Source of the DNA: Rhodococcus phenolicus
GTDB lineage: Bacteria > Actinomycetota > Actinomycetes > Mycobacteriales > Mycobacteriaceae
Reading direction: 5' to 3'
DNA: 64,000 nucleotides
Assembly (NCBI RefSeq): GCF_001646785.1
Contig: NZ_LRRH01000024.1
Span: 1 to 64,000 of the forward strand
A program made the translations under genes and the position numbers. Shown here piece after piece: positions 1 to 64,000 of the stretch (position 1 is the stretch's first letter; every line of letters starts with the position of its first letter). The notes under the pieces were generated by a model. It had not been told where the DNA came from and ran no database searches. It worked only from the letters and a program-made list of their open reading frames with translations.

Positions 1-61
1 CGCCGAGCAGAACGGCCTCGGCGCACAGTTCCAGCAGCTGATCGACATCGCCGGTCGCTGA
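1..61 (+). CDS. C-terminal end of an unidentified protein (partial)
   Basis: Only the last 19 codons and the TGA stop are in the window, in the frame starting at base 2, ending in ...QFQQLIDIAGR. It runs into a strong inverted-repeat terminator. The fragment is too short to assign a family. The gene at this place in M. tuberculosis would be the Rv3192 homologue, but nothing here tests that. The reading frame is inferred from the stop codon followed directly by the terminator. Confidence 0.4.
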   Translation, partial: AEQNGLGAQFQQLIDIAGR

Positions 62-74
62 CCCGAACGCAAGG

Positions 75-108
75 AAGCCGGGCCCCGCACTTGTGCGGGG
101 CCCGGCTT
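75..108. terminator. Bidirectional intrinsic terminator
   Basis: This is a perfect 16-base inverted repeat (75-90 and 93-108) around a TT centre. It lies between the end of the partial forward gene and the end of the UPF0182 gene on the reverse strand. The arms are almost pure G/C with AA/TT at the base, so it can act in both directions. There is only a short T run, as is common in actinomycete terminators. Confidence 0.8.
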
Positions 109-127
109 CGTCGTCGGTGATCTACGA

Positions 128-3118
128 TCAGCCGCCGGTTGCCTGGTAGGCGTCGACGGCCCGCTGGACCCGCTCGAGGGCCCGGCCGTAGGCGGCGAAG
201 TCACCGCTGCGCTGTGCGTTGCTCAGCTCACCCAGCGCGGCGTCGAGCTCGGTCACCGCGGCTGCCCGGTCCGCCGGTACCGGGGCCGGAGCGGCAGGCT
301 GCGGCTGCGGCTGCGGCACTGCGCCCTCAGCCTGGCCGGTGGACTCGCCCGGCTCCGCCGGTGCGGTCGGTGCCGATTCGCCGCCCGGCGCGGTGGCCGC
401 GTTACCGACGCCACCACCGAACACCTGGTCCAGCGCTCCCGCCAACGTCGGCGCGTAGCCGATGCGCACGCCGCCACCCTGTCCCGGCTCGCGGTAGCTC
501 ACCAGCACTCGCGACAGCTGCGGGAACGTCGACGTACTGCCACCGGTGGAGTTGCGTTCGGTGTACATCGGCTGGACATACAGGATGCCGCCCTCCGCGA
601 TGGGCAAGGTGAGCAGGTTGCCGTAGTGGATCCGGTTCGATCTCTCGAGCAGGGTCCGTTCCGACGCCACCCGGGTATCGGAGATCATCGCGTTCTGCGT
701 CTGCTCGGGACCGAACGTCTGCGTGTCCGTCGGCAATTGCAGGATCGTGAACTTGCCGTAGTCCTCCGGATCGGCATTCACCGAGATGTACGCCGACAGG
801 AACTGCCGGTTGTAGCCGACCATCGCCGAGCTCAGCCGGAACGAGGGCGCTGCCGTCTTCTCGTCACCGACGAGCACGTAGTACGGCGGCTGGTTGGCGT
901 TCGTCTCCACCGTCGGGTCCGAGGGCACGGACCAGAACGCGTTGTTGGTGAAGAACTCACGCGGATCGTCCACGTGGTACTTGGCGAGCATCTCGCGCTG
1001 CACCTTGAACAGGTCCTCCGGGTACCGGAAGTGCGAGCGCAGCTCGTCGGTGATCTGGTCCTGCGGGGTCACCGCATCCGGGAACACGCCCATCCATGCC
1101 TTCAGGACGGGGTCCTGATCGTCGACCTGGTACAGGGTGACCGTTCCGTCGTACGCGTCGACGGTCGCCTTCACCGAGTTACGGATGTAGGAGACCTCCT
1201 TGCGGGGCAGCAGCCGGCCGGTGTTCTGGTCGATGCTGTCCTCGACGAGGCCTTCGAGGGAACTGCGCTGCGCGTACGGGTAGTTGTCGAGTGTGGTGTA
1301 CGCGTCGACGATCCACACGATCCGTCCGTCCACCGCCGCCGGGTACGCGTCGCCGTCGGCGGTCAGCCACGGCGCGACCTTGGTGACGCGGTCGCGGGGG
1401 TCGCGGTTGAACAGGAGCTTCGAGTCCTCGCCGATCGCGCCGGAGAACAGGATGTTGCGCTCGGCGTACTTCGCGGCGAATGCGAGGCGGTTGAACCAGT
1501 TGCCGATCGAGACGCCGCCGGATCCCTCGTAGGTGTACTTGTCGGTGTCGGTGTCGTACTCGCGCGGGCCGGAGTCGCCGGACGCGCCGACGATCGCATA
1601 GTCCGGATTCGCCTGCGCGATGACCTCACCGAAGTAGATCCGCGGCTGCTCGACCGGGATCACTTGGGTGTCGGACTTGAGCGAGGCGAGGTCGCTGACC
1701 ATGTACACGGGATAACCGCTGTTGCTGTTCGCGGCTTCCTCCGCGGATTCGCTGGCGGCCGCGTTGACCCGGTTGGCCGGGGCCGCGACCAGACCGTTGC
1801 CGTGGGTGTACACGGTGTGGCGGTTGATCCAGTCGGTCTGGTTGCCGGTCAGGCTCGTCGGCGACAGCTCGCGCGCCGCGACGATGTAGTCCTCGACCTT
1901 CCCGTCCACGTTGTACCGGTCGATGTCGAGCGACTGCGGAAACCCGTAGAAGTTCTTGAGCTGCTGTTGCTGCGTGAACGTCCGCGGCAGGACGTTCGGG
2001 TCGAGCAGGCGCGTGTTCGCGATGGTCGTGATGTCCGCGGGCACATCGCTCGGGGACTCGGTGCCGACGCCCGGGTAGTCCCGGTACTCCACCTTGTCGT
2101 CGGTGATGCCGTACGCCTCCCGGGTCGCGGCGATGTTCCGTTCGATGAACGGGGACTCCTTGTCCGCAGCGTTCGGGCGGACCGAGAACTGCTCGACGAC
2201 CAGGGGGTACACCGCGCCGACGAGAATCGACGAGAGCACCAGCAGCGCCGTGGCCAGCGCGGGGATGCGCAGATCCCGCAACACGATCGCGGCGAAGAAG
2301 GCGATCGCGCAGATGATCGCGATGGACATCAGGATGAGCTTCGCCGGGAGGACGGCGTGGATGTCGGTGTAGCCGGGACCGGTGAACGTCGGTTCCTTGC
2401 GACCGCTCCACAGCAACGTGTACCGGTCGAGCCAGTAGGCGACGGCCTTGAGCGCGACGAACAGACCGGCGAGAACAGCGAGCTGGATTCGCGCGGCGCG
2501 GCTGACGTTGCCGCCGCGGCCGGCGAGCCGGATCCCGCCGAACACGTAGTGGGTGACCAGGTTCGCGATGAGCGCGAGGATCACCGCGACGAACATCCAG
2601 TTCAGCAGGAACCGGTAGAACGGCAGGTCGAACGCATAGAACCCGACGTCGAGACCGAACTGCGGGTCGGCCTTGCCGAACGAGCCGCCGTTCATGAACA
2701 TCTGGACGGTCACCCAGCTGGCCTGCGCGACAAGACCCGACAACAGACCCAGCACGATGGGGATGCCGAGTCCGAACGCGCGCATCCGGGTCATCACCGT
2801 GGTGCGGTACCGCGCGACCGGGTCGTTGGGTCCGGCCGTGGGCACGAACACCGGCCGCGATCGATAGGCCAGCAGCATCGCCAGCCACACGACGGCGCCG
2901 ATGAACAAAGCCGCCACCAGGAACAGGACGATACGGGTCACCAGCACCTTGACGTACACGTCCCGGAACTGGACCTCACCGAACCACAGCCAGTTGGTGT
3001 ACGCGTCGACGAGCCGGGGACCGAGCAACAACAAGGCCGCGACCACCAGCGCGAGGATCAGCAGAACCTTGCTCCGTCTCGACAGGGTGGGTACCCCTGA
3101 GGGGGGCCTCATTCCCAC
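128..3118 (-). CDS. UPF0182 family large integral membrane protein
   Basis: A 996-residue membrane protein of the UPF0182 family (Rv3193c type), whose molecular function is unknown. The N-terminal third has about seven hydrophobic segments, the first at residues 17-35 and the others to about residue 330. It is followed by a large hydrophilic domain expected outside the membrane. The C-terminal 110 residues are rich in Pro, Gln and Ala and end in a short helical segment. The length matches the family (about 950-1000). The GTG start at 3118 has GGGAG eight bases upstream; ATG at 3112 is the alternative. The gene is transcribed divergently from the PPA1309-type gene and ends at the terminator at 75-108. 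Confidence 0.92.
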   Translation of the reverse strand: MGMRPPSGVPTLSRRSKVLLILALVVAALLLLGPRLVDAYTNWLWFGEVQFRDVYVKVLVTRIVLFLVAALFIGAVVWLAMLLAYRSRPVFVPTAGPNDPVARYRTTVMTRMRAFGLGIPIVLGLLSGLVAQASWVTVQMFMNGGSFGKADPQFGLDVGFYAFDLPFYRFLLNWMFVAVILALIANLVTHYVFGGIRLAGRGGNVSRAARIQLAVLAGLFVALKAVAYWLDRYTLLWSGRKEPTFTGPGYTDIHAVLPAKLILMSIAIICAIAFFAAIVLRDLRIPALATALLVLSSILVGAVYPLVVEQFSVRPNAADKESPFIERNIAATREAYGITDDKVEYRDYPGVGTESPSDVPADITTIANTRLLDPNVLPRTFTQQQQLKNFYGFPQSLDIDRYNVDGKVEDYIVAARELSPTSLTGNQTDWINRHTVYTHGNGLVAAPANRVNAAASESAEEAANSNSGYPVYMVSDLASLKSDTQVIPVEQPRIYFGEVIAQANPDYAIVGASGDSGPREYDTDTDKYTYEGSGGVSIGNWFNRLAFAAKYAERNILFSGAIGEDSKLLFNRDPRDRVTKVAPWLTADGDAYPAAVDGRIVWIVDAYTTLDNYPYAQRSSLEGLVEDSIDQNTGRLLPRKEVSYIRNSVKATVDAYDGTVTLYQVDDQDPVLKAWMGVFPDAVTPQDQITDELRSHFRYPEDLFKVQREMLAKYHVDDPREFFTNNAFWSVPSDPTVETNANQPPYYVLVGDEKTAAPSFRLSSAMVGYNRQFLSAYISVNADPEDYGKFTILQLPTDTQTFGPEQTQNAMISDTRVASERTLLERSNRIHYGNLLTLPIAEGGILYVQPMYTERNSTGGSTSTFPQLSRVLVSYREPGQGGGVRIGYAPTLAGALDQVFGGGVGNAATAPGGESAPTAPAEPGESTGQAEGAVPQPQPQPAAPAPVPADRAAAVTELDAALGELSNAQRSGDFAAYGRALERVQRAVDAYQATGG

Positions 3119-3318
3119 GTGTCACACTCCCAACTCTCCGGCGACGCCGGGTCACGCCGCAGTTGCTCGCCCCCGTACGTCGCGCATCGCGCGTGCCGGT
3201 GACCGTTTCGCCCCACTCTACGGAACGAACCGCCCCCGCCGCCGAATCGCCGACCGCGGGAGCCTCGTCCCGCGCGCCGGGGTGACTCGTGGTGGGCTCA
3301 CGGTGCAAGGATAGGACG

Positions 3319-3921
3319 GTGAGTGAGCATCTTCCCGTCCCGTCCGAAGAAGGCCTGCGTCGCTGCGTCGGTGAGATCGTCGACTTCGTCGACGCCGACG
3401 GCTGGGGCCGTCCGCCGGTCATGTTCGCGCTGGTCCCGACCGTGCTGCTGGCGGCGGAGGAGCCGTCGCTCGGCGATCAGCTCGACGAGGGCAACGAGTA
3501 CACCCCGATCGAGCAGGACGCCTTCCCCGACGACGTCGAAGGCGGCAGCCCGGCGTTGGACGAGTTCCTGGCGACGACCAGCTGGCCGCCGTCGGTCGCC
3601 GGGTGTGTGCTCGTCCAGGAAATCGTGGTGTTGCCGCCGAGCGCCGAAACCGACCTCGACGACGCGCTCGCGCCGCGGCTGGCGGACGCGCACGCCGCGG
3701 ACGAGGCCGCCCGTCAGACGGCGCACACTCATCCCGAGCGGCGCGACGCGCGCCTGATCGCGGCGGTGCTGCGCGACGGTCCGTCGCTGTGCCTGCTGCA
3801 GTTGCGTCCCACCGACGACGACGATCCGTTCGCGGGCATCGAACTGCGCACCTACGAGAACCTCGCCCCGAACCTGGTGGCCGCGCTCTACGCGACGCTC
3901 GAACCCGGCGACGACTACTGA
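3319..3921 (+). CDS. PPA1309 family conserved protein
   Basis: A 200-residue acidic, soluble protein that I place in the PPA1309 family of conserved actinobacterial proteins, whose function is unknown. It has no signal peptide or membrane segment. It contains conserved-looking WPPSVAG and LRTYENLAPNLV stretches. I chose the GTG at 3319, giving VSEHLPVPSEEG; an upstream in-frame GTG at 3289 would add ten poorly coding residues. It is convergent with the PDZ/Lon-like protease, six bases separating the stops. The family call is from memory of the sequence pattern. Confidence 0.8.
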   Translation: MSEHLPVPSEEGLRRCVGEIVDFVDADGWGRPPVMFALVPTVLLAAEEPSLGDQLDEGNEYTPIEQDAFPDDVEGGSPALDEFLATTSWPPSVAGCVLVQEIVVLPPSAETDLDDALAPRLADAHAADEAARQTAHTHPERRDARLIAAVLRDGPSLCLLQLRPTDDDDPFAGIELRTYENLAPNLVAALYATLEPGDDY

Positions 3922-3927
3922 CGTCCG

Positions 3928-4953
3928 TCAGCCGCAGGCGGGTGCGTCGCCGCCGGCGGCGAGGGTCGCGAGAGCGTCGATCGCACCGTCGAGGGATTCG
4001 ACCTCGACCAGGCGGAGGCCGTCGGGGACGTCGGTGAGCGCCTCGGCGCAGTTGCCGGCGGGTACCAGGAACACGGTGGCGCCGTCGTCGACCGCACCGT
4101 CGAGCTTGTGGGTGATGCCGCCGATCGGTCCGACCTTGCCGTCCGAGTCGATGGTGCCGGTGCCCGCGACCGCGAGTCCGCCGTTGAGCGGGCCGGGACT
4201 GAGCTTGTCGACGACGGCGAGGCTGAACATCAGGCCGGCCGAAGGTCCGCCGATGTCGGCGAGGTTGAAGGTGACGGTGAAAGGAACCTCGGGTACTTCC
4301 TCGGTGGTGATTCCGAGGTAGCCGCTGTCCGGGTCACCGGGCCGCGACGCGACGGTGACGCGCACGTCCTCGTCGGTGCCGTCGCGGCGCACCCGCACGT
4401 CCAGGTCGGTGCCCGGCGCGACCGCGCCGACCGCGCGTTGCACGCTGCCGGCGGTCGTCACCGGCTCCCCCGCGACCGCGACGATCCGATCGCCCTCCCG
4501 CAACAATCCGGTGGCGGGTGCGTCGTCGCCGACCTGCGCGACCTGCACGGACACCGGCAGGTCGAGGTGGTGCAGCGCAGCGAGTTCGGCGCTGCGTTCG
4601 GACTGCGTGAACATGGCCTGGTCGGCGGCGCGGACGTCGTCCTTGCTGACGTCCGGCGGATACACGGTCTCCCGCGGGGTGAGTGCGTACCGGTCGCTGA
4701 CCCAGACCGTCAGGGCCTGCGCGAGGGTGAGCTGGTCGTTGACACCGACGGTCGTCATCCGCAGCTGGCCGCTGGTCGCGTCGGGTTCGACGCCGTCGAT
4801 CTGCACCACGGGCTTTCCGTCCGCCTCGCCGAGTGTGTCGAACGTCGGCCCCGGCCCGAGCGCCACGTACGGAACCCTCACGTTGGTGGCGATACCCGTC
4901 AGGGCCAGGAGGGGGATCAGCACCGCGAGGGGCGTCACGAAGCGTCGATTCAC
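3928..4953 (-). CDS. PDZ domain-containing Lon-like serine protease
   Basis: A 341-residue membrane-anchored protease of the YlbL/Rv3194c type. A single hydrophobic segment (residues 7-23) anchors it, probably with the catalytic part outside. A PDZ domain lies around residues 130-205. The C-terminal Lon-type protease domain carries GGPSAG with the predicted nucleophile Ser238 and GGITHK with the predicted general base Lys283, the Ser-Lys dyad of Lon proteases. There is no AAA+ domain. The GTG start at 4953 gives VNRRFVTPLAVL directly before the hydrophobic stretch; the longer open frame upstream overlaps other genes and is not coding. It is divergent from the zinicin-like gene, 87 bases apart. 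The substrate is unknown. Confidence 0.93.
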   Translation of the reverse strand: MNRRFVTPLAVLIPLLALTGIATNVRVPYVALGPGPTFDTLGEADGKPVVQIDGVEPDATSGQLRMTTVGVNDQLTLAQALTVWVSDRYALTPRETVYPPDVSKDDVRAADQAMFTQSERSAELAALHHLDLPVSVQVAQVGDDAPATGLLREGDRIVAVAGEPVTTAGSVQRAVGAVAPGTDLDVRVRRDGTDEDVRVTVASRPGDPDSGYLGITTEEVPEVPFTVTFNLADIGGPSAGLMFSLAVVDKLSPGPLNGGLAVAGTGTIDSDGKVGPIGGITHKLDGAVDDGATVFLVPAGNCAEALTDVPDGLRLVEVESLDGAIDALATLAAGGDAPACG

Positions 4954-5027
4954 CCGGCCCAGGGTAGCGGGCGGCCGATGTTCGCGATCAGCGTGATCAC
5001 GAAGTCCGATCCCCGCGCCGGGCCTTG

Positions 5028-5033
5028 TACCGT
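5028..5033 (+). promoter_or_regulatory. -10 box for a leaderless transcript
   Basis: TACCGT fits the actinobacterial -10 pattern TANNNT. It ends seven bases before the ATG at 5041, so transcription should start at or next to the start codon. No Shine-Dalgarno sequence is present in the gap, which agrees with a leaderless mRNA. Confidence 0.55.
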
Positions 5034-5040
5034 TGAATAC

Positions 5041-6507
5041 ATGAGCGACACGCCTTTCGGATTCTCGAACTCCGACGACGACCCGGACCGGAGGAAGAAG
5101 GACGACGATTCCGGCACCGGTGCGTCCGGTTCGGAGGGCGGTGCGCCCGGCGGCGGCTTCCCGTTCGGTTTCGGGCTGCCCGGCGGTGCGAGTCCGTTCG
5201 GCAGCGGCGAGGCCGGTGCGAATCCCTTCGGTGCACAGGGTTTCGACCCGTCGCAGCTCGGCCAGATGCTCTCCCAGTTCGGTCAGATGCTCAGCGGCAT
5301 GGGCAGCGCGATGGGCAGTGGCGGTTCCGGGCCGGTGAACTACGAGGTCGCGATGAAGCTGGCCCGGCAGCAGATCGGGTCGTTCACACCTGTCTCCTCC
5401 GGCGAATCCGATGCGGTGCGCGACGCGGCGCATCTCGCGGAGCTGTGGCTCGACGGCGCCACGACCCTCCCCGCGGGTGCGACCCGCACGGTCGCGTGGA
5501 CGCCCGTCGAGTGGCTCGAGAACACCCTCGCCACCTGGAAGCGGTTGTGCGATCCGGTGGCCGAGCAGGTCAACGGCATGTGGATCCAGGGTCTGCCGGA
5601 GGAAGCCCGCGCGATGGCGGGTCCGATGCTCGGCATGTTCGGTCAGATGGGCGGGCTCGCGTTCGGCTCCCAGCTCGGTCAGGCCCTCGGCCAGTTGTCG
5701 AAGGAGGTGCTGACCTCCACCGACATCGGCCTGCCGCTCGGCCCGGCCGGGACTGCGGCGTTGCTGCCCGAGGCGGTCGACAAGTTCGGCGACGGTCTCG
5801 AACAGCCCGCGCAGGAGGTGCTGGTGTTCCTCGCTGCTCGCGAGGCGGCTCACCAGCGGCTGTACAGCCACGTGCCGTGGCTGCGGCAGCGGTTGCTCTC
5901 GACCGTCGAGGACTATGCCCGCGGTATCCGCATGGACTTCTCCGCCATCGAGGATCTCGCCCAGGGCCTGGACCCGTCCGCGCTGAGCGATCCGTCGAAG
6001 CTCGAGGAGATTCTCAAGCAGGGTGCCCTCGAGCCGCAGACCACCCCGGAGCAGAAGCAGGCCCTCGAACGGCTCGAGACGCTGCTCGCGCTCGTCGAGG
6101 GGTGGGTCGAGACCGTCGTGTCGGACGCACTCGGCGAGCGGCTGCCCGGAGCCTCGGCGCTGAGCGAGACGCTGCGGCGCCGGCGCGCGACCGGTGGTCC
6201 CGCCGAGCAGACCTTCGCGACGCTGGTCGGCCTCGAGCTGCGGCCGCGCAAACTGCGGGAGGCCGCGTCGCTGTGGCGCACCCTCACCGAGCAGGCCGGC
6301 ACCGAGGCGCGGGACAAGGTGTGGGCGCATCCGGATCTGCTGCCCGACGCGTCCGACCTGGACAGCCCCGCCGGTTTCGTCGATCGGATGATCGGCGGCG
6401 ACACCGGGGTCTTCGACGATCCGATCGCCCAGTTGCGGGCCACCGAGGAACGTGAGCGGGCGGAGCGGGAGAAGGGCGGCGACGCCGATCCCGACGAATC
6501 GGCCTGA
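5041..6507 (+). CDS. Zinicin-like (DUF2342) conserved protein
   Basis: A 488-residue protein of the COG5282/DUF2342 family, usually annotated as zinc-dependent metalloprotease (Rv3195 type). The first 95 residues are low-complexity Gly/Ser/Asp/Phe-rich with repeated PFG motifs and should be disordered. The helical C-terminal part carries the family segment AAREAAHQRLY followed by HVPWLRQRL. The expected HExxH reads REAAH here, so the first histidine ligand is missing and protease activity is doubtful. It starts at ATG 5041 behind a leaderless -10 box. It is followed 93 bases later by the TOMM/E1-like gene on the same strand. Confidence 0.88.
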   Translation: MSDTPFGFSNSDDDPDRRKKDDDSGTGASGSEGGAPGGGFPFGFGLPGGASPFGSGEAGANPFGAQGFDPSQLGQMLSQFGQMLSGMGSAMGSGGSGPVNYEVAMKLARQQIGSFTPVSSGESDAVRDAAHLAELWLDGATTLPAGATRTVAWTPVEWLENTLATWKRLCDPVAEQVNGMWIQGLPEEARAMAGPMLGMFGQMGGLAFGSQLGQALGQLSKEVLTSTDIGLPLGPAGTAALLPEAVDKFGDGLEQPAQEVLVFLAAREAAHQRLYSHVPWLRQRLLSTVEDYARGIRMDFSAIEDLAQGLDPSALSDPSKLEEILKQGALEPQTTPEQKQALERLETLLALVEGWVETVVSDALGERLPGASALSETLRRRRATGGPAEQTFATLVGLELRPRKLREAASLWRTLTEQAGTEARDKVWAHPDLLPDASDLDSPAGFVDRMIGGDTGVFDDPIAQLRATEERERAEREKGGDADPDESA

Positions 6508-6600
6508 CATGCCGTTTCCGCAGGTGGAACGCATTTCTCCCTGTGGACAACTACGTGATCGGGGGCGGGGCCGGACGACGATGCCTGCAGACTCGACGTC

Positions 6601-7485
6601 ATGACGTCGACGACTGCGCACCCGTCCGGCCCCGCCCTCGATCCCTGTCTGGAATTGCTGCGCCGCCCCGACGGCACGGTTCAGCTCGGGTGGGGGCCGG
6701 ACACCGGCGCCCTGGTGTCCCCACCGGAGGGCATCGATGCGTTCGACCTGCTCGCCGTGTTGCGGATGCTCGACGGTCGCCATTCGCGTGAGACGATCCT
6801 CGCCCGCGCCGGCGACCGCGGCATGGACGCCGCCCGGATCGGCACGATCCTCGACGAGCTCGTCGCGTGCGGTGCGCTGCGGGAGCCGGCCGGCCGTCGC
6901 GGCCCGGAGATCCCGCCGGAACCGCGGGTCCGGATCCACGGCGACGGGCCGCTCTCGGACGCCGTAGCCGCGCACCTGGCGGTCTCGTCGGTGCGGGTGT
7001 CGCGATCCGGCTCGTATACGCAGGCCAGCGATGTCGCGGCGTGGAATGTGCAGTGTGTGCTGCTCACCGACGAGCTGACGCCGGATCCGCATCTCGTGCT
7101 GGACCTGATGCGGCACCGGATCCCGCACCTGCCGGTCCGGCTCCGCGACGGCCGGGGCATCGTCGGACCGTTCGTGATCCCGGGCCGGACCAGTTGCCTG
7201 CGCTGCGCGGACCTGACCCGCACCGATCTGGATCCGGCGTGGCCGCACCTGGCCGTCCAGCTGTGGGGTCGGGTCGGCCGCGCCGACCCCGCCGTGGTGC
7301 TGGCGACCACGGCGGTGGCGGTGGCCCAGCTCGACGCGGTCCTGAACGCCCGCCCGGAGAGCGCTCCGATCCTGGTCGACCGCACGGTCGAGGTGGACCT
7401 CGGCGCGCACCGGTTCACGACGCGTCGCTGGTTCCGGCATCCGGCGTGTGCGTGCACGCCGGAGACGGGTGCGGGTCGGGCATGA
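6601..7485 (+). CDS. Orphan TOMM cyclodehydratase / E1-like protein
   Basis: A 294-residue protein resembling the E1-like, leader-peptide-binding partner proteins of thiazole/oxazole-modified microcin (TOMM) pathways (Rv3196 type). The N-terminal 100 residues look like a winged-helix peptide-binding domain. The remainder resembles a degenerate ThiF fold. Cys199-x-x-Cys202 and Cys283-x-Cys285 form a likely structural zinc site. No ATP-binding GxGxxG motif is visible and no YcaO partner or precursor peptide is encoded nearby, so it may have another role. Its stop overlaps the start of the downstream UbiB-type kinase (ATGA), so the two are co-translated and may act together. The fold call rests on pattern only. 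Confidence 0.72.
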   Translation: MTSTTAHPSGPALDPCLELLRRPDGTVQLGWGPDTGALVSPPEGIDAFDLLAVLRMLDGRHSRETILARAGDRGMDAARIGTILDELVACGALREPAGRRGPEIPPEPRVRIHGDGPLSDAVAAHLAVSSVRVSRSGSYTQASDVAAWNVQCVLLTDELTPDPHLVLDLMRHRIPHLPVRLRDGRGIVGPFVIPGRTSCLRCADLTRTDLDPAWPHLAVQLWGRVGRADPAVVLATTAVAVAQLDAVLNARPESAPILVDRTVEVDLGAHRFTTRRWFRHPACACTPETGAGRA

Positions 7486-8825
7486 TGGTGGGCGTGGCCG
7501 AGATTCCCCGCAAGAGCTCTTCCCGCACCGCCAAACTGGCGAGCATCCCGCTCGGGATCGCCGGACGCGCCGCCGTCGGCTTCGGACGCCGGCTGGCCGG
7601 CGGTGACCGCGACGAGATCGATGCCGAACTGACCGCGAAGGCGGCCGAGCAGCTGTTCTCGGTCCTCGGCGAACTCAAGGGTGGCGCCATGAAGTTCGGG
7701 CAGGCGCTGAGTGTCATGGAGGCTGCCGTCCCGGAGGAATTCGCCGAACCGTACCGCGAGGCACTGACCAAGCTGCAGTCCGAGGCTCCGCCGCTGCCCG
7801 CGAAGGCCGTGCACCGGATGCTCGATCAGCAACTCGGAACGCGGTGGAGGGAGCGATTCTCGTCGTTCGACGACGTGCCGACGGCATCGGCGAGCATCGG
7901 GCAGGTGCACCGGGCGGTGTGGTCCGACGGACGCGAGGTCGCGGTGAAGGTCCAGTACCCGGGTGCCGACGAGGCGCTGCGCGCCGATCTGCGTACCCTG
8001 CAGCGGTTCGCGGGTCTTTTCGCGACGGTCATGCCCGGCGCCGACGTGCGTCCGGTCCTCGACGAGCTGGCGGCCCGCACCGAGGAGGAACTCGACTACC
8101 GCATCGAGGCGGACAACCAGCGGGCTTTCGCCCGCGCCTTCGACGGCGACGACCGCTTCCTGGTGCCGCACGTCGTCGCGAGCGCACCGAAAGTCGTCGT
8201 GACCGAATGGCTTTCGGCCACACCGCTGTCCACGATCATCCAGAACGGCACCCGCGAGCAGCGCAACCGCGCGGGGGCGCTGCTCGCCGAGTTCCACTTC
8301 GCCTCCCCCGCCGTGGTCGGGTTGCTGCACAGCGATCCGCATCCGGGGAACTTCATGCTGCTCGACGACGGGCGCCTGGGCATCATCGACTTCGGAGCGA
8401 CGGCGTCGATGCCCGACGGCCTGCCCCCGGTGCTGGGCCGGATGGTGCGCCTGGCAGTGGACGAACGGTTCGACGAACTGACCGAGCTCCTGTACTCGAA
8501 CCGGTTCGTGCTGCCCGGCAAGGAGGTCACGGACCGCGAGATCGCAGACTACCTGCGACCGTTCACCGATCCGATCCGCACCGAGTCGTTCCACTTCACG
8601 CGGGCGTGGCTGCAGAAGGCCGCGGGGACCGCCACCGATTTCTCGAGCCCTCAGTTCCGCACCGCGCGGACACTGAATCTGCCGCCCGAGTACGTGAGTG
8701 TGTTCCGTGTGCTCCTCGGCTCGGTGGGCATCTGCGCGCAACTCGACGCGTACGCCCCGTACATGCGGATCCTGTCGGAATGGTTGCCCGGTTTCACCGA
8801 CGACCGGTCCGAGGCCCTCGACTGA
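7482..8825 (+). CDS. ABC1/UbiB (ADCK-type) atypical kinase
   Basis: A 447-residue ABC1/UbiB-family protein (Rv3197 type). The family signature KxGQ is present as KFGQ at residues 71-74, followed by the nucleotide-loop segment SASIGQVH, the lysine motif VAVKVQYP, the catalytic loop HSDPHPGNF and the metal-binding IIDFGA. All key kinase-fold residues seem present, so ATP binding or hydrolysis is plausible. UbiB proteins support isoprenoid-quinone or lipid metabolism, but the substrate here is unknown. ATG 7482 overlaps the upstream stop by four bases; a GTG at 7494 is a possible alternative. It is convergent with whiB7 across a 49-base gap with a hairpin. Confidence 0.92.
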   Translation: MMVGVAEIPRKSSSRTAKLASIPLGIAGRAAVGFGRRLAGGDRDEIDAELTAKAAEQLFSVLGELKGGAMKFGQALSVMEAAVPEEFAEPYREALTKLQSEAPPLPAKAVHRMLDQQLGTRWRERFSSFDDVPTASASIGQVHRAVWSDGREVAVKVQYPGADEALRADLRTLQRFAGLFATVMPGADVRPVLDELAARTEEELDYRIEADNQRAFARAFDGDDRFLVPHVVASAPKVVVTEWLSATPLSTIIQNGTREQRNRAGALLAEFHFASPAVVGLLHSDPHPGNFMLLDDGRLGIIDFGATASMPDGLPPVLGRMVRLAVDERFDELTELLYSNRFVLPGKEVTDREIADYLRPFTDPIRTESFHFTRAWLQKAAGTATDFSSPQFRTARTLNLPPEYVSVFRVLLGSVGICAQLDAYAPYMRILSEWLPGFTDDRSEALD

Positions 8826-8843
8826 TCTCCTGATCCCGAGGGC

Positions 8844-8867
8844 CCCGGACCGGTTCCGGGTGTGTTT
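8844..8867. terminator. Hairpin terminator between the UbiB-type gene and whiB7
   Basis: CCCGGA (8844-8849) and TCCGGG (8855-8860) form a six-base stem with a five-base loop. On the forward strand it is followed by TGTGTTTC. It sits between two convergent genes. The stem is short, so this is a moderate call. Confidence 0.45.
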
Positions 8868-8874
8868 CACGAAT

Positions 8875-9201
8875 TCACGCGCACACCAATTGTTTCCGAG
8901 GGCGTCCCCGGGGGCGCTTGCGCGCGACCACGGTCCCGTGGTCGAGGATCTCGCCTCCCCACACGCCCCACGGCTCGGCGCGATCGAGTGCCGCCGCGAG
9001 GCAACGCGCGCGGACAGGGCAGTCGGTGCACAGCGCCTTGGCCTGCTCGAGCTCGGCCGGGGTCTCGGCGAACCACAGGTCGGGGTTGTCCTGTCGGCAC
9101 GGGAGTTCGCGCACACGTGCCGCCCCGGTCCGGTCGATCGCGAAGCCGATCTCGGTCACGGTCGCAGTCGTGGTCGTGGTGGGCACAGTTGCGGTCGGCA
9201 C
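8875..9201 (-). CDS. whiB7: WhiB7 transcriptional regulator of intrinsic antibiotic resistance
   Basis: A 108-residue WhiB-family iron-sulfur protein. The four cluster cysteines are Cys35, Cys58, Cys61 and Cys67, followed by the WhiB turn GVWGG (residues 79-83). A C-terminal AT-hook RPRGRPRK (residues 96-103) distinguishes WhiB7 from other WhiB proteins and binds AT-rich promoter DNA. In relatives WhiB7 pairs with the primary sigma factor and switches on drug-resistance genes when translation is inhibited. The GTG start at 9201 has AAGGAGG upstream at ideal spacing; the open frame continues further upstream but only through leader sequence. The gene lies downstream of uvrD2, as in mycobacteria, and has its own promoter, upstream ORF and attenuator. 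Confidence 0.95.
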   Translation of the reverse strand: MPTATVPTTTTTATVTEIGFAIDRTGAARVRELPCRQDNPDLWFAETPAELEQAKALCTDCPVRARCLAAALDRAEPWGVWGGEILDHGTVVARKRPRGRPRKQLVCA

Positions 9202-9259
9202 AGTGGCCTCCTTCTGGCTGGTTCGAATGATGGAGGCGAACCGATGGCCGGAAAGAGAA

Positions 9260-9292
9260 CGGCCACGGTCCGCTGGGCGGGGTCCGTGGCCG
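9260..9292 (-). terminator. Attenuator-type hairpin in the whiB7 leader
   Basis: A nine-base perfect stem (9260-9268 with 9284-9292) lies between the upstream ORF and whiB7, about 58 bases before the whiB7 start. Read on the reverse strand it is followed by the T-rich tract TTCTCTTTC. Its position agrees with the conditional terminator known in mycobacterial whiB7 leaders. Whether an alternative antiterminator fold exists was not computed. Confidence 0.6.
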
Positions 9293-9307
9293 AAACGATG
9301 GGGCGGG

Positions 9308-9451
9308 TTACCGGGAAATCTCCCGGAACCGGCTTCGGGCCACGGACGGGGCGGCGGCAGCGCGGGCACGATGCGCCCACGGTGCGGCAGCAATGGGCGC
9401 CACGACGCGCGCGGCGGCCAGGTCCGCTGCAACTGCGTTGAAGCCGATCAT
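9308..9451 (-). CDS. Putative upstream ORF in the whiB7 leader (47 codons)
   Basis: An open frame encoding 47 residues beginning MIGFNAVAADL, very rich in Ala and Arg. It starts at ATG 9451 with GAGAAGG about eight bases upstream and ends 15 bases before the attenuator stem. Known whiB7 genes have a translated upstream ORF whose stalled translation allows read-through into whiB7, and this ORF has the right place and orientation. The peptide sequence itself is probably not conserved. The frame is open further upstream to 9535, but the promoter maps inside that extension, so the shorter form is preferred. Confidence 0.5.
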   Translation of the reverse strand: MIGFNAVAADLAAARVVAPIAAAPWAHRARAAAAPSVARSRFREISR

Positions 9452-9508
9452 CGTGGCCACCTTCTCACATCGTTCGCGCACGAGCTCTTCCCGTGACAAC
9501 GTCATCCA

Positions 9509-9545
9509 GCCTAGATATGCGACCATCGATCGCACAAGTTATTTT
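9509..9545 (-). promoter_or_regulatory. WhiB7-autoregulated promoter of whiB7
   Basis: On the reverse strand a TTGTGC -35 box (9538-9533), an 18-base spacer and a TAGGCT -10 box (9514-9509) are visible. Immediately upstream is AAAAT followed by AAC, placing an AT-rich element three bases before the -35 box. This is the arrangement described for WhiB7-dependent promoters. It lies just after the uvrD2 stop codon. Confidence 0.7.
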
Positions 9546-9563
9546 CTACCTGCGGTTTCACCT

Positions 9564-11696
9564 TCAGATGTCGAGAGTGTCCGCGGTCCGTTCGCCCCGC
9601 ACGAGTGCCAGCACGTCCTCGCCGTACTGCTCGAGCTTCTTCGCGCCGATCCCCGGGATCGCCACCAGTGACCGGGTGTCACCGGGCCGCTGCTCGGCGA
9701 TCGCGACGAGGGTGTTGTCGCTGAACACGACGTAGGCCGGAACCTTCTGCTCCTTCGAGCGTTCCCGCCGCCAGTTCTTGAGTGCCACCAGCAGATCCTC
9801 GTCGAGGTTCGACGGGCAGGTTTCACAGCGGCCCAGCATCGTCGACGTCGACCCCATCAGCGGCTTGCCGCACACCCGGCACTGGGGCCGCTTCTTCTTC
9901 GACGGCGGCGGTGTCGCGATCCGGGACGCCGGCGAGTCCTCCGGAATGAGCCCGTGCAGGAACCGGGACCGGCGACGTGACCGGCGACCGCCCTCGCTGC
10001 GCGACAGGGCCCACGACAGGTGCAGGTGGACGCGGGCACGGGTCACCCCCACATACAGCAGGCGGCGCTCTTCCTCGATACCCGCCTCGTCCGGCGGGGT
10101 GTTGCTGTCGCCGGTGACATGGGTGATGGGCAGCGTGCCGTCCGTGAGGCCGACGAGGAACACCGCGTCCCATTCCAGGCCCTTGGCGGCGTGCAACGAC
10201 GCGAGCGTCACCCCCTGCACGGTCGGGGGCTGCCGCGCTTCGGCGCGCGCAGCGAGGTCGCGCAACAACTCGTCGAGGGTGAGCTCGGGCTGGTGTTCGA
10301 GCAGTTCCTCGGTGAGCGCGACGAGCGCGGTCAGCGACGCCCAGCGTTCCCGGGCCTGCGCACCGGCCGGTTCGGTGTCGGTGAGCCCGAGCGGGACCAG
10401 GACCGCCCGGACGAGCGTGACGAGCCCGGTGCCTCGACCCGACTCCTCGGGCAGGTCGTCGCGAGCATGGACCTGCCGCAGCGCGTTGACGGCCTGCCGC
10501 ACCTCGTCGCGCTGGAAGAACCCCTCGCCGCCGCGCACCTGATACGGGATTCCGGCCTGCGTGAACGCCTGCTCGTACACCTCCGACTGCGCGTTGATCC
10601 GGTACAGCACCGCGATCTCGGCGGCGTCGACGCCGTCGCGCAGCAGCTTCGCGATCGCCTTCGCGACAGCGGTGGCCTCGGCCGGTTCGTCGTCGTACTC
10701 GGCGAAGTGGGGTTCCGGGCCCGGTGGACGCTGCCCGATCAGCTGCAGCCGGGTGCCGGCGATGCGGCCGCGGGCCGCGCCGATCACCCGGTTGGCGAGA
10801 TCGACGACCTCCGGCGTGGAGCGATAGTCGCGTTCGAGACGCACGATCGTCGCATCCGGGAAGCGCCGGGTGAAATCGAGCAGGTACTTCGGGGTGGCGC
10901 CGGTGAACGAATAGATGGTCTGGTTGGCGTCGCCGACGACGGTCAGGTCGTCGCGATCGCCGAGCCACGCATCCAGCACCCGCTGCTGCAAGGGCGTGAC
11001 GTCCTGGTATTCGTCGACGACGAAGCAGCGGTACCGGTCGCGGAACTCCTCGGCGACGGCGCTGTTCTCCTCGAGTGCGCTGGCGGTGTGCAGCAGCAGG
11101 TCGTCGAAGTCGAGGTACATCCCCTCGTCGCGCACCTTGAGCTTCTCGTAGATCTCGTAGACGGCCGCCACCCGCGACGCCTCGGCCGGAGGTTCGCGGC
11201 GGACCCGTTCGACCGCGGCCGGATAGTCCTCGGGCGCGATGAGCGAGCCCTTCGCCCATTCGATCTCGGAGAGCAGGTCGCGCACGGTGTCGGTGTCGGT
11301 CGCGAACTTGGCGCGGTGCGCGGCCTGCGACACGACCGCGAACTTGCGGTCGAGCAGTTGCCACGGGATGTCGCCGACGACCTGCGGCCAGAAATACCGC
11401 AGCTGCCGCAGTGCGGCGGCATGGAAGGTGCGGGCCTGCACCGGTGCGCCCGATCCGCCGACGCCGAGTGCGCGCAGGCGTGAGCGCATCTCCCCGGCTG
11501 CGCGCGCGGTGAACGTCACTGCGAGGACCTGTCCGGCGGAGACGTGACCTGCGGAGACGAGGTGCGCGATGCGCCGGGTGATGGTGCGCGTCTTGCCGGT
11601 GCCGGCGCCGGCGAGCACGCACACCGGTCCGCGAGGGGCGAGCACCGCCGCCGCCTGCTCTGGGTCCAGCCCGTCCACCGCCGCATCCGCTCGCAT
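9564..11696 (-). CDS. uvrD2: ATP-dependent DNA helicase UvrD2
   Basis: A 710-residue superfamily 1 helicase. Walker A is GAGTGKTRT near residue 31, and DEYQDVTP is the Walker B/motif II. The 2B region and motif VI ([13 protein letters not shown]) follow. The C-terminal part has a CRVC...CETC tetracysteine zinc motif and then an HRDC domain ending in a helix-hairpin-like [13 protein letters not shown]. The tetracysteine plus HRDC architecture is that of UvrD2, not UvrD1 or PcrA. The length matches mycobacterial UvrD2 (about 700). I chose ATG 11696 ([14 protein letters not shown]); ATG 11705 or 11708 would add three or four residues. It is divergent from the mycoredoxin gene. Confidence 0.93.
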
Positions 11697-11782
11697 GGCC
11701 CCCATCATGGCAGTGCGTCCCGACAGCCCGTTGCCGCGACTCCCCCGACGACTGTGGCGCAGAACACATTCGGCACCCTGCC

Positions 11783-11810
11783 GGGAACAGATCGGCCCCG
11801 ATGTGGTGTT
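11783..11810 (+). promoter_or_regulatory. SigH-type promoter in front of the mycoredoxin gene
   Basis: GGGAACA (11783-11789), an 18-base spacer and GTT (11808-11810) fit the SigH/SigR-type pattern GGGAAYA-N16/18-GTT. The ATG at 11820 follows nine bases later, so the transcript would be leaderless or almost so. A thiol-redox gene under SigH control makes sense biologically, and sigH is in this window. The assignment is by motif only. Confidence 0.5.
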
Positions 11811-11819
11811 GTCGCCGAC

Positions 11820-12074
11820 ATGACCACGAGTGACGCCTCTGCCCTCACGATGTACTCGACCACCTGGTGTGGCTACTGCCGGCGCCTGAAGACGCAGCTC
11901 GATGCGAACGGCATCGCGTACACCGAGATCGACATCGAGGCCGATCCGGCCGCCGCGGAGTTCGTCGGCAGCGTCAACGGCGGCAATCATGTCGTGCCGA
12001 CCGTCAAGTACGCGGACGGCAGCACCGCGACCAACCCGTCGCTGGTCGAGGTGAAGGCCGCGCTGGGCCTGTAG
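11820..12074 (+). CDS. mrx1: Mycoredoxin-1 (glutaredoxin-like)
   Basis: An 84-residue glutaredoxin-fold protein with active site Cys17-Gly-Tyr-Cys20 and the cis-proline segment HVVPTV. This is the mycoredoxin-1 family (Rv3198A type), which reduces mycothiol mixed disulfides in the cytosol. The size and the CGYC motif match. Start ATG 11820 is preceded by a SigH-like promoter and no clear ribosome binding site. It is divergent from uvrD2 and convergent with the SDR gene. An NrdH-type redoxin is the alternative but usually has CVQC or CMQC. Confidence 0.92.
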
Positions 12075-12098
12075 ACACTCCCCCGTTCACGGCAAGAG

Positions 12099-12944
12099 TC
12101 ATCCAGCCGGCTCGGCGATCGCGTGTTCCGCGGCCCGGCTCACCTCCGCCCACGCCGTCCAGGTGGCGATCCGCTGCCGAGCTGCCGCGATCGCCGCGTC
12201 GAGCACCACGTCGCCCAGAATCAGCCGCAGCGGCGGATCGTCGCTCTCGACGAGGGCCAGCACCGCCTCGGCCGCGAGCGCCGGATCGCTGTCGACGCTG
12301 CCGCCGCTCGCGGCCGAGAGATCCTCGCGGACCTGCGCGTAGTCGGCGAGCGGCTCGGTCGTCTCCATCGCGGCGTAGAGGCCGGTCCAGTACCCGCCGG
12401 GTTCGACGATGGTGACCGCTGCGCCGAACGGGGCGAGTTCGGCGGCGAACGCTTCGCTCATTCCCTCGAGCGCGAACTTGCTCGCACTGTAGAGGCCGAC
12501 GGTCGGGCCGGTGACGACACCACCGATGCTCGAGATCTGCACCAGATGACCCGACCCCTGGGCGCGCAGAATCGGGGCGGCGGCCTGGCTCACCCACAGC
12601 GCGCCGAAGAAGTTCGTTTCCATCTGCGCGCGGGCCTGGTCCTCGGTGTATTCCTCGACGAAGCCCATCGACATGGTGCCGGCGTTGTTGATCACGACGT
12701 CGAGGCGCCCGAACCGTGCGACGGCCCGTTCCACGGCGAGGAATACCGCCGAGCGGTCGGTCACATCCACGGTGAGTGCGAGCACCCGTGGATCACCGCC
12801 CAGATCGGCGAGGCTCTCGGCAGTGCGGGACACCGCCACGACGCGGTCCCCGGCGTCGAGTGCGGCCCGCACGAATGCGCGACCGAGCCCGCGGCCCGCG
12901 CCGGTGACGAACCACACGCGGGGCGTGTCGGATGATCGGGTCAT
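12099..12944 (-). CDS. Short-chain dehydrogenase/reductase (SDR)
   Basis: A 281-residue classical SDR. The Rossmann motif GAGRGLG lies near the N-terminus, NNAG near residue 88, and the catalytic residues are Ser (QISSIGG), Tyr and Lys (YSASK). The substrate is unknown. The ATG at 12944 has GGGAGGAC just upstream. It is divergent from a TetR-type regulator, and two related palindromes lie in the 120-base gap between them, so the SDR is probably repressed by that regulator. This pair is not part of the gene order I know from M. tuberculosis at this place and is likely an accessory insertion. Confidence 0.92.
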   Translation of the reverse strand: MTRSSDTPRVWFVTGAGRGLGRAFVRAALDAGDRVVAVSRTAESLADLGGDPRVLALTVDVTDRSAVFLAVERAVARFGRLDVVINNAGTMSMGFVEEYTEDQARAQMETNFFGALWVSQAAAPILRAQGSGHLVQISSIGGVVTGPTVGLYSASKFALEGMSEAFAAELAPFGAAVTIVEPGGYWTGLYAAMETTEPLADYAQVREDLSAASGGSVDSDPALAAEAVLALVESDDPPLRLILGDVVLDAAIAAARQRIATWTAWAEVSRAAEHAIAEPAG

Positions 12945-12974
12945 GAGTCCTCCCGGGTTTCGATCCATCCTGAA

Positions 12975-12993
12975 ACGAGACGGACCGTCTCGT
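12975..12993. promoter_or_regulatory. TetR operator, perfect palindrome
   Basis: ACGAGACGG-A-CCGTCTCGT is a 19-base perfect palindrome, 31 bases before the SDR start. A second, imperfect copy lies at 13026-13044. It is the likely binding site of the divergent TetR-type regulator. Confidence 0.72.
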
Positions 12994-13025
12994 CTCATCG
13001 AGAATGAGCCATAGCTCGGCCGCTG

Positions 13026-13044
13026 TCAAGACGAACCGTCTCGT
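13026..13044. promoter_or_regulatory. Second TetR operator and leaderless promoter of the TetR gene
   Basis: This copy keeps the right half-site CCGTCTCGT exactly, while the left half has mismatches. It ends eight bases before the -10 box TAGGCT (13053-13058), whose spacing to ATG 13065 predicts a leaderless transcript. Binding here should block the -35 region, giving autorepression. Confidence 0.6.
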
Positions 13045-13064
13045 CTAGTTGCTAGGCTGGCGGC

Positions 13065-13670
13065 ATGCCCGATCGCGCCACCCCCGACACCACCCGACGC
13101 AGCGCCGCCGCCCGCAGCGCCATCCTCGATGCCGCCGTCGAACTCGTCGGCGACGCCGGCTACGCCAAGCTGTCCATCGAGGCCATCGCCGCGCGCGCGG
13201 GCGTCGGCAAGCAGACCATCTATCGCTGGTGGCCTTCCAAGGGTTCGGTGCTCCTCGACGCGTACCTCCGGCTGAGCACCGGGGACGATCCCCAGCAGCC
13301 CGCTGCCCTTCCCGACACCGGCGATCTCGCCGCCGACCTCCGGACCGTGCTGCACGCGATCGTCGCCGAATTCACCGATCCGCGCTTCGAGCGGCCGTTG
13401 CGGGCCGTGACCCTCGCGGTGCTCACCGACACCGCACTCGCGGAGGAATACCGGACGCGGGTCGACGGACCGGTGCGCGAGGCGAAGATTCGGCGACTGC
13501 GGATCGCTCGCGAATCGGGGCAACTCGCACCCGACACCGATCTCGACGTCGCGCTGGACACGATCTTCGCACCCCTCACCCAGCGCTGGCTGTTCGGAAC
13601 CGGTCCACTGACAACGGAATACGCCGACGAACTCATCGAGACCGCACTCGTCGGATTGTCACCGCGCTAG
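13065..13670 (+). CDS. TetR/AcrR family transcriptional regulator
   Basis: A 201-residue TetR-type repressor. The N-terminal helix-turn-helix spans about residues 15-60, with IEAIAARAGVGKQTIYRWW as the recognition part and its tryptophan pair. The C-terminal domain is a ligand-binding helical bundle. It is encoded divergently from an SDR enzyme, with two palindromic operators between, so it probably controls the SDR and itself. ATG 13065 follows TAGGCT at leaderless spacing. The inducer is unknown. It ends 16 bases before the convergent nudC stop. Confidence 0.92.
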   Translation: MPDRATPDTTRRSAAARSAILDAAVELVGDAGYAKLSIEAIAARAGVGKQTIYRWWPSKGSVLLDAYLRLSTGDDPQQPAALPDTGDLAADLRTVLHAIVAEFTDPRFERPLRAVTLAVLTDTALAEEYRTRVDGPVREAKIRRLRIARESGQLAPDTDLDVALDTIFAPLTQRWLFGTGPLTTEYADELIETALVGLSPR

Positions 13671-13686
13671 CGCGGGCACCGGAGAC

Positions 13687-14586
13687 TCAGGCGTTCGCCC
13701 AGCCCTCGAGCATGCCGCGCGCAATCGAGATGGATCCGGGCAGCAACAGCGGTGCGTCCTCGGACGACGCCCAGTCCCCGATCTCGAGCGCCGCGCGCAC
13801 CTGCTCGCGGGTGAACCATGCAGCCTCGGCGATCTCACCGTCCTGGAATTCGAACGGCTGGTCCGGGTCGGCGACCGCCGCGAATCCGAGCATCACCGAC
13901 CGCGGGAACGGCCACGGCTGGCTGCCCAGGTAGCGGATGTCGCGCACGTCGAGCCCGACCTCCTCGCGGATCTCCCGGGCCACACACGATTCGAGGGATT
14001 CGCCGGCCTCGACGAATCCGGCGAGCACCGAGAACCGGCGCTCGGGCCACGTCGGTTGCCGGGCGAGGAGCACACGGTCGCCGTCGTCGTGCACGAGGCA
14101 GATGATCGCCGGGTCGGTGCGCGGGAACTCCTCGTGACCGCTGACGGTGCTGATGCGGGACCATCCGGACATCGTCGGTTCGGTCGCGGATCCGTCGATC
14201 GCGCTGAAGCCGGCCTGATCGTGCCAGTTCAGCAATGCCACCGCACTGACCATCAGATCGGCGTCGGAACTGTCGAGGCGTTCACCCAGCCGCCGCAGGT
14301 CCGACACCGGCCCCGTCTGGGCGAGGACGCGGACCGCCCACACGTGCCGGCCCTCGCGCACCCCCAGGAAGACCGCGCCGGCTTGAGGTTCGGGGCCCAG
14401 TTCGAGTGCCTTGCCGAACACGACCGCGTCTCCGTCGACCGGAACCTGCCCGCGCCGGTCGACGCGCAACAGCCGGGCCTGCGCCCAGCCGGCACGCAGC
14501 GCGTCGACGTCGGAGCGCAGTTCCTCGGCGCGGTCGACGACGGTACGGGAGAGCAACGGGGTGCCGGAGAGCTCGAAACGGGTCAC
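13687..14586 (-). CDS. nudC: NAD(+) diphosphatase NudC, zinc ribbon cysteines lost
   Basis: A 299-residue Nudix hydrolase (Rv3199c type) that cleaves NADH/NAD and can remove NAD caps from RNA. The Nudix box GFVEAGESLE...REIREEVG is intact. The NudC signature SQPWPFP follows shortly after it and identifies the subfamily. The central zinc-ribbon region (around HDQAGFSAIDGSA) has none of the four cysteines found in E. coli NudC. The GTG start at 14586 gives VTRFELSGTPLLSR. The gene lies 34 bases downstream of the channel gene on the same strand and is probably co-transcribed with it. Confidence 0.92.
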   Translation of the reverse strand: MTRFELSGTPLLSRTVVDRAEELRSDVDALRAGWAQARLLRVDRRGQVPVDGDAVVFGKALELGPEPQAGAVFLGVREGRHVWAVRVLAQTGPVSDLRRLGERLDSSDADLMVSAVALLNWHDQAGFSAIDGSATEPTMSGWSRISTVSGHEEFPRTDPAIICLVHDDGDRVLLARQPTWPERRFSVLAGFVEAGESLESCVAREIREEVGLDVRDIRYLGSQPWPFPRSVMLGFAAVADPDQPFEFQDGEIAEAAWFTREQVRAALEIGDWASSEDAPLLLPGSISIARGMLEGWANA

Positions 14587-14620
14587 GCCCTGCACCTTAA
14601 CCGCGCAGCGCGAGCATCGA

Positions 14621-15688
14621 TCAGGCAGACACCCTGCGGATGTAGAGCAACTTGTCGTTCGCCTCGACGGCGTCGACCTCCGGGGCGCCGATGCGCAGCA
14701 GGCGGCCGTCCCGGACGACGCCGAGCACGATGTCGGACAGGTGCCGCGGCGATCCACCGACCTCGCCCGGCTCGACGTCGCGCTCGGCGATCGCGAACCC
14801 GGCCTCCGGGGTCAGGAGATCCTCGATCATCTCCACGACGTTCGGGGTGGTCGTCGCGATGCCCAGGAGCCGGCCCGCGGTTTCGGAGGAGATGACCACC
14901 GAGTCCGCACCGGACTGTCGTAGCAGGTGGGTGTTCTCGGACTCCCGGATCGCGGCGACGATCTTTGCCTTCGGGGCGATCTCGCGGGCGCTGAGCGTGA
15001 CCAGCACGGCGGTGTCGTCGCGGTTCGCGGCGACGATGACCGCCGAAGCGTGCTGCACACCGGCCAGGCGCAGCACGTCCGACTTCGTCGCCGACCCCTG
15101 CACCGTCACCAGTCCCTGCCCGGCCGCCGTCTCCAGCACGACCGGGTCCATGTCGACGACCACGATGTCCGACGGCGCGATGCCGTCGCCGAGCATGGCG
15201 TCGACGGCGGTACGGCCCTTCGTGCCGTAGCCGATGACGACGGTGTGATTACGCACTCTGCGCCTCCAACGCTGAATCTTGAACGCCTGGCGGGAATTCT
15301 CGGTCAGGGCCGACAGGGTCGTACCGACCAGGACGATGAGGAAGAAGATCCGTAGCGGGGTGATCACCAGGACGTTGATCAGCCGCGCCTCCGGGGTGAA
15401 CGGGGTGATGTCGCCGTATCCGGTGGTGGAGAGCGACACCGTCGCGTAGTAGATGCAGTCGAGCAGGGACATCTCGTTGTCCTGCACGTCGCGATACCCG
15501 TCGCGGTCGATGTAGACGACCAGAACCGCCAAGGTCAGTGCGATGACCGCGTATCCGATCCGCCGGGCGATCGCCACGGCGGGACTCTGCTGTTCCTGCG
15601 GCACCCGCAGGACGCCGACGAGCGCGAAATCCGGGCGCTCGGTGAGCTGATCGGAGCGGCTGAACCGCGCGCGCAACCTGCCGGGCAT
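14621..15688 (-). CDS. Two-TM potassium channel-like protein with RCK domain
   Basis: A 355-residue ion channel (Rv3200c type). A first membrane helix lies around residues 44-61. The pore loop with selectivity filter TTGYGD follows, then a second helix (about 100-125). The C-terminal half is a cytoplasmic RCK/TrkA-N domain with the nucleotide motif GYGTKGR and then a TrkA-C-like tail. The filter predicts K+ selectivity; ligand gating by NAD(H) or Ca2+ is possible for RCK domains. ATG 15688 gives MPGRLRARFSR. It is divergent from the DoxX-like gene. Confidence 0.9.
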   Translation of the reverse strand: MPGRLRARFSRSDQLTERPDFALVGVLRVPQEQQSPAVAIARRIGYAVIALTLAVLVVYIDRDGYRDVQDNEMSLLDCIYYATVSLSTTGYGDITPFTPEARLINVLVITPLRIFFLIVLVGTTLSALTENSRQAFKIQRWRRRVRNHTVVIGYGTKGRTAVDAMLGDGIAPSDIVVVDMDPVVLETAAGQGLVTVQGSATKSDVLRLAGVQHASAVIVAANRDDTAVLVTLSAREIAPKAKIVAAIRESENTHLLRQSGADSVVISSETAGRLLGIATTTPNVVEMIEDLLTPEAGFAIAERDVEPGEVGGSPRHLSDIVLGVVRDGRLLRIGAPEVDAVEANDKLLYIRRVSA

Positions 15689-15768
15689 TGCGTGGACTCC
15701 ACCTCTTCGTCGTCGGTTGCCGGCACCGAATCGTGCCGACGTCGCGTCGCAGCCTACGCGTAGACGGC

Positions 15769-15774
15769 TACCGT
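15769..15774 (+). promoter_or_regulatory. -10 box for a leaderless DoxX-like transcript
   Basis: TACCGT matches TANNNT and ends seven bases before ATG 15782. No Shine-Dalgarno sequence lies between, so translation probably begins at the 5' end of the mRNA. Confidence 0.5.
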
Positions 15775-15781
15775 GGCGCAC

Positions 15782-16180
15782 ATGTCCACACAACCGAACC
15801 GCGCGGCCGCCCTGCGGCTCGCTTCGCTCCTGCTCGGCTCCGGAACGCTGCACTTCGTGCGCCCGCAACCGTTCGACCGGATCGTGCCGAGGGCGTTGCC
15901 GGGCGATGCCCGGGCCTACACCTACGCCTCGGGGGTCGCGGAACTGGCCGTCGGTACCGCACTGGTGGTTCCGCGGACGAGACGGCTGGGTGGGGCGCTC
16001 GCCGCCGCCCTGTTCGTCGCGGTGTTCCCGGCCAACATCCAGATGGCCGTGTCGTGGTGGCGCAGCGACCGGATGTCCCCCGCTGCCAAGGCGATCGCGG
16101 GTGCGCGACTGCCCCTGCAGATTCCACTGGTCACCGAGGCCGTGAAGGTCTGGCGCGGAACCGGCCGACGCGCGTCCTGA
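15782..16180 (+). CDS. DoxX-like small membrane protein
   Basis: A 132-residue protein with about four hydrophobic segments, which I read as a DoxX/MauE-type membrane protein. It starts AALRLASLLLGSGTLHFVRP, a typical DoxX-like beginning, and has conserved-looking FPANIQMAVSWW. Proteins of this type are linked to redox or thiol homeostasis in some actinobacteria, but no function can be given here. ATG 15782 fits a leaderless start; the in-frame GTG at 15773 overlaps the -10 box. It stands alone between two reverse-strand operons. Confidence 0.75.
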   Translation: MSTQPNRAAALRLASLLLGSGTLHFVRPQPFDRIVPRALPGDARAYTYASGVAELAVGTALVVPRTRRLGGALAAALFVAVFPANIQMAVSWWRSDRMSPAAKAIAGARLPLQIPLVTEAVKVWRGTGRRAS

Positions 16181-16227
16181 GGGAAGGGAGTGCGGTTCCG
16201 GCCGGTGCCACCCCCGGCCGGGCGCCG

Positions 16228-19200
16228 CTACGGAAGATCCGGCGGCGTTTCGTCGACGATCTCCGGCATGTCGTTCTCGTCGCCGACCGCGCCGGCCGAA
16301 CGGATCAGCTGTTCGAGTTCCCCGGCACCCGGTAGATCGACCGGCGCGACCGTGCGGCCGGTGCGCACGTAGTGGAACGCGGCCCGCACCCGGTCGAGCG
16401 GCAGCTCGGCGGGACGGCCGGTGTGCCGCGCGGTGCGGGCGGCCATGAGCTGCGCCCACGCGAGGCGGTAGGCGGCGAGCTGCATGGCCACCGATTTCAG
16501 TTTCTCGTCGGTCGGTTCGGCACCGGTCTTCCAGTCGATGACGGTCCAGCCGCCGTCCGGGTCCTCGAACACCGCGTCGATGCGGCCGCGGATCACGGTG
16601 CCACCGAGGGACGTCTCGAACGGCACCTCCACCTCGACGGGGCTGCGCTGCGCCCACGGCGACCGCAGGAACGCCTCCTGCAAACGGTCGAAGTCGGATT
16701 CGTCGCCGTCCTCGTCGTCGGCTCCCGGCAGCTCGTCGAGGTCGAGCAGCCGCGTCGCGCCGTACCGTCGTTCGAGCCAGGCGTGGAAGGCGGTGCCGCG
16801 ACGTGCCAGCGGATTCGGCCGGAACGGCAGCGGACGCCGCAACCGGGCCGCAAGGGCGTCCGGGTCGGTCGCGAGGTCGACGAGCTGACTGACCGACATC
16901 TGCGCGGGAAGCATCACCTCGGCGCCGCGTTCGGCGCGGCGCTCGCGTTCGGCGAGCAGCGCGTCGACGTCGGCGGCCCATTCGTCGGGGTCGTCCTCGA
17001 TGCTCTCCGGCGGCGCCGGTTCGGGTTCCCCGAGTGCCGTGAGGACCAGCGCCGCACCCCGTTCGACGTCGGCGCGCCGGGCACCGAGGGGGTCGCGCGG
17101 CCACGGTGCCGTGCGGGGGCTGGCGGTCAGCGGATTGTCGGTGCCGGCTTCCGGCGCGGGAGCCCACGTCTCGATCAGACCGAGTTCCGGTTGCGCGTCC
17201 ACGAGGTCGTGCAGTTCGGTCAGGAACGGCGACGGTCCCTTCGGTTCGCTTCCCGACTCGGCCCAGTGGTGACCCGACACGAGCAGGACCCGTTCGGTGC
17301 GGGTCAGCGCGACGTAGAACAGGCGGCGGTCCTCGTCGAGCTTGCGTTGCTTGAGAGCGTCCTTGTGTGTGGAGATCGTGTTCTCGAGGACCTTGCGGTC
17401 GTAGACCTCGTCGAGGTCGAGCAGCGGGATCCCGTCCGTCGGGTCGTCGCCGGACGCGGTGTCGGCGCGGTCGCCGCGCAACTGCGGCGGCAGTTCCGCG
17501 ACCGCGCCGAGCCACGTCGCCGCAGCCGTCGACGAGGGGAACACCCCGGCGCTGACGTGCGGCACCGCGACGACCTCCCATTCGAGCCCCTTGGCCGAGT
17601 GCACGGTGAGCACCTGCACGCAGTTCGGGTCGACCTCCACCTCACCGGGGGCGAGGCCCTGTTCGATCTGTTCGGCGGCGGCCAGATAGGCGAGCAGGCC
17701 GGTGAGGGTGGCGGTGCCACGCCCGGCGTATCCGGCGACGACGTCGGCGAACGCGTCGAGGTGCTCGCGGCCGGTGGTGCTGCCGCGGGTGTCGATGCGG
17801 GCCTGGGCTTCGATGCCGATGCCGAGCACGCGTTCGACCTCGGCGACGAGTTCGGTCAGCGGCTGTCCGAGTCGTTCCCGCAGCGACGCCAGCTCCTTCG
17901 CGAGCGCGGTGATGCGAGCGTACCCGAATTCCGAATAGCGTTGCGGGGTACCGGGATCGGAGATCGCATCGGCGAGCCCGGCCTGTTCGGCCTGTTCGCC
18001 GGGAAGGGCTGCGTCGAGTGCGTCGTCGAGCGCCGCGGTATCGGCGACCGACCCGGTTACCGCATACCGGCCCCCGATCGCCAGTTCGCGGGCGCGTCGC
18101 CACAGCGCCGTCAGGTCGGCGGCGCCGAGCTGCCAGCGGGCACCGGTCAGCACCCGCATCGCGGAGCTTCCGGCCATCGGGTCCGCGGCCAGCCGCAGCA
18201 TCGCGATGACGTCGGCGACCTCCGGGGTGTGCAGCAGACCCCCCAGCCCGACGACCTCGACGGGAAGACCCCGCGCCCGCAGGGCCTCCGCGACCGGGGC
18301 GGCATCGGCGTTGCGGCGCACCAGCACAGCGGCGGTCGGCGGCTTGTCGCGTCCTTCCGCGGTGTACTCGGCGGCGATCCGGTCGGCGACCCACTCCCGC
18401 TCGGTCTCGATGTCGGGATGCAGCGCCAGCCGCACGTCGCCGGGCTCGGCACCCGGCCTCGGCCGCAGGGTGCTGACCGCGACACCGCTGTACCGCAGCG
18501 GCTCGGTCGCGTGGTTGGCCAGCGCCAGCGCCTCCGGCGGGTTGCGCCAGCTGGTGAGCAGTTCGAGGACCGGGGCGGGTCGCCCGTGCACCGGGAAGTC
18601 TGCGGTGAACCGCGGCAGGTTGGCCGCGGAGGCGCCGCGCCAGCCGTAGATGGACTGCATGGGATCGCCCACCGCGGTCACGGCGAGATCCGGGTCCTGA
18701 CCGCCACCGAATAGGGACGACAGCAGGATGCGCTGGGCGTGCCCGGTGTCCTGGTACTCGTCGAGCAACACCACCCGGAACCGTTCGCGCTCGGTGCGCC
18801 CCACCTCGGGATGGTCCTGTGCAACACGCGCCGCGAGCGACATCTGGCTACCGAAATCGAGTGCGCCCTCGCGCCGCAGCGTCTCGGCGAGCCGCTGCAC
18901 CAACGGCAGCAACGCGATCCGGTCGTGTTGGGTCTCGAGGTACTTCAGCAGCGTCTGCGACGGACCGCCCCGCTGCCCCGGACCGGCGGGAAGCGTGTGG
19001 ATCAGCTTGTCGAGTTCGGTGTGGGCCTCGCGCAGGTCGTCCGGTTCGACGAGGTGCTCGGCGAGCTGACCGGCCAACGCGAGCACTGCCTCGGTCACCG
19101 ACGCCGGGTTCCGGTCGGTGTCGAGTTCGCCGTCCCACGCGCTGACCACCCGGTGGGCGATCTGCCACAGCTCGGTCTCCGACAGCAGTGTCGCCGACGG

Positions 19201-19617
19201 TTCGATCGGGAGCAGCAATCCGTGCTCACCGAGCAGGCGGCCCGCGTACGCGTGGTATGTGCTCACCTCCGGTTCGCTGCCGAGGATGCGCCCTCGGAGC
19301 CCGCCGCCGGGGTCGAGGTCGCGCACCAGCCGTGATCCGGCGAGCTTGGCCAGACGGGTGCGGATGCGGGTGGTCAGCTGTTGCGCGGCCTTTCGTGTGA
19401 ACGTCAGGCCCAGCACCTGTTCCGGGTCGACGAATCCGTTGGCGACGAGCCACACCACACGCGCGGCCATCGTCTCGGTCTTGCCGGCGCCGGCGCCCGC
19501 CACGACGAGTGTCGGCCCGCGGTGTGCCTCGATGACCGCGGCCTGCTCGTCGGTGGGCGGGAACTTCTGGCCCAGCGCGGCGGCGAGTTCGACCGCTCCG
19601 ACCCGACGCGTGCTCAT
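16228..19617 (-). CDS. adnB: AdnB subunit of the AdnAB helicase-nuclease
   Basis: A 1129-residue UvrD-like helicase fused to a RecB-family nuclease (Rv3201c type). Walker A is GAGAGKTETM near residue 43, motif II is DEYQDTGH, and motif VI contains ALTRTERVLLVSGHHW. The C-terminal nuclease domain has GTAFHAWLERRYG and the RecB motif VIDWKTG with the metal-binding Asp and catalytic Lys. AdnA and AdnB form the end-resecting motor-nuclease for mycobacterial double-strand break repair, and AdnB carries the leading motor in the studied enzyme. The start overlaps the adnA stop by four bases (ATGA), so translation is coupled. The longer upstream frame is a shadow of adnA. Confidence 0.93.
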   Translation of the reverse strand: MSTRRVGAVELAAALGQKFPPTDEQAAVIEAHRGPTLVVAGAGAGKTETMAARVVWLVANGFVDPEQVLGLTFTRKAAQQLTTRIRTRLAKLAGSRLVRDLDPGGGLRGRILGSEPEVSTYHAYAGRLLGEHGLLLPIEPSATLLSETELWQIAHRVVSAWDGELDTDRNPASVTEAVLALAGQLAEHLVEPDDLREAHTELDKLIHTLPAGPGQRGGPSQTLLKYLETQHDRIALLPLVQRLAETLRREGALDFGSQMSLAARVAQDHPEVGRTERERFRVVLLDEYQDTGHAQRILLSSLFGGGQDPDLAVTAVGDPMQSIYGWRGASAANLPRFTADFPVHGRPAPVLELLTSWRNPPEALALANHATEPLRYSGVAVSTLRPRPGAEPGDVRLALHPDIETEREWVADRIAAEYTAEGRDKPPTAAVLVRRNADAAPVAEALRARGLPVEVVGLGGLLHTPEVADVIAMLRLAADPMAGSSAMRVLTGARWQLGAADLTALWRRARELAIGGRYAVTGSVADTAALDDALDAALPGEQAEQAGLADAISDPGTPQRYSEFGYARITALAKELASLRERLGQPLTELVAEVERVLGIGIEAQARIDTRGSTTGREHLDAFADVVAGYAGRGTATLTGLLAYLAAAEQIEQGLAPGEVEVDPNCVQVLTVHSAKGLEWEVVAVPHVSAGVFPSSTAAATWLGAVAELPPQLRGDRADTASGDDPTDGIPLLDLDEVYDRKVLENTISTHKDALKQRKLDEDRRLFYVALTRTERVLLVSGHHWAESGSEPKGPSPFLTELHDLVDAQPELGLIETWAPAPEAGTDNPLTASPRTAPWPRDPLGARRADVERGAALVLTALGEPEPAPPESIEDDPDEWAADVDALLAERERRAERGAEVMLPAQMSVSQLVDLATDPDALAARLRRPLPFRPNPLARRGTAFHAWLERRYGATRLLDLDELPGADDEDGDESDFDRLQEAFLRSPWAQRSPVEVEVPFETSLGGTVIRGRIDAVFEDPDGGWTVIDWKTGAEPTDEKLKSVAMQLAAYRLAWAQLMAARTARHTGRPAELPLDRVRAAFHYVRTGRTVAPVDLPGAGELEQLIRSAGAVGDENDMPEIVDETPPDLP

Positions 19618-22600
19618 CCGCCGGTCACCTGCCTGCCCTCGTCGTGCGCGGGGCAGCTCGACATCACCGGGCAGTGCCGGCATCCGTCGTTGACCTGCGC
19701 GAGGAACTGCGGGCCGCGGGTGGCCGCGGCCGCCTCGTGGATCACCGTGCGCCAGTGCGCGAGTCCCTCCGCGTCCAGCGGAGGCTGCACGCGCTGGGTC
19801 GCGCCTTCCTTGTTGTGCGGTTTGGCGACGAACACCAGCCGGGCGCCGCCGGGTTCGCCCGCCGGCTCCCCCTCGATCGCCCCGGCCGCGGCCGCGACCT
19901 GGTAGGCGGCGAGCTGCGCATGGTCGCGGGCGGCGTCCTTCGTGACGGGGTTCTTGGCGGTCTTGACGTCGACGACGACGGGCCGATCGTCGGGGTCGCG
20001 TTCGAGGCGGTCGATGCGGCCGCGCAACCGGACCCGCGGCAGGTCCTCGGACGGCGGTTCCAGGATGCCGTCCACCCCGATCTCGACGCCGACCTCGGTC
20101 AGCTCGCCGCGCGACCCCTGCAGCCACGTCGTGAACGTGTCGAGCATCGTGCGGGTCCGCTCCAGTTCCCGGCGCGCGTACCACTGCGAGCCGAGATCGA
20201 CCGAGTCCCACGCCCGTTCGAGAGCGCGATCGACCTGGTCCGGCGGGATCCGCCCGGCGAGCGCCTGCACGAGGGTGTGCACGAGCGTTCCCGCGACCGC
20301 GTGACTGTTCTCGCCGTCGGTGCCGCCGTGCCGCTCGAACATCCACCGAAGCGGGCAGCTCGTCAGCTGCTCGATCGTCGACGGCGACAGGGGCACCGCC
20401 TCCGTCTCCGCGTCCCACAGCGGCCGGTCGGTGCTGGGATCGGCGGTGCCGTACCAGCGGTCCGGGTGCGCGCCGCGCACACCCGCCCGCGCGAGCCGCG
20501 CGAGTTGCGCGGCGGCTCGTCGTTGCCGTTCCGGCTCGTGTTCGGCGACCACCGGATCGCACACGACGCTGCGCAGTTCGGCGACGAGCGCCGGCAACGC
20601 GAGCACCCGGATCCGGGCCTCGTCGGGCAGACCGTCGGGCTCGAGCGCCTCGTCGCCGTCGGTGTCGGTGCCGCCGTCCCGGCCGAGCAGTTCGTCGACG
20701 AACCGCGACCGCACCAGATCCGTGTCCGCCGAGGTCGCGTCGACGGCGGTGACGAGCAGGTCGCGACGGGCGCGGCTGCACGCGACGAGGAACAACCGCC
20801 GTTCGTCGGCGAGCAGCGGCGCGGTCCGTGACAACCGGGTGGCGCCGTCGGCTCCCCCGTCGACCCCGGACACCGCGTCGAGGAGCGCTTCGATGCCCAG
20901 CAGGGTGCCGCGGGCACGCAGGCTCGGCCACAGGCCTTCCTGCACCCCGGCGACCGCGACGACGTCCCATTCGCGACCGACCGCCGAGTGCGCGCTGACC
21001 ACCGTGACCGATTCGGATTCGGCGGTCGCGCGGTTGCGGACCGTGCCGGGGATCTCCTGTTCACTGAGGTAGTCGACGAACCCGGCGACGTGAGCGCGCG
21101 GCAGCCGGTCGACGTAGTCTGCGGCGGCGTCGAACAACGCGACGATGCCGTCGAGATCGCGGTCGGCCTGAGCCCCGGCCGGTCCGCCGCGCGCGGACGC
21201 CGCCGCCCAGCGTCGCTCGAGGCCGGTGGCCTGCCACGCCTCCCACAGCACGTCCTCGACCCCGCCACCCCGGTTCATCGCGGCACGGGCCTTGCCGAGC
21301 ACCGCGAGTGCGCCTCTCAGCGGCGCCGCTTCGACGTCGGTGAGCCCGCGCATCAGATGCGCGGTGGTGTCCGCGTCCTCCCCCTCGACGAGCAGCGCAC
21401 GCAGCAGCTCGGCGGAGTCGCGGTCTCCGCCGGCGGCGAGCTCGACGCGCCGCAGACCACGGCGCAGACGGCGCAGGGTCACCGGTTCCGCACCGCCGAC
21501 CGGACCCGACAGCAACGCCAGGGCTTCCTCGCCGCCGAACCGCCTGGCCGAGAGCGCACGCAGCACCAGCAGCAGACCGGCGACGCTGTGCTGGCGGGCC
21601 AGCGGCAGTTCGGACGCCGCGGTCGTCATGGGGACGCCCGCGGCGAGCAGTGCGCGGCGCAGCGGCGCGAGGACCCGCGGCACCGACCGCACCACGATGG
21701 CCATGCGCGACCAGGGCACCTCGTCGATCAGATGCGCGCGGCGCAGGGTGTCGGCGATCAGTGCCGCTTCCTTGGCCTGCGTCGGCAGGACCCGCACCCG
21801 CACCCGTCCGGGTCCGGGATCGTCGGCGACGGCCGCGGCCCCGCGATGCGGCGGCAGGCCGGGCAGCCGCCGTGCGATGGAGTCGGTGACGGCCGCGACA
21901 TCGGTACCTGCACGATGGTTGGTGCCGAGCACGATGCGCCGCTCCGGATCCGTCTCGGCGAGTTCGGTGAGGAACCGGGTGTCCGCGCCGCGGAAGGTGA
22001 ACACCATCTGGTCGGGATCGCCCGCGACGGTGGCAGTGCGGGTGCCGATGCCGATGGCCCGGATCAGCTGCGCGGACTGCGGATCGAGGTGCTGGGCGTC
22101 GTCGACGAGCAGGTGCCGGACGCGGCTGCGTTCGGACGCGAGCAGATCCGGGTCGGTGGCGAACGCCGCGAGCGCGGCCCCGACGAGTTCGGCGGCGTCG
22201 AGGGCCGGTGCCGTGGCCTCGGGGGCTTCGAGTCCGACGGCTCCGCGCAGCAGCATCACCTGCTCGTACCGGGCCGCGAACAGGCCCGCCGCGACCCATT
22301 CGGGACGGTCGCGTTCCTCTCCCAGCGCCACGAGGTCCTCGGGGCCGAGGCCGCGTTCGTTGGCGCGCAGCATCAGGTCGCGCAGTTCGACCGCGAACCC
22401 GGTCATTCCCAGCGCGGGCCGCAGCCGTTCGGGCCACATGCCGGCGCCGTCGTCGATGTCTCCGCGCAGCAGTTCGCGCAGGACCGCGTCCTGCTCGGCG
22501 CCGGTGATCAGCCGCGGCGGCGGATTGCCGTGCGCCGACGCCTGCAGCCGCAGCACCGCGAAGGCGTACGAGTGCACCGTCCGGACGAGAGGCTCGCGGG

Positions 22601-22955
22601 TGGCGCGCGGCCCGGCGAGGGCGCCCTCGCGCAGCAGGCCCGCGGTGATCTCCTCGCGCACGGCGGTCGCGGCGCGGCGCGAATGCGTGAGCACCAGGAC
22701 CGATTCCGGTTCGGCGCCGCGCGCGATCCGGGAGACCGCCAGGTCGACGAGCAACGAGGTCTTGCCGGTGCCGGGGCCGCCGAGGATCTGCCAGGGTCGC
22801 CACCGCGGCAGCGGTGGTGCGTCCGCGAACACCGGACGTACGTCGTCGGGCCATTCGCGCCGCGGGGGCGCCGTGTCCGGGCGCTGCACCAGCCGCGCGG
22901 CCGGACGGCGCGGCCGGTCGAGCGTGCGGGTGTCGGCGTCGATCATGACTGCCAT
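19614..22955 (-). CDS. adnA: AdnA subunit of the AdnAB helicase-nuclease
   Basis: A 1113-residue protein with a UvrD-like motor and a RecB-type nuclease (Rv3202c type). Walker A is GGPGTGKTSLL. The motif II region reads VDDAQHLD, diverged from the canonical DExx. The nuclease domain contains GTLVHTLVQAL and VVDVKTAKNP. One cysteine in LTSCPLRW and three in CRHCPVMSSC near the C-terminus look like the four ligands of an AddB-type iron-sulfur cluster that closes the nuclease fold. ATG 22955 is chosen; ATG 22946 (MIDADTRTLD) is equally possible. It is divergent from the esterase gene, and adnA is the first gene of the adnAB operon. Confidence 0.92.
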   Translation of the reverse strand: MAVMIDADTRTLDRPRRPAARLVQRPDTAPPRREWPDDVRPVFADAPPLPRWRPWQILGGPGTGKTSLLVDLAVSRIARGAEPESVLVLTHSRRAATAVREEITAGLLREGALAGPRATREPLVRTVHSYAFAVLRLQASAHGNPPPRLITGAEQDAVLRELLRGDIDDGAGMWPERLRPALGMTGFAVELRDLMLRANERGLGPEDLVALGEERDRPEWVAAGLFAARYEQVMLLRGAVGLEAPEATAPALDAAELVGAALAAFATDPDLLASERSRVRHLLVDDAQHLDPQSAQLIRAIGIGTRTATVAGDPDQMVFTFRGADTRFLTELAETDPERRIVLGTNHRAGTDVAAVTDSIARRLPGLPPHRGAAAVADDPGPGRVRVRVLPTQAKEAALIADTLRRAHLIDEVPWSRMAIVVRSVPRVLAPLRRALLAAGVPMTTAASELPLARQHSVAGLLLVLRALSARRFGGEEALALLSGPVGGAEPVTLRRLRRGLRRVELAAGGDRDSAELLRALLVEGEDADTTAHLMRGLTDVEAAPLRGALAVLGKARAAMNRGGGVEDVLWEAWQATGLERRWAAASARGGPAGAQADRDLDGIVALFDAAADYVDRLPRAHVAGFVDYLSEQEIPGTVRNRATAESESVTVVSAHSAVGREWDVVAVAGVQEGLWPSLRARGTLLGIEALLDAVSGVDGGADGATRLSRTAPLLADERRLFLVACSRARRDLLVTAVDATSADTDLVRSRFVDELLGRDGGTDTDGDEALEPDGLPDEARIRVLALPALVAELRSVVCDPVVAEHEPERQRRAAAQLARLARAGVRGAHPDRWYGTADPSTDRPLWDAETEAVPLSPSTIEQLTSCPLRWMFERHGGTDGENSHAVAGTLVHTLVQALAGRIPPDQVDRALERAWDSVDLGSQWYARRELERTRTMLDTFTTWLQGSRGELTEVGVEIGVDGILEPPSEDLPRVRLRGRIDRLERDPDDRPVVVDVKTAKNPVTKDAARDHAQLAAYQVAAAAGAIEGEPAGEPGGARLVFVAKPHNKEGATQRVQPPLDAEGLAHWRTVIHEAAAATRGPQFLAQVNDGCRHCPVMSSCPAHDEGRQVTGG

Positions 22956-23028
22956 CCCATCAGAGGGGTCCGACAATTCCCGGGGCACCCAGCGGTCGCC
23001 CCCCGTAGGGACTGCGATAGTGGTCGGC

Positions 23029-23817
23029 GTGAACACGCCTCCGCCGCCGCTGCACACCCACCTGTTCGGACCCGTGAACGGTCCGCAGGTCCTGGCCCTG
23101 CACGGCCTGACCGGCCACGGCCGCCGGTGGGAACACATTGCGGCCCGGCACCTGCCGGACGCCCGGTTCGTGGCGCCGGACCTGCGCGGGCACGGCCGGT
23201 CGCCGTGGACACCGCCGTGGAATTTCGAGACGCACGTGCAGGATCTGCTGGGGGTGCTCGACGCCCACACCACCGAACCGGTGCTCGTCGTCGGGCATTC
23301 GTTCGGTGGCGCCCTCGCGGTGCACCTCGCCGCTGCCGCGCCGGACCGGGTCCGCGGGTTGCTGCTGCTGGATCCGGCGATCGGCCTGCCGCCCGACCGC
23401 ATGCAGGAGATCGCCGACCTGACGGTGCGTCACCCCGACTACACCGATGCGGCCGAGGCCCGCGCCGACAAGGTGCACGGTGCTTGGGGCGAGGTCGCGG
23501 AGGAACTCCTCGACGCGGAGCTCGCCGAGCATCTGATCGAGCTCGGGTCGGGGCGGGTGAACTGGCGCCTGTGCGTGCCGGCGCTGGTGACGTCCTGGAG
23601 CGAGCTGGCGCGGGACTTCGTGCTGCCGCCCGCGCACATCCCGACCACCGTGGCGCGGGCCGCGAAGGTGCAGCCGCCGTACGTCACCGACGAGTTCCGC
23701 GCGGCACTCGCCGGGCGTCTCGGCACGAATCTGACCGAGGTGGAGATGGACTGCGATCACATGATCGACCAGGCCCGTCCCGAGGAGACCGCGGCCCTCA
23801 TCCGCGGAATGCTGTAG
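23029..23817 (+). CDS. Alpha/beta hydrolase, LipV-like esterase
   Basis: A 262-residue alpha/beta-hydrolase at the position of Rv3203 (lipV). The oxyanion region is LHGLTGHGRRW, the nucleophile elbow is GHSFGG, an acidic residue lies in LLDPAIG or downstream, and the catalytic His is in CDHMID near the C-terminus. The substrate is probably a lipid or small ester. The GTG at 23029 is preceded by GATAGT at leaderless spacing and by no ribosome binding site. Its TAG stop is followed directly by the ATG of the alkyltransferase-like gene, so the two form a unit. Confidence 0.88.
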   Translation: MNTPPPPLHTHLFGPVNGPQVLALHGLTGHGRRWEHIAARHLPDARFVAPDLRGHGRSPWTPPWNFETHVQDLLGVLDAHTTEPVLVVGHSFGGALAVHLAAAAPDRVRGLLLLDPAIGLPPDRMQEIADLTVRHPDYTDAAEARADKVHGAWGEVAEELLDAELAEHLIELGSGRVNWRLCVPALVTSWSELARDFVLPPAHIPTTVARAAKVQPPYVTDEFRAALAGRLGTNLTEVEMDCDHMIDQARPEETAALIRGML

Positions 23818-24114
23818 ATGGCCGCGACCACCGACGCCCAGATCGAACGCGTCCGCGAACTGGTCGCGTCGATTCCGGCCGGCCGGGTCGCGACCTACGG
23901 CGACATCGCCGACGCCGCGGGGCTGTCGAGCCCACGCACCGTCGGGTGGATCATGCGCACCGACAGCGCGGACCTTCCGTGGCACCGGGTGCTGCCGGCG
24001 TCCGGGAAACCCGCGGCACACCTCGCGCGGCGGCAACTCGCGCGCCTCGCACTCGAGGGCACCCCGATCCGCGGCGACCGCGTCGACCTCACGGCGGCGC
24101 GGCACCGGTTCTGA
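23818..24114 (+). CDS. Alkyltransferase-like protein (ATL), catalytic Cys replaced by Trp
   Basis: A 98-residue protein with the MGMT DNA-binding fold (Rv3204 type). The active-site motif PCHR of O6-alkylguanine transferases reads PWHR here (Pro54, Trp55, His56, Arg57), so it cannot accept the alkyl group. Family members with this change bind alkylated bases and flag them for nucleotide excision repair. The helix-turn-helix GRVATYGDIADAAGL and RTVGWIM region are intact. ATG 23818 abuts the esterase stop. It is convergent with the DedA gene, seven bases between stops. Confidence 0.9.
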   Translation: MAATTDAQIERVRELVASIPAGRVATYGDIADAAGLSSPRTVGWIMRTDSADLPWHRVLPASGKPAAHLARRQLARLALEGTPIRGDRVDLTAARHRF

Positions 24115-24121
24115 GTCCCGT

Positions 24122-24796
24122 TCATTCTTCTGGGGCGCGGTCCGGGGTGCGCCGCCGCCGGATCCGGCGGATCGCGAGGACGACGACCACGACGACGACC
24201 GCGACGATCACGATGCGCTGAAATCCCGACGCGTACGGCTCGATACGCGACCAGTTGTTTCCCAGCTGATATCCGGCCAGTACGAACACCGCGTTCCAGA
24301 TCAGGCTGCCGCAGGTGGTGAGGACCGCGAACCGCCACAACGGCATCCGGGTGACCCCGGCGGGAATCGAGACGAGGCTGCGGAACAGCGGGATCATCCG
24401 GCCGAAGAACACCGATTTGCCGCCGTGCCGGTGGAACCAGTCCATCGTCCGGTCGAGATCGGCGACGTCGACGAGGGGCATCCTGTCCACGATCCGCCGG
24501 ATCCGCTCCTCCCCGACCGCCCGCCCGAGCGCGTACAACCCCAGCGCGCCGGCCAGGGACCCCAGGGTCGTCCAGAACAGGGCCGCCGCCAGCGTGAAGC
24601 TGCCGAGTCCGGCCGCGAACCCCGCGAGCGGCAGGATCACTTCGCTGGGCAGCGGCGGGAAGAAGTTCTCCAGCGCGATCGCCAGGCCGGCGCCGAGACC
24701 GCCGAGCCGGTCCATCAGTGTCAGTGCCCACCCCGCCAGCCCGTCGGTGGGGACGTTCGATCCCGGCGGCACGGCGGCGATACTGGTGGGGCTCAC
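24122..24796 (-). CDS. DedA family (SNARE-associated) membrane protein
   Basis: A 224-residue DedA-family membrane protein. It shows the family motifs ENFFPPLPSEVILPLAG near residues 43-59, FHRHGGKSVFFGRMIPLFRSLVSIPAG, and the GSLIWNAVFVLAGYQLG helix. A final hydrophobic run rich in Val (about 195-210) ends in a basic tail RRIRRRR. DedA proteins act in lipid scrambling and undecaprenyl-phosphate recycling at the inner membrane. The GTG start at 24796 has GGTGGAG just upstream. It marks the beginning of a block not found in the conserved gene order known from M. tuberculosis. Confidence 0.9.
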   Translation of the reverse strand: MSPTSIAAVPPGSNVPTDGLAGWALTLMDRLGGLGAGLAIALENFFPPLPSEVILPLAGFAAGLGSFTLAAALFWTTLGSLAGALGLYALGRAVGEERIRRIVDRMPLVDVADLDRTMDWFHRHGGKSVFFGRMIPLFRSLVSIPAGVTRMPLWRFAVLTTCGSLIWNAVFVLAGYQLGNNWSRIEPYASGFQRIVIVAVVVVVVVLAIRRIRRRRTPDRAPEE

Positions 24797-24819
24797 GGGC
24801 TCCACCCTAGGCAGTCCGG

Positions 24820-25743
24820 TCAGTCCGGTTCCGCGGCCAGTTCGCGCAACAGCTCCCGGGTGCGGCGCAGGGAGGCGCGCGGATCGTCCCCGACGGGGAA
24901 CGGGGCCGCCCACACGTCGGTGACCCCGGCGGCGACGAGCGATCGCAACTGCGCTCGCACCGATTTCTCGTTCCCCACGACCGCGACGTCGGCCGGTTCG
25001 GACGCGCCGCCTTCCTCGAGGACGCGCCGGTAGGTGGGCACCCCGGCGTAGGACGTCGCGGTCGCGGCGCACGCGGCCCGGGCCTGGGCCACGTCGTCGT
25101 GGACCGCGACGGGCAGTCCGGCGACGACCCGCGGCGCCGGACGGCCCGCCCGCTGCGCCGCGGCGTGCAGGGCGGGCACGATCCGGGACTCGATCACCGG
25201 CGCGGCCGCCATCCACAGGATCGTGCCGTCGGCGTGACTGCCCGCGACCCGCAGCATCCGCGGCGACAGGGCCGCCAGCAGCACCGGTACCGGATGCGTG
25301 ACCGCGGTCATGCGTCCGGCGCTGCGCGTGCTCCACTCGGTGCCGTGCACGTCCACGTCGTCGCCGCGGAGCAGTGCCGTGACGATGCTCACGTATTCCT
25401 CGGTGTTCGTCCCGGGCCGGTCGTAGGACAGGCCGTAGACGTCGCGGACGGAGGTTTCGTGCGAGGGGCCGAGCCCGAGGGTGAATCCCGGCCGTCCCAT
25501 CGCCTCGGCGACCGCGGCGGCGCGGTTGGCCTGCAGCAGCGGGTGGCACGGGTAGGTCTGCAGCACGGCCGTGCCCAGTTCGATCGAGGACGTGGCACGC
25601 CCGGCGACCGCCAGCGCGGCCAGTGGGTCGCCGAGCACCCCGCTGGCGAACCACAACGACGTGAAGCCGTCCGCTTCCGCCTGCTCCGCCTGCCGGACCA
25701 CCTTGTCGGTCGACGCGGCACCCCCGGTCACTCCGATTCGCAT
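24820..25743 (-). CDS. Luciferase-like (F420-type) oxidoreductase
   Basis: A 307-residue protein of the luciferase-like monooxygenase superfamily, closest in pattern to the F420-dependent TIM-barrel enzymes (TIGR03564 type). Features are MRIGVTGGAAS at the N-terminus, GTAVLQTYPCHPLLQANRA, LGLGPSHE and the C-terminal GVTDVWAAPFPVG. No partner flavin reductase is nearby, which fits F420 as cofactor, but FMN cannot be excluded. ATG 25743 has AAGGAG at correct spacing. It ends 23 bases before the DedA gene begins and may be co-transcribed with it. The substrate is unknown. Confidence 0.85.
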   Translation of the reverse strand: MRIGVTGGAASTDKVVRQAEQAEADGFTSLWFASGVLGDPLAALAVAGRATSSIELGTAVLQTYPCHPLLQANRAAAVAEAMGRPGFTLGLGPSHETSVRDVYGLSYDRPGTNTEEYVSIVTALLRGDDVDVHGTEWSTRSAGRMTAVTHPVPVLLAALSPRMLRVAGSHADGTILWMAAAPVIESRIVPALHAAAQRAGRPAPRVVAGLPVAVHDDVAQARAACAATATSYAGVPTYRRVLEEGGASEPADVAVVGNEKSVRAQLRSLVAAGVTDVWAAPFPVGDDPRASLRRTRELLRELAAEPD

Positions 25744-25821
25744 GCGGCTCCTTCCGCTCGTCGGCTGCTCGCGCTCCCCTTCGAGGGATACACGACTTCC
25801 CCGTCCAACGGAATTATTACT

Positions 25822-25856
25822 TTCTCAAACGGATATGTGATATCCAAATATGAGAA
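25822..25856. promoter_or_regulatory. Nested AT-rich inverted repeats upstream of the dioxygenase gene
   Basis: GGATAT-GTG-ATATCC (25831-25845) is a perfect palindrome. It is flanked by TTCTCA (25822-25827) and TGAGAA (25851-25856), which are also complementary. The stretch is much more AT-rich than its surroundings and lies between two divergent genes. It is a likely operator for an unknown regulator. Confidence 0.6.
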
Positions 25857-25897
25857 CGTCATTTCAGAGCCGACACGACGGACCTTCGGAGGCAACC

Positions 25898-26731
25898 GTG
25901 TTCACCAACGCCACGCCGGTCAACCCGGCGATCGGAATCGAGATCACCGGAGTCGCGGGCAACAACCTCGCCGACGCCCGGGCCGCCGACCGATGCCGCG
26001 AACTGCTCGACCTGCACGGCGTCGTCGTCTTCCGGAGTGCACACATCGACGACGACTCCCTCGTGGCCCTGAGCCGCCTGCTCGGCGAGGTCGTCGTGGC
26101 CCCGATGGGCGGCCAGGAAGAGCACCCCGAGATCTCCGCGATCAGCCTCGACCCGAGCAAGACCGTCCTGGCGACCGCCAACCGCGGAACCTTCCACTGG
26201 CACATCGACGGTGCCACCGATGCGATCCCCCAGAAGGGCACGCTGCTCACTGCTCTCGATGTGTCCGACGAGGGCGGCGACACCGAGTTCGCCAACACCT
26301 ACGCCGCGTACGAGGCCCTCGGCGAGGACGAGAAGGCCGAGCTGAGCGGGCTCCGCGTCGTCCACAGCTTCGCCGCCGCGCAGCTGCTGGCCGAACCCGA
26401 CCCGACCGACAAGCAGCGCGCCGCGTGGGACCGGGTCCCGGTGCGCGAGCATCCGCTGGTGTGGACGCGCCGCAGCGGCCGCCGGTCCATGCTCCTCGGG
26501 GCCACCGCGTCGCACATCGTCGGCCGCCCGTACGAGGAGGGCCGCGAGCTGCTCGACCGGCTCCTCGCCTGGTCGACGCAGCCGCGCTTCGCGCTGCGCC
26601 ACCACTGGCAGCCCGGCGACCTCGTGCTGTGGGACAACACCGGCATGCTGCACCGCGCGGTCCCGTACTCGCCGACCTCACCGCGCCTGCTGCATCGCAC
26701 GACACTGGTGGGCGAGGAAGCCGTCGCCTGA
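25898..26731 (+). CDS. TauD/TfdA family 2-oxoglutarate-dependent dioxygenase
   Basis: A 277-residue non-heme Fe(II)/2-oxoglutarate dioxygenase. The facial triad is visible as His102-x-Asp104 (FHWHIDGATD) and His252 (MLHRAVPY), with an arginine in SPRLLHRT for 2-oxoglutarate binding. The family includes taurine, alkylsulfate and 2,4-D dioxygenases; the substrate here is unknown. I chose GTG 25898 because GGAGG lies five bases upstream; ATG 25850 would start inside the AT-rich palindromic region. No sulfonate transporter is adjacent. Confidence 0.9.
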   Translation: MFTNATPVNPAIGIEITGVAGNNLADARAADRCRELLDLHGVVVFRSAHIDDDSLVALSRLLGEVVVAPMGGQEEHPEISAISLDPSKTVLATANRGTFHWHIDGATDAIPQKGTLLTALDVSDEGGDTEFANTYAAYEALGEDEKAELSGLRVVHSFAAAQLLAEPDPTDKQRAAWDRVPVREHPLVWTRRSGRRSMLLGATASHIVGRPYEEGRELLDRLLAWSTQPRFALRHHWQPGDLVLWDNTGMLHRAVPYSPTSPRLLHRTTLVGEEAVA

Positions 26732-26799
26732 CCCACACCCCGCGCCGGGGCCCACCCACGGTAGGGCGCGTCCCGGCACGGTACGGCAGCATGGTCGCC

Positions 26800-28542
26800 A
26801 TGACCACGCTGAGCGGTTCCGAAGCCGTCGTCGTCGCGGGCGGGAAAGCGACGAGGATGGGGGGCGTCGACAAGCCGACACTGGTCGTGCACGGCCGGCG
26901 CATGCTCGACACCGCCCTCGCCGCGGTCACCGCGTGCCGGCGCGTCACCGTCGTCGGGCCGTTCCGCGACGACCTCGATCCCGCGATCGGTCAGGTCCAG
27001 GAAACGCCCGCGGGAGCAGGGCCGGTGGCCGCCCTCGCGGCCGCTACCCTCCCCGCCGACGCGCCGGTCCTGACCCTCGCCTCGGACCTGCCGTTCGTCA
27101 CCGAGGGCACACTCGTCGCGCTGCTCGCCGCGCTGCACGACGATCCGGACGCGGATGCCGCGTTCGCGGTCGACCCGGACGGCCGGCTCCAGTTCCTCCT
27201 CGCCGCCTGGCGTGGGGCCGCCCTGACCGCGCGGCTGGGCCGGCTCGCCGGTGCGGTCGCGAACCAGCCGATGAAGGCGCTGCTGCCCGACCGCTACGTG
27301 ACGGTTCCCGTGCCCGGCACCACCGACTGCGACACCCCGGAAGATCTCCACCGTGCCCGCTCCGCCCATACCGGGGTGGTCGCCTCCGATCCCGCCGATG
27401 CCCGCGAGATCATCCGGAAATCGCTGCAGCCGTTGCCTGTTCGCCGCGTTCCGGTTCGCGCGGCGCTCGGCGCGACCCTCGCGGCGCCACTGGTCGCGAC
27501 AGAGGCCCTGCCGCCCGTCGCGGTGTCCGCGATGGACGGTTACGCCGTGGCGGGGAACGAGCCGTGGACGCTGCGCAGCGAGATCCGCCGCGCCGGATCG
27601 GCCAGCGGATTCGCCCTCGCCGATGGTGAGGCCGCACGCATCGCGACCGGGGCGCATCTCCCGCCCGGCGCGACCGCGGTCGTGCGCGACGAACACGTCG
27701 ACGTCGGCGCGGGCGGGGTGCTCCGCCGCCGCCCCGGCGCACCGGTGCGCGACGATGCCCGCCGCCGCGGAGAGGACTGGCAACCCGGATTCGTTCTCGC
27801 ACAGGCGGGGACGGCCATCGATCCGACGGTGGTCTCGGCGGCGCTGAGCGGCGAGGTCGCCGCAGTCGAGGCGCGCGGCCCGGTGCGGGTGCACATCGTC
27901 GTCAGCGGTGACGAGATCCGGCGCGACGGCCCGTTGCACGAGGGCCAGACCCGCGATTCGCTGGGGCCGGTGCTCGGGCAGTTCGTCCGGGCGTGCGGCG
28001 CCGACGCGGTGAGCGAGGCACACCTGCGCGACACCGAGGACGGATTCGATCGACTGCTGCGCGAAGCCACCGATGTGGACGCGATCGTCGTCGTCGGCGC
28101 GACCGGGGGCGGTGCCGCCGATCAGCTGCGTGGTGCACTCGCCCGCACCCGAGCGCACATCGCCGTCGAACGGGTGCGGTGCAAGCCGGGCGGCTCCCAG
28201 GTCGCCGCGGTGCTACCGGACGGCCGGGCCGTGCTGGGGTTGCCGGGCAATCCGGTGGCGGCGGTCGCGACGCTGCTGGTCGCGCTGCCCGCCGTGATCG
28301 ACGGTCTGACCGGCCGGACCGCGGGCGTGCCGTGGAGGGTGCCGCTGGCGAACGCCTCGGACGTGGTGGGCGAGGTGACGCGCCTACTGCCCGCTCGGCA
28401 GCTGCCCAACGGACAGTGGCTGTGCGACAACACGATCCGAACGTCGCATCTGGCCGGTCTGGTCGGACACCGGGCGATCGCGCTGGTTCCGCCGGCCGCG
28501 GCCGACGGGGATCTCGTCGAGATCGTGCCGCTGCCGCGCTGA
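26800..28542 (+). CDS. MobA-MoeA fusion, molybdenum cofactor biosynthesis
   Basis: A 580-residue fusion of two cofactor enzymes. Residues 1-190 are a MobA-type nucleotidyltransferase (VVVAGGKATRMGGVDKP, then LASDLPFVTEG and a DCDTPEDL end), which would attach GMP or CMP to molybdopterin. Residues 200-580 are MoeA-type, with VSAMDGYAV, TRDSLGPVL, GATGGGAADQL and LGLPGNPVAA, which inserts molybdate. ATG 26791 is an alternative start. The gene is convergent with the nitrite reductase operon and could supply an assimilatory nitrate reductase encoded elsewhere. The spacing shows a true in-frame fusion with no stop between domains. Confidence 0.92.
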   Translation: MTTLSGSEAVVVAGGKATRMGGVDKPTLVVHGRRMLDTALAAVTACRRVTVVGPFRDDLDPAIGQVQETPAGAGPVAALAAATLPADAPVLTLASDLPFVTEGTLVALLAALHDDPDADAAFAVDPDGRLQFLLAAWRGAALTARLGRLAGAVANQPMKALLPDRYVTVPVPGTTDCDTPEDLHRARSAHTGVVASDPADAREIIRKSLQPLPVRRVPVRAALGATLAAPLVATEALPPVAVSAMDGYAVAGNEPWTLRSEIRRAGSASGFALADGEAARIATGAHLPPGATAVVRDEHVDVGAGGVLRRRPGAPVRDDARRRGEDWQPGFVLAQAGTAIDPTVVSAALSGEVAAVEARGPVRVHIVVSGDEIRRDGPLHEGQTRDSLGPVLGQFVRACGADAVSEAHLRDTEDGFDRLLREATDVDAIVVVGATGGGAADQLRGALARTRAHIAVERVRCKPGGSQVAAVLPDGRAVLGLPGNPVAAVATLLVALPAVIDGLTGRTAGVPWRVPLANASDVVGEVTRLLPARQLPNGQWLCDNTIRTSHLAGLVGHRAIALVPPAAADGDLVEIVPLPR

Positions 28543-28577
28543 CCGGCAGGTTCCGGCCTCGCTCCCGATCCGGGTGG

Positions 28578-29267
28578 TCAGCGCGCCGGGATGAGCCGCG
28601 CACCCTCGCGGTAGCGCCGGGCGACGAGCCCGACGATCGAGTCGGTGACACCGAGGGGCGCGGAGACGCCGTCCGCACCGGCATCGGCGAGGCGGGCATG
28701 GAACAGGCCGTCCGCGAGCAGGTACGAGGCGATGAACACGCGGCGTGCCCCCTGCGCACGCAGCGTGTCGACCACCTTGGGAACGCGCGGTGAGCCGGTC
28801 GCGACATACGCGATGCGCACGGTGGTACGCACCAGTGCGGACAGCATGCGGGCGGCGCCGCGCACGTCGCGCAGCGCGCGCGGATCGGACGAACCGGCAG
28901 CGGCGAGGACCACCGCGTCGCCGGGACGCCACCCGGCGGCATCGAGCCGCTGTACCAGCACCTGCGCGAGTATCGGGTCGGGTCCGAGGGCGCGGGTCAC
29001 CGACACCGCGGTGTGCCCGCTCGCCTCGACTTCCTTCGGGACGTCGCTGTGCACGTGGTAACCGGAGGCGAGGAACGCGGGCACCAGCACCGTGGGGCGC
29101 GACGAGTCGCGCAGGACCTCCGCGGGGGACGGTCCCAGCACGTCCACGAACGCGACGCGCGTGGGCCCGACCCGATCGGCGACGGCGTCGGCGAGTGCGG
29201 CGATCATGTCGACCCCGCGCGGATTGCGGGTGCCGTGGGCGACGAGAAGCAGCTGGGATCGGGACAT
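28578..29267 (-). CDS. Sirohydrochlorin chelatase (CbiX-like)
   Basis: A 229-residue chelatase of the CbiX/SirB type made of two similar halves. The N-terminal active-site segment is LVAHGTRNP with the metal-binding His, and the second His region is SGYHVHSDVP. The enzyme inserts Fe(II) into sirohydrochlorin to make siroheme, the prosthetic group of NirB. The ATG overlaps the upstream regulator stop (TGATG), so it is the last gene of the narK-nirBD operon and translationally coupled. A cobalt chelatase role is possible by family but not suggested by the neighbours. Confidence 0.9.
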   Translation of the reverse strand: MSRSQLLLVAHGTRNPRGVDMIAALADAVADRVGPTRVAFVDVLGPSPAEVLRDSSRPTVLVPAFLASGYHVHSDVPKEVEASGHTAVSVTRALGPDPILAQVLVQRLDAAGWRPGDAVVLAAAGSSDPRALRDVRGAARMLSALVRTTVRIAYVATGSPRVPKVVDTLRAQGARRVFIASYLLADGLFHARLADAGADGVSAPLGVTDSIVGLVARRYREGARLIPAR

Positions 29268-30403
29268 CAGCGCATATCCTCCGGGTCCACGGCGAGTCGG
29301 TAGCCGCGCTTGACGACGGTCTGCACGATCGCGGGCGCGCCGAGCGACGAGCGCAGTCGTGCCACGGCGGTCTCGACCGCATGGGTGTCTCCCCCGCCGC
29401 CGGGCAGGGCGGCGAGCAGCTCCTCACGTGCGACGACCCGGCCGGGGCGGGACGCGAGCGTGCGGAGCAGGGCCATTCCTGCGGGGGCGAGGCAGCGCTT
29501 CTCCTCGTCGACGATGACGCAGCGTCCACGCATCCCCAGCACGTGCCCGCCGGCTTCGATACGTACCGCTCGGCGGGGCAGTTCTTCGGCGAGGTGCCGC
29601 GCGAGGGCGCCGAGCCGAGCCCGCGCGGGCATGGTGACCGGCACGTCGAGAGCGACGAGCGGCGCAGCGGTGACGGGGCCGACGCACACCGCCGTGACCC
29701 CGCTCCGCAACGCGCGCAGCATCAGGTCGAGCATCCCGGTCTGTTTGGCCCGCATCAGCATCGACGCGACCGCCGGCGCGCTGGTGAAGCTGACCGCGTC
29801 GATCCCGTAGTCGGCGACCTGCTCGATGAGCCGGTCCAGGGCGGTCGGGTCCTCCGGCGGAGTCCACCGATAGACGGGCACGGCGACGACCTCCGCGCCG
29901 GCGGCGCGCAGTTCCTCGCACAGGTCGGCGCCGGGTTCCCACTCGGTGCGCTCACCGTGCAGCTGCACCGCGATGCGCAGCCCCTCGACGCCTTCCGCGA
30001 GCAGATGCGCGAGCACCTCCGCCGACGATTCCGACGCCGGCGACCATTCCTCGCGCAGTTCGGCCGCGCGGATCGCGCCGGTGACCTTCGGGCCGCGCGC
30101 CAGGATGCGGCTTCCGGCGAGCGCACCGGTGAGTTCGTCGGACAGGCCCCAGCCCTCGGCCGCGCCGATCCAACCGCGGAAGCCGATCGCCGTGGTGGCG
30201 ACCGTGATATCCGGCGGACTGGCGATGACGTCGCGGGTGACGCGTTCGAGTTCGGCGTCGTCGGCGAGCGGAATGATGCGGATCGCCGGGGCGAGCACGA
30301 CCTCCGCGCCCCGGCGGGTGAGCAACGTCGTGAACTCCTCCGCACGGCGGGACGCGGTCACACCGACGGTGAATCCCCGCAACGGCTCGGTGCCGTCGCT
30401 CAC
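29267..30403 (-). CDS. Uroporphyrinogen-III synthase-like regulator with winged-helix domain (NnaR-like)
   Basis: A 378-residue protein. Residues 1-260 resemble HemD (uroporphyrinogen-III synthase; VGVTASRRAEEFTTLLTRRGAEV, then TSAPAV). The C-terminal 100 residues are an OmpR/PhoB-type winged helix (CLAPAGMALLRTLASRPGRVV, ETAVARLRSSLG, VVKRGYRL). This architecture is that of NnaR, a coactivator of nitrate assimilation genes in Streptomyces and mycobacteria. Its start overlaps the nirD stop by four bases (GTGA), and it lies upstream of the siroheme chelatase. It could sense a tetrapyrrole intermediate. Whether it keeps HemD activity cannot be told from sequence. Confidence 0.88.
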   Translation of the reverse strand: MSDGTEPLRGFTVGVTASRRAEEFTTLLTRRGAEVVLAPAIRIIPLADDAELERVTRDVIASPPDITVATTAIGFRGWIGAAEGWGLSDELTGALAGSRILARGPKVTGAIRAAELREEWSPASESSAEVLAHLLAEGVEGLRIAVQLHGERTEWEPGADLCEELRAAGAEVVAVPVYRWTPPEDPTALDRLIEQVADYGIDAVSFTSAPAVASMLMRAKQTGMLDLMLRALRSGVTAVCVGPVTAAPLVALDVPVTMPARARLGALARHLAEELPRRAVRIEAGGHVLGMRGRCVIVDEEKRCLAPAGMALLRTLASRPGRVVAREELLAALPGGGGDTHAVETAVARLRSSLGAPAIVQTVVKRGYRLAVDPEDMR

Positions 30404-30819
30404 GAAAGCTCGCCGGTCTCGCCCGGCGTCCGGTTGCTGTGGATCTGGACCACACCGGCCCAGACCCGCACGTCGTACACCGGCAGCGTCACCTCGGGAG
30501 CGTCGAGGCAACGACCGTCGTTGAGGGAGAACACCTGCTTGAGCAGCGGCGATGCGACGGTCGGCTCGCCGGAACGGTCGCCGACGAGTCCCCGCGACAT
30601 CACCGCGGCGTGCCCGTACGGATCGATGTTGCCGACGGCACGCAACGTGCCGTCGTCGAGCAGGAACAGGGCGACCTGCTCGCCTCCGCGCAGGAGCACC
30701 GCGACTCCGCAGCCGGGGACGAGCCGGCTGAGCGGGCATGCCGACGTCCATTCCAGGCGCCCGTCGTACACGCTCTCGCGCGTCGTTCCCCCTGCACCGT
30801 GCGTCTCGATGACGGTCAT
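30400..30819 (-). CDS. nirD: Assimilatory nitrite reductase small subunit NirD
   Basis: A 139-residue NirD-type protein with a Rieske-like fold that lacks the Rieske Cys/His ligands. Recognisable features are CPLSRLVPGCGVAVLL, NIDPYGHAAVMSRGL and the VASPLLKQVFSL strand. It pairs with NirB for NAD(P)H-dependent reduction of nitrite to ammonium in the cytosol. ATG 30819 has GGGAGGACC just upstream. It lies 56 bases downstream of nirB and overlaps the NnaR-like gene. Confidence 0.93.
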   Translation of the reverse strand: MTVIETHGAGGTTRESVYDGRLEWTSACPLSRLVPGCGVAVLLRGGEQVALFLLDDGTLRAVGNIDPYGHAAVMSRGLVGDRSGEPTVASPLLKQVFSLNDGRCLDAPEVTLPVYDVRVWAGVVQIHSNRTPGETGELS

Positions 30820-30875
30820 TGGTCCTCCCTCGAAAAGTACTTCCGAAATTCTCCGGGTCCGGTGTTTCCGGCCGG

Positions 30876-33389
30876 TTACCCGGAGATTCCCGGCCGGTAA
30901 GCGGGCATCCCGACCAGGACGGGAACCTTCCGCTTGCCGGAATCGTCGAACTGCACGGTCGGGTCGGTCTCGTCGGGCGCGTTGACGAACGAGACGAACC
31001 GCGCGAGCTTCTCCGGGTCCTCGAGCACGCCGGCCCATTCGTCGCGGTAACCCTCGACGTGCTTGGCCATCGACGCCTCGAGTTCGGCGGCGATACCGAG
31101 GCTGTCCTCGCACACGACCTCGCGGAGATGGTCGAGACCGCCGTCCATGGCCTCGAGCCACGGCGCGGTGCGTTGCAGACGGTCCGCGGTACGGATGTAG
31201 AACATCAGGAACCGGTCGATGTACCGCACGAGTGTGTCGTCGTCGAGGCCGCCGGCGAGCAGCTGCGCGTGCTTGGGCGACTGGCCTCCGTTGCCGCACA
31301 CGTACAGGTTCCAGCCGCTTTCGGTGGCGATGACGCCGACGTCCTTGCCCCGGGCCTCCGCGCATTCGCGGGCGCAGCCGGAGACACCGAACTTGAGCTT
31401 GTGCGGCGAGCGCAGGCCGCGGTAGCGCATCTCCAGGTCCACCGCCATGCCCACGGAGTCCTGCACGCCGTACCGGCACCAGGTGGAACCGACACAGCTC
31501 TTCACGGTCCGCAGCGACTTGCCGTAGGCCTGACCGGATTCCATACCGGCGTCGACCAGCCGTTTCCAGATCAGCGGCAGCTGCTCGACGCGCGCACCGA
31601 ACATGTCGATCCGCTGCCCGCCGGTCATCTTCACGTACAGGCCGAAATCCCGGGCCACCTCACCGATCACGATGAGCTGCTCGGGGGTGCATTCACCGCC
31701 GGGCATCCGCGGCACCACCGAATACGTGCCGTTCTTCTGGATGTTCGCCAGGAAATGGTCGTTGGTGTCCTGCAGGCCGGCCTGCTGGCGGTGCAGGATG
31801 TGGTCCGAATCGGTGGAGGCGAGGATCGAGGCGACCACCGGCTTGCAGATGTCACAACCCGATCCTCTGCCGTACTTCGAGATCAACGCGGAGAAGGTGC
31901 GGGTGCCGGTGGCCTGGACGATCTCGAACAGCTCGGCCCGGGACTGCTCGAAGTGCTCGCACAGCGCCTTGCTGAGCACCACGCCGGAGGACGCGAGCAG
32001 CTGCTTGACGGTCGGGAGGCAGCCACCACAGGTGGTGCCGGCGTTCGTGCACGCCTTGACCTGGGCGATGTCGCACGCGCCCTCGGCGATCGCACCGCAG
32101 ATCGTGCCCTTGGTGACGCCGTTGCACGAGCACACCTCGGCGTCGTCGGGAAGCGACCCCGCGCCGGGCTTCTCACCGGCCGGGGAGATCAGCGCCGCCG
32201 GGTCGCCGGGCAGTTCACGCCCGACGAGCGGACGCAGCGACCCGTACGCGGAGGCATCGCCGACGAGGATGCCGCCGAGCAGGGTCTTCGCGTCGTCGGA
32301 GACCACGAGCTTGGCGTAGGTACCCTTCGCCGCATCGGACAGCACCACCTCGAGCGCGCCGGGGCTCGTCGCGTGGGCGTCGCCGAAGCTGGCGACGTCG
32401 ACCCCGAGCAGCTTGAGCTTGGTGGACAGGTCGGCGCCGGGGAACTCGGCCTCGCCCTCGAGCAGGCGGTCCGCGACGACCTCGGCGGTGCTGTAACCGG
32501 GAGCGACCAGTCCGTAGCAGGTGCCTTCGACGGCCGCGCACTCACCGACCGCGTACACCGCTTCGTCGGTGACGCTGCGGCATCCCAGGTCGGTGAGGAC
32601 CCCGCCGCGCGCGCCGACCTCGAGGCCGGTGTCGCGGGCGAGCCGGTCCTGCGGGCGCACACCGGCCGAGAACACCAGCACCGCGGCGTCGATGACCGAT
32701 CCGTCGGACAGTTCGACCTGCAACCCGGCGGGACCCTCGGTGATCGCGGAGGTACCGACTCCGGTGTGCACGGTCAGGCCGAGGTCGGTGACGAGGCGCG
32801 CCAGCACGTTTCCGCCGCCCTCGTCGACCTGCAGCGGCATGAGCCGGGGCGCGAACTCGACGACATGGGGGGTCATGCCCATGAGCTTGAGGGCATTGGC
32901 GGCTTCGAGGCCGAGCAGGCCACCACCGACCACGACACCGACGGCGCCGGGCCCGGCGGCCTCGGCGGCGGCACGGATGCCGTCGAGGTCGTCGAGGGTG
33001 CGGTAGACGAATGTGCCGGGCAGATCCTTGCCGGGAATCGGGGGAACGAACGGGTACGAGCCGGTGGCGAGGACCAGCGCGTCGTAGCCGATCGTCTCGC
33101 CGCCGTCGGTGGTGACCGTGCGCGCGGCGCGGTCGACCGCGGCGGCGCGCGTCCCGAGCTTCAGGTCGACGAGGGGGTCGCCGTCGTAGGTGTTGCCGGC
33201 GAGCGCGAGTTCCTTCGCATTCCACGAGCCGACGTACGAGGACAACCCGACGCGGTCGTAGGCGGGTTGCGTCTCCTCGCTCAGTACCGTCACCGACCAG
33301 GTGTCGTGCTCGTCGCGGGCACGCAGTGCTTCGACGAAGCGGTGCCCGACCATACCGTGTCCGACGACGACAACGTTCTTGCGGCTCAT
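30876..33389 (-). CDS. nirB: Assimilatory nitrite reductase large subunit NirB
   Basis: An 837-residue siroheme nitrite reductase. Residues 1-300 are a FAD/NAD(P)H pyridine-nucleotide-disulfide module (VVVVGHGMVGHRF, ATGSYPFVPP, GVVVGGGLLGLEAA). Around residue 420 a BFD-type [2Fe-2S] module has CSCNGVTKGTICG and CGGC. The siroheme/[4Fe-4S] ligands are in CVGSTWC (about residue 630) and GCARECAEARG (about 670). It reduces nitrite to ammonium with NirD. It starts at ATG 33389, 49 bases after narK, in the operon narK-nirB-nirD-nnaR-chelatase. Confidence 0.95.
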   Translation of the reverse strand: MSRKNVVVVGHGMVGHRFVEALRARDEHDTWSVTVLSEETQPAYDRVGLSSYVGSWNAKELALAGNTYDGDPLVDLKLGTRAAAVDRAARTVTTDGGETIGYDALVLATGSYPFVPPIPGKDLPGTFVYRTLDDLDGIRAAAEAAGPGAVGVVVGGGLLGLEAANALKLMGMTPHVVEFAPRLMPLQVDEGGGNVLARLVTDLGLTVHTGVGTSAITEGPAGLQVELSDGSVIDAAVLVFSAGVRPQDRLARDTGLEVGARGGVLTDLGCRSVTDEAVYAVGECAAVEGTCYGLVAPGYSTAEVVADRLLEGEAEFPGADLSTKLKLLGVDVASFGDAHATSPGALEVVLSDAAKGTYAKLVVSDDAKTLLGGILVGDASAYGSLRPLVGRELPGDPAALISPAGEKPGAGSLPDDAEVCSCNGVTKGTICGAIAEGACDIAQVKACTNAGTTCGGCLPTVKQLLASSGVVLSKALCEHFEQSRAELFEIVQATGTRTFSALISKYGRGSGCDICKPVVASILASTDSDHILHRQQAGLQDTNDHFLANIQKNGTYSVVPRMPGGECTPEQLIVIGEVARDFGLYVKMTGGQRIDMFGARVEQLPLIWKRLVDAGMESGQAYGKSLRTVKSCVGSTWCRYGVQDSVGMAVDLEMRYRGLRSPHKLKFGVSGCARECAEARGKDVGVIATESGWNLYVCGNGGQSPKHAQLLAGGLDDDTLVRYIDRFLMFYIRTADRLQRTAPWLEAMDGGLDHLREVVCEDSLGIAAELEASMAKHVEGYRDEWAGVLEDPEKLARFVSFVNAPDETDPTVQFDDSGKRKVPVLVGMPAYRPGISG

Positions 33390-33438
33390 GGGATTTCGCT
33401 TTCTCTCGTGCAGGGTGGAACGGTGCCGGGTTACGGCG

Positions 33439-34890
33439 TCAGACGACGGGGACGGTCGGACGGTCCGGTTCGGCGGTCTCGGTGACGGTCGCCGTGCGGG
33501 GGGTGCGCAGGAACACCAGCCAGGTGACGGCGATGCAGATCAGGTAGAAGGCGCCGAACACCCAGAAGGCCATGGTCGCGGACTTCGCCGCGCCGGCGTA
33601 GGAGGCGCGGAGCACCAGGTTGATGCCGACACCGCCGAGTCCGCCGATGGCGCCGGCGAAACCGATAAGAGCGCCGGACATGGTGCGCGACCACGCGGCC
33701 CTGGCGGCCCGGTCCAGGCCCTCGAGACCCTGTGCCTTCGCTTCGAAGATCGACGGGATCATCTTGTACACCGAGCCGTTGCCGAGACCGGACAGCAGGA
33801 ACAGGGCGATGAACCCGAGGACGTACGCGACCATGATGCCGCCGCTGGGCGCACCGGCCGTGGCGTCGTCGAGGACACCGGCGACGATGAGGACACCCGC
33901 GGCCATGGTCATCGCGGCGAAGGTGAACATCGTGATGCGGCCGCCGCCGATGCGGTCGGCGAGCTTGCCACCGAACGGGCGGGAGATCGAGCCGAGCAGC
34001 GGGCCGATGAACGCGATCTGCGCGGCGTGCAGCGCGGCCTGCGCGGCCGTGTCGCCGCCGGCGAGGAAGTTGATCTGCAGTACCTGGCCGAACGCGAAGC
34101 TGAAGCCGATGAACGAACCGAACGTGCCGATGTACAGGAAGGACACGACCCACGAGTCGCGGAACTTCAGGGCCGCGCCCATCGCCCGCAGATCCGCCTT
34201 CTGGCCGCCGAGGTTGTCCATGAACAACGCCGCACCGACCGCCGCGACACCGCACAGCACGAGGTAGACGGCACACACGATCCACGGTTCGGTGTTGCCG
34301 ACGGTGGCGATGACGAACAGGCCGACGAGCTGGATGACCGGTACCCCGATGTTGCCGCCGCCGGCGTTGAGTCCCAGCGCCCAGCCCTTAAGCCGCTGCG
34401 GGTAGAACGCGTTGATGTTCGTCATCGAGGAGGCGAAGTTGCCGCCGCCGACACCGGCGATCGCGGCGACCAGCAGGAACGTGGTGTACGAGTATCCGGG
34501 GTTGAGCATCAGGTAGAGCGTCGCCACCAGCGGCACCAGCAGCACCAGCGCGCTGAAGATCGTCCAGTTGCGGCCGCCGAACCGCGCGGTGGCGACGGTG
34601 TACGGAATGCGCAGGATCGAGCCGACGAGAGTCGGCACCGCGACGAGGAAGAACTTGCCCGCAGCGTCGATGCCGTAGACGTCGGTGGGCATGAACAGGA
34701 CCATCACCGACCAGATGGACCACACCGAGAATCCGACGTGCTCGGCGACGACCGACCAGATCAGGTTCCGCTTCGCGATGTCCTTGTTGCCGGACTCCCA
34801 GGCCTCGACGTCCTCGGCGTCCCAGCGCTCGATGTTGTGCTTGCGCGCGAATTTCGCTCGCAGCGTTTCCTTTTCGACTGCCACAGCCAC
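33439..34890 (-). CDS. narK: NarK-type nitrate/nitrite transporter (MFS)
   Basis: A 483-residue major facilitator protein with twelve predicted membrane helices. It contains nitrate-signature-like glycine-rich segments, AAIAGVGGGNFASSMTNINAF in helix 5 and GWALGLNAGGGNIGVP just after, and a conserved arginine in GSILRIPYT. It brings nitrate in or exports nitrite. The frame is open from GTG 34899, but AAAGGGG sits at correct distance for GTG 34890, which I prefer. It is the first gene of the nitrite reductase operon, so its upstream region (34891-35015) should carry nitrogen control. I could not identify a convincing GlnR box there. Confidence 0.92.
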   Translation of the reverse strand: MAVAVEKETLRAKFARKHNIERWDAEDVEAWESGNKDIAKRNLIWSVVAEHVGFSVWSIWSVMVLFMPTDVYGIDAAGKFFLVAVPTLVGSILRIPYTVATARFGGRNWTIFSALVLLVPLVATLYLMLNPGYSYTTFLLVAAIAGVGGGNFASSMTNINAFYPQRLKGWALGLNAGGGNIGVPVIQLVGLFVIATVGNTEPWIVCAVYLVLCGVAAVGAALFMDNLGGQKADLRAMGAALKFRDSWVVSFLYIGTFGSFIGFSFAFGQVLQINFLAGGDTAAQAALHAAQIAFIGPLLGSISRPFGGKLADRIGGGRITMFTFAAMTMAAGVLIVAGVLDDATAGAPSGGIMVAYVLGFIALFLLSGLGNGSVYKMIPSIFEAKAQGLEGLDRAARAAWSRTMSGALIGFAGAIGGLGGVGINLVLRASYAGAAKSATMAFWVFGAFYLICIAVTWLVFLRTPRTATVTETAEPDRPTVPVV

Positions 34891-35015
34891 CCCGGCCACC
34901 CCTTTCGGATTCGTGTGGAACCCAAGGTAGGAAGTGGGTGTTGCCGCGGTGCTGCCCGCGGTGACCTCCGCGTCAAGAGTTTCTCACGCACGCGGGGGCC
35001 GCCCTGTGAGGGCGA

Positions 35016-35870
35016 TCAGAGGAGCAGCCGAACCAGATCCGACGTGTGCGCGAGGCCCGGAAACGCCTCCTCGGTCGAGCGGGGGTGCAGCGCATGCACG
35101 GCGAGGCGGAACATCACCGCACGCAACAGCATCTGCGGCCACTCGGGCAGATCGTCCCAGCGGGCGATCAGCGCGTCGTCGGCGCCGCCCCACGACAACG
35201 CGTCGACGACGGCGACGGCCGCGGCCCATGTCGCGGGCCGCCAGTAGGGGGTGATGTCGGTCAGCCCGGGCGCGGCGCGGCCGGCGAACAGGACGGTCCC
35301 GAACAGGTCGCCGTGCACCAGCTGGTCCGGCAGGTGCACCGGTTTGCGGAAGGTCGCGAGCTGATTGATGAGGTCGAGGCTCTTGCGTCCGTCCGGCGTC
35401 GTGGTCTCCGGCGCTCCGGCCGCGCGCGCCGAACGCATCGGCACGGTCTCCCACGCGGCACGGTCGGCGGCGACGAACACGTCGACGTCGGCCCACGGCG
35501 CGACCGGCGGTTGCATGAGGAACCGCGGACGCTCGAGCTGCGCGGTCGCGGTGTGCAGGCGCAGCGACAGCGACACCACCTCGTCGTGGCGCGGCTCGGA
35601 CGTGCCGACGATGTAGGTGTCGGCACGCCACCCGGACACGACGTACCGGCCGTCGGTGGACCGGACCGGACGGGCCAGGCGCAGCCCGTCCACGCTGAGT
35701 GTCTCGCGCACCTTCGCCGACCACGCCGCCCGGGCGTGATCGGCCACCGGTGAGAGCACCACGTCTCCACATCGCCAGCCGCCGTCCCAGTCCGAGCCGA
35801 GCGGTACCGGTTCGACGTCGCGAAGGCCGAACGTGGAGCACACGTGCTGCGGGGGTTCGAGTGAGCTCAC
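35016..35870 (-). CDS. TIGR02569 family protein (APH-kinase-like)
   Basis: A 284-residue protein of the actinobacterial TIGR02569 family (Rv3205c type). It has a weak aminoglycoside-phosphotransferase-like kinase fold, with LVHGDLFGTVLF and LTDITPYW corresponding to the catalytic HGD and DxD segments. The function is unknown. A TACCGT -10 box overlaps the annotated-style GTG at 35879 and lies seven bases before GTG 35870, so the shorter leaderless form is preferred. It restores the conserved gene order after the accessory block. Confidence 0.82.
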   Translation of the reverse strand: MSSLEPPQHVCSTFGLRDVEPVPLGSDWDGGWRCGDVVLSPVADHARAAWSAKVRETLSVDGLRLARPVRSTDGRYVVSGWRADTYIVGTSEPRHDEVVSLSLRLHTATAQLERPRFLMQPPVAPWADVDVFVAADRAAWETVPMRSARAAGAPETTTPDGRKSLDLINQLATFRKPVHLPDQLVHGDLFGTVLFAGRAAPGLTDITPYWRPATWAAAVAVVDALSWGGADDALIARWDDLPEWPQMLLRAVMFRLAVHALHPRSTEEAFPGLAHTSDLVRLLL

Positions 35871-35978
35871 GACGCTCACGGTACCGTCGTGCGGCGTGCG
35901 ATCCGGGAAGGCACTCCGTTGTCGGTGGTCACAGAATCCGGTGGACGCCGAGCACCACGGGCACGGTCGGCGGCGGCG

Positions 35979-37154
35979 TCAGTACAACGGCAGCGACGGA
36001 TCGACCTGCTGCGCCCACGCGACGACACCGCCCTGCAGGTGGGTCGCGTCCGCGAATCCGGCCCGTTTGAGCGCGGCGAGCACCTCCGCGGACCGGATAC
36101 CGGTCTTGCAGTACGCGACGATCGGAACGTGCTGCGGCAGCTCCGCGAGCGCGGCGCCGGACAGGATGCGGTCCTTGGGAATCAGCCGGGCACCGTCGAT
36201 GTGCACGATGTCCCATTCGACGGGTTCGCGGACGTCGACGAGGGCGAGTTCGCGGCCGGAGTCGAGCATGGTGCGCAATTCGGTTGCGGTGATTGTGGAT
36301 TCGGCGGCAGCGATCATGCCCTCGTCGGACACCACGCCGCAGAACTCGTCGTAGTCGACGAGGTCGGTGACCGGGACGCGGCACGGATCGCGGCGCAGGG
36401 TGACGGTCCGGAACGTCATCGAGAGCGCGTCGTAGATCATCAGCCGGCCCAGCAGCGTGTCGCCGATGCCGGTGATGAGCTTGATCGCCTCGGTCGCCAT
36501 GATGCAGCCGACCGTGCCGGGCAGAACCCCGAGGACTCCGCCCTCGGCGCAGGACGGCACCATGCCGGGGGGAGGCGCCTCCGGATACAGGTCGCGGTAG
36601 TTCAGCCCCACTCCGCCGGGGGCGTCCTCCCAGAACACCGACACCTGACCTTCGAATCGGAAGATCGATCCCCACACGTAGGGCTTGCCGGCGAGGATCG
36701 CGGCGTCGTTGACGAGATAGCGGGTCGCGAAGTTGTCGGTGCCGTCGACGACGAGGTCGTACTCGCGGAACAGGTCGACGGCGTTGGTGGTGTCGAGGCG
36801 CACCGGATGCAGGCGCACGTCGACGGTGTCGTTGATGCCGACGATGGTCTCGCGGGCGCTCTCCCCCTTCGACCGGCCGACGTCGGCCTGGCCGTGGATG
36901 ATCTGGCGCTGCAGATTGGAGCTGTCGACCTCGTCGAACTCGACGATGCCGATCGTGCCGACACCGGCGGCGGCGAGGTAGAGCAGAGCCGGGGAGCCGA
37001 GGCCGCCCGCGCCGATGAACAGCACCTTCGCGTTCCGGAGTCGTTTCTGCCCGGTGACCCCCACGTCCGGGATGATCAGATGCCGGCTGTACCGGGCCAC
37101 GTCCTCCCGGGTCAGCTCGGCGACGGGTTCCACCAGCGGTGGCAATGCGGTCAC
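35979..37154 (-). CDS. moeZ: MoeZ/MoeB adenylyltransferase-sulfurtransferase
   Basis: A 391-residue two-domain protein (Rv3206c type). The N-terminal ThiF/MoeB E1 domain has the ATP motif GAGGLGSPALLYLAAAGVG, the R-finger region QRQIIH and the DGTDNF motif. The C-terminal rhodanese domain has the active-site cysteine in CKTGIRS. It activates MoaD- and CysO-type ubiquitin-like proteins as thiocarboxylates for molybdopterin and cysteine synthesis. The GTG start at 37154 has GAGGAG upstream. It lies 62 bases downstream of the DUF3152 gene. Confidence 0.94.
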   Translation of the reverse strand: MTALPPLVEPVAELTREDVARYSRHLIIPDVGVTGQKRLRNAKVLFIGAGGLGSPALLYLAAAGVGTIGIVEFDEVDSSNLQRQIIHGQADVGRSKGESARETIVGINDTVDVRLHPVRLDTTNAVDLFREYDLVVDGTDNFATRYLVNDAAILAGKPYVWGSIFRFEGQVSVFWEDAPGGVGLNYRDLYPEAPPPGMVPSCAEGGVLGVLPGTVGCIMATEAIKLITGIGDTLLGRLMIYDALSMTFRTVTLRRDPCRVPVTDLVDYDEFCGVVSDEGMIAAAESTITATELRTMLDSGRELALVDVREPVEWDIVHIDGARLIPKDRILSGAALAELPQHVPIVAYCKTGIRSAEVLAALKRAGFADATHLQGGVVAWAQQVDPSLPLY

Positions 37155-37216
37155 GACAGGCTCCTCGGCGCGCTCGACGGTACGACGCCATTGTCACATC
37201 AGGCGCCCGCCCCGGA

Positions 37217-38233
37217 TCACCCGCGCGGGAACGGCCACGGATTGAATCGGCAGATCAGCCCGTCGGCGGGTACGGCTCCCCCGGGATCGACGCGCGCGAT
37301 GTCGTCGTTGGCGATCCCGAACGTCTGCTGCATCATGATCGGCGCGAGACCGCCCTGGCTCCGGCACGGCTCGTGCGCGGCGAAACCGATGGCGTGGCCG
37401 ACCTCGTGGTTGATCTGATACTGCCGGTACGAGCCGATGTCGCCCTGGAAGGCGACGGCTCCGCGCACCCACCGGGCCTCGTTGAGCAGCACTCGGTCGA
37501 TCCCCGGGTTGTAACAGGACCCCTCGAGCGGGATGTCGAAACCGCAGTACTGCCGGATGCTCATCTGCGAGGTGAGGGAGATCCGGAAATCGGGTTCGCC
37601 GCCGTCGACACGCCGGAACGCGAAGTCGGGGCTGTTCGTCCAGCTCTTCGGGTTGGCCAGGGTCTCGTCGACCATCCGGCCGAACGCCGCTTCACCGCCG
37701 TATCCGGTCGCGTCCACCCCGTCCTCGACCTCGACGGTGTAGGTGAACACCTTCTTCGTGCCGGCGCCGACCTGTCCGGTGCTGCCGGGCACCGTGTGCC
37801 AGGTCCCGGCGCCGGACACCGTGAACGGCCCGCCCTCGGGAAGATCACCCGGGCCGGTGCCGGCCGGGAACAATCCGTCCGGATTCGGGACCTCGGCCGC
37901 GAGCGCATCGTCCGCGGCGACGGGATCGCCGGATTGCGCCGGCGCCGGACGCAGGGCATCCCACCCGACGAAGACGGTGACGGCGACGAGGACCGGGATG
38001 GCGTACGCCCGCCACCCGTAGGTCGCGACGAAGCGGCCCACCCGCGACTGCTTGCGCACGTCGCGCTCGGGACGCGGGCGCCGGGGCACCCGGTCCTCTC
38101 CTCCGACGGGGTCCCACTGTGCGCGCAACGGCTGGTGTGACGCCCGGTGCGGCGATTCTCCGGATGCCCGGTGCGGTGTCCGGGGTGTGCCGGCTGCAGT
38201 GCCTGCCCCTCGCGCTCCTCCTCGGTCGGTCAC
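37217..38233 (-). CDS. DUF3152 membrane-anchored putative zinc protease
   Basis: A protein of about 338 residues (Rv3207c type). After a Pro/Arg-rich cytoplasmic N-terminus it has one membrane helix (AYAIPVLVAVTVFVGW) and an extracytoplasmic DUF3152 domain. That domain carries HEVGHAIGFAAH, close to the metzincin pattern HExxHxxGxxH, so zinc peptidase activity is likely. Two cysteines (QYCGFD, SCYNPG) may form a disulfide. The start is uncertain: GTG 38233 is chosen because the region further upstream looks non-coding, although the frame is open to 38401. It is divergent from the TetR gene. Confidence 0.82.
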   Translation of the reverse strand: MTDRGGARGAGTAAGTPRTPHRASGESPHRASHQPLRAQWDPVGGEDRVPRRPRPERDVRKQSRVGRFVATYGWRAYAIPVLVAVTVFVGWDALRPAPAQSGDPVAADDALAAEVPNPDGLFPAGTGPGDLPEGGPFTVSGAGTWHTVPGSTGQVGAGTKKVFTYTVEVEDGVDATGYGGEAAFGRMVDETLANPKSWTNSPDFAFRRVDGGEPDFRISLTSQMSIRQYCGFDIPLEGSCYNPGIDRVLLNEARWVRGAVAFQGDIGSYRQYQINHEVGHAIGFAAHEPCRSQGGLAPIMMQQTFGIANDDIARVDPGGAVPADGLICRFNPWPFPRG

Positions 38234-39112
<879 letters not shown>

Positions 39113-39143
39113 CCACACCCCGGCGGTGACCGGAACACGAAAC

Positions 39144-39169
39144 AGGGCCGGGGCGATCGCCCCGGCCCT
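39144..39169. terminator. Palindromic terminator
   Basis: A perfect 26-base palindrome made mostly of G/C lies between the convergent TetR and DUF3107 genes. On the forward strand it is followed by TTCTCG. It can act for both genes. Confidence 0.75.
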
Positions 39170-39186
39170 TTCTCGTCACGACCCGA

Positions 39187-39417
39187 TCAGCCGGCCGCGA
39201 ACCCGACCTTGCGGATGTCGGCGGGGCCGATCTCCACGTACGTGATGCGCGATGCCTGGACGAGGAGCTTGCGGCCCTTCTCGTCGACGAGAGCGAGCAC
39301 ACCGTCCGTGCCGCCGGCCAGGGCGGTCGTCACCAGCGTCTCGACTTCGTCGGGCGTCTGGTCGCTCACCACGGTGAGTTCGCGCGGGCTGTCCGCGACA
39401 CCGATCTTGACCTCCAC
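39187..39417 (-). CDS. DUF3107 family small protein (TB9.4 type)
   Basis: A 76-residue soluble protein, the homologue of M. tuberculosis Rv3208A (TB9.4). It begins VEVKIGVADSPREL and ends GPADIRKVGFAAG, the typical DUF3107 ends. The function is unknown. The GTG start at 39417 has GGAGG six bases upstream. It lies 43 bases after the ferritin-like gene on the same strand. Confidence 0.93.
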   Translation of the reverse strand: MEVKIGVADSPRELTVVSDQTPDEVETLVTTALAGGTDGVLALVDEKGRKLLVQASRITYVEIGPADIRKVGFAAG

Positions 39418-39460
39418 GGTGGACCTCCGAAATCTCAGGGCTACAGCTGTCTCCGTCAGG

Positions 39461-40165
39461 TTAGTGCAGTCCGAGCACTGCCATCCGTTTGGCGTGCTCG
39501 ACCTGCATACGGTCGAACAGCGCGGCGATGTTCGTCAGGTCGCCGGTCGCGGTGATGACCAGGTCGGCGAGGTCCTCCTGCTGCGCCATCACGTACTGGG
39601 CCTGGGTGATCGCCTCCCCGAGCAGTCTGCGTCCCCACAGCATCAGCCGGTCCTTCTCGAGGCTGCTCTTCTCGACCGCGGCGCGCACCTCGTGGACCAC
39701 GAAGTCCGAGTGCCCGGTCTCGGCGAGAACCTCGCGGACGACGGACGCGACCTCCGGCGCGAGGGTGCCGGCGATCTCGCAGTAGAAGTCGGCGGCGATG
39801 CCGTCGCCCACATGCGCCTTGACCAGTGATTCGAGCCACGTCGAGGGGGTGGTGCACGCGTGGTAGGCGTCGAGGGAGCGGCGGAACGGTTCCATCGCCG
39901 TGTAGATCTCGACGCCGCGAGCCTCGAGCGCCTCGTGCAGCGTTTCGAAGTGACTCATCTCGGCGGCGGCCATGCTGGCCAGCGCGACGCGACCACGCAG
40001 CGTGGGCGACAGTTTCGCGTCCTCGGCGAGGCGGTAGAAGGCGGAGATCTCACCGTAGGCGAGAACCGCGAACAGCTCCGCGACACCCGGATGATCGGCC
40101 GGAACCGGCGCCTGCGCGAGGGTCGGTTCGGATGCTGCTGCGGACGGCGACGTTTCGGCTCCCAT
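39461..40165 (-). CDS. Ferritin-like / tRNA hydroxylase-like protein
   Basis: A 234-residue helical protein (Rv3210c type) with a ferritin-like di-iron fold. Candidate metal ligands are the glutamate of YGEISAF, the ExxH of AAEMSHFE, the glutamate of CEIAG and the ExxH of AETGHSD. This resembles MiaE-type tRNA hydroxylases, but the substrate is not shown. ATG 40165 follows a short Ala-rich region. It is divergent from the rhlE-type helicase gene, and the 233-base gap carries the helicase promoter and leader. Confidence 0.82.
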   Translation of the reverse strand: MGAETSPSAAASEPTLAQAPVPADHPGVAELFAVLAYGEISAFYRLAEDAKLSPTLRGRVALASMAAAEMSHFETLHEALEARGVEIYTAMEPFRRSLDAYHACTTPSTWLESLVKAHVGDGIAADFYCEIAGTLAPEVASVVREVLAETGHSDFVVHEVRAAVEKSSLEKDRLMLWGRRLLGEAITQAQYVMAQQEDLADLVITATGDLTNIAALFDRMQVEHAKRMAVLGLH

Positions 40166-40209
40166 GACGACAAAGCGTAGTACCGCAGGGGCATGTTCGC
40201 CGGAGCCGG

Positions 40210-40215
40210 TACAAT
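40210..40215 (+). promoter_or_regulatory. -10 box of the DEAD-box helicase gene
   Basis: TACAAT is a strong -10 match, and the nearby -35 region is poor. It predicts a transcript start near 40222 and a leader of about 175 bases before the helicase start. Confidence 0.5.
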
Positions 40216-40225
40216 GGGCCTGGAA

Positions 40226-40261
40226 GACTGCGCTTCGAGCTGTCGAACACGGCCCGCAGTC
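40226..40261 (+). ncRNA. Structured 5' leader hairpin of the helicase mRNA
   Basis: GACTGCG (40226-40232) pairs with CGCAGTC (40255-40261). Inside, TTCGA (40234-40238) pairs with TCGAA (40243-40247) around GCTG. The nested stem lies at the expected 5' end of the long leader. Leaders of DEAD-box helicase genes often regulate expression, but no known RNA family is recognised. Confidence 0.4.
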
Positions 40262-40398
40262 CTCACCGATGATGTGCGCGCACCCGACGCCGATCGCGCT
40301 CGCGCCTCGCCGAGCTCACCGAGATGCTCGCGCTGAGGCGCTGATCCGGTCGCCTTTCCACCTCGTGCGTGCGTGCCGAGACCAGGAAGGCCAGACCC

Positions 40399-42003
40399 CT
40401 GAGCAAGATCACTGTCGACCACGAAGACGACGCCACCGAGAGCACCGTTTCCGCACAACTCGATTCCACCCACGTCGCTCCCACCTTCGGCGAGCTGGGT
40501 GTGCGTGACGAAATCGTCCGCGCCCTCGCCGAGCACGGCATCGAGCGCACCTTCGCCATCCAGGAGCTCACGCTCCCGCTGGCCCTCGCCGGCGACGACC
40601 TCATCGGTCAGGCCCGCACCGGCATGGGCAAGACCTTCGGTTTCGGCGTGCCCCTGCTGCACCGCGTCACCACCGAGGGATCCGGGACCACCGCCCTCGA
40701 CGGCACCCCGCGCGCCCTGGTCATCGTCCCGACCCGGGAGCTGTGCATCCAGGTCACCGGCGACCTGGAGAACGCGTCGAAGTACCTGCCCGGCAGCGGC
40801 AAGAAGGGCCTCGAGGTCCTCGCCATCTACGGCGGCCGCCCGTACGAGCAGCAGATCGAGCAGCTGCAGAAGGGCGTCGACGTCGTCGTCGGCACCCCCG
40901 GCCGCCTGCTCGACCTCGCGAACCAGGGTCATCTGATCCTCGGCAAGATCGGCGTGCTCGTCATGGACGAGGCCGACGAGATGCTCGATCTCGGTTTCCT
41001 CCCCGACATCGAACGCATCCTGAACATGGTTCCCGACCGGCGTCAGACGATGCTGTTCTCGGCCACCATGCCGGGACCGATCATCACTCTCGCCCGCACG
41101 TTCCTGACGCAGCCGACCCACATCCGGGCCGAGGAGCCCGAGTCGTCGGCTGTGCACGAACGCACCAACCAGCTCGTGTACCGGGCCCACGCGCTCGACA
41201 AGGCCGAACTCGTCGCCCGTGTGCTGCAGGCCGAGGGCCGCGGCGCGACCATGATCTTCACCCGCACCAAGCGCACCGCCCAGAAGGTGGCCGACGACCT
41301 CGTCGAACGCGGATTCGCGTGCGGTGCCGTCCATGGCGACCTCGGGCAGATCGCCCGTGAGAAGGCCCTCGACAAGTTCCGCAACGGCAAGATCGACGTG
41401 CTCGTCGCCACCGACGTCGCCGCCCGCGGTATCGACATCGACGACGTCACCCACGTCATCAACTACCAGTGCCCCGAGGACGAGAAGACCTACGTCCACC
41501 GCATCGGCCGCACCGGTCGCGCCGGACGCACGGGTACCGCGATCACGCTCGTCGACTGGGACGACGTGCCGCGCTGGGAGCTCATCGACAAGGCCCTGGA
41601 CCTCGGGATGTCGGAGCCGGTCGAGACGTACTCGAGCTCGCCGCACCTGTTCGAGGATCTGAACATCCCCGAGGGCGCGACCGGCACGGTGCGCAAGGCC
41701 CGTCCCGAAGCCACCGGCGAGGCAGCCGACGGCGAAGCGCGCCGCGAGCGCCCGAAGCGCACCAGCACCCGGGTGCGCCGCCGCACCCGCGGCGGCAAGT
41801 CCGTCACGGGTGACACCGGCGCCCCCGACACGGCGGCGCAGGACGCGTCCGCCGGCAGCGACGCTGCGGCCCCGGCCGAGAAGACCGCTGCGGACGGGGA
41901 CGCCCCTGCCCGCCGCCGTCGCCGGCGGCGTCGTGGAGGTTCATCCTCGAACGCCACCGCAGCAGCCACGCAGGACACGGTCTCGGCCTCGGCCGCCCAG
42001 TAG
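40399..42003 (+). CDS. DEAD-box RNA helicase (RhlE type)
   Basis: A helicase of about 534 residues (Rv3211 type). All core motifs are present: Q motif (FAIQELTLPLAL), ARTGMGKT, PTREL, TPGRLLD, DEAD, SAT, VATDVAARGIDI and HRIGRTGRAGRTG. The C-terminal tail is basic and Ala/Thr-rich with RRRRRRRR, likely binding RNA. It probably acts in ribosome assembly or mRNA turnover. The start is uncertain: AGGAAGG sits eight bases before CTG 40399 (LSKITVDHEDD), while the first GTG in frame (40369) has no ribosome binding site. It is followed nine bases later by the beta-propeller gene. Confidence 0.93.
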   Translation: MSKITVDHEDDATESTVSAQLDSTHVAPTFGELGVRDEIVRALAEHGIERTFAIQELTLPLALAGDDLIGQARTGMGKTFGFGVPLLHRVTTEGSGTTALDGTPRALVIVPTRELCIQVTGDLENASKYLPGSGKKGLEVLAIYGGRPYEQQIEQLQKGVDVVVGTPGRLLDLANQGHLILGKIGVLVMDEADEMLDLGFLPDIERILNMVPDRRQTMLFSATMPGPIITLARTFLTQPTHIRAEEPESSAVHERTNQLVYRAHALDKAELVARVLQAEGRGATMIFTRTKRTAQKVADDLVERGFACGAVHGDLGQIAREKALDKFRNGKIDVLVATDVAARGIDIDDVTHVINYQCPEDEKTYVHRIGRTGRAGRTGTAITLVDWDDVPRWELIDKALDLGMSEPVETYSSSPHLFEDLNIPEGATGTVRKARPEATGEAADGEARRERPKRTSTRVRRRTRGGKSVTGDTGAPDTAAQDASAGSDAAAPAEKTAADGDAPARRRRRRRRGGSSSNATAAATQDTVSASAAQ

Positions 42004-42012
42004 CGCGGCCAC

Positions 42013-43245
42013 GTGCTCGCTCCCGAGCGCCGCACGCGCACCGACCTGATCGTCGCAGCCGCACTCGCCGTCGCCGTCGTGGTGGCGGCGAGTGTGATCT
42101 GGCTGCGATCCGACGCGCGAGGCACGACATCGATCACGTGGGACGGACCCGTCGCCGTCCCGGCCGCGGCAACCGCGGTTCCGGCCACCCTCACCGAGGC
42201 GTGGCGCGCCGGCAGTGGCGCCACCGCGCGACCGCTCGCGGTGGCCGGCACGGTTGCGACCGCCGACGGCGGCACCGTCGTCGGTCGTGATCCGGGCACC
42301 GGCGCAGAGCACTGGCGCTATCAGCGGGACATGCCGTTGTGCGCGGCGACCTCCGCGTGGCAGACGGTCGTCGCCGTCTACCGGGACCGGCGCGGATGCA
42401 GCCAGGTCACGCAGTTGACCGCGGCGAGCGGAACGCGGGGGGCCCAGCGGGCCAGCGACGCAGACGACGCGATCATGCTCGTCGACGCCGGCACCCACCT
42501 GATCTCCGCGGGCGACACCCGCCTCGAACTGTGGCGATCCGATCTGGTCCGCACCGTCGAGTACGGGCGCGTCGACGCAGCGGTGAACCCGAACGCGCAG
42601 CCGCGCAGCGGATGCACACTGCTGTCCGCCGGGGCGAGCGCAACCCGGCTCGCCGTCGTCGAACGCTGCCCGGGCGAGCCCGCCGACCGGCTGACACTGC
42701 TCGAGCCCGTGCCCGACGACAATCAGGAGCCCGAGGAGTTCGCGTCCTCTGTACTGCCCGAGTCGACGGCCGGAACGCCCGGCTCCGACACGGCGGGAAC
42801 GCGCGTCGTCGCGGTCGCGGGCGACCGCACCGCCCTGTACCTGCCGCCCGGAGACGGTGCCGGCCCGCGCATCCAGGTGTTCGGGGGCGCGGGTCAGGCG
42901 GTCGGCGAGTACCCGCTCCCCCATCCGGCCACCGACGCCGCGACAATCCCCGCGACGACCAGGGACGGCATCCTCACGTGGTGGACCGGTGAGGACACCG
43001 TCGGACTCGGACCGTCGGATCTGGCGCCGCGCTGGACGGTGCCCGACACCATCGGTTCCGGCGATTCGATGGCCGGCGCGCTGCTGCTTCCGGTCGACGA
43101 CGCGCTCGCGGTCGTGGACCCGGTGTCCGGTGCAGTGCAGCGCCGCATTTCCGTCGACCGGGACACGGCCGGTCCCGTGGCCGTGACCGTCGCCGGCGAG
43201 ATCGTTCTCGAGCAGCGCGGCGACGAGGTCGTCGCGCTGCACTGA
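42013..43245 (+). CDS. Membrane-anchored PQQ-like beta-propeller protein
   Basis: A 410-residue protein (Rv3212 type). A short basic N-terminus precedes one membrane helix (LIVAAALAVAVVVAASVIWL), so it is anchored with the bulk outside. The rest has repeated PQQ-like blade patterns such as DGGTVVGRDPGTGAEHWRY and DALAVVDPVSGAVQRR. Six cysteines may form disulfides. The function is unknown; scaffolding or envelope assembly is possible. The GTG at 42013 begins nine bases after the helicase stop, so they form an operon. Confidence 0.85.
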   Translation: MLAPERRTRTDLIVAAALAVAVVVAASVIWLRSDARGTTSITWDGPVAVPAAATAVPATLTEAWRAGSGATARPLAVAGTVATADGGTVVGRDPGTGAEHWRYQRDMPLCAATSAWQTVVAVYRDRRGCSQVTQLTAASGTRGAQRASDADDAIMLVDAGTHLISAGDTRLELWRSDLVRTVEYGRVDAAVNPNAQPRSGCTLLSAGASATRLAVVERCPGEPADRLTLLEPVPDDNQEPEEFASSVLPESTAGTPGSDTAGTRVVAVAGDRTALYLPPGDGAGPRIQVFGGAGQAVGEYPLPHPATDAATIPATTRDGILTWWTGEDTVGLGPSDLAPRWTVPDTIGSGDSMAGALLLPVDDALAVVDPVSGAVQRRISVDRDTAGPVAVTVAGEIVLEQRGDEVVALH

Positions 43246-43261
43246 GTCACGAGCGGGCGGG

Positions 43262-44050
43262 CTACTGCTGGTCGAACGTCACCAGGTCGTTGCCGGCCCA
43301 GTGCTCGAGCAGGTTCTCCGCGAGTTCCCGATAGGCCTGCGCACCCTTGTTCTTCCGGCCGGCGAGCACCGTGGCACCGGACGCCGACGCCTCCGCGAAC
43401 CGCACCGTTCGGGGAATGGGCGGCGACAGCACCGGCAGGTCGTACCGGTCCGCGACATCGGCGAGCACGTCCCGGCTGTGCGTGGTGCGCGCGTCGTACA
43501 GGGTCGGCAGCGCCCCGAGCAGTTCCAGCCCGGGATTGGTGACCTGCTTGACCTCCGACACCGTGCGCAGCAGCTGGCCGACGCCGCGATGTGCGAGGGT
43601 CTCGCACTGCAACGGCACGAGCACCGCCTCGGCGGCGGTCAGCCCGTTGAGTGTCAGTACACCCAGCGACGGCGGGCAGTCGATGATCACGACGTCGACG
43701 TTCGCGAGCAACGGCGCCAGCGCCCGCTTCAGCGCGAACTCACGTCCCGGCCGCATGAGCAACAGAGCCTCGGCCCCCGCGAGATCGATGGTCGCGGGCA
43801 GCAGGCTCACCCCTTCGTCCGTGTCGAGCAGAACCTCCTTCGCTTCGGCGTCGCCGACGAGCACGTCGTGCACGGACCGTTCGAGCCGGTCCGGGTTGTG
43901 CCCGAGAGAGAACGTCAGGCATCCCTGGGGGTCGAGATCGACGACGAGTACCCGCTGTCCCACCCCTGCCAATGCCGCCCCCAGCGACGCGACGGTGGTC
44001 GTCTTCGCGACGCCACCCTTCTGATTTGCCACCGCAAGTACCGTTGTCAC
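43262..44050 (-). CDS. ParA/Soj-like ATPase
   Basis: A 262-residue P-loop ATPase (Rv3213c type). The deviant Walker A NQKGGVAKTTT carries the signature lysine, followed by VDLDPQG and the Walker B DCPPSLG. No ParB gene is adjacent, so this is an orphan ParA-like protein rather than the chromosomal parAB pair. Such proteins position cargo in the cell. The GTG 44050 is chosen because GAGGATC precedes it. It is convergent with the beta-propeller gene. Confidence 0.92.
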   Translation of the reverse strand: MTTVLAVANQKGGVAKTTTVASLGAALAGVGQRVLVVDLDPQGCLTFSLGHNPDRLERSVHDVLVGDAEAKEVLLDTDEGVSLLPATIDLAGAEALLLMRPGREFALKRALAPLLANVDVVIIDCPPSLGVLTLNGLTAAEAVLVPLQCETLAHRGVGQLLRTVSEVKQVTNPGLELLGALPTLYDARTTHSRDVLADVADRYDLPVLSPPIPRTVRFAEASASGATVLAGRKNKGAQAYRELAENLLEHWAGNDLVTFDQQ

Positions 44051-44146
44051 GCGTCGATCCTCGCGCACTTCCCCTCCACACGCGAGAATTGATGCCACTT
44101 CGCGAATCCCGCGAATCGCTTCCTACCGGAAAGGTTGGCACCGATC

Positions 44147-44623
44147 GTGATCCGCCGCGCCCGCCCCGACGACGTCGACGCCGTCACCGGCCTGATCCAC
44201 GGCCTCGCCGAGTACGAGAAGGCTCCCGACGAATGCACCGTGGTGCCCGAGCAGATCCGTACGGCCCTGTTCGGTCCGAATCCGGCCGCGTTCGCGCACG
44301 TGGCCGAGTCCGACGGCGGCGAGGTCGTCGGCCTGGCGCTGTGGTTCCTGAACTTCTCCACCTGGGACGGCGTGCACGGGATCCATCTCGAGGACCTGTT
44401 CGTCAGTCCCGGGCACCGCGGGCACGGTCACGGCCGCGCGCTGCTGGCGGCGCTGGCCGCCGAATGCGTCGAACGCGGCTACAGCCGGCTGAGCTGGGCG
44501 GTGCTGGACTGGAACACACCGTCGATCGGTTTCTACCGTGCGCTCGGTGCGATACCGCAGGACGAATGGACGACGTTCCGCCTCACCGGCGACGCGCTGA
44601 CGGCGCTGGGCACCGGCGGCTGA
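44147..44623 (+). CDS. GNAT family N-acetyltransferase
   Basis: A 158-residue acetyltransferase resembling diamine/spermidine acetyltransferases (LAEYEKAPDEC near the start and LEDLFVSPGHRGHGHGRALL as the acetyl-CoA motif with R/Q-x-x-G-x-G/A). A tyrosine in FYRALG could be the general acid. The substrate is unknown. A TTG at 44135 is in frame, but it abuts GGAAAGG; GTG 44147 is preferred. It takes the place of the phosphoglycerate-mutase-like gene expected here from M. tuberculosis. Confidence 0.88.
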   Translation: MIRRARPDDVDAVTGLIHGLAEYEKAPDECTVVPEQIRTALFGPNPAAFAHVAESDGGEVVGLALWFLNFSTWDGVHGIHLEDLFVSPGHRGHGHGRALLAALAAECVERGYSRLSWAVLDWNTPSIGFYRALGAIPQDEWTTFRLTGDALTALGTGG

Positions 44624-44630
44624 CTACCGG

Positions 44631-45074
44631 TCAGCGCCCGTCCGGGCCTTCCTCCGGTTCGGCATCCGGCGCATAGTCCTCGGCGAGCCAGGTCGTCGTC
44701 TGCGGCGCGAACAGCAGCACCAGCGCGGGCAGGACGATCACGGCGAGCACGATCCCGAGGACCACCTGGTGCGAGTCCGTCAGCAGCGACCATGCCACCG
44801 GCAGCAACAGCAACTGCGCGACGACGGCGACGGCCCGGCCCCAGCGCTTGCCGCGCAGCAGCGCGATCCCGGCGGCGAGGACGCCACCGAAGAGGATGCC
44901 CAGCCACAGCGCGAGGCCGTATCCGTTGGTGACGCTCTGGTCGTGGGTCCCGGACAGGGCACGGACGACCGAGTACACCGCGAACGCGATCGCGACGACT
45001 CCCTCGAGGACGACGAGGGACCCTGCGATGCGCACGGTCGGCGGAACGATGCTGCGGGGGGACTCGATGGGCAC
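44631..45074 (-). CDS. Conserved integral membrane protein (Rv3217c type)
   Basis: A 147-residue protein with four predicted membrane helices and an acidic C-terminal tail (EDYAPDAEPEEGPDG). It resembles the Rv3217c family of small membrane proteins and has no known function. The GTG start at 45074 gives VPIESPRSIVPP before the first helix. It is convergent with the GNAT gene and divergent from the lipid-kinase-like gene. Confidence 0.8.
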   Translation of the reverse strand: MPIESPRSIVPPTVRIAGSLVVLEGVVAIAFAVYSVVRALSGTHDQSVTNGYGLALWLGILFGGVLAAGIALLRGKRWGRAVAVVAQLLLLPVAWSLLTDSHQVVLGIVLAVIVLPALVLLFAPQTTTWLAEDYAPDAEPEEGPDGR

Positions 45075-45107
45075 CCGGCCAGCGTAGTGGACCCGATCGC
45101 GACCACT

Positions 45108-45113
45108 TAGGCT
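45108..45113 (+). promoter_or_regulatory. -10 box for a leaderless lipid-kinase-like transcript
   Basis: TAGGCT fits TANNNT and ends eight bases before GTG 45122. No ribosome binding site is present between them. Confidence 0.5.
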
Positions 45114-45121
45114 GATGTTCC

Positions 45122-46060
45122 GTGCGCGCACTGCTGATCGTGAATCCCCACGCGACGACGACCACTCCCGCAGGCCGGGACCGGCTCGCGCACGCGCTCG
45201 GCGGCAGCGTCGCCCTCACTGTCGCGCACACCACACATCGCGGTCATGCCGCGGAGCTGGCCCGGTCCGCGCACGCCGACGGCATGGACGTGATCGTCGC
45301 GCACGGCGGCGACGGCACCGTCAACGAGATCGTCAACGGCCTGCTCGGATCTCCGGGTGATCCGGCCGATCCCACCCTGCCGCTGCTGGCCGTCGTGCCG
45401 GGCGGCTCCGCGAACGTGTTCGCGCGGTCGCTGGGGATGTCGGCGGATCCGATGGAGGCGACCGAGCAGCTCCTCGGGTTGCTCGCCGAGCGCACACACC
45501 GCCGGATCGGTCTGGGGCACTGCGCGGGCCGCTGGTTCGTGTTCAACGCGGGGCTGGGTCTGGACGCCCAGGTCTGCGAGGCGATCGACGTCAGCCGGGC
45601 CGCGGGGAAGAAGGTCACGACCGCGCGCTACGTGCGGCACGCGATCGCCCAGTTCTTCGCGTCCAAGCGCGCCGAACCCGCCCTCACGGTCGAAATGCCG
45701 GGCCGCGATCCGGTGTCCGGGGTCTTCTACGCGTTCGTGTCGAATTCGAGTCCGTGGACGTTCCTGGACGAGCGGCCGGTCCACACCAATCCGGGTACTT
45801 CCTTCGAAACCGGCCTGGGTGTCTTCGCGATGCGCACGATGTCCGTGCTGCCGAGCCTGCGCGTGATCCGGCAGTTCCTTGCACGGCAGGGCGATCCCCG
45901 GTCGAAGCATCTGGTTCGGGCCGACGATGTGGAGCGGGTGCGGGTGGTCTCCTCCCGGCCGATCGGTCTGCAGGCCGACGGCGACTACCTGGGTCGCCGC
46001 ACCGAGGTCGAGTTCGTGTCGGTGCCCGCAATACTCGATGTGGTGGCTCCCGTGGGATGA
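45122..46060 (+). CDS. Diacylglycerol kinase-like lipid kinase
   Basis: A 312-residue protein of the DAGK catalytic family (Rv3218 type). It has the nucleotide motif GGDGTVNEIVNGL and VVPGGSANVFARSLGM, and the C-terminal GLQADGDYLG segment. It probably phosphorylates a membrane lipid such as diacylglycerol, sphingoid base or polyprenol. No membrane helix is present, so it binds the membrane peripherally. The GTG start fits a leaderless transcript. The 248-base gap after it belongs to whiB1 control. Confidence 0.9.
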   Translation: MRALLIVNPHATTTTPAGRDRLAHALGGSVALTVAHTTHRGHAAELARSAHADGMDVIVAHGGDGTVNEIVNGLLGSPGDPADPTLPLLAVVPGGSANVFARSLGMSADPMEATEQLLGLLAERTHRRIGLGHCAGRWFVFNAGLGLDAQVCEAIDVSRAAGKKVTTARYVRHAIAQFFASKRAEPALTVEMPGRDPVSGVFYAFVSNSSPWTFLDERPVHTNPGTSFETGLGVFAMRTMSVLPSLRVIRQFLARQGDPRSKHLVRADDVERVRVVSSRPIGLQADGDYLGRRTEVEFVSVPAILDVVAPVG

Positions 46061-46132
46061 ATTCCACTGATGGGATTATGTGAATTGGGCGACATTCACG
46101 TTGTCAAGGGTGTAAAAAGTTAGATCGACAAC

Positions 46133-46186
46133 ATGCCTGAACACCGGTGGCGTGAGCTTCCCCACGGTCGGGGCGAATTCTATTGA
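46133..46186 (+). CDS. Putative 17-residue ORF upstream of whiB1
   Basis: An open frame encoding MPEHRWRELPHGRGEFY lies in the otherwise non-coding region before whiB1. TAGATC ends six bases before its ATG, weakly suggesting leaderless expression; no ribosome binding site is seen. It overlaps CRP-like site 1 and the whiB1 -35 box. The composition is unusual for random frames but the ORF is very short. Confidence 0.25.
   Translation: MPEHRWRELPHGRGEFY
46151..46166. promoter_or_regulatory. CRP-like site 1 upstream of whiB1
   Basis: CGTGA-GCTTCC-CCACG differs by one base from the symmetrical CRP/GlxR consensus CGTGA-N6-TCACG. Its centre is about 60 bases before the predicted whiB1 transcription start, a position suited to activation. 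Confidence 0.5.
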
Positions 46187-46211
46187 CTTCACGCTCGTTC
46201 GTGAAAGCATT
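46183..46211 (+). promoter_or_regulatory. whiB1 promoter
   Basis: TTGACT (46183-46188), a 17-base spacer and AGCATT (46206-46211) form a plausible promoter. The -10 match is weak, as expected for an activator-dependent gene. It overlaps CRP-like site 2. Confidence 0.4.
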
Positions 46212-46215
46212 CACA
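46200..46215. promoter_or_regulatory. CRP-like site 2 upstream of whiB1
   Basis: CGTGA-AAGCAT-TCACA is an exact match to the CRP/GlxR consensus. It lies over the predicted -10 box, a position suited to repression. In M. tuberculosis whiB1 is known to be controlled by the cAMP receptor protein through two sites. Confidence 0.65.
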
Positions 46216-46308
46216 AGTAACCGCGCGGAAACACTCGTCGGACGCGCGCATGAACTTGCAGAGACCATCACCCCGGTGCGGAGAGCACCTTCGAAGGAGA
46301 GTAGAAGC

Positions 46309-46563
46309 ATGGACTGGCGCCACAAGGCAATCTGTCGCGACGAGGATCCGGAGCTGTTCTTCCCCGTGGGAAACAGCGGCCCGGCCATCGCGCAGATTGC
46401 TGATGCCAAGCTCGTGTGCAACCGTTGCCCGGTCGTCGCCGACTGCCTGTCCTGGGCCCTCGAGTCCGGTCAGGACGCCGGCGTCTGGGGCGGCATGAGC
46501 GAGGACGAGCGTCGCGCCCTCAAGCGTCGTAACGCTCGCACCCGCGCGCGCACCGCGGTCTAG
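46309..46563 (+). CDS. whiB1: WhiB1 iron-sulfur transcriptional regulator
   Basis: An 84-residue WhiB protein. The [4Fe-4S] ligands are Cys9, Cys37, Cys40 and Cys46, followed by GVWGGMSEDERR and a basic tail KRRNARTRART for DNA binding. The sequence MDWRHKAICRDEDPELFFP is characteristic of WhiB1, which is nitric-oxide responsive and essential in mycobacteria. ATG 46309 has AAGGAGAG at good spacing. A perfect-stem terminator follows the gene. Confidence 0.96.
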   Translation: MDWRHKAICRDEDPELFFPVGNSGPAIAQIADAKLVCNRCPVVADCLSWALESGQDAGVWGGMSEDERRALKRRNARTRARTAV

Positions 46564-46622
46564 ACGGAACACGGACGTAGCCCTGCTTCACCGCAGGGAG
46601 AGCGTCGCAGGGCAAGAAGACG

Positions 46623-46656
46623 GCCCGGCACCATTTCGGGTGCCGGGCTTTTGTCT
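46623..46656 (+). terminator. whiB1 intrinsic terminator
   Basis: A ten-base perfect stem (46623-46632 with 46639-46648) with a six-base loop is followed by TTTTGTCT. It ends whiB1 transcription and lies just before the end of the convergent kinase gene. Confidence 0.85.
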
Positions 46657-46681
46657 GCCCGCGGCAGGGCCGGACGACCCG

Positions 46682-48160
46682 TCAGGTCACCGGCACCCGG
46701 CCGAGCGGCAACCGCAGATACGCGTCGGTTCCGCCCGCCTCGCCCCGCTCGAGCCGCAGCGTCCCACCGAGTTCCGCGGCGACCAGGGTCCGCACTATCT
46801 GCAGTCCGAGCCGATCCGCATCCTCGAGCACGAAGCCGTCCGGCAGGCCCTTGCCGTCGTCGTTGACGACGACGTCGAGCCAGCGCGCCGAGCGGTCCGC
46901 CCGCAGTGTCACGGTGCCGTGCACCCCGGGGTCGAAGGCGTGCTCGACGGAGTTCTGGACCAGTTCCGTGAGCACCATGACCAACGGTGTCGCCCGGTCC
47001 GCGGGGAACACACCGAGACTGCCCTCGCGTCGCACCCGGATCTGGCTCCCCACCGTCGCGACATCGATGACGATCGGGATCAACCGGTCGACGACGTCGT
47101 CCAGGTCGACCTCCTCGTCGACGGACATCGACAGGGCCTCGTGGACCAGCGCGATCGACGTGACGCGGCGCACCGCCTCACCGAGCGCCTGCTGTGCCTC
47201 CGCGTTGCCCGTGCGCCGCGCCTGCAACCGCAGCAGCGCCGCCACGGTCTGCAGGTTGTTCTTCACCCGGTGGTGGATCTCGCGGATCGTCGCGTCCTTG
47301 CTCAGCAGCGCGCGGTCGCGCCGCTTGACCTCGGTGACGTCGCGGATCACGACGGCCGCGCCTTCGAGCCGGCCGCCCGGTGCCAGCACCAGCGCCCGCA
47401 GCAGCACCGTCGCGCCGCGCGCCTCGATCTCCATGCGCTGACCGATACGGCCCTCCACCGCGCCGCTCAGGTAGTCGGAAACATCGCGGCTCTCGAACGG
47501 GTCGGTGACCAGCGCGCGCGTCGTCGCGACGAGATCCTGGCCGACCAGATCCGAGTTGAGGCCCATGCGGTGGTAGGCGGACAACGCGTTGGGGCTCGCA
47601 TATACGACCCGGCCCTCGCGGTCGAGTCGGATGAATCCGTCGCCGGCACGGGGACTGGACTTCGTGTCCGATCGGGATTCCGGTGTCGGGAACGTGCCCT
47701 CGCAGATCATCCGGTACAGCGCGTCGGCGCATTCCAGATAGGCGGTCTCCAGGGCGCTCGTCGAACGCCGGGACACGCGCGCGGCGTCGCGGCTGAGCAC
47801 CGCGATGACCTCGCCGGCCCAGCGCACCGGGACGGCCTGGCGGCGCAGCGGAACCGGGTCGGTCGGGTCGACGTCCGCGACGACGATCTTGCCGGTCTCG
47901 AACGCCCGCGGAACGTACGGATGCTCGTCCTCGGAGACCACCGTGCCCACGGAGTCCTCCGGCAGCACCGTCGAGGCCGTGGTCGGCCGGCACTGCGCCA
48001 CGCACACGATGCCACCGGGCTCCGCGTTGACCCACAGCAGCACGTCCGCGAACGACAGGTCGGCGAGCAACTGCCATTCCCCGACGACCCGCTGCAGATG
48101 ATCCACGGCCGCGCCCGGCAGGTCGGTGTACTGGGCGAGAAGGGCACTGAGTGTCGACAC
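46682..48160 (-). CDS. pdtaS: Sensor histidine kinase PdtaS
   Basis: A 492-residue soluble histidine kinase (Rv3220c type). An N-terminal GAF domain (about 1-140) is followed by a PAS domain (about 170-280). The phosphoacceptor is in the HisKA_2 segment IREIHHRVKNNLQTVAALL (about residue 296). The ATPase domain has ELVQNSVEHAF and NDDGKGLPDGF. PdtaS phosphorylates the ANTAR-type RNA-binding regulator PdtaR, which is not encoded in this window. The start is GTG 48160. It lies 14 bases after the biotinyl-domain gene on the same strand. Confidence 0.93.
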   Translation of the reverse strand: MSTLSALLAQYTDLPGAAVDHLQRVVGEWQLLADLSFADVLLWVNAEPGGIVCVAQCRPTTASTVLPEDSVGTVVSEDEHPYVPRAFETGKIVVADVDPTDPVPLRRQAVPVRWAGEVIAVLSRDAARVSRRSTSALETAYLECADALYRMICEGTFPTPESRSDTKSSPRAGDGFIRLDREGRVVYASPNALSAYHRMGLNSDLVGQDLVATTRALVTDPFESRDVSDYLSGAVEGRIGQRMEIEARGATVLLRALVLAPGGRLEGAAVVIRDVTEVKRRDRALLSKDATIREIHHRVKNNLQTVAALLRLQARRTGNAEAQQALGEAVRRVTSIALVHEALSMSVDEEVDLDDVVDRLIPIVIDVATVGSQIRVRREGSLGVFPADRATPLVMVLTELVQNSVEHAFDPGVHGTVTLRADRSARWLDVVVNDDGKGLPDGFVLEDADRLGLQIVRTLVAAELGGTLRLERGEAGGTDAYLRLPLGRVPVT

Positions 48161-48174
48161 CGGTGCCTCGCCGC

Positions 48175-48390
48175 TCAGGAGATGACGGCGATGAGGTCGC
48201 CGGCCTGGATGACGTCACCCACGGCGACGTCGAGCGCGGTGACCGTCCCGGCGGTCTCGGCGATGACGGGAATCTCCATCTTCATCGACTCGAGGACGAC
48301 GAGGGTGTCGCCCACGTCGACGACGTCTCCCTTGTTCACCACCACCTCGAAGACGGTGGAAACCATCTCGGCGCGTACGTCTTCAGCCAT
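48175..48390 (-). CDS. Biotin/lipoyl attachment domain protein (TB7.3 type)
   Basis: A 71-residue protein consisting only of a biotinyl domain (Rv3221c type). The modified lysine is in ESMKMEIPV. Stand-alone domains of this kind act as biotin carriers for acyl-CoA carboxylases or other partners. ATG 48390 gives MAEDVRAEMV. It is upstream of pdtaS and divergent from the bL37 gene. Confidence 0.93.
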   Translation of the reverse strand: MAEDVRAEMVSTVFEVVVNKGDVVDVGDTLVVLESMKMEIPVIAETAGTVTALDVAVGDVIQAGDLIAVIS

Positions 48391-48485
48391 CGAAACCCCA
48401 ATCCGTGGACATGACGGCGGACCTGCCGACAGGACCACCCAACCACACGTGAAACACTGTAATGAACGAGAAAGGAGTCCAGACC

Positions 48486-48560
48486 ATGGGTAAGCGAGGC
48501 CGCAAGAAGCGCAGCCGCAAGGGTAACGCCGCCAACCACGGTAAGCGTCCCAACGCCTGA
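48486..48560 (+). CDS. 50S ribosomal protein bL37
   Basis: A 24-residue, extremely basic protein starting MGKRGRKKRSRKG and ending NHGKRPNA. I recognise the sequence as bL37, the actinobacterial ribosomal protein first seen in mycobacterial ribosome structures, near 23S rRNA domain III. ATG 48486 has AAAGGAG eight bases upstream, and TGTAAT (48458-48463) is a likely -10 box. A 17-base-pair terminator stem begins just after it. The gene is too short for ordinary gene calling but fully supported by its signals. Confidence 0.88.
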   Translation: MGKRGRKKRSRKGNAANHGKRPNA

Positions 48561-48576
48561 GGCGTGCGCACAGACG

Positions 48577-48614
48577 TCGAGGGGCCGGAAAGCACACGCT
48601 TTCCGGCCCCTCGA
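48577..48614. terminator. Bidirectional terminator between bL37 and rshA
   Basis: A 17-base perfect stem with an ACAC loop (48594-48597) lies between the bL37 gene and the convergent rshA gene. There is no long T run, but the stem is very stable. Confidence 0.8.
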
Positions 48615-48633
48615 TCGTTGTCGGGCGGCTCGA

Positions 48634-48915
48634 TCAGCCTTCCGTCTCGGTGCGGGTCACCACGACGGTCCGGCGGATCTCGATCATCAGGCGTTCACGC
48701 AGCCCTTCGGGGGCGTGCTCGCCGCCGCACTTGCGGCTGAGCAGCGATTTGATCTTCTCCTCGATGCCATAGGCCTCGAGACACGCGCCGCATTCGTGAA
48801 GGTGGCGTTGCAGCCGCTCGCGGGACGTGTCGTCGCACTCGGAGTCGAGCAGCAGATACACGTCCGCGATCACTGCGGAGCAGTCGATGGGTTCGAATTC
48901 GGTCGGCTCGCTCAC
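48634..48915 (-). CDS. rshA: Anti-sigma factor RshA (zinc-associated)
   Basis: A 93-residue anti-sigma factor of the ZAS family. The HxxxCxxC motif is His38-xxx-Cys42-xx-Cys45, which together with another Cys or His binds zinc or an iron-sulfur cluster and senses oxidation. On disulfide stress it releases SigH. The GTG start at 48915 overlaps the sigH stop by four bases (GTGA) and has GGGGGGAG upstream, so the pair is made in balance. Confidence 0.93.
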
Positions 48916-49571
48916 CGAGCTCCCCCCTTCTCGTTCACGATGTTCGCATCGGCGGCCGCTGCGGTGGCCGCGCCGGCGGACTCCTTCGCAGCGCCACCAC
49001 CCCGGTTGAATCCTCGTTCGCGCGCGACATCGGCGAGCAGGCCGCGCAGCTGCTTGCGTCCGCGGTGCAGGCGGGACATCACGGTGCCGATGGGCGTGCC
49101 CATGATCTCCGCGATCTCCTTGTAGGGGAATCCCTCGACGTCGGCGTAGTACACGGCCATCCGGAACTCCTCGGGAAGTTCCTGCAGCGCGTTCTTGATC
49201 GCATCGTCCGGCAGCGCGTCGAGTGCCTCGACCTCGGCCGACCGCAGTCCGGTGGAAGTGTGCTCGGCGGTCGCCGCGAGCTGCCAGTCGGTGATCTCGT
49301 CCGTCGGATACTGCGCCGGCTGGCGTTGCTTCTTGCGGTACGAGTTGATGTAGGTGTTCGTCAGGATCCGGTACAACCACGCCTTGAGGTTGGTGCCTTC
49401 CTTGAACGACGCGAATGCCGAGAACGCCTTGATGAACGTCTCCTGGACCAGATCCTCCGCGTCCGCCGGGTTGCGGGTCATCCGCAGCGCCGCGCCGTAG
49501 AGCTGATCGAGCATCGGCAGCGCGTCGCGCTCGAACCGTTCGGCCAGTTCCGCACCTGACTCTTCGACCAC
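48912..49571 (-). CDS. sigH: ECF sigma factor SigH
   Basis: A 219-residue group 4 sigma factor for heat and oxidative/thiol stress. Region 2 contains [14 protein letters not shown] and [12 protein letters not shown]. Region 4 contains [41 protein letters not shown]. The overlap with rshA and the SigH-type promoter upstream confirm the identity. GTG 49571 has AAGGGATC upstream and gives a length close to mycobacterial SigH (216); the open frame upstream to 49634 lies in the leader. Confidence 0.95.
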
Positions 49572-49700
49572 ACCGATCCCTTCACTTGCCGTATCCGTGA
49601 AGGCTACCGGCCGAGGTGGGCACAGCACAGGCACGCGGCACTCCGATCACTGTTCGTCCGTCACTGTTCGCCCACCCCGAGGGGGCGGACACCCCTGATC

Positions 49701-49727
49701 AACATCCGGCCTCGGCGGGTTGTTCCC
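49701..49727 (-). promoter_or_regulatory. SigH-dependent autoregulatory promoter of sigH-rshA
   Basis: On the reverse strand GGGAACA (49727-49721), a 17-base spacer and GTT (49703-49701) match the SigH consensus GGGAAYA-N16/17-GTT. Transcription would start near 49693 and give a leader of about 120 bases. SigH is known to control its own operon in related bacteria. Confidence 0.72.
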
Positions 49728-49759
49728 GGTCCGCGGCATTTTCACGGGGGCCCTCTTCC

Positions 49760-49765
49760 TAGAGT
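49760..49765 (+). promoter_or_regulatory. -10 box for a leaderless ybaK transcript
   Basis: TAGAGT fits TANNNT and ends seven bases before ATG 49773. No ribosome binding site lies between. Confidence 0.5.
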
Positions 49766-49772
49766 GGTCGCC

Positions 49773-50270
49773 ATGGCCTCGACGTCCACCCCCGCCACGA
49801 AACTGCTCACCCGCGAGAAGGTGCCGCACCGCGTGCACGAGTACGACCACGACGCGCGCGCCGCGTCGTACGGCACCGAGGCCGTCGACGTGCTCGGTGA
49901 GCGGCTCGGCGTCGCACCGGGGCAGATCTTCAAGACGCTGGTGGTGAAGTTGTCCGACGGCAAACTCGCGGTCGCGGTGATCCCGGTGCCGTCGAAGCTC
50001 TCGTTCAAGGCCGCTGCGGGCGCCCTGTCCGGCGGCAAGGCCGTGATGGCCGAGCGTGCCGACGCCGAACGCGCGACGGGGTACGTGCTCGGCGGGATCT
50101 CCCCGCTCGGCCAGCGCAGCCGGTTGCGCACCGTCGTCGATGTGTCCGCTCAGGACTGGGGGCAGGTGCTGTGCAGCGCCGGCCGCCGCGGACTGGAGAT
50201 CGAACTGGCCCCGGCGGATCTGATTCGCCTCACCGGCGCCGTCGTCGCCCCGATCACCGCGGGGCCGTAG
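49773..50270 (+). CDS. YbaK/EbsC-type Cys-tRNA(Pro) deacylase
   Basis: A 165-residue aminoacyl-tRNA editing domain protein. The conserved lysine lies in GQIFKTLVVK, with SYGTEAVDVLG before it and YVLGGISPLGQ as the family-typical glycine segment. It hydrolyses mischarged Cys-tRNA(Pro) in trans. ATG 49773 follows a leaderless -10 box. It is divergent from sigH. The 253 bases after it contain operator sequences of the next operon and no other gene. Confidence 0.92.
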   Translation: MASTSTPATKLLTREKVPHRVHEYDHDARAASYGTEAVDVLGERLGVAPGQIFKTLVVKLSDGKLAVAVIPVPSKLSFKAAAGALSGGKAVMAERADAERATGYVLGGISPLGQRSRLRTVVDVSAQDWGQVLCSAGRRGLEIELAPADLIRLTGAVVAPITAGP

Positions 50271-50416
50271 CCCGCGACCGCGCGGATCGCGGACGGACGA
50301 GTCGTCGGGCCGGGTGAGGGGCGACCTTCACCCGGGCCCGACGACGTGTGGGCTCCGCACCGTCGGACACACCGGCGCCGGTGGGCATCTTCTTCCGTTC
50401 CACTCCGGTGTGACCC

Positions 50417-50470
50417 TTGACACCTTCGGATAGTGAATCTCCGTTCATAGGCAGTGAAGCACTATTCACT
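50417..50470 (+). promoter_or_regulatory. Promoter and tandem operators of the alicyclic acid operon
   Basis: TTGACA (50417-50422) is a perfect -35 box. Downstream are two related palindromes: AGTGAA-N6-TTCA (50432-50447, incomplete right arm) and AGTGAA-N6-TTCACT (50453-50470, perfect). They are 21 bases apart, two DNA turns on one face. A clear -10 box is not seen. They are probably bound by the TetR regulator at the operon end. Confidence 0.6.
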
Positions 50471-50523
50471 TCTCATGAGCGAAGCCTCACCATTCCGGTA
50501 TCCGAGCCGACGAGGAGTCACCA

Positions 50524-51318
50524 ATGTCCGAATTCGACGACATCACCTACGAAATCGACGAACGCGCCGCGATCATCACGATCAACCGTCCCGAGCGCTA
50601 CAACGCCTTCCGCGGCAAGACGGTCGAAGAACTGATCAAGGCCTTCCGCTGTGCCTGGGCGGACAGCCGCGTCTCCACCGTGATCCTCACGGGCGCGGGC
50701 GAGAAGGCGTTCTGCACGGGCGGTGACGTCAAGCAGCGCGCCGAAACCGGCGACTACGGCCCCACCGAGTCCGGAATGTTCGAGATCGGCTACCTCCACA
50801 AGCTGATTCGCGACATCCCCAAGCCGGTCATCGCCGCGGTCAACGGGGTCGCCGTCGGCGGCGGACACGTCCTGCACGTGCTGTGCGACCTGACCATCGC
50901 CTCCGAAACCGCCAAGTTCGGGCAGGCCGGCCCGAAGGTCGGATCGTTCGACGCCGGCTTCGGCTCCGCCTTCCTCGCCCGCGTCGTCGGCGAGAAGCGC
51001 GCCCGCGAGATCTGGTACCTGTGCCGCCAGTACGACGCCCACACCGCCGAGCGCTGGGGCCTGGTCAACTGGGTCGTCCCGGCCGACCGGCTGCTGGACG
51101 AGGCCAAGGCCGTCGCCGCCGAGATCGCCGAGAAGAGCCCGACCGCAATCAAATTCCTCAAGCAGTCCTTCAACGCCGACACCGACCATCAAGCCGGCCT
51201 GAGCAACCTCGCGATGTCCGCCCTCGACCTGTTCGGCAAGTCCGACGAGGGCCTCGAAGGCGCGAAGGCCTTCGCGGAGAAGCGGCCCGCCGAGTTCGGC
51301 AAGTTCGTCAAGGCCTGA
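50524..51318 (+). CDS. 2-ketocyclohexanecarboxyl-CoA hydrolase (BadI-like)
   Basis: A 264-residue crotonase-fold enzyme of the BadI/MenB group. BadI-type features are EELIKAFRCAWADSRV, ESGMFEIGYLHKLIRD, GGGHVLHVLCDLTIA and GPKVGSFDAGFGSAFLARVVGEKRAREIWYL. BadI opens the ring of 2-ketocyclohexane-1-carboxyl-CoA to give pimeloyl-CoA. MenB is the close alternative, but no menaquinone genes are near and the neighbours supply the preceding steps. ATG 50524 has GAGGAG upstream. It is the first gene of a six-gene operon. Confidence 0.85.
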   Translation: MSEFDDITYEIDERAAIITINRPERYNAFRGKTVEELIKAFRCAWADSRVSTVILTGAGEKAFCTGGDVKQRAETGDYGPTESGMFEIGYLHKLIRDIPKPVIAAVNGVAVGGGHVLHVLCDLTIASETAKFGQAGPKVGSFDAGFGSAFLARVVGEKRAREIWYLCRQYDAHTAERWGLVNWVVPADRLLDEAKAVAAEIAEKSPTAIKFLKQSFNADTDHQAGLSNLAMSALDLFGKSDEGLEGAKAFAEKRPAEFGKFVKA

Positions 51319-51351
51319 CCCACCCGACCGAGCCGAAAGGGCATCGACACC

Positions 51352-52086
51352 ATGAGCACCACCATCGCGCTGGTCACCGGGGCCGGCTCCGGGATCGGCA
51401 AGGCCATCGCACTCGCCTTCGCCGGCCGGGGCGACCGCGTCGTCGCCGCCGACCTCGACATCGCCGCCGCCGAGGCGACCGCCAAGGAATTTCCCGACCT
51501 CGTCACCGCGCTGCCGGTCGACGTCGCCGATCGCTCCCAGGTCGACGCGCTGCGCGAGCGCACGGTCGCCGAGGTCGGCGTCCCGAACGTCGTCGTCAAC
51601 GCGGCCGGCTGGGACCGGACCGACCAATTTCTCAATGCCACACCGGAATTCGCCGAGAAGGTGGTTGCCATCAACTATCTCGGCCCGGTGCACGTCTGCA
51701 GCGCCTTCCTCCCCGGCATGATCGAGGCGGGCAACGGCGGCCGCGTGATCAACCTCGCCTCGGACGCCGGCCGCGTGGGCAGCTCGGGCGAGTCCATCTA
51801 CGCCGGAGCCAAGGGCGGCGTCATCGCCCTCACCAAGTCGCTGGCCCGCGAGATGGCCCGGCACGGCATCTCCGTCAACTGCGTGTGCCCCGGCCCTACC
51901 GACACCCCGCTGTTCCAGGCACAGGACGAGAAGCTCAAGGCCGCACTGATCAAGGCAATTCCGTTCCGCCGGCTCGCCCGACCCGACGAGGTCGCGGCGC
52001 CGGTGCTGTTCTTCGCGTCGGAGTCCGCGTCGTTCATCACCGGCCAGGTGATCAGCGTCAGCGGCGGTCTCACCATGGCCGGTTGA
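51352..52086 (+). CDS. 2-hydroxycyclohexanecarboxyl-CoA dehydrogenase (BadH-like SDR)
   Basis: A 244-residue classical SDR. It has GAGSGIGKAIA for NAD binding, VVNAAGWDRTDQFLNATPEF, a Ser (NLASDAGRVGSSGES) and the YAGAK catalytic pair. The NAAGWD stretch is typical of BadH. It oxidises 2-hydroxycyclohexanecarboxyl-CoA to the 2-keto form, the substrate of the upstream BadI-like enzyme. A FabG-type reductase is the alternative without context. It lies 33 bases after the BadI-like gene with GAAAGG upstream. Confidence 0.85.
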   Translation: MSTTIALVTGAGSGIGKAIALAFAGRGDRVVAADLDIAAAEATAKEFPDLVTALPVDVADRSQVDALRERTVAEVGVPNVVVNAAGWDRTDQFLNATPEFAEKVVAINYLGPVHVCSAFLPGMIEAGNGGRVINLASDAGRVGSSGESIYAGAKGGVIALTKSLAREMARHGISVNCVCPGPTDTPLFQAQDEKLKAALIKAIPFRRLARPDEVAAPVLFFASESASFITGQVISVSGGLTMAG

Positions 52087-52111
52087 GGCCGGGATCAGGA
52101 GGACGGGCACA

Positions 52112-53782
52112 ATGAGCGAGTCGTACAACCCCCGGGCCTACCGGGAGTTCTTCGAGAACGATTTCACGTATCTCAACGGCTTCCGCCGCAACATCGGGCG
52201 TTTCGGGAACCGGGTCGCCGTCAGCGACCCGGACACCGGGAAGCAGTGGACCTACGCCCAGCTCGGCGAACGGGTCGACCGCATCGCAACCGGCCTCGCG
52301 GACGCCGGGATACGCGCCGGGGACGTCGTCGCCTACCAGTTGTTCAACGGAGTCGAATTCGCCGAGCTCTATCTCGCGACGCAGGCCGCAGGCGCGGTGG
52401 GCTCACCGGTGAACCATCGCCTCGCCGCAGGCGAGACGGCGTTCGTCCTGGACAAGAGCGCCCCGGCGGTGTTCGTCTACGACACCGAACTCACCGTCCC
52501 GGTGCGGGAGGCACTGCGTCTCGCACTGCACACCCCGAAGCTGATCGTCGCCGTCGGTGACGGCGACCCGGTCGAGGTCCCCGGCACCACGGTGATCCAC
52601 TACCGGTCTCTGGCCGCCGACCGCATCGCCCTGCCGCCACTGCACCGCACGGTGTGGGACGAGACCACCCGGCTCTACACCTCCGGCACCACCGGCATGC
52701 CGAAGGGAGTGCCGCTCAACAGCATGATCGAGGTCTTCAGCGCACACGACGTCATCATGCACTTCCCGTTGAGTCCCGAGGACCGGACGCTGAACATGAC
52801 GCCGTGGTTCCACCGGGGTGGTCTCTACTCCGGCGGGCCGAACCCGACGTTCTATGTCGGCGGCGAGGTCGTGCCGCTGCGGACGTTCGACGCGGACCGG
52901 GTGCTCGACCTCGTCGTCGAGCACGGCCTGACGTTCCTCATCGGCGCGCCCACCAACCTCGCGATGCTGGCCTCCGCACAGGAGGCGCACCCGCGGGACC
53001 TGTCGAGCCTGCGCGGCATCGTGACGATGGGCGCCCCGCTGGAGCGGGAGGCGGCGCTGCACTACCAGCAGGTGCTCAACCCGCGGATCTTCAACGGCTA
53101 CGGCAGCACCGAGGGTTTCTGGAACACCTTCCTGCGGCCGTCGGATCTCCCGGCACGGGCCGGCAGTGCGGGCCGCGCCTGCACCGACGACGACGTCCGG
53201 GTGGTCCACGTGTACGCGGACCGGGTCGCCGACCCGGACGACGTGGTCGCCAGGAACGGCCGGGACGTCGGCGAGATCATCGTCCGCTCCCCCAAGTGCG
53301 CCAACGCCTACTTCGACTCCCCCGACCAGGAGAAGGCGAAATTCCATCAGGGGTGGCTGCACATCGGCGATCTCGGCACATGGGACGCCGACGAGTTCGT
53401 CACCGTCGTCGGCCGCAAGGACGACATGCTGGTTTCCGGCGGCGAGAACGTTCACCCGGTGCAGGTGGAGGAGGCGCTCAACGCCCATCCGCAGGTTCGG
53501 GATTCGCTCGTGGTCGGTGTTCCCCACGACACGTGGGGGCGGCTCGTCGTCGCCTACGTCGTCGCCGACGATCCCGTCCCGACGGTCGACGATCTCGACG
53601 CCCACTGCCGTGCCCATCCGATGCTGTCGTCGTTCAAACGACCTCGCGCCTACCGGTTCGTGGAGTCGCTGCCGGTCAGCGCGACGGGCAAGAAACTGCA
53701 CTACCGGGCCACCGACATCGCCGCCGGCGAGTTCGCCGCCGGCCTGTTCGCCACCCCCACCGACGCGCGGATCACCCGGTGA
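52112..53782 (+). CDS. Cyclohexanecarboxylate-CoA ligase (AliA-like)
   Basis: A 556-residue acyl-CoA synthetase of the ANL superfamily. The AMP motif is LYTSGTTGMPKGVP, the aromatic-helix region follows as WFHRGGLYSGGPN, and the C-terminal hinge and catalytic lysine are in GRKDDMLVSGGENVHP and SATGKKLHYR. It would activate cyclohexanecarboxylate to its CoA ester with ATP. The substrate is inferred from the neighbours. ATG 52112 has GGAGG at good spacing. Confidence 0.83.
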   Translation: MSESYNPRAYREFFENDFTYLNGFRRNIGRFGNRVAVSDPDTGKQWTYAQLGERVDRIATGLADAGIRAGDVVAYQLFNGVEFAELYLATQAAGAVGSPVNHRLAAGETAFVLDKSAPAVFVYDTELTVPVREALRLALHTPKLIVAVGDGDPVEVPGTTVIHYRSLAADRIALPPLHRTVWDETTRLYTSGTTGMPKGVPLNSMIEVFSAHDVIMHFPLSPEDRTLNMTPWFHRGGLYSGGPNPTFYVGGEVVPLRTFDADRVLDLVVEHGLTFLIGAPTNLAMLASAQEAHPRDLSSLRGIVTMGAPLEREAALHYQQVLNPRIFNGYGSTEGFWNTFLRPSDLPARAGSAGRACTDDDVRVVHVYADRVADPDDVVARNGRDVGEIIVRSPKCANAYFDSPDQEKAKFHQGWLHIGDLGTWDADEFVTVVGRKDDMLVSGGENVHPVQVEEALNAHPQVRDSLVVGVPHDTWGRLVVAYVVADDPVPTVDDLDAHCRAHPMLSSFKRPRAYRFVESLPVSATGKKLHYRATDIAAGEFAAGLFATPTDARITR

Positions 53783-53813
53783 GCCCCGCCATCCAGGTCA
53801 AGGACGGATCACT

Positions 53814-54962
53814 ATGAACGCCCGACTCGAGTACGACTCCGAACACCGTCAGTTCCGCGAGGTCGCGCGCGGCTTCGTGCGGGACCGGATCACTCCCGTT
53901 CACGAGGACTGGGAACGGGCCGCATGCCTCGACCGGTCCCTGTTCACCGACGCCGGCAAGCTCGGCCTGCTCGGCTTCTCGGTGGAGGAACGGTACGGGG
54001 GCCCCGGCGTGGACGACTTCCGCTACAACGCGATCCTGATCGAGGAGGTCAACCGGGCCGGGAACGCCGCAGCCGGCATCGCGTTCTCCCTGCAGAACGA
54101 TGTGGTGCTGCCGTACCTGACGGACCTGACCGACGACGAGCAGAAGGCCCGCTGGCTGCCCGGCGTCGTGTCCGGCGAGACCGTGCTGGGCATCGCGATG
54201 ACCGAACCCGGCACCGGCAGCGATCTGACCGGCATCCGCACCACCGCGGTGCGCGACGGCGACCACTACGTGGTCGACGGGGCCAAGACGTTCATCTCCA
54301 ACGGGCAGAACGGGGACCTGTTTGTCGTCGCGACCCGCACGTCCGACGATCCGCACAAGGGACTGACCCTGCTCGTCGTCGAGGCCGGCACCGCCGGCTT
54401 CGCCCGGGGGCGCAACCTCGAGAAGATCGGCCTGCACGCTCAGGACACCAGCGAACTGACCTTCACCGGCATGCGCGTACCGGTCGCGAACCGGTTGGGC
54501 GAGGAAGGGCAGGGGTTCTACCAGCTCGTGCACAACCTGCCGCAGGAACGGTTGTCGCTGTCGATCGGCGCGGTCGCCGCCGCCGAAGGGGTGTTCGCGC
54601 AGACCCTCGACTACGTCAAGGAACGCACCGCGTTCGGCACGAAGATCTCCGGTTTCCAGAACACGCAGTTCGTGCTCGCGGAACTGGCCACCGAACTGGA
54701 TCTGGCCCGCACCTTCCTCGACGACTGCATCGCCGAGCATGTCGCCGGTGAGCTGTCCGCGGCCCGCGCCGCCCGACTCAAGTGGTGGACGACCGAACTG
54801 CAGGTGCGTGTGGCGGATCGCTGCCTGCAACTGCACGGCGGCTACGGCTACATGCGCGAGTACGCCGTGTCCCGCGCGTTCGTCGACGCCCGGATCCAGA
54901 CGATCTACGGCGGCACCACCGAGATCATGAAGACGATCGTCGCCAAGGACCTGGGCATCTGA
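53814..54962 (+). CDS. Cyclohexanecarboxyl-CoA dehydrogenase (AliB-like)
   Basis: A 382-residue flavin acyl-CoA dehydrogenase. FAD-binding and substrate segments GIAMTEPGTGSDL and TFISNGQNGD are present, as are RTAFGTKISGFQNTQF and LHGGYGYMREY. At the usual C-terminal catalytic position the motif reads IYGGTTEIM (Gly instead of Glu), so the base is probably Glu258 in AAAEGVF, as in long-chain and isovaleryl enzymes. It would make cyclohex-1-ene-1-carboxyl-CoA. ATG 53814 has AAGGA upstream. The electron acceptor would be ETF, not encoded here. Confidence 0.85.
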   Translation: MNARLEYDSEHRQFREVARGFVRDRITPVHEDWERAACLDRSLFTDAGKLGLLGFSVEERYGGPGVDDFRYNAILIEEVNRAGNAAAGIAFSLQNDVVLPYLTDLTDDEQKARWLPGVVSGETVLGIAMTEPGTGSDLTGIRTTAVRDGDHYVVDGAKTFISNGQNGDLFVVATRTSDDPHKGLTLLVVEAGTAGFARGRNLEKIGLHAQDTSELTFTGMRVPVANRLGEEGQGFYQLVHNLPQERLSLSIGAVAAAEGVFAQTLDYVKERTAFGTKISGFQNTQFVLAELATELDLARTFLDDCIAEHVAGELSAARAARLKWWTTELQVRVADRCLQLHGGYGYMREYAVSRAFVDARIQTIYGGTTEIMKTIVAKDLGI

Positions 54963-55023
54963 GCACTCGTGCCGAATCCGGTTCCGGCACAGTCGGATCC
55001 ATCATCCGAATCCTGGAGGCACC

Positions 55024-55776
55024 ATGAGCGTCGCCGTCGCACGCGAAGACCGCGTCGGCATCATCACCCTCGACCGTCCCGCGGTGAACGCATTCGACGA
55101 GGAGCAGACCGCCCGGTTCGCCGCGGCGGTCGCCGAACTCGGAGCCGACACCGGGATCCGCGCCCTGCTGATCCGCGGTGCGGGACGGCACTTCTGCGGC
55201 GGAGCGGACATCGCCATGATGGCGTCCTGGCGCACCGCCCCCGATCGCCGGGAGCGTCTGGCCCGCTTCGCCTCCGATCTGCAGCACGCACTGCAGGCAC
55301 TGTCGGAGTTGCCCAAGCCCTCGATCGCGGCGATCACCGGCGCCGCGACCGGTGGTGGACTCGAGCTGGCGCTGGCCTGCGACTTCCGGATCGCCGGCGT
55401 GTCCGCCCGGCTGGGGCTGCCGGAGGTCGGGCTCGGGCTGCTGCCCGGCGCCGGGGGCACGCAACGGCTGACCCGGATCGCCGGGCCCGCCGTGGCCACG
55501 CGCCTCGTCCTCGGCGCCGAACTCGTCGACGGCCGCCAGGCGGCGCAACTGGGAATCGTGCACTGGACGGTCGACGGCGATGTCGAGGGCGAGGCGATGC
55601 GGCACGCGCACCGGCTCGCAGCACTTCCGCCTGCCGCCTACGGCGCGGCCAAGCGGTGCATCGCCGCGGCCCGTGGTGCCGACGGTTTCGCCGCCGAGAT
55701 CGACGAGATCGGCCGGCTCATCGAAACCGACGAGACTGCTCGGCTGTTGCACCGCTTCACCATCGGCGCACGCTGA
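55024..55776 (+). CDS. Cyclohex-1-ene-1-carboxyl-CoA hydratase (BadK-like)
   Basis: A 250-residue enoyl-CoA hydratase. The oxyanion-hole segments RGAGRHFCGGADI and AAITGAATGGGLELALACDFRIA are present, and the catalytic glutamates lie in LGLPEVGLGLLPGAGGTQRL. It would hydrate the ring double bond made by the AliB-like enzyme, giving the substrate of the BadH-like enzyme. A general fatty acid hydratase is possible by sequence alone. ATG 55024 has GGAGG at five bases. Confidence 0.8.
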   Translation: MSVAVAREDRVGIITLDRPAVNAFDEEQTARFAAAVAELGADTGIRALLIRGAGRHFCGGADIAMMASWRTAPDRRERLARFASDLQHALQALSELPKPSIAAITGAATGGGLELALACDFRIAGVSARLGLPEVGLGLLPGAGGTQRLTRIAGPAVATRLVLGAELVDGRQAAQLGIVHWTVDGDVEGEAMRHAHRLAALPPAAYGAAKRCIAAARGADGFAAEIDEIGRLIETDETARLLHRFTIGAR

Positions 55777-55803
55777 CGACCGGCCCGTCCGGCGATCGGT
55801 ACT

Positions 55804-55813
55804 GTGAATTCAC
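55804..55813. promoter_or_regulatory. Palindrome in front of the TetR gene of the alicyclic operon
   Basis: GTGAATTCAC is a perfect palindrome made of the same half-sites as the operators at 50432-50470, but without the six-base spacer. It lies 22 bases before the TetR start and may be a weak autoregulatory site. Confidence 0.35.
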
Positions 55814-55835
55814 CCATCGGCGACGAGGAGCACCC

Positions 55836-56504
55836 ATGACCACCCGAGACGACGCGCTGACCGTCGACGAGGCGGTGCGCGCCGTGCGCACCCACTCGCG
55901 TCGCAAGCAGGTGCTCGCGGCCGCGGTGCGACTGATGGAGAAGACCGGGTTCCACCAGATGTCGATGCAGGCTCTCGCCGACGAGGCCGGTGTCAGCGTC
56001 GGGCTGATCTACAAGTACTTCGGCGGCAAGGAGGACGTGCTCCTCGCGACCGTCACCGGCATCCTCGATTCCTTCCGCGACCAGCTCGAGCCGGCGATGG
56101 ACGCCGCCGGCGAGGATCCGGTGGAGCGCCTGGCCGCGGGCATGCGGCGCTACCTCGAGGTCGTCGACGACAACCTCGACGCGGTCGTCCTGACCTACCG
56201 GGAGAGCCGCACCCTCGACCGGGCCGGCCGCGAACGCATCAAGGAACTCGAGGTCGCCACCGCGGCTCCGTTGCGCACCACCCTCGAAGCGGGCATCGCC
56301 ACCGGGGAGTTCAGCCCCGTCGACGTCGACCTCATCGTCTTCGACTTCATGCTTCTCGCGCACGGGTGGGCGCTGAAGCAGTGGCACTTCGGCCCGCTGT
56401 ACACGCTCGACGAGTACACGGCCCGGCAGATCCGGTTCGTGCTGAACTCGATCGTCCCGGCCGGCCGGCGCGAGCGGTACCCGCATCTGCTGAGACCGGC
56501 GTAG
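55836..56504 (+). CDS. TetR family regulator of the alicyclic acid operon
   Basis: A 222-residue TetR protein. The helix-turn-helix includes MSMQALADEAGVSVGLIYKYFGGKEDVLLA. It is the last gene of the operon, 59 bases after the BadK-like gene, with GAGGAG upstream of ATG 55836. It probably represses the operon and is released by a CoA-thioester of the pathway, as is common for such regulators. The ligand is inferred. Confidence 0.88.
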   Translation: MTTRDDALTVDEAVRAVRTHSRRKQVLAAAVRLMEKTGFHQMSMQALADEAGVSVGLIYKYFGGKEDVLLATVTGILDSFRDQLEPAMDAAGEDPVERLAAGMRRYLEVVDDNLDAVVLTYRESRTLDRAGRERIKELEVATAAPLRTTLEAGIATGEFSPVDVDLIVFDFMLLAHGWALKQWHFGPLYTLDEYTARQIRFVLNSIVPAGRRERYPHLLRPA

Positions 56505-56566
56505 CGGAACCGGCACAGGCCGCACCGGCGGACGGGACCGGTGTGCGGATCTGCCTGGTGTCTCCG

Positions 56567-57325
56567 TCAGAGCAGCGCCATCTGCTCGCCGCTGCCGTCG
56601 TCCGGGGCGAGCAGTTCGGGACCGTTGTTGCGCACACTGTTGACCTTCGGCGACACCCGGCGCACGGTGATCGCCGAGACCGCGTCGAGGCTCGGGCGGA
56701 TCAGATCCGGATGACCGAGGCTGTCCGGGTCCAGCCAGGCGTCCCATCGCTCCGGTGGCAGGATCAGCGGCATCCGCTCGTGGACGTTGCGCAGCTGCGC
56801 GACCGAGTCGGCGGTCAGGATCGTGGTGCTCACCAGCGGCGCCGCGTCCGGGTTCTTCGGATCGTGCCACACCGCCCACAGCCCGGCCGTGCAGATCCGC
56901 GATCCGTCCGCCGGGGACATGTAGTACGGCACCTTCGCGGTCCTGCCGTCCGGTGTCGGTTCGACCTGCCACTCGAACCAGCCGTCCATCGGCACCAGGC
57001 AGCGCTTGTACCGCAGCGACTGCGCGAACGACGGTTTGGTGGCCACCGTCTCGGAGCGGGCGTTGAACAGCGGCGCGCTCTTGCCGATCTCCTTCGCGAA
57101 CGGCGGCACCAGACCCCACCGCATGCGCCGGATCCGGCGTGACACCGGATCGTCGGGATTCTCCCGATCGTGCCGGGCGACGACAGCGAGCACCTGCGTC
57201 GTGGGGGCGACGTTGAAGTTGGCGGCGTCGGGGTCGCCCACCTCACCCCCGCCCGTCTCGTCGATCGCGTCGAGTTCCGCCGCGAGGGTCGCCGGGTCCG
57301 CCGTCGTCGCATACCTGCCGCACAT
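56567..57325 (-). CDS. SOS response-associated peptidase (SRAP/YedK type)
   Basis: A 252-residue SRAP-domain protein (Rv3226c type). Cys2 directly follows the initiator Met (MCGRYA); after Met removal it links covalently to abasic sites in single-stranded DNA. Other conserved parts are FNVAPTTQ, the glutamate of DGWFEW and the histidine of [10 protein letters not shown]. It protects and repairs abasic sites. ATG 57325 must be the start because Cys2 is needed. It is divergent from aroA and convergent with the TetR gene. Confidence 0.95.
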
Positions 57326-57419
57326 ACGTCGAGTGTGGCAGCCGGCTCCGACCGCCGGATTCCCCGCGTCGGCCGCGCCGGGTGCACACCGGGATCCGGC
57401 GATGGGAGAAGATGGTCGG

Positions 57420-58688
57420 GTGAGCCTGTGGAGAGCCCCCCGAGCCGAGTCCCCCGTCGACGCGACAGTCACGCTGCCCGGATCCAAGTCGATCACCAAT
57501 CGCGCGTTGATCCTCGCGGCCCTCGCCGACGGTCCCTCGACGATCGCCGGGGCTCTGCGCAGCCGCGACACGGACCTCATGATCGGTGCCCTGCGCGGAC
57601 TCGGAGCGACGATCACCGAACGTGACGGGGGCACCACCCTCGACGTCGTCCCCGGCGACCTGCGCGGGGGCGAGGTCGACTGCGGACTCGCGGGTACGGT
57701 CATGCGGTTCGTGCCGCCGCTCGCGTCGCTGGCCGAGGGAGACGTGCACTTCGACGGTGACGAGCAGGCCAAGACCCGGCCGATGGGCACGGTCCTGGGT
57801 GCCCTGCGGTCCCTCGGTGCCGACATCTGCGGCGAGGGCCTGCCGTTCACGGTGCGGGGCACCGGCTCCCTGCGCGGGGGCACCGTCACCATCGACGCGT
57901 CCGGGTCCTCGCAGTTCGTCAGCGGACTGCTGCTGTCGGCGCCCCGCTACGACGAGGGCGTCACCGTCCGCCACGACGGCGAACCGGTGCCGTCGATGCC
58001 GCACATCGACATGACCGTCGAGATGCTCCGTGCCGCCGGTGTCGACGTCGACACCTCCGAGGCGGACACGTGGCGGGTGGCACCCGGCCCGATCCGGGCG
58101 ATCGATGTCGACGTCGAACCGGACCTGTCGAACGCGACCCCCTTCCTCGCCGCCGCGGCTGTCACGGGCGGCGCGGTGTCGGTGCCGATGTGGCCGAAGT
58201 CGACCACCCAGGCCGGCGACGCGATCCGCGGGATCCTCGATCGCATGGGCGCGACCGTCACCTGGTCGGACGGCACCCTGACCGTGCGGGGCCCCGGGCA
58301 ACTCGGCGGCATCGACATCGACCTGCACGACGTCGGCGAACTCGCCCCGACCGTCGCCGCCCTGGCCGCCCTCGCGAGCACCCCCTCGCGGCTGCGCGGC
58401 ATCGCACACCTGCGCGGCCACGAGACCGACCGGCTCGCGGCGCTGGTGACCGAGATCACCCGGCTCGGCGGTTCGGCGACCGAAACCGAGGACGGGTTGC
58501 GCATCGAGCCGGCCACCCTGCACGGCGGTCAGTGGCGGTCCTACGCCGATCACCGCATGGCTACCGCGGGGGCGATCATCGGTCTCGTCGTCGACGACGT
58601 CGATGTCGAGGACATCGGCACGACCGCCAAGACGCTGCCCGGTTTCGAGTCGCTGTGGACGGCGATGCTGACGGGAACGCGCTCCTGA
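57420..58688 (+). CDS. aroA: 3-phosphoshikimate 1-carboxyvinyltransferase (EPSP synthase)
   Basis: A 422-residue EPSP synthase (Rv3227 type), the sixth step of the shikimate pathway. It has [19 protein letters not shown] near the start, GLAGTVMRF in place of the usual [17 protein letters not shown], and the C-terminal [10 protein letters not shown] and SYADHRMA motifs. The replaced asparagine and alanine are in the glyphosate-sensitive loop. The GTG at 57420 has GGAGAA upstream. Its stop overlaps the start region of rsgA. Confidence 0.94.
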
Positions 58689-59677
58689 ACCGGCGGCGCC
58701 GGTACGACGAGTCCGATGTCCGGGTCCGCCCCGGCAAGGGCTCGCGGCCGCGCACCAAGGACCGCCCCGCCCACCTCGACGCCGTCGAGGGCATGGTCTT
58801 CTCGGTCGACCGCGGTCGCTGGGGTGTCGTGCTCGGTGGCGATCCGGACCGTCCGATCGTCGCGATGCGGGCCCGTGAACTCGGGCGCACCCCGATCGTG
58901 GTCGGTGATCGTGTCGGGGTCGTCGGCGATCTCACGGGCCGCCCGGACACGCTCGCACGCATCGTGCGCGTCCACGACCGCGAGACGGTGCTGCGCCGCA
59001 CCGCCGACGACACCGATCCGTTCGAGCGGATCGTCGTGGCGAACGCCCAGCGATTGCTCATCGTCGTCGCGCTGGCCGATCCCCCGCCACGGACGGGTCT
59101 CGTCGAACGCGCCCTGGTCGCGGCCTACGCCGGGGGCCTGTCCCCCGTTCTGTGCCTGACGAAGTCCGATCTCGCGGACCCCGACGAATTCACGGCGCAG
59201 TTCACCGATCTGGATCTGCCGGTGATGCTGGTCGGCCGCGGCGACGATCTGACCGCGCTCACCGAGCTGATCACCGATTCGGTGACCGCACTGATCGGGC
59301 ATTCCGGCGTCGGCAAGTCGACGCTGGTCAACCGCCTGGTGCCGGACGCGGACCGTGCGACCGGCGAGGTCTCCGGCGTCGGCAAGGGCCGGCACACCTC
59401 GACCCAATCGGTCGCGTTGCCGTTGCCGGACGGCGGCTGGGTCGTCGACACTCCCGGCATCCGGTCGTTCGGTCTCGCACACATCTCGGCGGAGGACGTG
59501 GTCGCCGCGTTCTCCGACCTCGCCGAGGCCGTGGAGGACTGTCCGCGCGGCTGCACCCATCTGGGCCCACCGGCCGATCCGGAGTGCGCCCTCGACGGAC
59601 TCGAAGGCAAGTCGCTGCGTCGCGCGCACGCGGTCCGGGGCCTGCTGACCTCGCTCACCGAGAACGAAACCTGGTGA
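58685..59677 (+). CDS. rsgA: Ribosome small subunit-dependent GTPase A
   Basis: A circularly permuted GTPase of about 330 residues (Rv3228 type) that acts in late 30S subunit maturation. An OB-fold region precedes the GTPase motifs in the order G4 (TKSDL), G1 (GHSGVGKST), G3 (DTPG). The C-terminal zinc site has CPRGCTHLG and PECAL. The start is uncertain: CTG 58685 overlaps the aroA stop (CTGA), while GTG 58655 would add ten residues inside aroA. A bidirectional terminator follows. Confidence 0.93.
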
Positions 59678-59715
59678 GCGGCTTCGCCTCCGCCCGGCGG
59701 TGAGCACGGACGGAC

Positions 59716-59749
59716 GACGGCCCCGGCTCTCAACGGAGCCGGGGCCGTC
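59716..59749. terminator. Bidirectional terminator between rsgA and the first desaturase
   Basis: A 14-base perfect stem (59716-59729 with 59736-59749) with a six-base loop lies between convergent genes. T-runs are absent, but stem strength and position support the call. Confidence 0.75.
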
Positions 59750-59767
59750 GCCGTGGATCGTCGGCGC

Positions 59768-61003
59768 TCAGCGCATCCCGAGGACGCGGCGGACGAACCC
59801 GCGCTTCCGGGTCTTCTCGATCGCGGTGGCCAGCCCGACCCGGCGACCGGTGAGCGGATCGACGGCCGCCTCGCCGCCGAAGCCGTGCTCGGACGCCGTC
59901 TCGGGAGCCGCGTCACGGGTGTCGGTGAGGTACTTGTCCGGCAACGACAGCTTGGCGATGGTCCGCCACGACTTCCAGTACTGCACCGCGAGGGGGCCCG
60001 TGGTGTACGGCAGGTCGTACTTCTCGCACAGCGCCTTCACGCGCAGCGAGATCTCGTGGTACCGGTTGGACGGCAGGTCCGGGAAGATGTGGTGCTCGAT
60101 CTGGTAGCTCAGGTTGCCGGTCATGAAGTCCATGACACGACCGCCGGAGATGTTGGCGGAACCGAGCATCTGCCGCAGGTACCACTCGGCGCGCGTCTCG
60201 TTCTCGACGTCTGCCTTCGTGAACTTCTCGGCACCGTCCGGGAAGTGCCCGCAGAAGATGACGGCGTTGGTCCAGATGTTGCGCACGAAGTTCGCGGTCG
60301 CGTTCGCGGTGAGCGTCGACTTCCACGCCTTGCCGGTCAGTGCCGGATGCACGACGTAGTCCTTGAGCGTCTGCTTGCCGACCTTGGCGAGCACCTCGCT
60401 GCCGAGCTGCTTGGTGCGCTCGCGGTCGTCGCGTCCCTGGACGACCTTGCCGAGCTCGAGCAGCTGGATCGCGATGCCGTACTGGAACAGCGAGGCGAGG
60501 ATCGCGTTGTAGGCGATGTTGCCGATGAAGAACGGCTTCCAGCGCTGGTCGCGGGTCACGCGCAGCAGCCCGTATCCCACATCGTCGTCCATGCCGAGGA
60601 TGTTCGTGTACTTGTGGTGCAGGTAGTTGTGGGTCTGTTTCCAGTGCGCCGACGGATCGGCGTTGTCCCACTCCCAGTTCGCCGAGTGCACCTCGGGGTC
60701 GTTCATCCAGTCCCACTGCCCGTGCATCACGTTGTGCCCGAGCTCCATGTTCTCGATGATCTTCGACAGCGAGAGCATCCCGGTGCCCAGCAGCCACAAC
60801 GAGCGCTTGCGGGAACCGAAGAGCACTGCGCGCCCACCGATTTCGAGTCCGCGCTGCAGGCGGATCGTATTGCGGACGTAGCGGGCGTCCCGCTCGCCGC
60901 GCGCATCCTCGATATCGCGACGGATGGCGTCGAGTTCGCGGCCGATGGCCTCGACGTCCGCCTCCGTCAGGTGCGCATACTCCTTGATGTCCGAAATGGC
61001 CAT
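59768..61003 (-). CDS. DesA3-type acyl-CoA desaturase (copy 1)
   Basis: A 411-residue membrane fatty acid desaturase (Rv3229c type). The three histidine boxes are HNVMHG, HNYLHH and QIEHH, which bind the di-iron centre. It introduces a delta-9 double bond into stearoyl-CoA, drawing electrons from the oxidoreductase encoded upstream. ATG 61003 lies six bases after TAGGGT, a likely leaderless start. An operator-like palindrome precedes it. It is closely related to the next gene, suggesting tandem duplication. Confidence 0.93.
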   Translation of the reverse strand: MAISDIKEYAHLTEADVEAIGRELDAIRRDIEDARGERDARYVRNTIRLQRGLEIGGRAVLFGSRKRSLWLLGTGMLSLSKIIENMELGHNVMHGQWDWMNDPEVHSANWEWDNADPSAHWKQTHNYLHHKYTNILGMDDDVGYGLLRVTRDQRWKPFFIGNIAYNAILASLFQYGIAIQLLELGKVVQGRDDRERTKQLGSEVLAKVGKQTLKDYVVHPALTGKAWKSTLTANATANFVRNIWTNAVIFCGHFPDGAEKFTKADVENETRAEWYLRQMLGSANISGGRVMDFMTGNLSYQIEHHIFPDLPSNRYHEISLRVKALCEKYDLPYTTGPLAVQYWKSWRTIAKLSLPDKYLTDTRDAAPETASEHGFGGEAAVDPLTGRRVGLATAIEKTRKRGFVRRVLGMR

Positions 61004-61021
61004 GCGCCTACCCTACCGTAA

Positions 61022-61041
61022 GTTACGGCCCCGTAGGTTAG
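61022..61041. promoter_or_regulatory. Operator in front of desaturase copy 1
   Basis: GTTACGGCCCCGTAGGTTAG contains the palindrome TACGG-N2-CCGTA. It is almost identical to the two sites at 63522-63566 in front of the reductase-desaturase operon, so one regulator probably controls both. Confidence 0.65.
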
Positions 61042-61078
61042 TGGATTTTCCTGCTGTGAGCGGAATCACAGATCAAGA

Positions 61079-62332
61079 TCATTTCGCCCGGCGCGCAGCA
61101 AATTTCGCCTCCGCATTGGCGCGCAGCGCCGTGAGCAGACCCCGCCGCCGCCCGGTCACCGGATCGACCATCACCCCCGCCGCGGCCCGCACGTCCCCGG
61201 CCTGCGAGAACTTGCGCTCGGACGAGGTCTCCGGGGCATCGTCCGAGGTCGCCCGCAGGAACCGGTCCGGCAACGCGAGCTTGTGGATCGTCCGCAGCGC
61301 GAGCAGGTACTGCTTGCCGAGCGAACCGGTCGTGTACGGCAGGTCGTACTTGGCGCACAGTGCCCGCACCCGGGCCGCGATCTCCGGGTACCGATTGCTC
61401 GGGAGATCGGGGAACAGGTGGTGCTCGATCTGGTAGCTCAGGTTCCCGGTCATGAAGCCCATGACCGGGCCGCCGGAGATGTTCGCGCTGCCGAGCAACT
61501 GCCGCAGGTACCACTGCGCGTGCGTCTCGTTCTCGAACTGGGCGACGGTGAACTTCTCGGCACCGTCCGGGAAGTGCCCGCAGAAGATCACCGCGTAGGC
61601 CCACAGGTTGCGGATCACGTTCGCGGTGAGATTCGCGGACAGGGTGCTGCGCCACGCCGGCCCCGTCAACACCGGGAACAGCACCGTGTCCTTGAACACC
61701 TGGCGTGCGGCCTTGCGCGCAAAGTCTTTGTTGGCCTGCGTATTCCACTTCGTGCGTGGAGCCCCGTCGGCCTCCTTCTGCGCCGCCAGGTCGTGCAGGG
61801 CGATGCCCCACTCGAAGGTCGCGGCGAGAATCACGTTCGCGATCGGCTGCAGCAGGTTGCGCGGACGCCACGCCTCGTCGCGCGTCATCCGCAGGATGCC
61901 GAATCCCACATCCTCGTCCATACCGACGATGTTGGTGTACGTGTGGTGCGCGTAGTTGTGGGCGCGCTTCCAGTGCGCCGACGGCCCGGTCTGATCCCAC
62001 TCCCACGACGTGGAGTGGATCTCCGGATCGTTCATCCAGTCCCACTGCCCGTGCATCACGTTGTGCCCGAGCTCCATGTTCTCGATGATCTTCGCGAGCG
62101 AGAGCATGCCGGTGCCCAGCACCCACAGGGGGCGCTTGCGGGAGCCGAACAGCGCCGCCCGCCCACCGAGCTCGAGAAGCCTCTGCGCTCGGATCGTGTT
62201 GCGGATGTAGCGCGCGTCGCGCACTCCGCGCGAGTCCTCGACGTCGCGGCGGATCGCGTCGAACTCACGACCCAGCGCTTCGATGTCCGAATCGCTGAGA
62301 TGCGCGAACGCACTGATGTCGGTGATGGCCAC
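61079..62332 (-). CDS. DesA3-type acyl-CoA desaturase (copy 2)
   Basis: A 417-residue desaturase with the histidine boxes HNVMHG, HNYAHH and QIEHH. The N-terminal 120 residues are nearly identical in pattern to copy 1, and the middle region diverges. It lies 32 bases after the reductase gene and is co-transcribed with it, so it is the partner of that reductase. The start is GTG 62332 or a nearby codon; VAITDISAFAHLSD is the typical beginning. Confidence 0.93.
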   Translation of the reverse strand: MAITDISAFAHLSDSDIEALGREFDAIRRDVEDSRGVRDARYIRNTIRAQRLLELGGRAALFGSRKRPLWVLGTGMLSLAKIIENMELGHNVMHGQWDWMNDPEIHSTSWEWDQTGPSAHWKRAHNYAHHTYTNIVGMDEDVGFGILRMTRDEAWRPRNLLQPIANVILAATFEWGIALHDLAAQKEADGAPRTKWNTQANKDFARKAARQVFKDTVLFPVLTGPAWRSTLSANLTANVIRNLWAYAVIFCGHFPDGAEKFTVAQFENETHAQWYLRQLLGSANISGGPVMGFMTGNLSYQIEHHLFPDLPSNRYPEIAARVRALCAKYDLPYTTGSLGKQYLLALRTIHKLALPDRFLRATSDDAPETSSERKFSQAGDVRAAAGVMVDPVTGRRRGLLTALRANAEAKFAARRAK

Positions 62333-62364
62333 TCAGGGTCCTTCTATGGAACGGACGGCGAACG

Positions 62365-63495
62365 TCACGCGTCGAGAGTGCAATCCCCGGCAGCCGCGGA
62401 AATGCAGGTCTGGACACGCTCACCCTCGGTGTGTTCCTTGCCGGACCGCAGATCGACGATGTGCCCCTTCTCGAGCGGGACCACACAAGTCTGACAGATT
62501 CCCATCCGGCAGCCGAACGGCATCAGGGCGCCGACGCTCTCACCGGCCTCGAGCAGCGTCGTGGCGCCGTCGACGGTCACGGTCTTGCCCGACTTCGCGA
62601 ACGTGACGGTGCCGCCCGAGCCGGACGTGTCGGCCCTGGTGACCGCGAACCGTTCCAGGTGCAGGCGGTCCTCGACACCCGCCTTCTTCCAGAAGCTCTC
62701 GATGTCGTCGAGCATCTGCTGCGGACCACAGGCCCAGGTCTGGCGTTCACGCCAGTCGGGGCACAGCTCGTCGAGCCGGTCCAGCGTGAACTTCCCCTGC
62801 GAGCGGGTGAGCTGGACGTGGGAGCGGAACTGCTCGTGAGTCGCGTCGAACTGCTCGAGTTCCGTGCGGAACATCACATCGACCGCGGTCGGCGCCGAGT
62901 GCACGTGCACGACGTCGGGCAGCTCGACGCTGCGGTCGACCGCGCGGCGGTCGAGTGTACGCAACATCGACATGATCGGGGTGATGCCGCTGCCGGCGGT
63001 GAGCATCAGGATGCGCTCGGGCGGCGGGTCGGGCAGCACGAAGTCGCCCTTCGGTGCCGCGAGCCGCACGATCGTGCCCGCCGGAACACCGGTGACGAGA
63101 TGACTGGACAGGAATCCTTCGGGCATCGCCTTGACCGCGATGGAGATGAGCTTGTCGTTCCACGTCGGCGAGGATGTCAGCGAGTAGGACCGCCAGTGCC
63201 AGCGTCCGTCGATGTGCAGGCCGATACCGATGTACTGGCCGGAGGCGTAGCCGAAGTCGAAGCCCCACCCGGGCTTGATGACGAGGGTGGCCGAATCGGT
63301 GGTCTCGGGGCGCACCTCGACGATGCGGCCGCGCAACTCCCGCGCGGACCACAGCGGGTTGACCAGGTGCAGGTAGTCGTCGGGCAGCAGCGGCGTGGTG
63401 AACCGCGCGACCGCGCCGCGAACCAGATTCGACACGGACCGCTCGGACGCCGCGACGTTCGCCGCGGGACGCTCGATCCACTCCTTCAGACCCAT
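62365..63495 (-). CDS. Desaturase electron-transfer oxidoreductase (Rv3230c type)
   Basis: A 376-residue flavin reductase with ferredoxin domain. The FAD part has [10 protein letters not shown], the NAD(P)H part has [16 protein letters not shown] and CGPQQMLDD, and the C-terminal plant-type [2Fe-2S] domain has CRMGICQTC with the fourth Cys in VQTC. It delivers electrons from NADPH to DesA3-type desaturases. ATG 63495 is chosen because GAGGAG lies nine bases upstream; the TTG at 63516 extends the frame without a ribosome binding site. Two operator copies lie directly upstream. Confidence 0.93.
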
Positions 63496-63521
63496 CGACC
63501 ACTTCTCCTCAGCCAAGTGCG

Positions 63522-63541
63522 GTTACGGTGCCGTAGGTTAC
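63522..63541. promoter_or_regulatory. Operator copy A upstream of the reductase-desaturase operon
   Basis: GTTACGGTGCCGTAGGTTAC contains TACGG-TG-CCGTA. An identical copy follows 25 bases further on, and a variant lies at 61022-61041. Confidence 0.75.
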
Positions 63542-63546
63542 CAGAA

Positions 63547-63566
63547 GTTACGGTGCCGTAGGTTAC
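63547..63566. promoter_or_regulatory. Operator copy B upstream of the reductase-desaturase operon
   Basis: This is identical over 20 bases to the copy at 63522-63541, offset by 25 bases. The repeated element contains TAACCT on the reverse strand, which could also serve as a -10 box, so repressor binding would block RNA polymerase. Confidence 0.75.
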
Positions 63567-63587
63567 GGACAAGTGGTCGACAAGTTC

Positions 63588-64000
63588 CTAGAGCAGTTCC
63601 AGCAGGAACGGCAGTTCCTGCGTCGCGTACCAGGCGAGTTGATGATCCTCCGCGTCACCGAGCACGAACTCGGCCTCCTCGTCCCCCATGTCCGCGGCGT
63701 CGATCACCTCCGCGGCCCGCGCCACGTCGGCTTCGGCCCCCTCGAGGTCCACGTGCACCGACGCCACCGACTTCAGGGTGAGCGGCGCCGCGAGCCGCAC
63801 GACGGCGTCGTCGAGGTCCGGCCGCGGGGCGGCCTCGGCGACGTCCGCCGCCACCACGACCCGGCGCACGGGCAGGTCCGGTGCCGACCCGTCGTCCGCG
63901 CGGGCCGCCAGCAACCTCAACGACGCCCGCGCCGCTTCCGCCATGGCGACCTCGGCCAGCTCGTCGTCGTCGCCGGACGTGTAGGCCTCCCGCAACGCGG
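63588..64000 (-). CDS. DUF6912 family protein (partial, 5' end outside)
   Basis: The C-terminal 137 or so residues of a soluble protein, continuing beyond the window edge without a start. The pattern LREAYTSGDDDELAEVAM...SLRLLAA, then VVVAADV and EDHQLAWYATQELPFLLELL, is that of the Rv3231c/DUF6912 family, function unknown. It restores the M. tuberculosis order after the desaturase cluster. Confidence 0.8.
   Translation of the reverse strand, partial: ALREAYTSGDDDELAEVAMAEAARASLRLLAARADDGSAPDLPVRRVVVAADVAEAAPRPDLDDAVVRLAAPLTLKSVASVHVDLEGAEADVARAAEVIDAADMGDEEAEFVLGDAEDHQLAWYATQELPFLLELL

Follow-up and report, generated by a model that had tools for sequence, protein, structure and literature searches.

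The closest described relative of the locus analyzed here is the chcpca cluster of Rhodococcus aetherivorans BCP1, a member of the same genus, in which the order badI-badH-aliA-(x)-aliB-(x)-badK-tetR ends with a TetR gene (Presentato et al. 2018, PMC5906575). According to that paper, cyclohexanecarboxylate raises expression of the catabolic genes 70- to 290-fold and cyclopentanecarboxylate raises it 180- to 800-fold, whereas the tetR-like genes are upregulated on cyclohexanecarboxylate and not on cyclopentanecarboxylate, a pattern that simple shared repression does not explain. Gram-positive bad-ali clusters, some of them without badK, are also reported for Rhodococcus rhodochrous, jostii, opacus, and pyridinivorans (PMC9795900); the bad-ali section of that article gives an operator, CAAN4TTG, recognized by the MarR-type BadR, for Gram-negatives only. 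Proteobacterial bad-ali clusters (Rhodopseudomonas palustris and Aromatoleum sp. CIB) were represented in our comparisons by three annotated copies (L150, L157, and L206), and MenB, the DHNA-CoA synthase, was included as a member of the same crotonase subfamily as BadI.

The window, a stretch of 64,000 nucleotides, derives from a Rhodococcus genome near R. zopfii. Six open reading frames follow one another on the forward strand, badI (50524–51318), badH (51352–52086), aliA (52112–53782), aliB (53814–54962), badK (55024–55776), and tetR (55836–56504), with intergenic gaps of 33, 25, 31, 61, and 59 bases; the starts of aliB and tetR were taken from reading the sequence. In gene order, the Pfam domains are those of a crotonase, a short-chain dehydrogenase (SDR), an AMP-binding ligase, an acyl-CoA dehydrogenase, a second crotonase, and a TetR protein. 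Coordinates and domains both agree with an earlier note on this DNA, which had described six co-directional genes with gaps of 25–61 bases and had placed them in these enzyme and regulator families. The one-direction order badI-badH-aliA-aliB(-badK)-tetR is also that of chcpca and the Gram-positive bad-ali clusters, by comparison with Table 2 of PMC5906575. Compared with chcpca, two genes are missing from the window, namely that for glutaryl-CoA dehydrogenase and the first tetR, and the operon sits between ybaK and a SRAP-type gene; the BCP1 order itself recurs in genome G001. The cluster is known in kind, since a near-identical, ring-acid-induced order has been published for BCP1 (PMC5906575), and the gene order and built-in regulator, which the earlier note had considered special, are ordinary because both are already described for Rhodococcus in the main text of PMC5906575 and the bad-ali section of PMC9795900.

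The upstream flank of the operon is ybaK/ebsC (49764–50270, forward strand; NCBIfam TIGR00011, 157.6 bits against a curated cut-off of 153.25). Downstream lie a convergent gene (56570–57325, reverse strand) and one further gene, which, from their sequences, are probably a SRAP-type gene and aroA. Judged by gene order in the genus loci L052–L069, the 3′ side of ybaK has no insert in 15 of 18 genus genomes and carries the operon in the other three, the window's genome included; ybaK adjoins badI only in G000, G014, and G017. The proposal that the operon is an insertion behind ybaK is borne out by this comparison.

We consider it likely that the operon converts cyclohexanecarboxylate to pimeloyl-CoA and that its TetR protein acts as a repressor at tandem sites spaced 21 bp apart, from which it would be released upon binding a CoA ester of the pathway. 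The CoA ligase would activate cyclohexanecarboxylate, the acyl-CoA dehydrogenase, which is of the long-chain/branched type, would form the 1-ene, the hydratase would add water, the SDR would oxidize the 2-hydroxyl, and the MenB/BadI-family hydrolase would open the ring by a reverse Dieckmann reaction to yield pimeloyl-CoA. Such a β-oxidation-like route would itself need no oxygen, and close alicyclic acids may also be substrates.

The proposed repressor sites lie in the badI promoter. A putative −35 box, TTGACA (50417–50422, forward strand), was recognized by reading the sequence and is conserved in related loci; because a strict promoter scan returned no full promoter at badI, the −10 region was placed at about 50440–50445 from its position in relatives. 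A strict terminator scan returned nothing. Over this putative −10 region and the start, the pattern TGAAN6TTCA is repeated every 21 bp: putative operator 1, TGAATCTCCGTTCA (50434–50447), overlaps the −10 region, putative operator 2, TGAAGCACTATTCA (50455–50468), lies 21 bp downstream, and a degenerate putative operator 3 with two mismatches (50476–50489) follows after another 21 bp. The TetR repressor would occupy two or three of these sites, and a spacing of 21 bp, two helical turns, would put them on the same face. The zero-mismatch tandem pair occurs at badI only in the whole 6.28-Mb genome, whereas a single 16-mer matches at five other genomic places (one for the reversed control). We found no published report of the tandem operator in the open-access literature, the TetR and Gram-positive passages of PMC9795900 included, and the terms “operator,” “palindrom,” and “inverted repeat” are absent from the main text of PMC5906575.

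The operator was found at badI in all 12 of the 18 genus genomes whose badI reaches at least 90%; the other six gave no match. Among type-A loci, 23 of 27 contain it within the 300 bp before badI at two mismatches or fewer, compared with 0 of 2700 shuffles. Thirty-four pairs (34) are 21 bp apart, and no other distance between 14 and 40 has more than 5. Across the family, aliA was detected at E 1e-160 or better in 23 of 201 genomes, 22 of which have a tandem match somewhere. This match is at badI in the 10 aliA-bearing Rhodococcus genomes; in seven others (G043, G044, G054, G103, G160, G169, and G178), a listed match is located 1.6–1.8 kb upstream of aliA, where the start of badI is expected. 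A tandem match is also present in G040, G057, G091, and G199, its place not being among the matches listed, and in G128 it is on a different contig from aliA; G081 has aliA and no tandem match. Tandem matches occur as well in 49 of 178 genomes without aliA, and the pattern at two mismatches is therefore not specific by itself.

Each enzyme scores below the curated cut-off of the model that corresponds to its proposed role. For the BadH-like protein, a predicted 2-hydroxycyclohexanecarboxyl-CoA dehydrogenase, the BadH model TIGR03206 is nevertheless the best of all models (246.5 bits; cut-off 431.2), and the protein is 46–48% identical to the SDR/BadH encoded beside annotated badI in L150 and L157. 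The ligase proposed for the AliA role is 27–28% identical to annotated AliA, no cyclohexanecarboxylate ligase model appears among the 25 of 106 NCBIfam matches listed for it, and the dehydrogenase proposed for the AliB role scores 205.8 bits on TIGR03207 (AliB; cut-off 575.35), with other models higher. Identity of the pair to the proteobacterial AliA and AliB is 27–32% overall, and orthology to these enzymes was rejected on this basis. The earlier proposal of an AliA-AliB-BadK-BadH-BadI route therefore holds as a reading of the pathway and not as the orthology that its names imply for the first two enzymes; a comparison with annotated proteobacterial enzymes, of the kind that it suggested, favors BadI (57%) and BadH, which are clearly related, and goes against AliA and AliB. 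The dehydrogenase has Glu245 within PQERL and Gly366 within IYGGT, and the BadK-like enoyl-CoA hydratase retains Glu114 and Glu134, all four being residues with expected roles in these families. BadK is an optional component: among type-A loci, badK lies within the cluster only in the window, L047, L041, and L072, and most related clusters lack it, that of R. zopfii among them.

The BadI-like protein is a predicted ring-opening 2-ketocyclohexanecarboxyl-CoA hydrolase. It scores 323.9 bits on the BadI model TIGR03210, under the curated cut-off of 467.6, whereas the annotated proteobacterial BadI proteins of L150 and L157, to which it is 57% identical, reach 491 and 546.7 bits. Its top NCBIfam score is from a MenB model (342 bits; cut-off 380), two further MenB models give 322.4 (342.7) and 245.3 (378) bits, and no curated cut-off is reached. 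Ser141 and Asp143 are equivalent to MenB Ser161 and Asp163, a pair found in all 54 of the actinobacterial cluster relatives, which were chosen by gene order, and the equivalent of MenB Tyr97 is retained. The position of Tyr258, which together with Tyr97 has a role in MenB discussed in PMC3637252, is occupied by Gly238 in the window and lacks Tyr in 54 of 54 relatives; Tyr is found there in MenB and in all six BadI proteins annotated as such from proteobacteria. The BadI of the proteobacterial bad-ali clusters reads GSVDP where the window protein reads GSFDA. Within a rewritten loop region, ring-contact residues are also changed in 54 of 54 (Leu106 to Phe86 and Leu109 to Gly89), a pairing that is less sure because the loop aligns with gaps.

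The earlier note had held that a best match to MenB would count against a BadI function. By score this is formally the case (342 versus 324 bits, both below cut-off), but the result says little, given that a pair of BadI proteins annotated in proteobacteria score alike on the same MenB model (334 and 342 bits) and that tree and active site point outside MenB. That the protein is a second naphthoate synthase, with the remaining genes serving ordinary fatty acid oxidation, would fit the ten nearest solved sequences, all MenB or naphthoate synthase, and plasmid records that call its relatives MenB or enoyl-CoA hydratase, and also BadI (among the 40 of 1379 records listed). Yet the genome already has a MenB-type gene elsewhere (contig C23, 47% identity) that clusters with its counterparts from other genomes of the genus. 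The tree separates the BadI-like protein from the MenB group (100/99), although it carries a program warning of long branches meeting between the MenB and BadI groups. With Tyr258 lost and the ring-contacting residues different, we rejected the MenB identity and regard this explanation as very improbable. A less remote, though still doubtful, alternative is that the main substrates are other or wider ring acids, such as cyclopentanecarboxylate, substituted cyclohexane acids, or terpene ring acids, with cyclohexanecarboxylate one of several. The dissimilarity of AliA and AliB to the annotated proteobacterial enzymes speaks for it, as do the greater induction of the BCP1 cluster with cyclopentanecarboxylate (PMC5906575), a badKHI cluster without aliAB for which monoterpene degradation has been suggested in the bad-ali section of PMC9795900, and the fact that in other actinobacteria BadI relatives of about 80% adjoin ligases and dehydrogenases of quite another type. 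However, R. opacus R7 has the cluster and, unlike BCP1, reportedly does not grow on cyclopentanecarboxylate (PMC4591350), and the gene set fits all five steps for a six-ring acid.

The regulator has TetR domains only, an N-terminal helix-turn-helix and an all-helical ligand domain (Pfam TetR_N and TetR_C_24), in contrast to the MarR regulator of the proteobacterial clusters. Its structure model (pLDDT 90.9) suggests a resemblance to the acyl-CoA-binding regulators AibR (isovaleryl-CoA), FadR, and KstR2, which are among its structural neighbors; other high-ranking neighbors are DarR (c-di-AMP) and RutR (uracil), and the fold therefore leaves the ligand unfixed. Over the best 80 of the loci listed, the tandem pair tracks the TetR subfamily: a 21-bp pair is present in 25 of the 35 loci whose TetR shows 35% identity or more and in 3 of 45 others, counts that are not independent because the loci are related. 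Ten of the 35 TetR-bearing loci lack the pair, and the 3 of 45 have one without a recognized TetR of the same kind. In R. yananensis (L073/L048), a degenerate pair is present and no TetR was found in the locus, as might be expected if another regulator bound the repeats. We nevertheless think it improbable that this is so or that TetR is an activator, given the tracking, the seven residues of the DNA-binding region that are invariant in 28 aligned regulators (Ser54, Val55, Gly56, Leu57, Tyr59, Tyr61, and Lys65), and the placement of the pair between divergent tetR and badI (L093, L120, and L129) or ahead of a tetR that precedes badI (L080, L091, L099, L101, L103, L105, L108, and L112).

With repression by TetR as the preferred reading, the evenly spaced repeats, which recur next to clusters of this kind across many related bacteria, appear to be the predicted switch, and a testable regulatory prediction follows, namely a single operator array in the genome tied to one TetR subfamily. 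The chances seem to us about even that these elements form an alicyclic-acid module of Actinomycetota's own, consisting of a Tyr258-less hydrolase family distinct from MenB and classical BadI, BadH, varying ligases and dehydrogenases, and one TetR subfamily reading the 21-bp TGAAN6TTCA operator. If so, actinobacterial ring opening would run without the tyrosine kept by MenB and classical BadI. The sequence signature separates actinobacterial ring hydrolases from MenB, the name that some database records give them, and the operon adds one Rhodococcus to the known group potentially degrading naphthenic-type acids.

In G001, extra sites lie ahead of two genes adjoining the cluster, one for an MFS transporter and one for an acyl-CoA dehydrogenase, in each case about 75 bp from the inferred start; the best model for the transporter is the aromatic acid/H+ symporter family (265 bits; cut-off 418.55). 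Relatives of this transporter (70%, contig C184) and of the G001 glutaryl-CoA dehydrogenase (69% on C222 and 65% on C229) exist in the window genome, and none of these three contigs has an operator match. A wider regulon in the window genome was rejected, since no second tandem site occurs elsewhere in the 6.28 Mb at up to two mismatches. Ahead of tetR, GTGAATTCAC (55804–55813) was noted on reading the sequence and is, with low confidence, a possible degenerate operator; full 14-bp sites occupy this position in several Gordonia loci and in R. opacus and R. koreensis loci.

The operon at 50524..56504 on the plus strand comprises six co-directional genes (badI, badH, aliA, aliB, badK, and tetR) with intergenic gaps of 33, 25, 31, 61, and 59 bases. 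Their Pfam domains are, in gene order, a crotonase, a short-chain dehydrogenase, an AMP-binding ligase, an acyl-CoA dehydrogenase, a second crotonase, and a TetR domain, so that positions, direction, and domains bear out the operon proposed in the earlier note. Its G+C content does not depart from that of the surrounding DNA in the window, which is part of contig C104 of the 6.28-Mb genome.

Related clusters have been published. The cluster of Rhodococcus aetherivorans BCP1 is described as running badI, badH, aliA, glutaryl-CoA dehydrogenase, aliB, tetR, badK, tetR, with strong induction of the catabolic genes on cyclohexane- and cyclopentanecarboxylate and with products 27–53% similar to the Rhodopseudomonas palustris bad/ali proteins (PMC5906575). 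The region is reported earlier for BCP1, R. opacus R7, and R. jostii RHA1 (PMC4591350), and Gram-positive bad-ali clusters are said to contain a TetR-like gene, usually co-directional, and in some cases to lack badK (PMC9795900, 2022). The operon is real and the earlier note was right in outline, but it is largely ordinary, being a further Rhodococcus cyclohexanecarboxylate cluster. The added value lies in an operator code of the cluster and a tyrosine-less hydrolase signature, both predicted from sequence comparison. The closest named match to the window BadI, among the best 80 of at least 562 confirmed relatives, is that of R. zopfii (94%). No badK match was found between aliB and tetR in the R. 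zopfii cluster (L039/L070; about 8600–8860 of L039), where the hydratase step must therefore come from elsewhere; the window and G014, another genome of the genus, have badK.

All 18 genomes of the genus, including the window's own, contain ybaK, which is directly followed by SRAP and aroA in 13. In the window genome, G014, and G017, badI lies directly 3' of ybaK, and the remaining operon, SRAP, and aroA come next; the insertion claimed in the earlier note thus holds at the level of Rhodococcus (3 of 18 genomes). A badI of at least 90% identity occurs in 12 of the 18 genomes, in nine of them elsewhere and with several different flanks; the flank comparison covered nine loci with a crude ORF picker. 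The position of the operon therefore varies within the genus. Two genomes differ from the 13 other insert-free ones: in G006 (L055), ybaK is followed by aroA and SRAP was not found between them, and in G001 (L056), SRAP gives only a partial match, with aroA behind ybaK.

Compared with the annotated proteobacterial bad-ali clusters on plasmids of Salipiger (L150) and Paraburkholderia (L157), identities are 57% for BadI, 46–48% for BadH, 38–40% for BadK (over part of its length), 31–32% for AliB, and 27–28% for AliA, which indicates that BadH and BadI form the conserved core and that the ligase and dehydrogenase belong to other subfamilies. The solved sequence nearest to AliB is the acyl-CoA dehydrogenase 2pg0 (404 bits), followed by the mitochondrial long-chain acyl-CoA dehydrogenase (344 bits). 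AliB has Gly366 in IYGGT and Glu245 in PQERL, the latter where long-chain and isovaleryl-type acyl-CoA dehydrogenases have their catalytic residue; an enzyme of this type would be well matched to the α-carbon branch of the ring acid. In the alignment, BadK has Glu114 and Glu134, presumably the two hydratase positions.

The earlier note had named best matches to MenB among the results that would refute its reading, and the score of the window BadI indeed slightly favors the MenB model (342 bits) over the BadI model (324 bits), with no equivalog cut-off reached. Two annotated proteobacterial BadI proteins that pass the BadI cut-off nevertheless score 342 and 334 bits on the same MenB model, so the MenB score of the window protein is no argument for MenB. 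In a tree of 111 sequences, a 100/99 branch splits 16 MenB-type rows from the window BadI, which falls with three BadI of proteobacteria and a further 91 rows.

Aligned with Escherichia coli MenB, the window BadI keeps Ser161, Asp163, and Tyr97, whereas Tyr258 is replaced by Gly238. We compared 54 actinobacterial loci chosen by gene order, 26 of type A, to which the window cluster belongs (badI-badH, then aliA and/or aliB relatives from about 70% upward), plus 28 of type B (badH of 46–55%). The Tyr258 equivalent is absent from all 54 (26 T, 16 G, 7 V, 5 A) but present in 17 of 17 MenB and in six of six annotated proteobacterial BadI. Further badH-bearing loci outside this set, such as L111, L122, L123, and L126, likewise lack it. 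The counter-cases are L089, L090, and L125, which retain the tyrosine, corresponding to three of the 97 rows, some identical, that remain of the full set after removal of the 17 MenB, the crotonase L028, and three proteobacterial BadI. These three are actinobacterial-type BadI relatives with no badH match above 37% in their loci. In all 54, the counterparts of the MenB ring-contacting residues Leu106 and Leu109 are Phe86 and Gly89, in a loop where the alignment is gapped. In E. coli MenB, a substrate analogue is described as bonded through its ortho-carboxyl group to Tyr97 and Tyr258 (PMC3637252). Loss of Tyr258 would thus fit a ring hydrolase acting on a substrate without an ortho-carboxyl group, although classical BadI nevertheless retains the tyrosine.

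Upstream of badI, a TTGACA element (50417–50422) precedes three TGAAN6TTCA sites, starting at 50434, 50455, and, with two mismatches, 50476. Two exact single sites were observed in the window versus 0.02 expected. Allowing up to two mismatches, the tandem pattern of two operators at 21-bp spacing occurs at the badI promoter as the sole place in the whole genome (reversed control, none) and at badI in all 12 genus genomes with a badI of at least 90% identity. It is absent from the other six, including G006 with its 65% BadI-like gene. G009 and G011 have additional two-mismatch tandem matches away from badI, and the reversed control gave one match over the 18 genomes, in G014. Among 27 type-A loci (L049 being a truncated contig, and L075, L078, and L106 lacking an aliA match), 23 have the pattern within 300 bp before badI, compared with none in 2700 dinucleotide shuffles of those stretches; it is missing from this interval in L079, L081, L084, and L106, the last showing a one-mismatch pair at the assumed start.

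Spacing and TetR counts refer to 80 named loci, the best 80 of at least 562 confirmed relatives. Counting pairs with no more than one mismatch, 34 are spaced 21 bp apart, and no other spacing in the 14–40 range gives more than five (reversed control, 0). Of the 35 loci that encode a TetR of 35% identity or higher, 25 have the pair, versus 3 of the 45 others (Fisher p about 1e-9, uncorrected for kinship), these three being L142, with a pair far from badI, L118, a truncated contig, and L073, without a recognized TetR. In the R. yananensis cluster (L073/L048), the operator pair is degenerate and the locus has no recognizable TetR. The L118 contig (Rhodococcus sp. JCM 9791) is labeled Cyanobacteriota in the tree, which may point to a mixed or misplaced assembly. 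In eleven type-B loci, the pair stands either before a tetR gene preceding badI (L080, L091, L099, L101, L103, L105, L108, and L112) or, where tetR and badI diverge, in the interval separating them (L093, L120, and L129).

The sites lie on one face of the helix and overlap the inferred −10 element and transcription start, so that TetR dimers bound there would most likely prevent transcription. The predicted TetR model (pLDDT 90.9) resembles AibR with isovaleryl-CoA, FadR, and KstR2; 3him (Rhodococcus RHA1) came first in one search, and high ranks also went to DarR and RutR, whose ligands are different. By analogy with BadR of Aromatoleum, which is described as recognizing cyclohexanecarboxyl-CoA (PMC9795900), the effector is probably a CoA ester of the pathway. 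In G001, two extra one-mismatch tandem operators (L171, 6869–6903 and 8363–8397) lie beside a BCP1-like cluster, some 75 bp ahead of where an acyl-CoA dehydrogenase gene and an MFS transporter gene adjoining it are inferred to start. The best model for the transporter is an aromatic acid/H+ symporter, below cut-off, and the operator before it suggests a regulon that includes uptake in G001. R. opacus and R. koreensis (L076, L077) have a weaker, two-mismatch pair before an acyl-CoA dehydrogenase gene ~1.3 kb upstream of badI. Both tetR-like genes of BCP1 are reported to rise on cyclohexanecarboxylate and not on cyclopentanecarboxylate (PMC5906575), a pattern for which simple shared repression does not account.

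Further BadI-like genes, 64–66% identical, lie in a different cluster in G006 (L050), G014 (L051), and an R. ruber plasmid (L154), with no close aliA or aliB relatives in these clusters. The G006 crotonase L028, about 30 kb from the BadI-like gene on the same contig, groups with E. coli-type MenB. The mobilizable Mycobacterium dioxanotrophicus plasmid NZ_CP020811.1 (L152, 8001–9543) carries a badI-badH pair, 84% and 82% identical to that of the window, behind genes for an aldehyde dehydrogenase, an NDMA-dependent alcohol dehydrogenase, and groEL.
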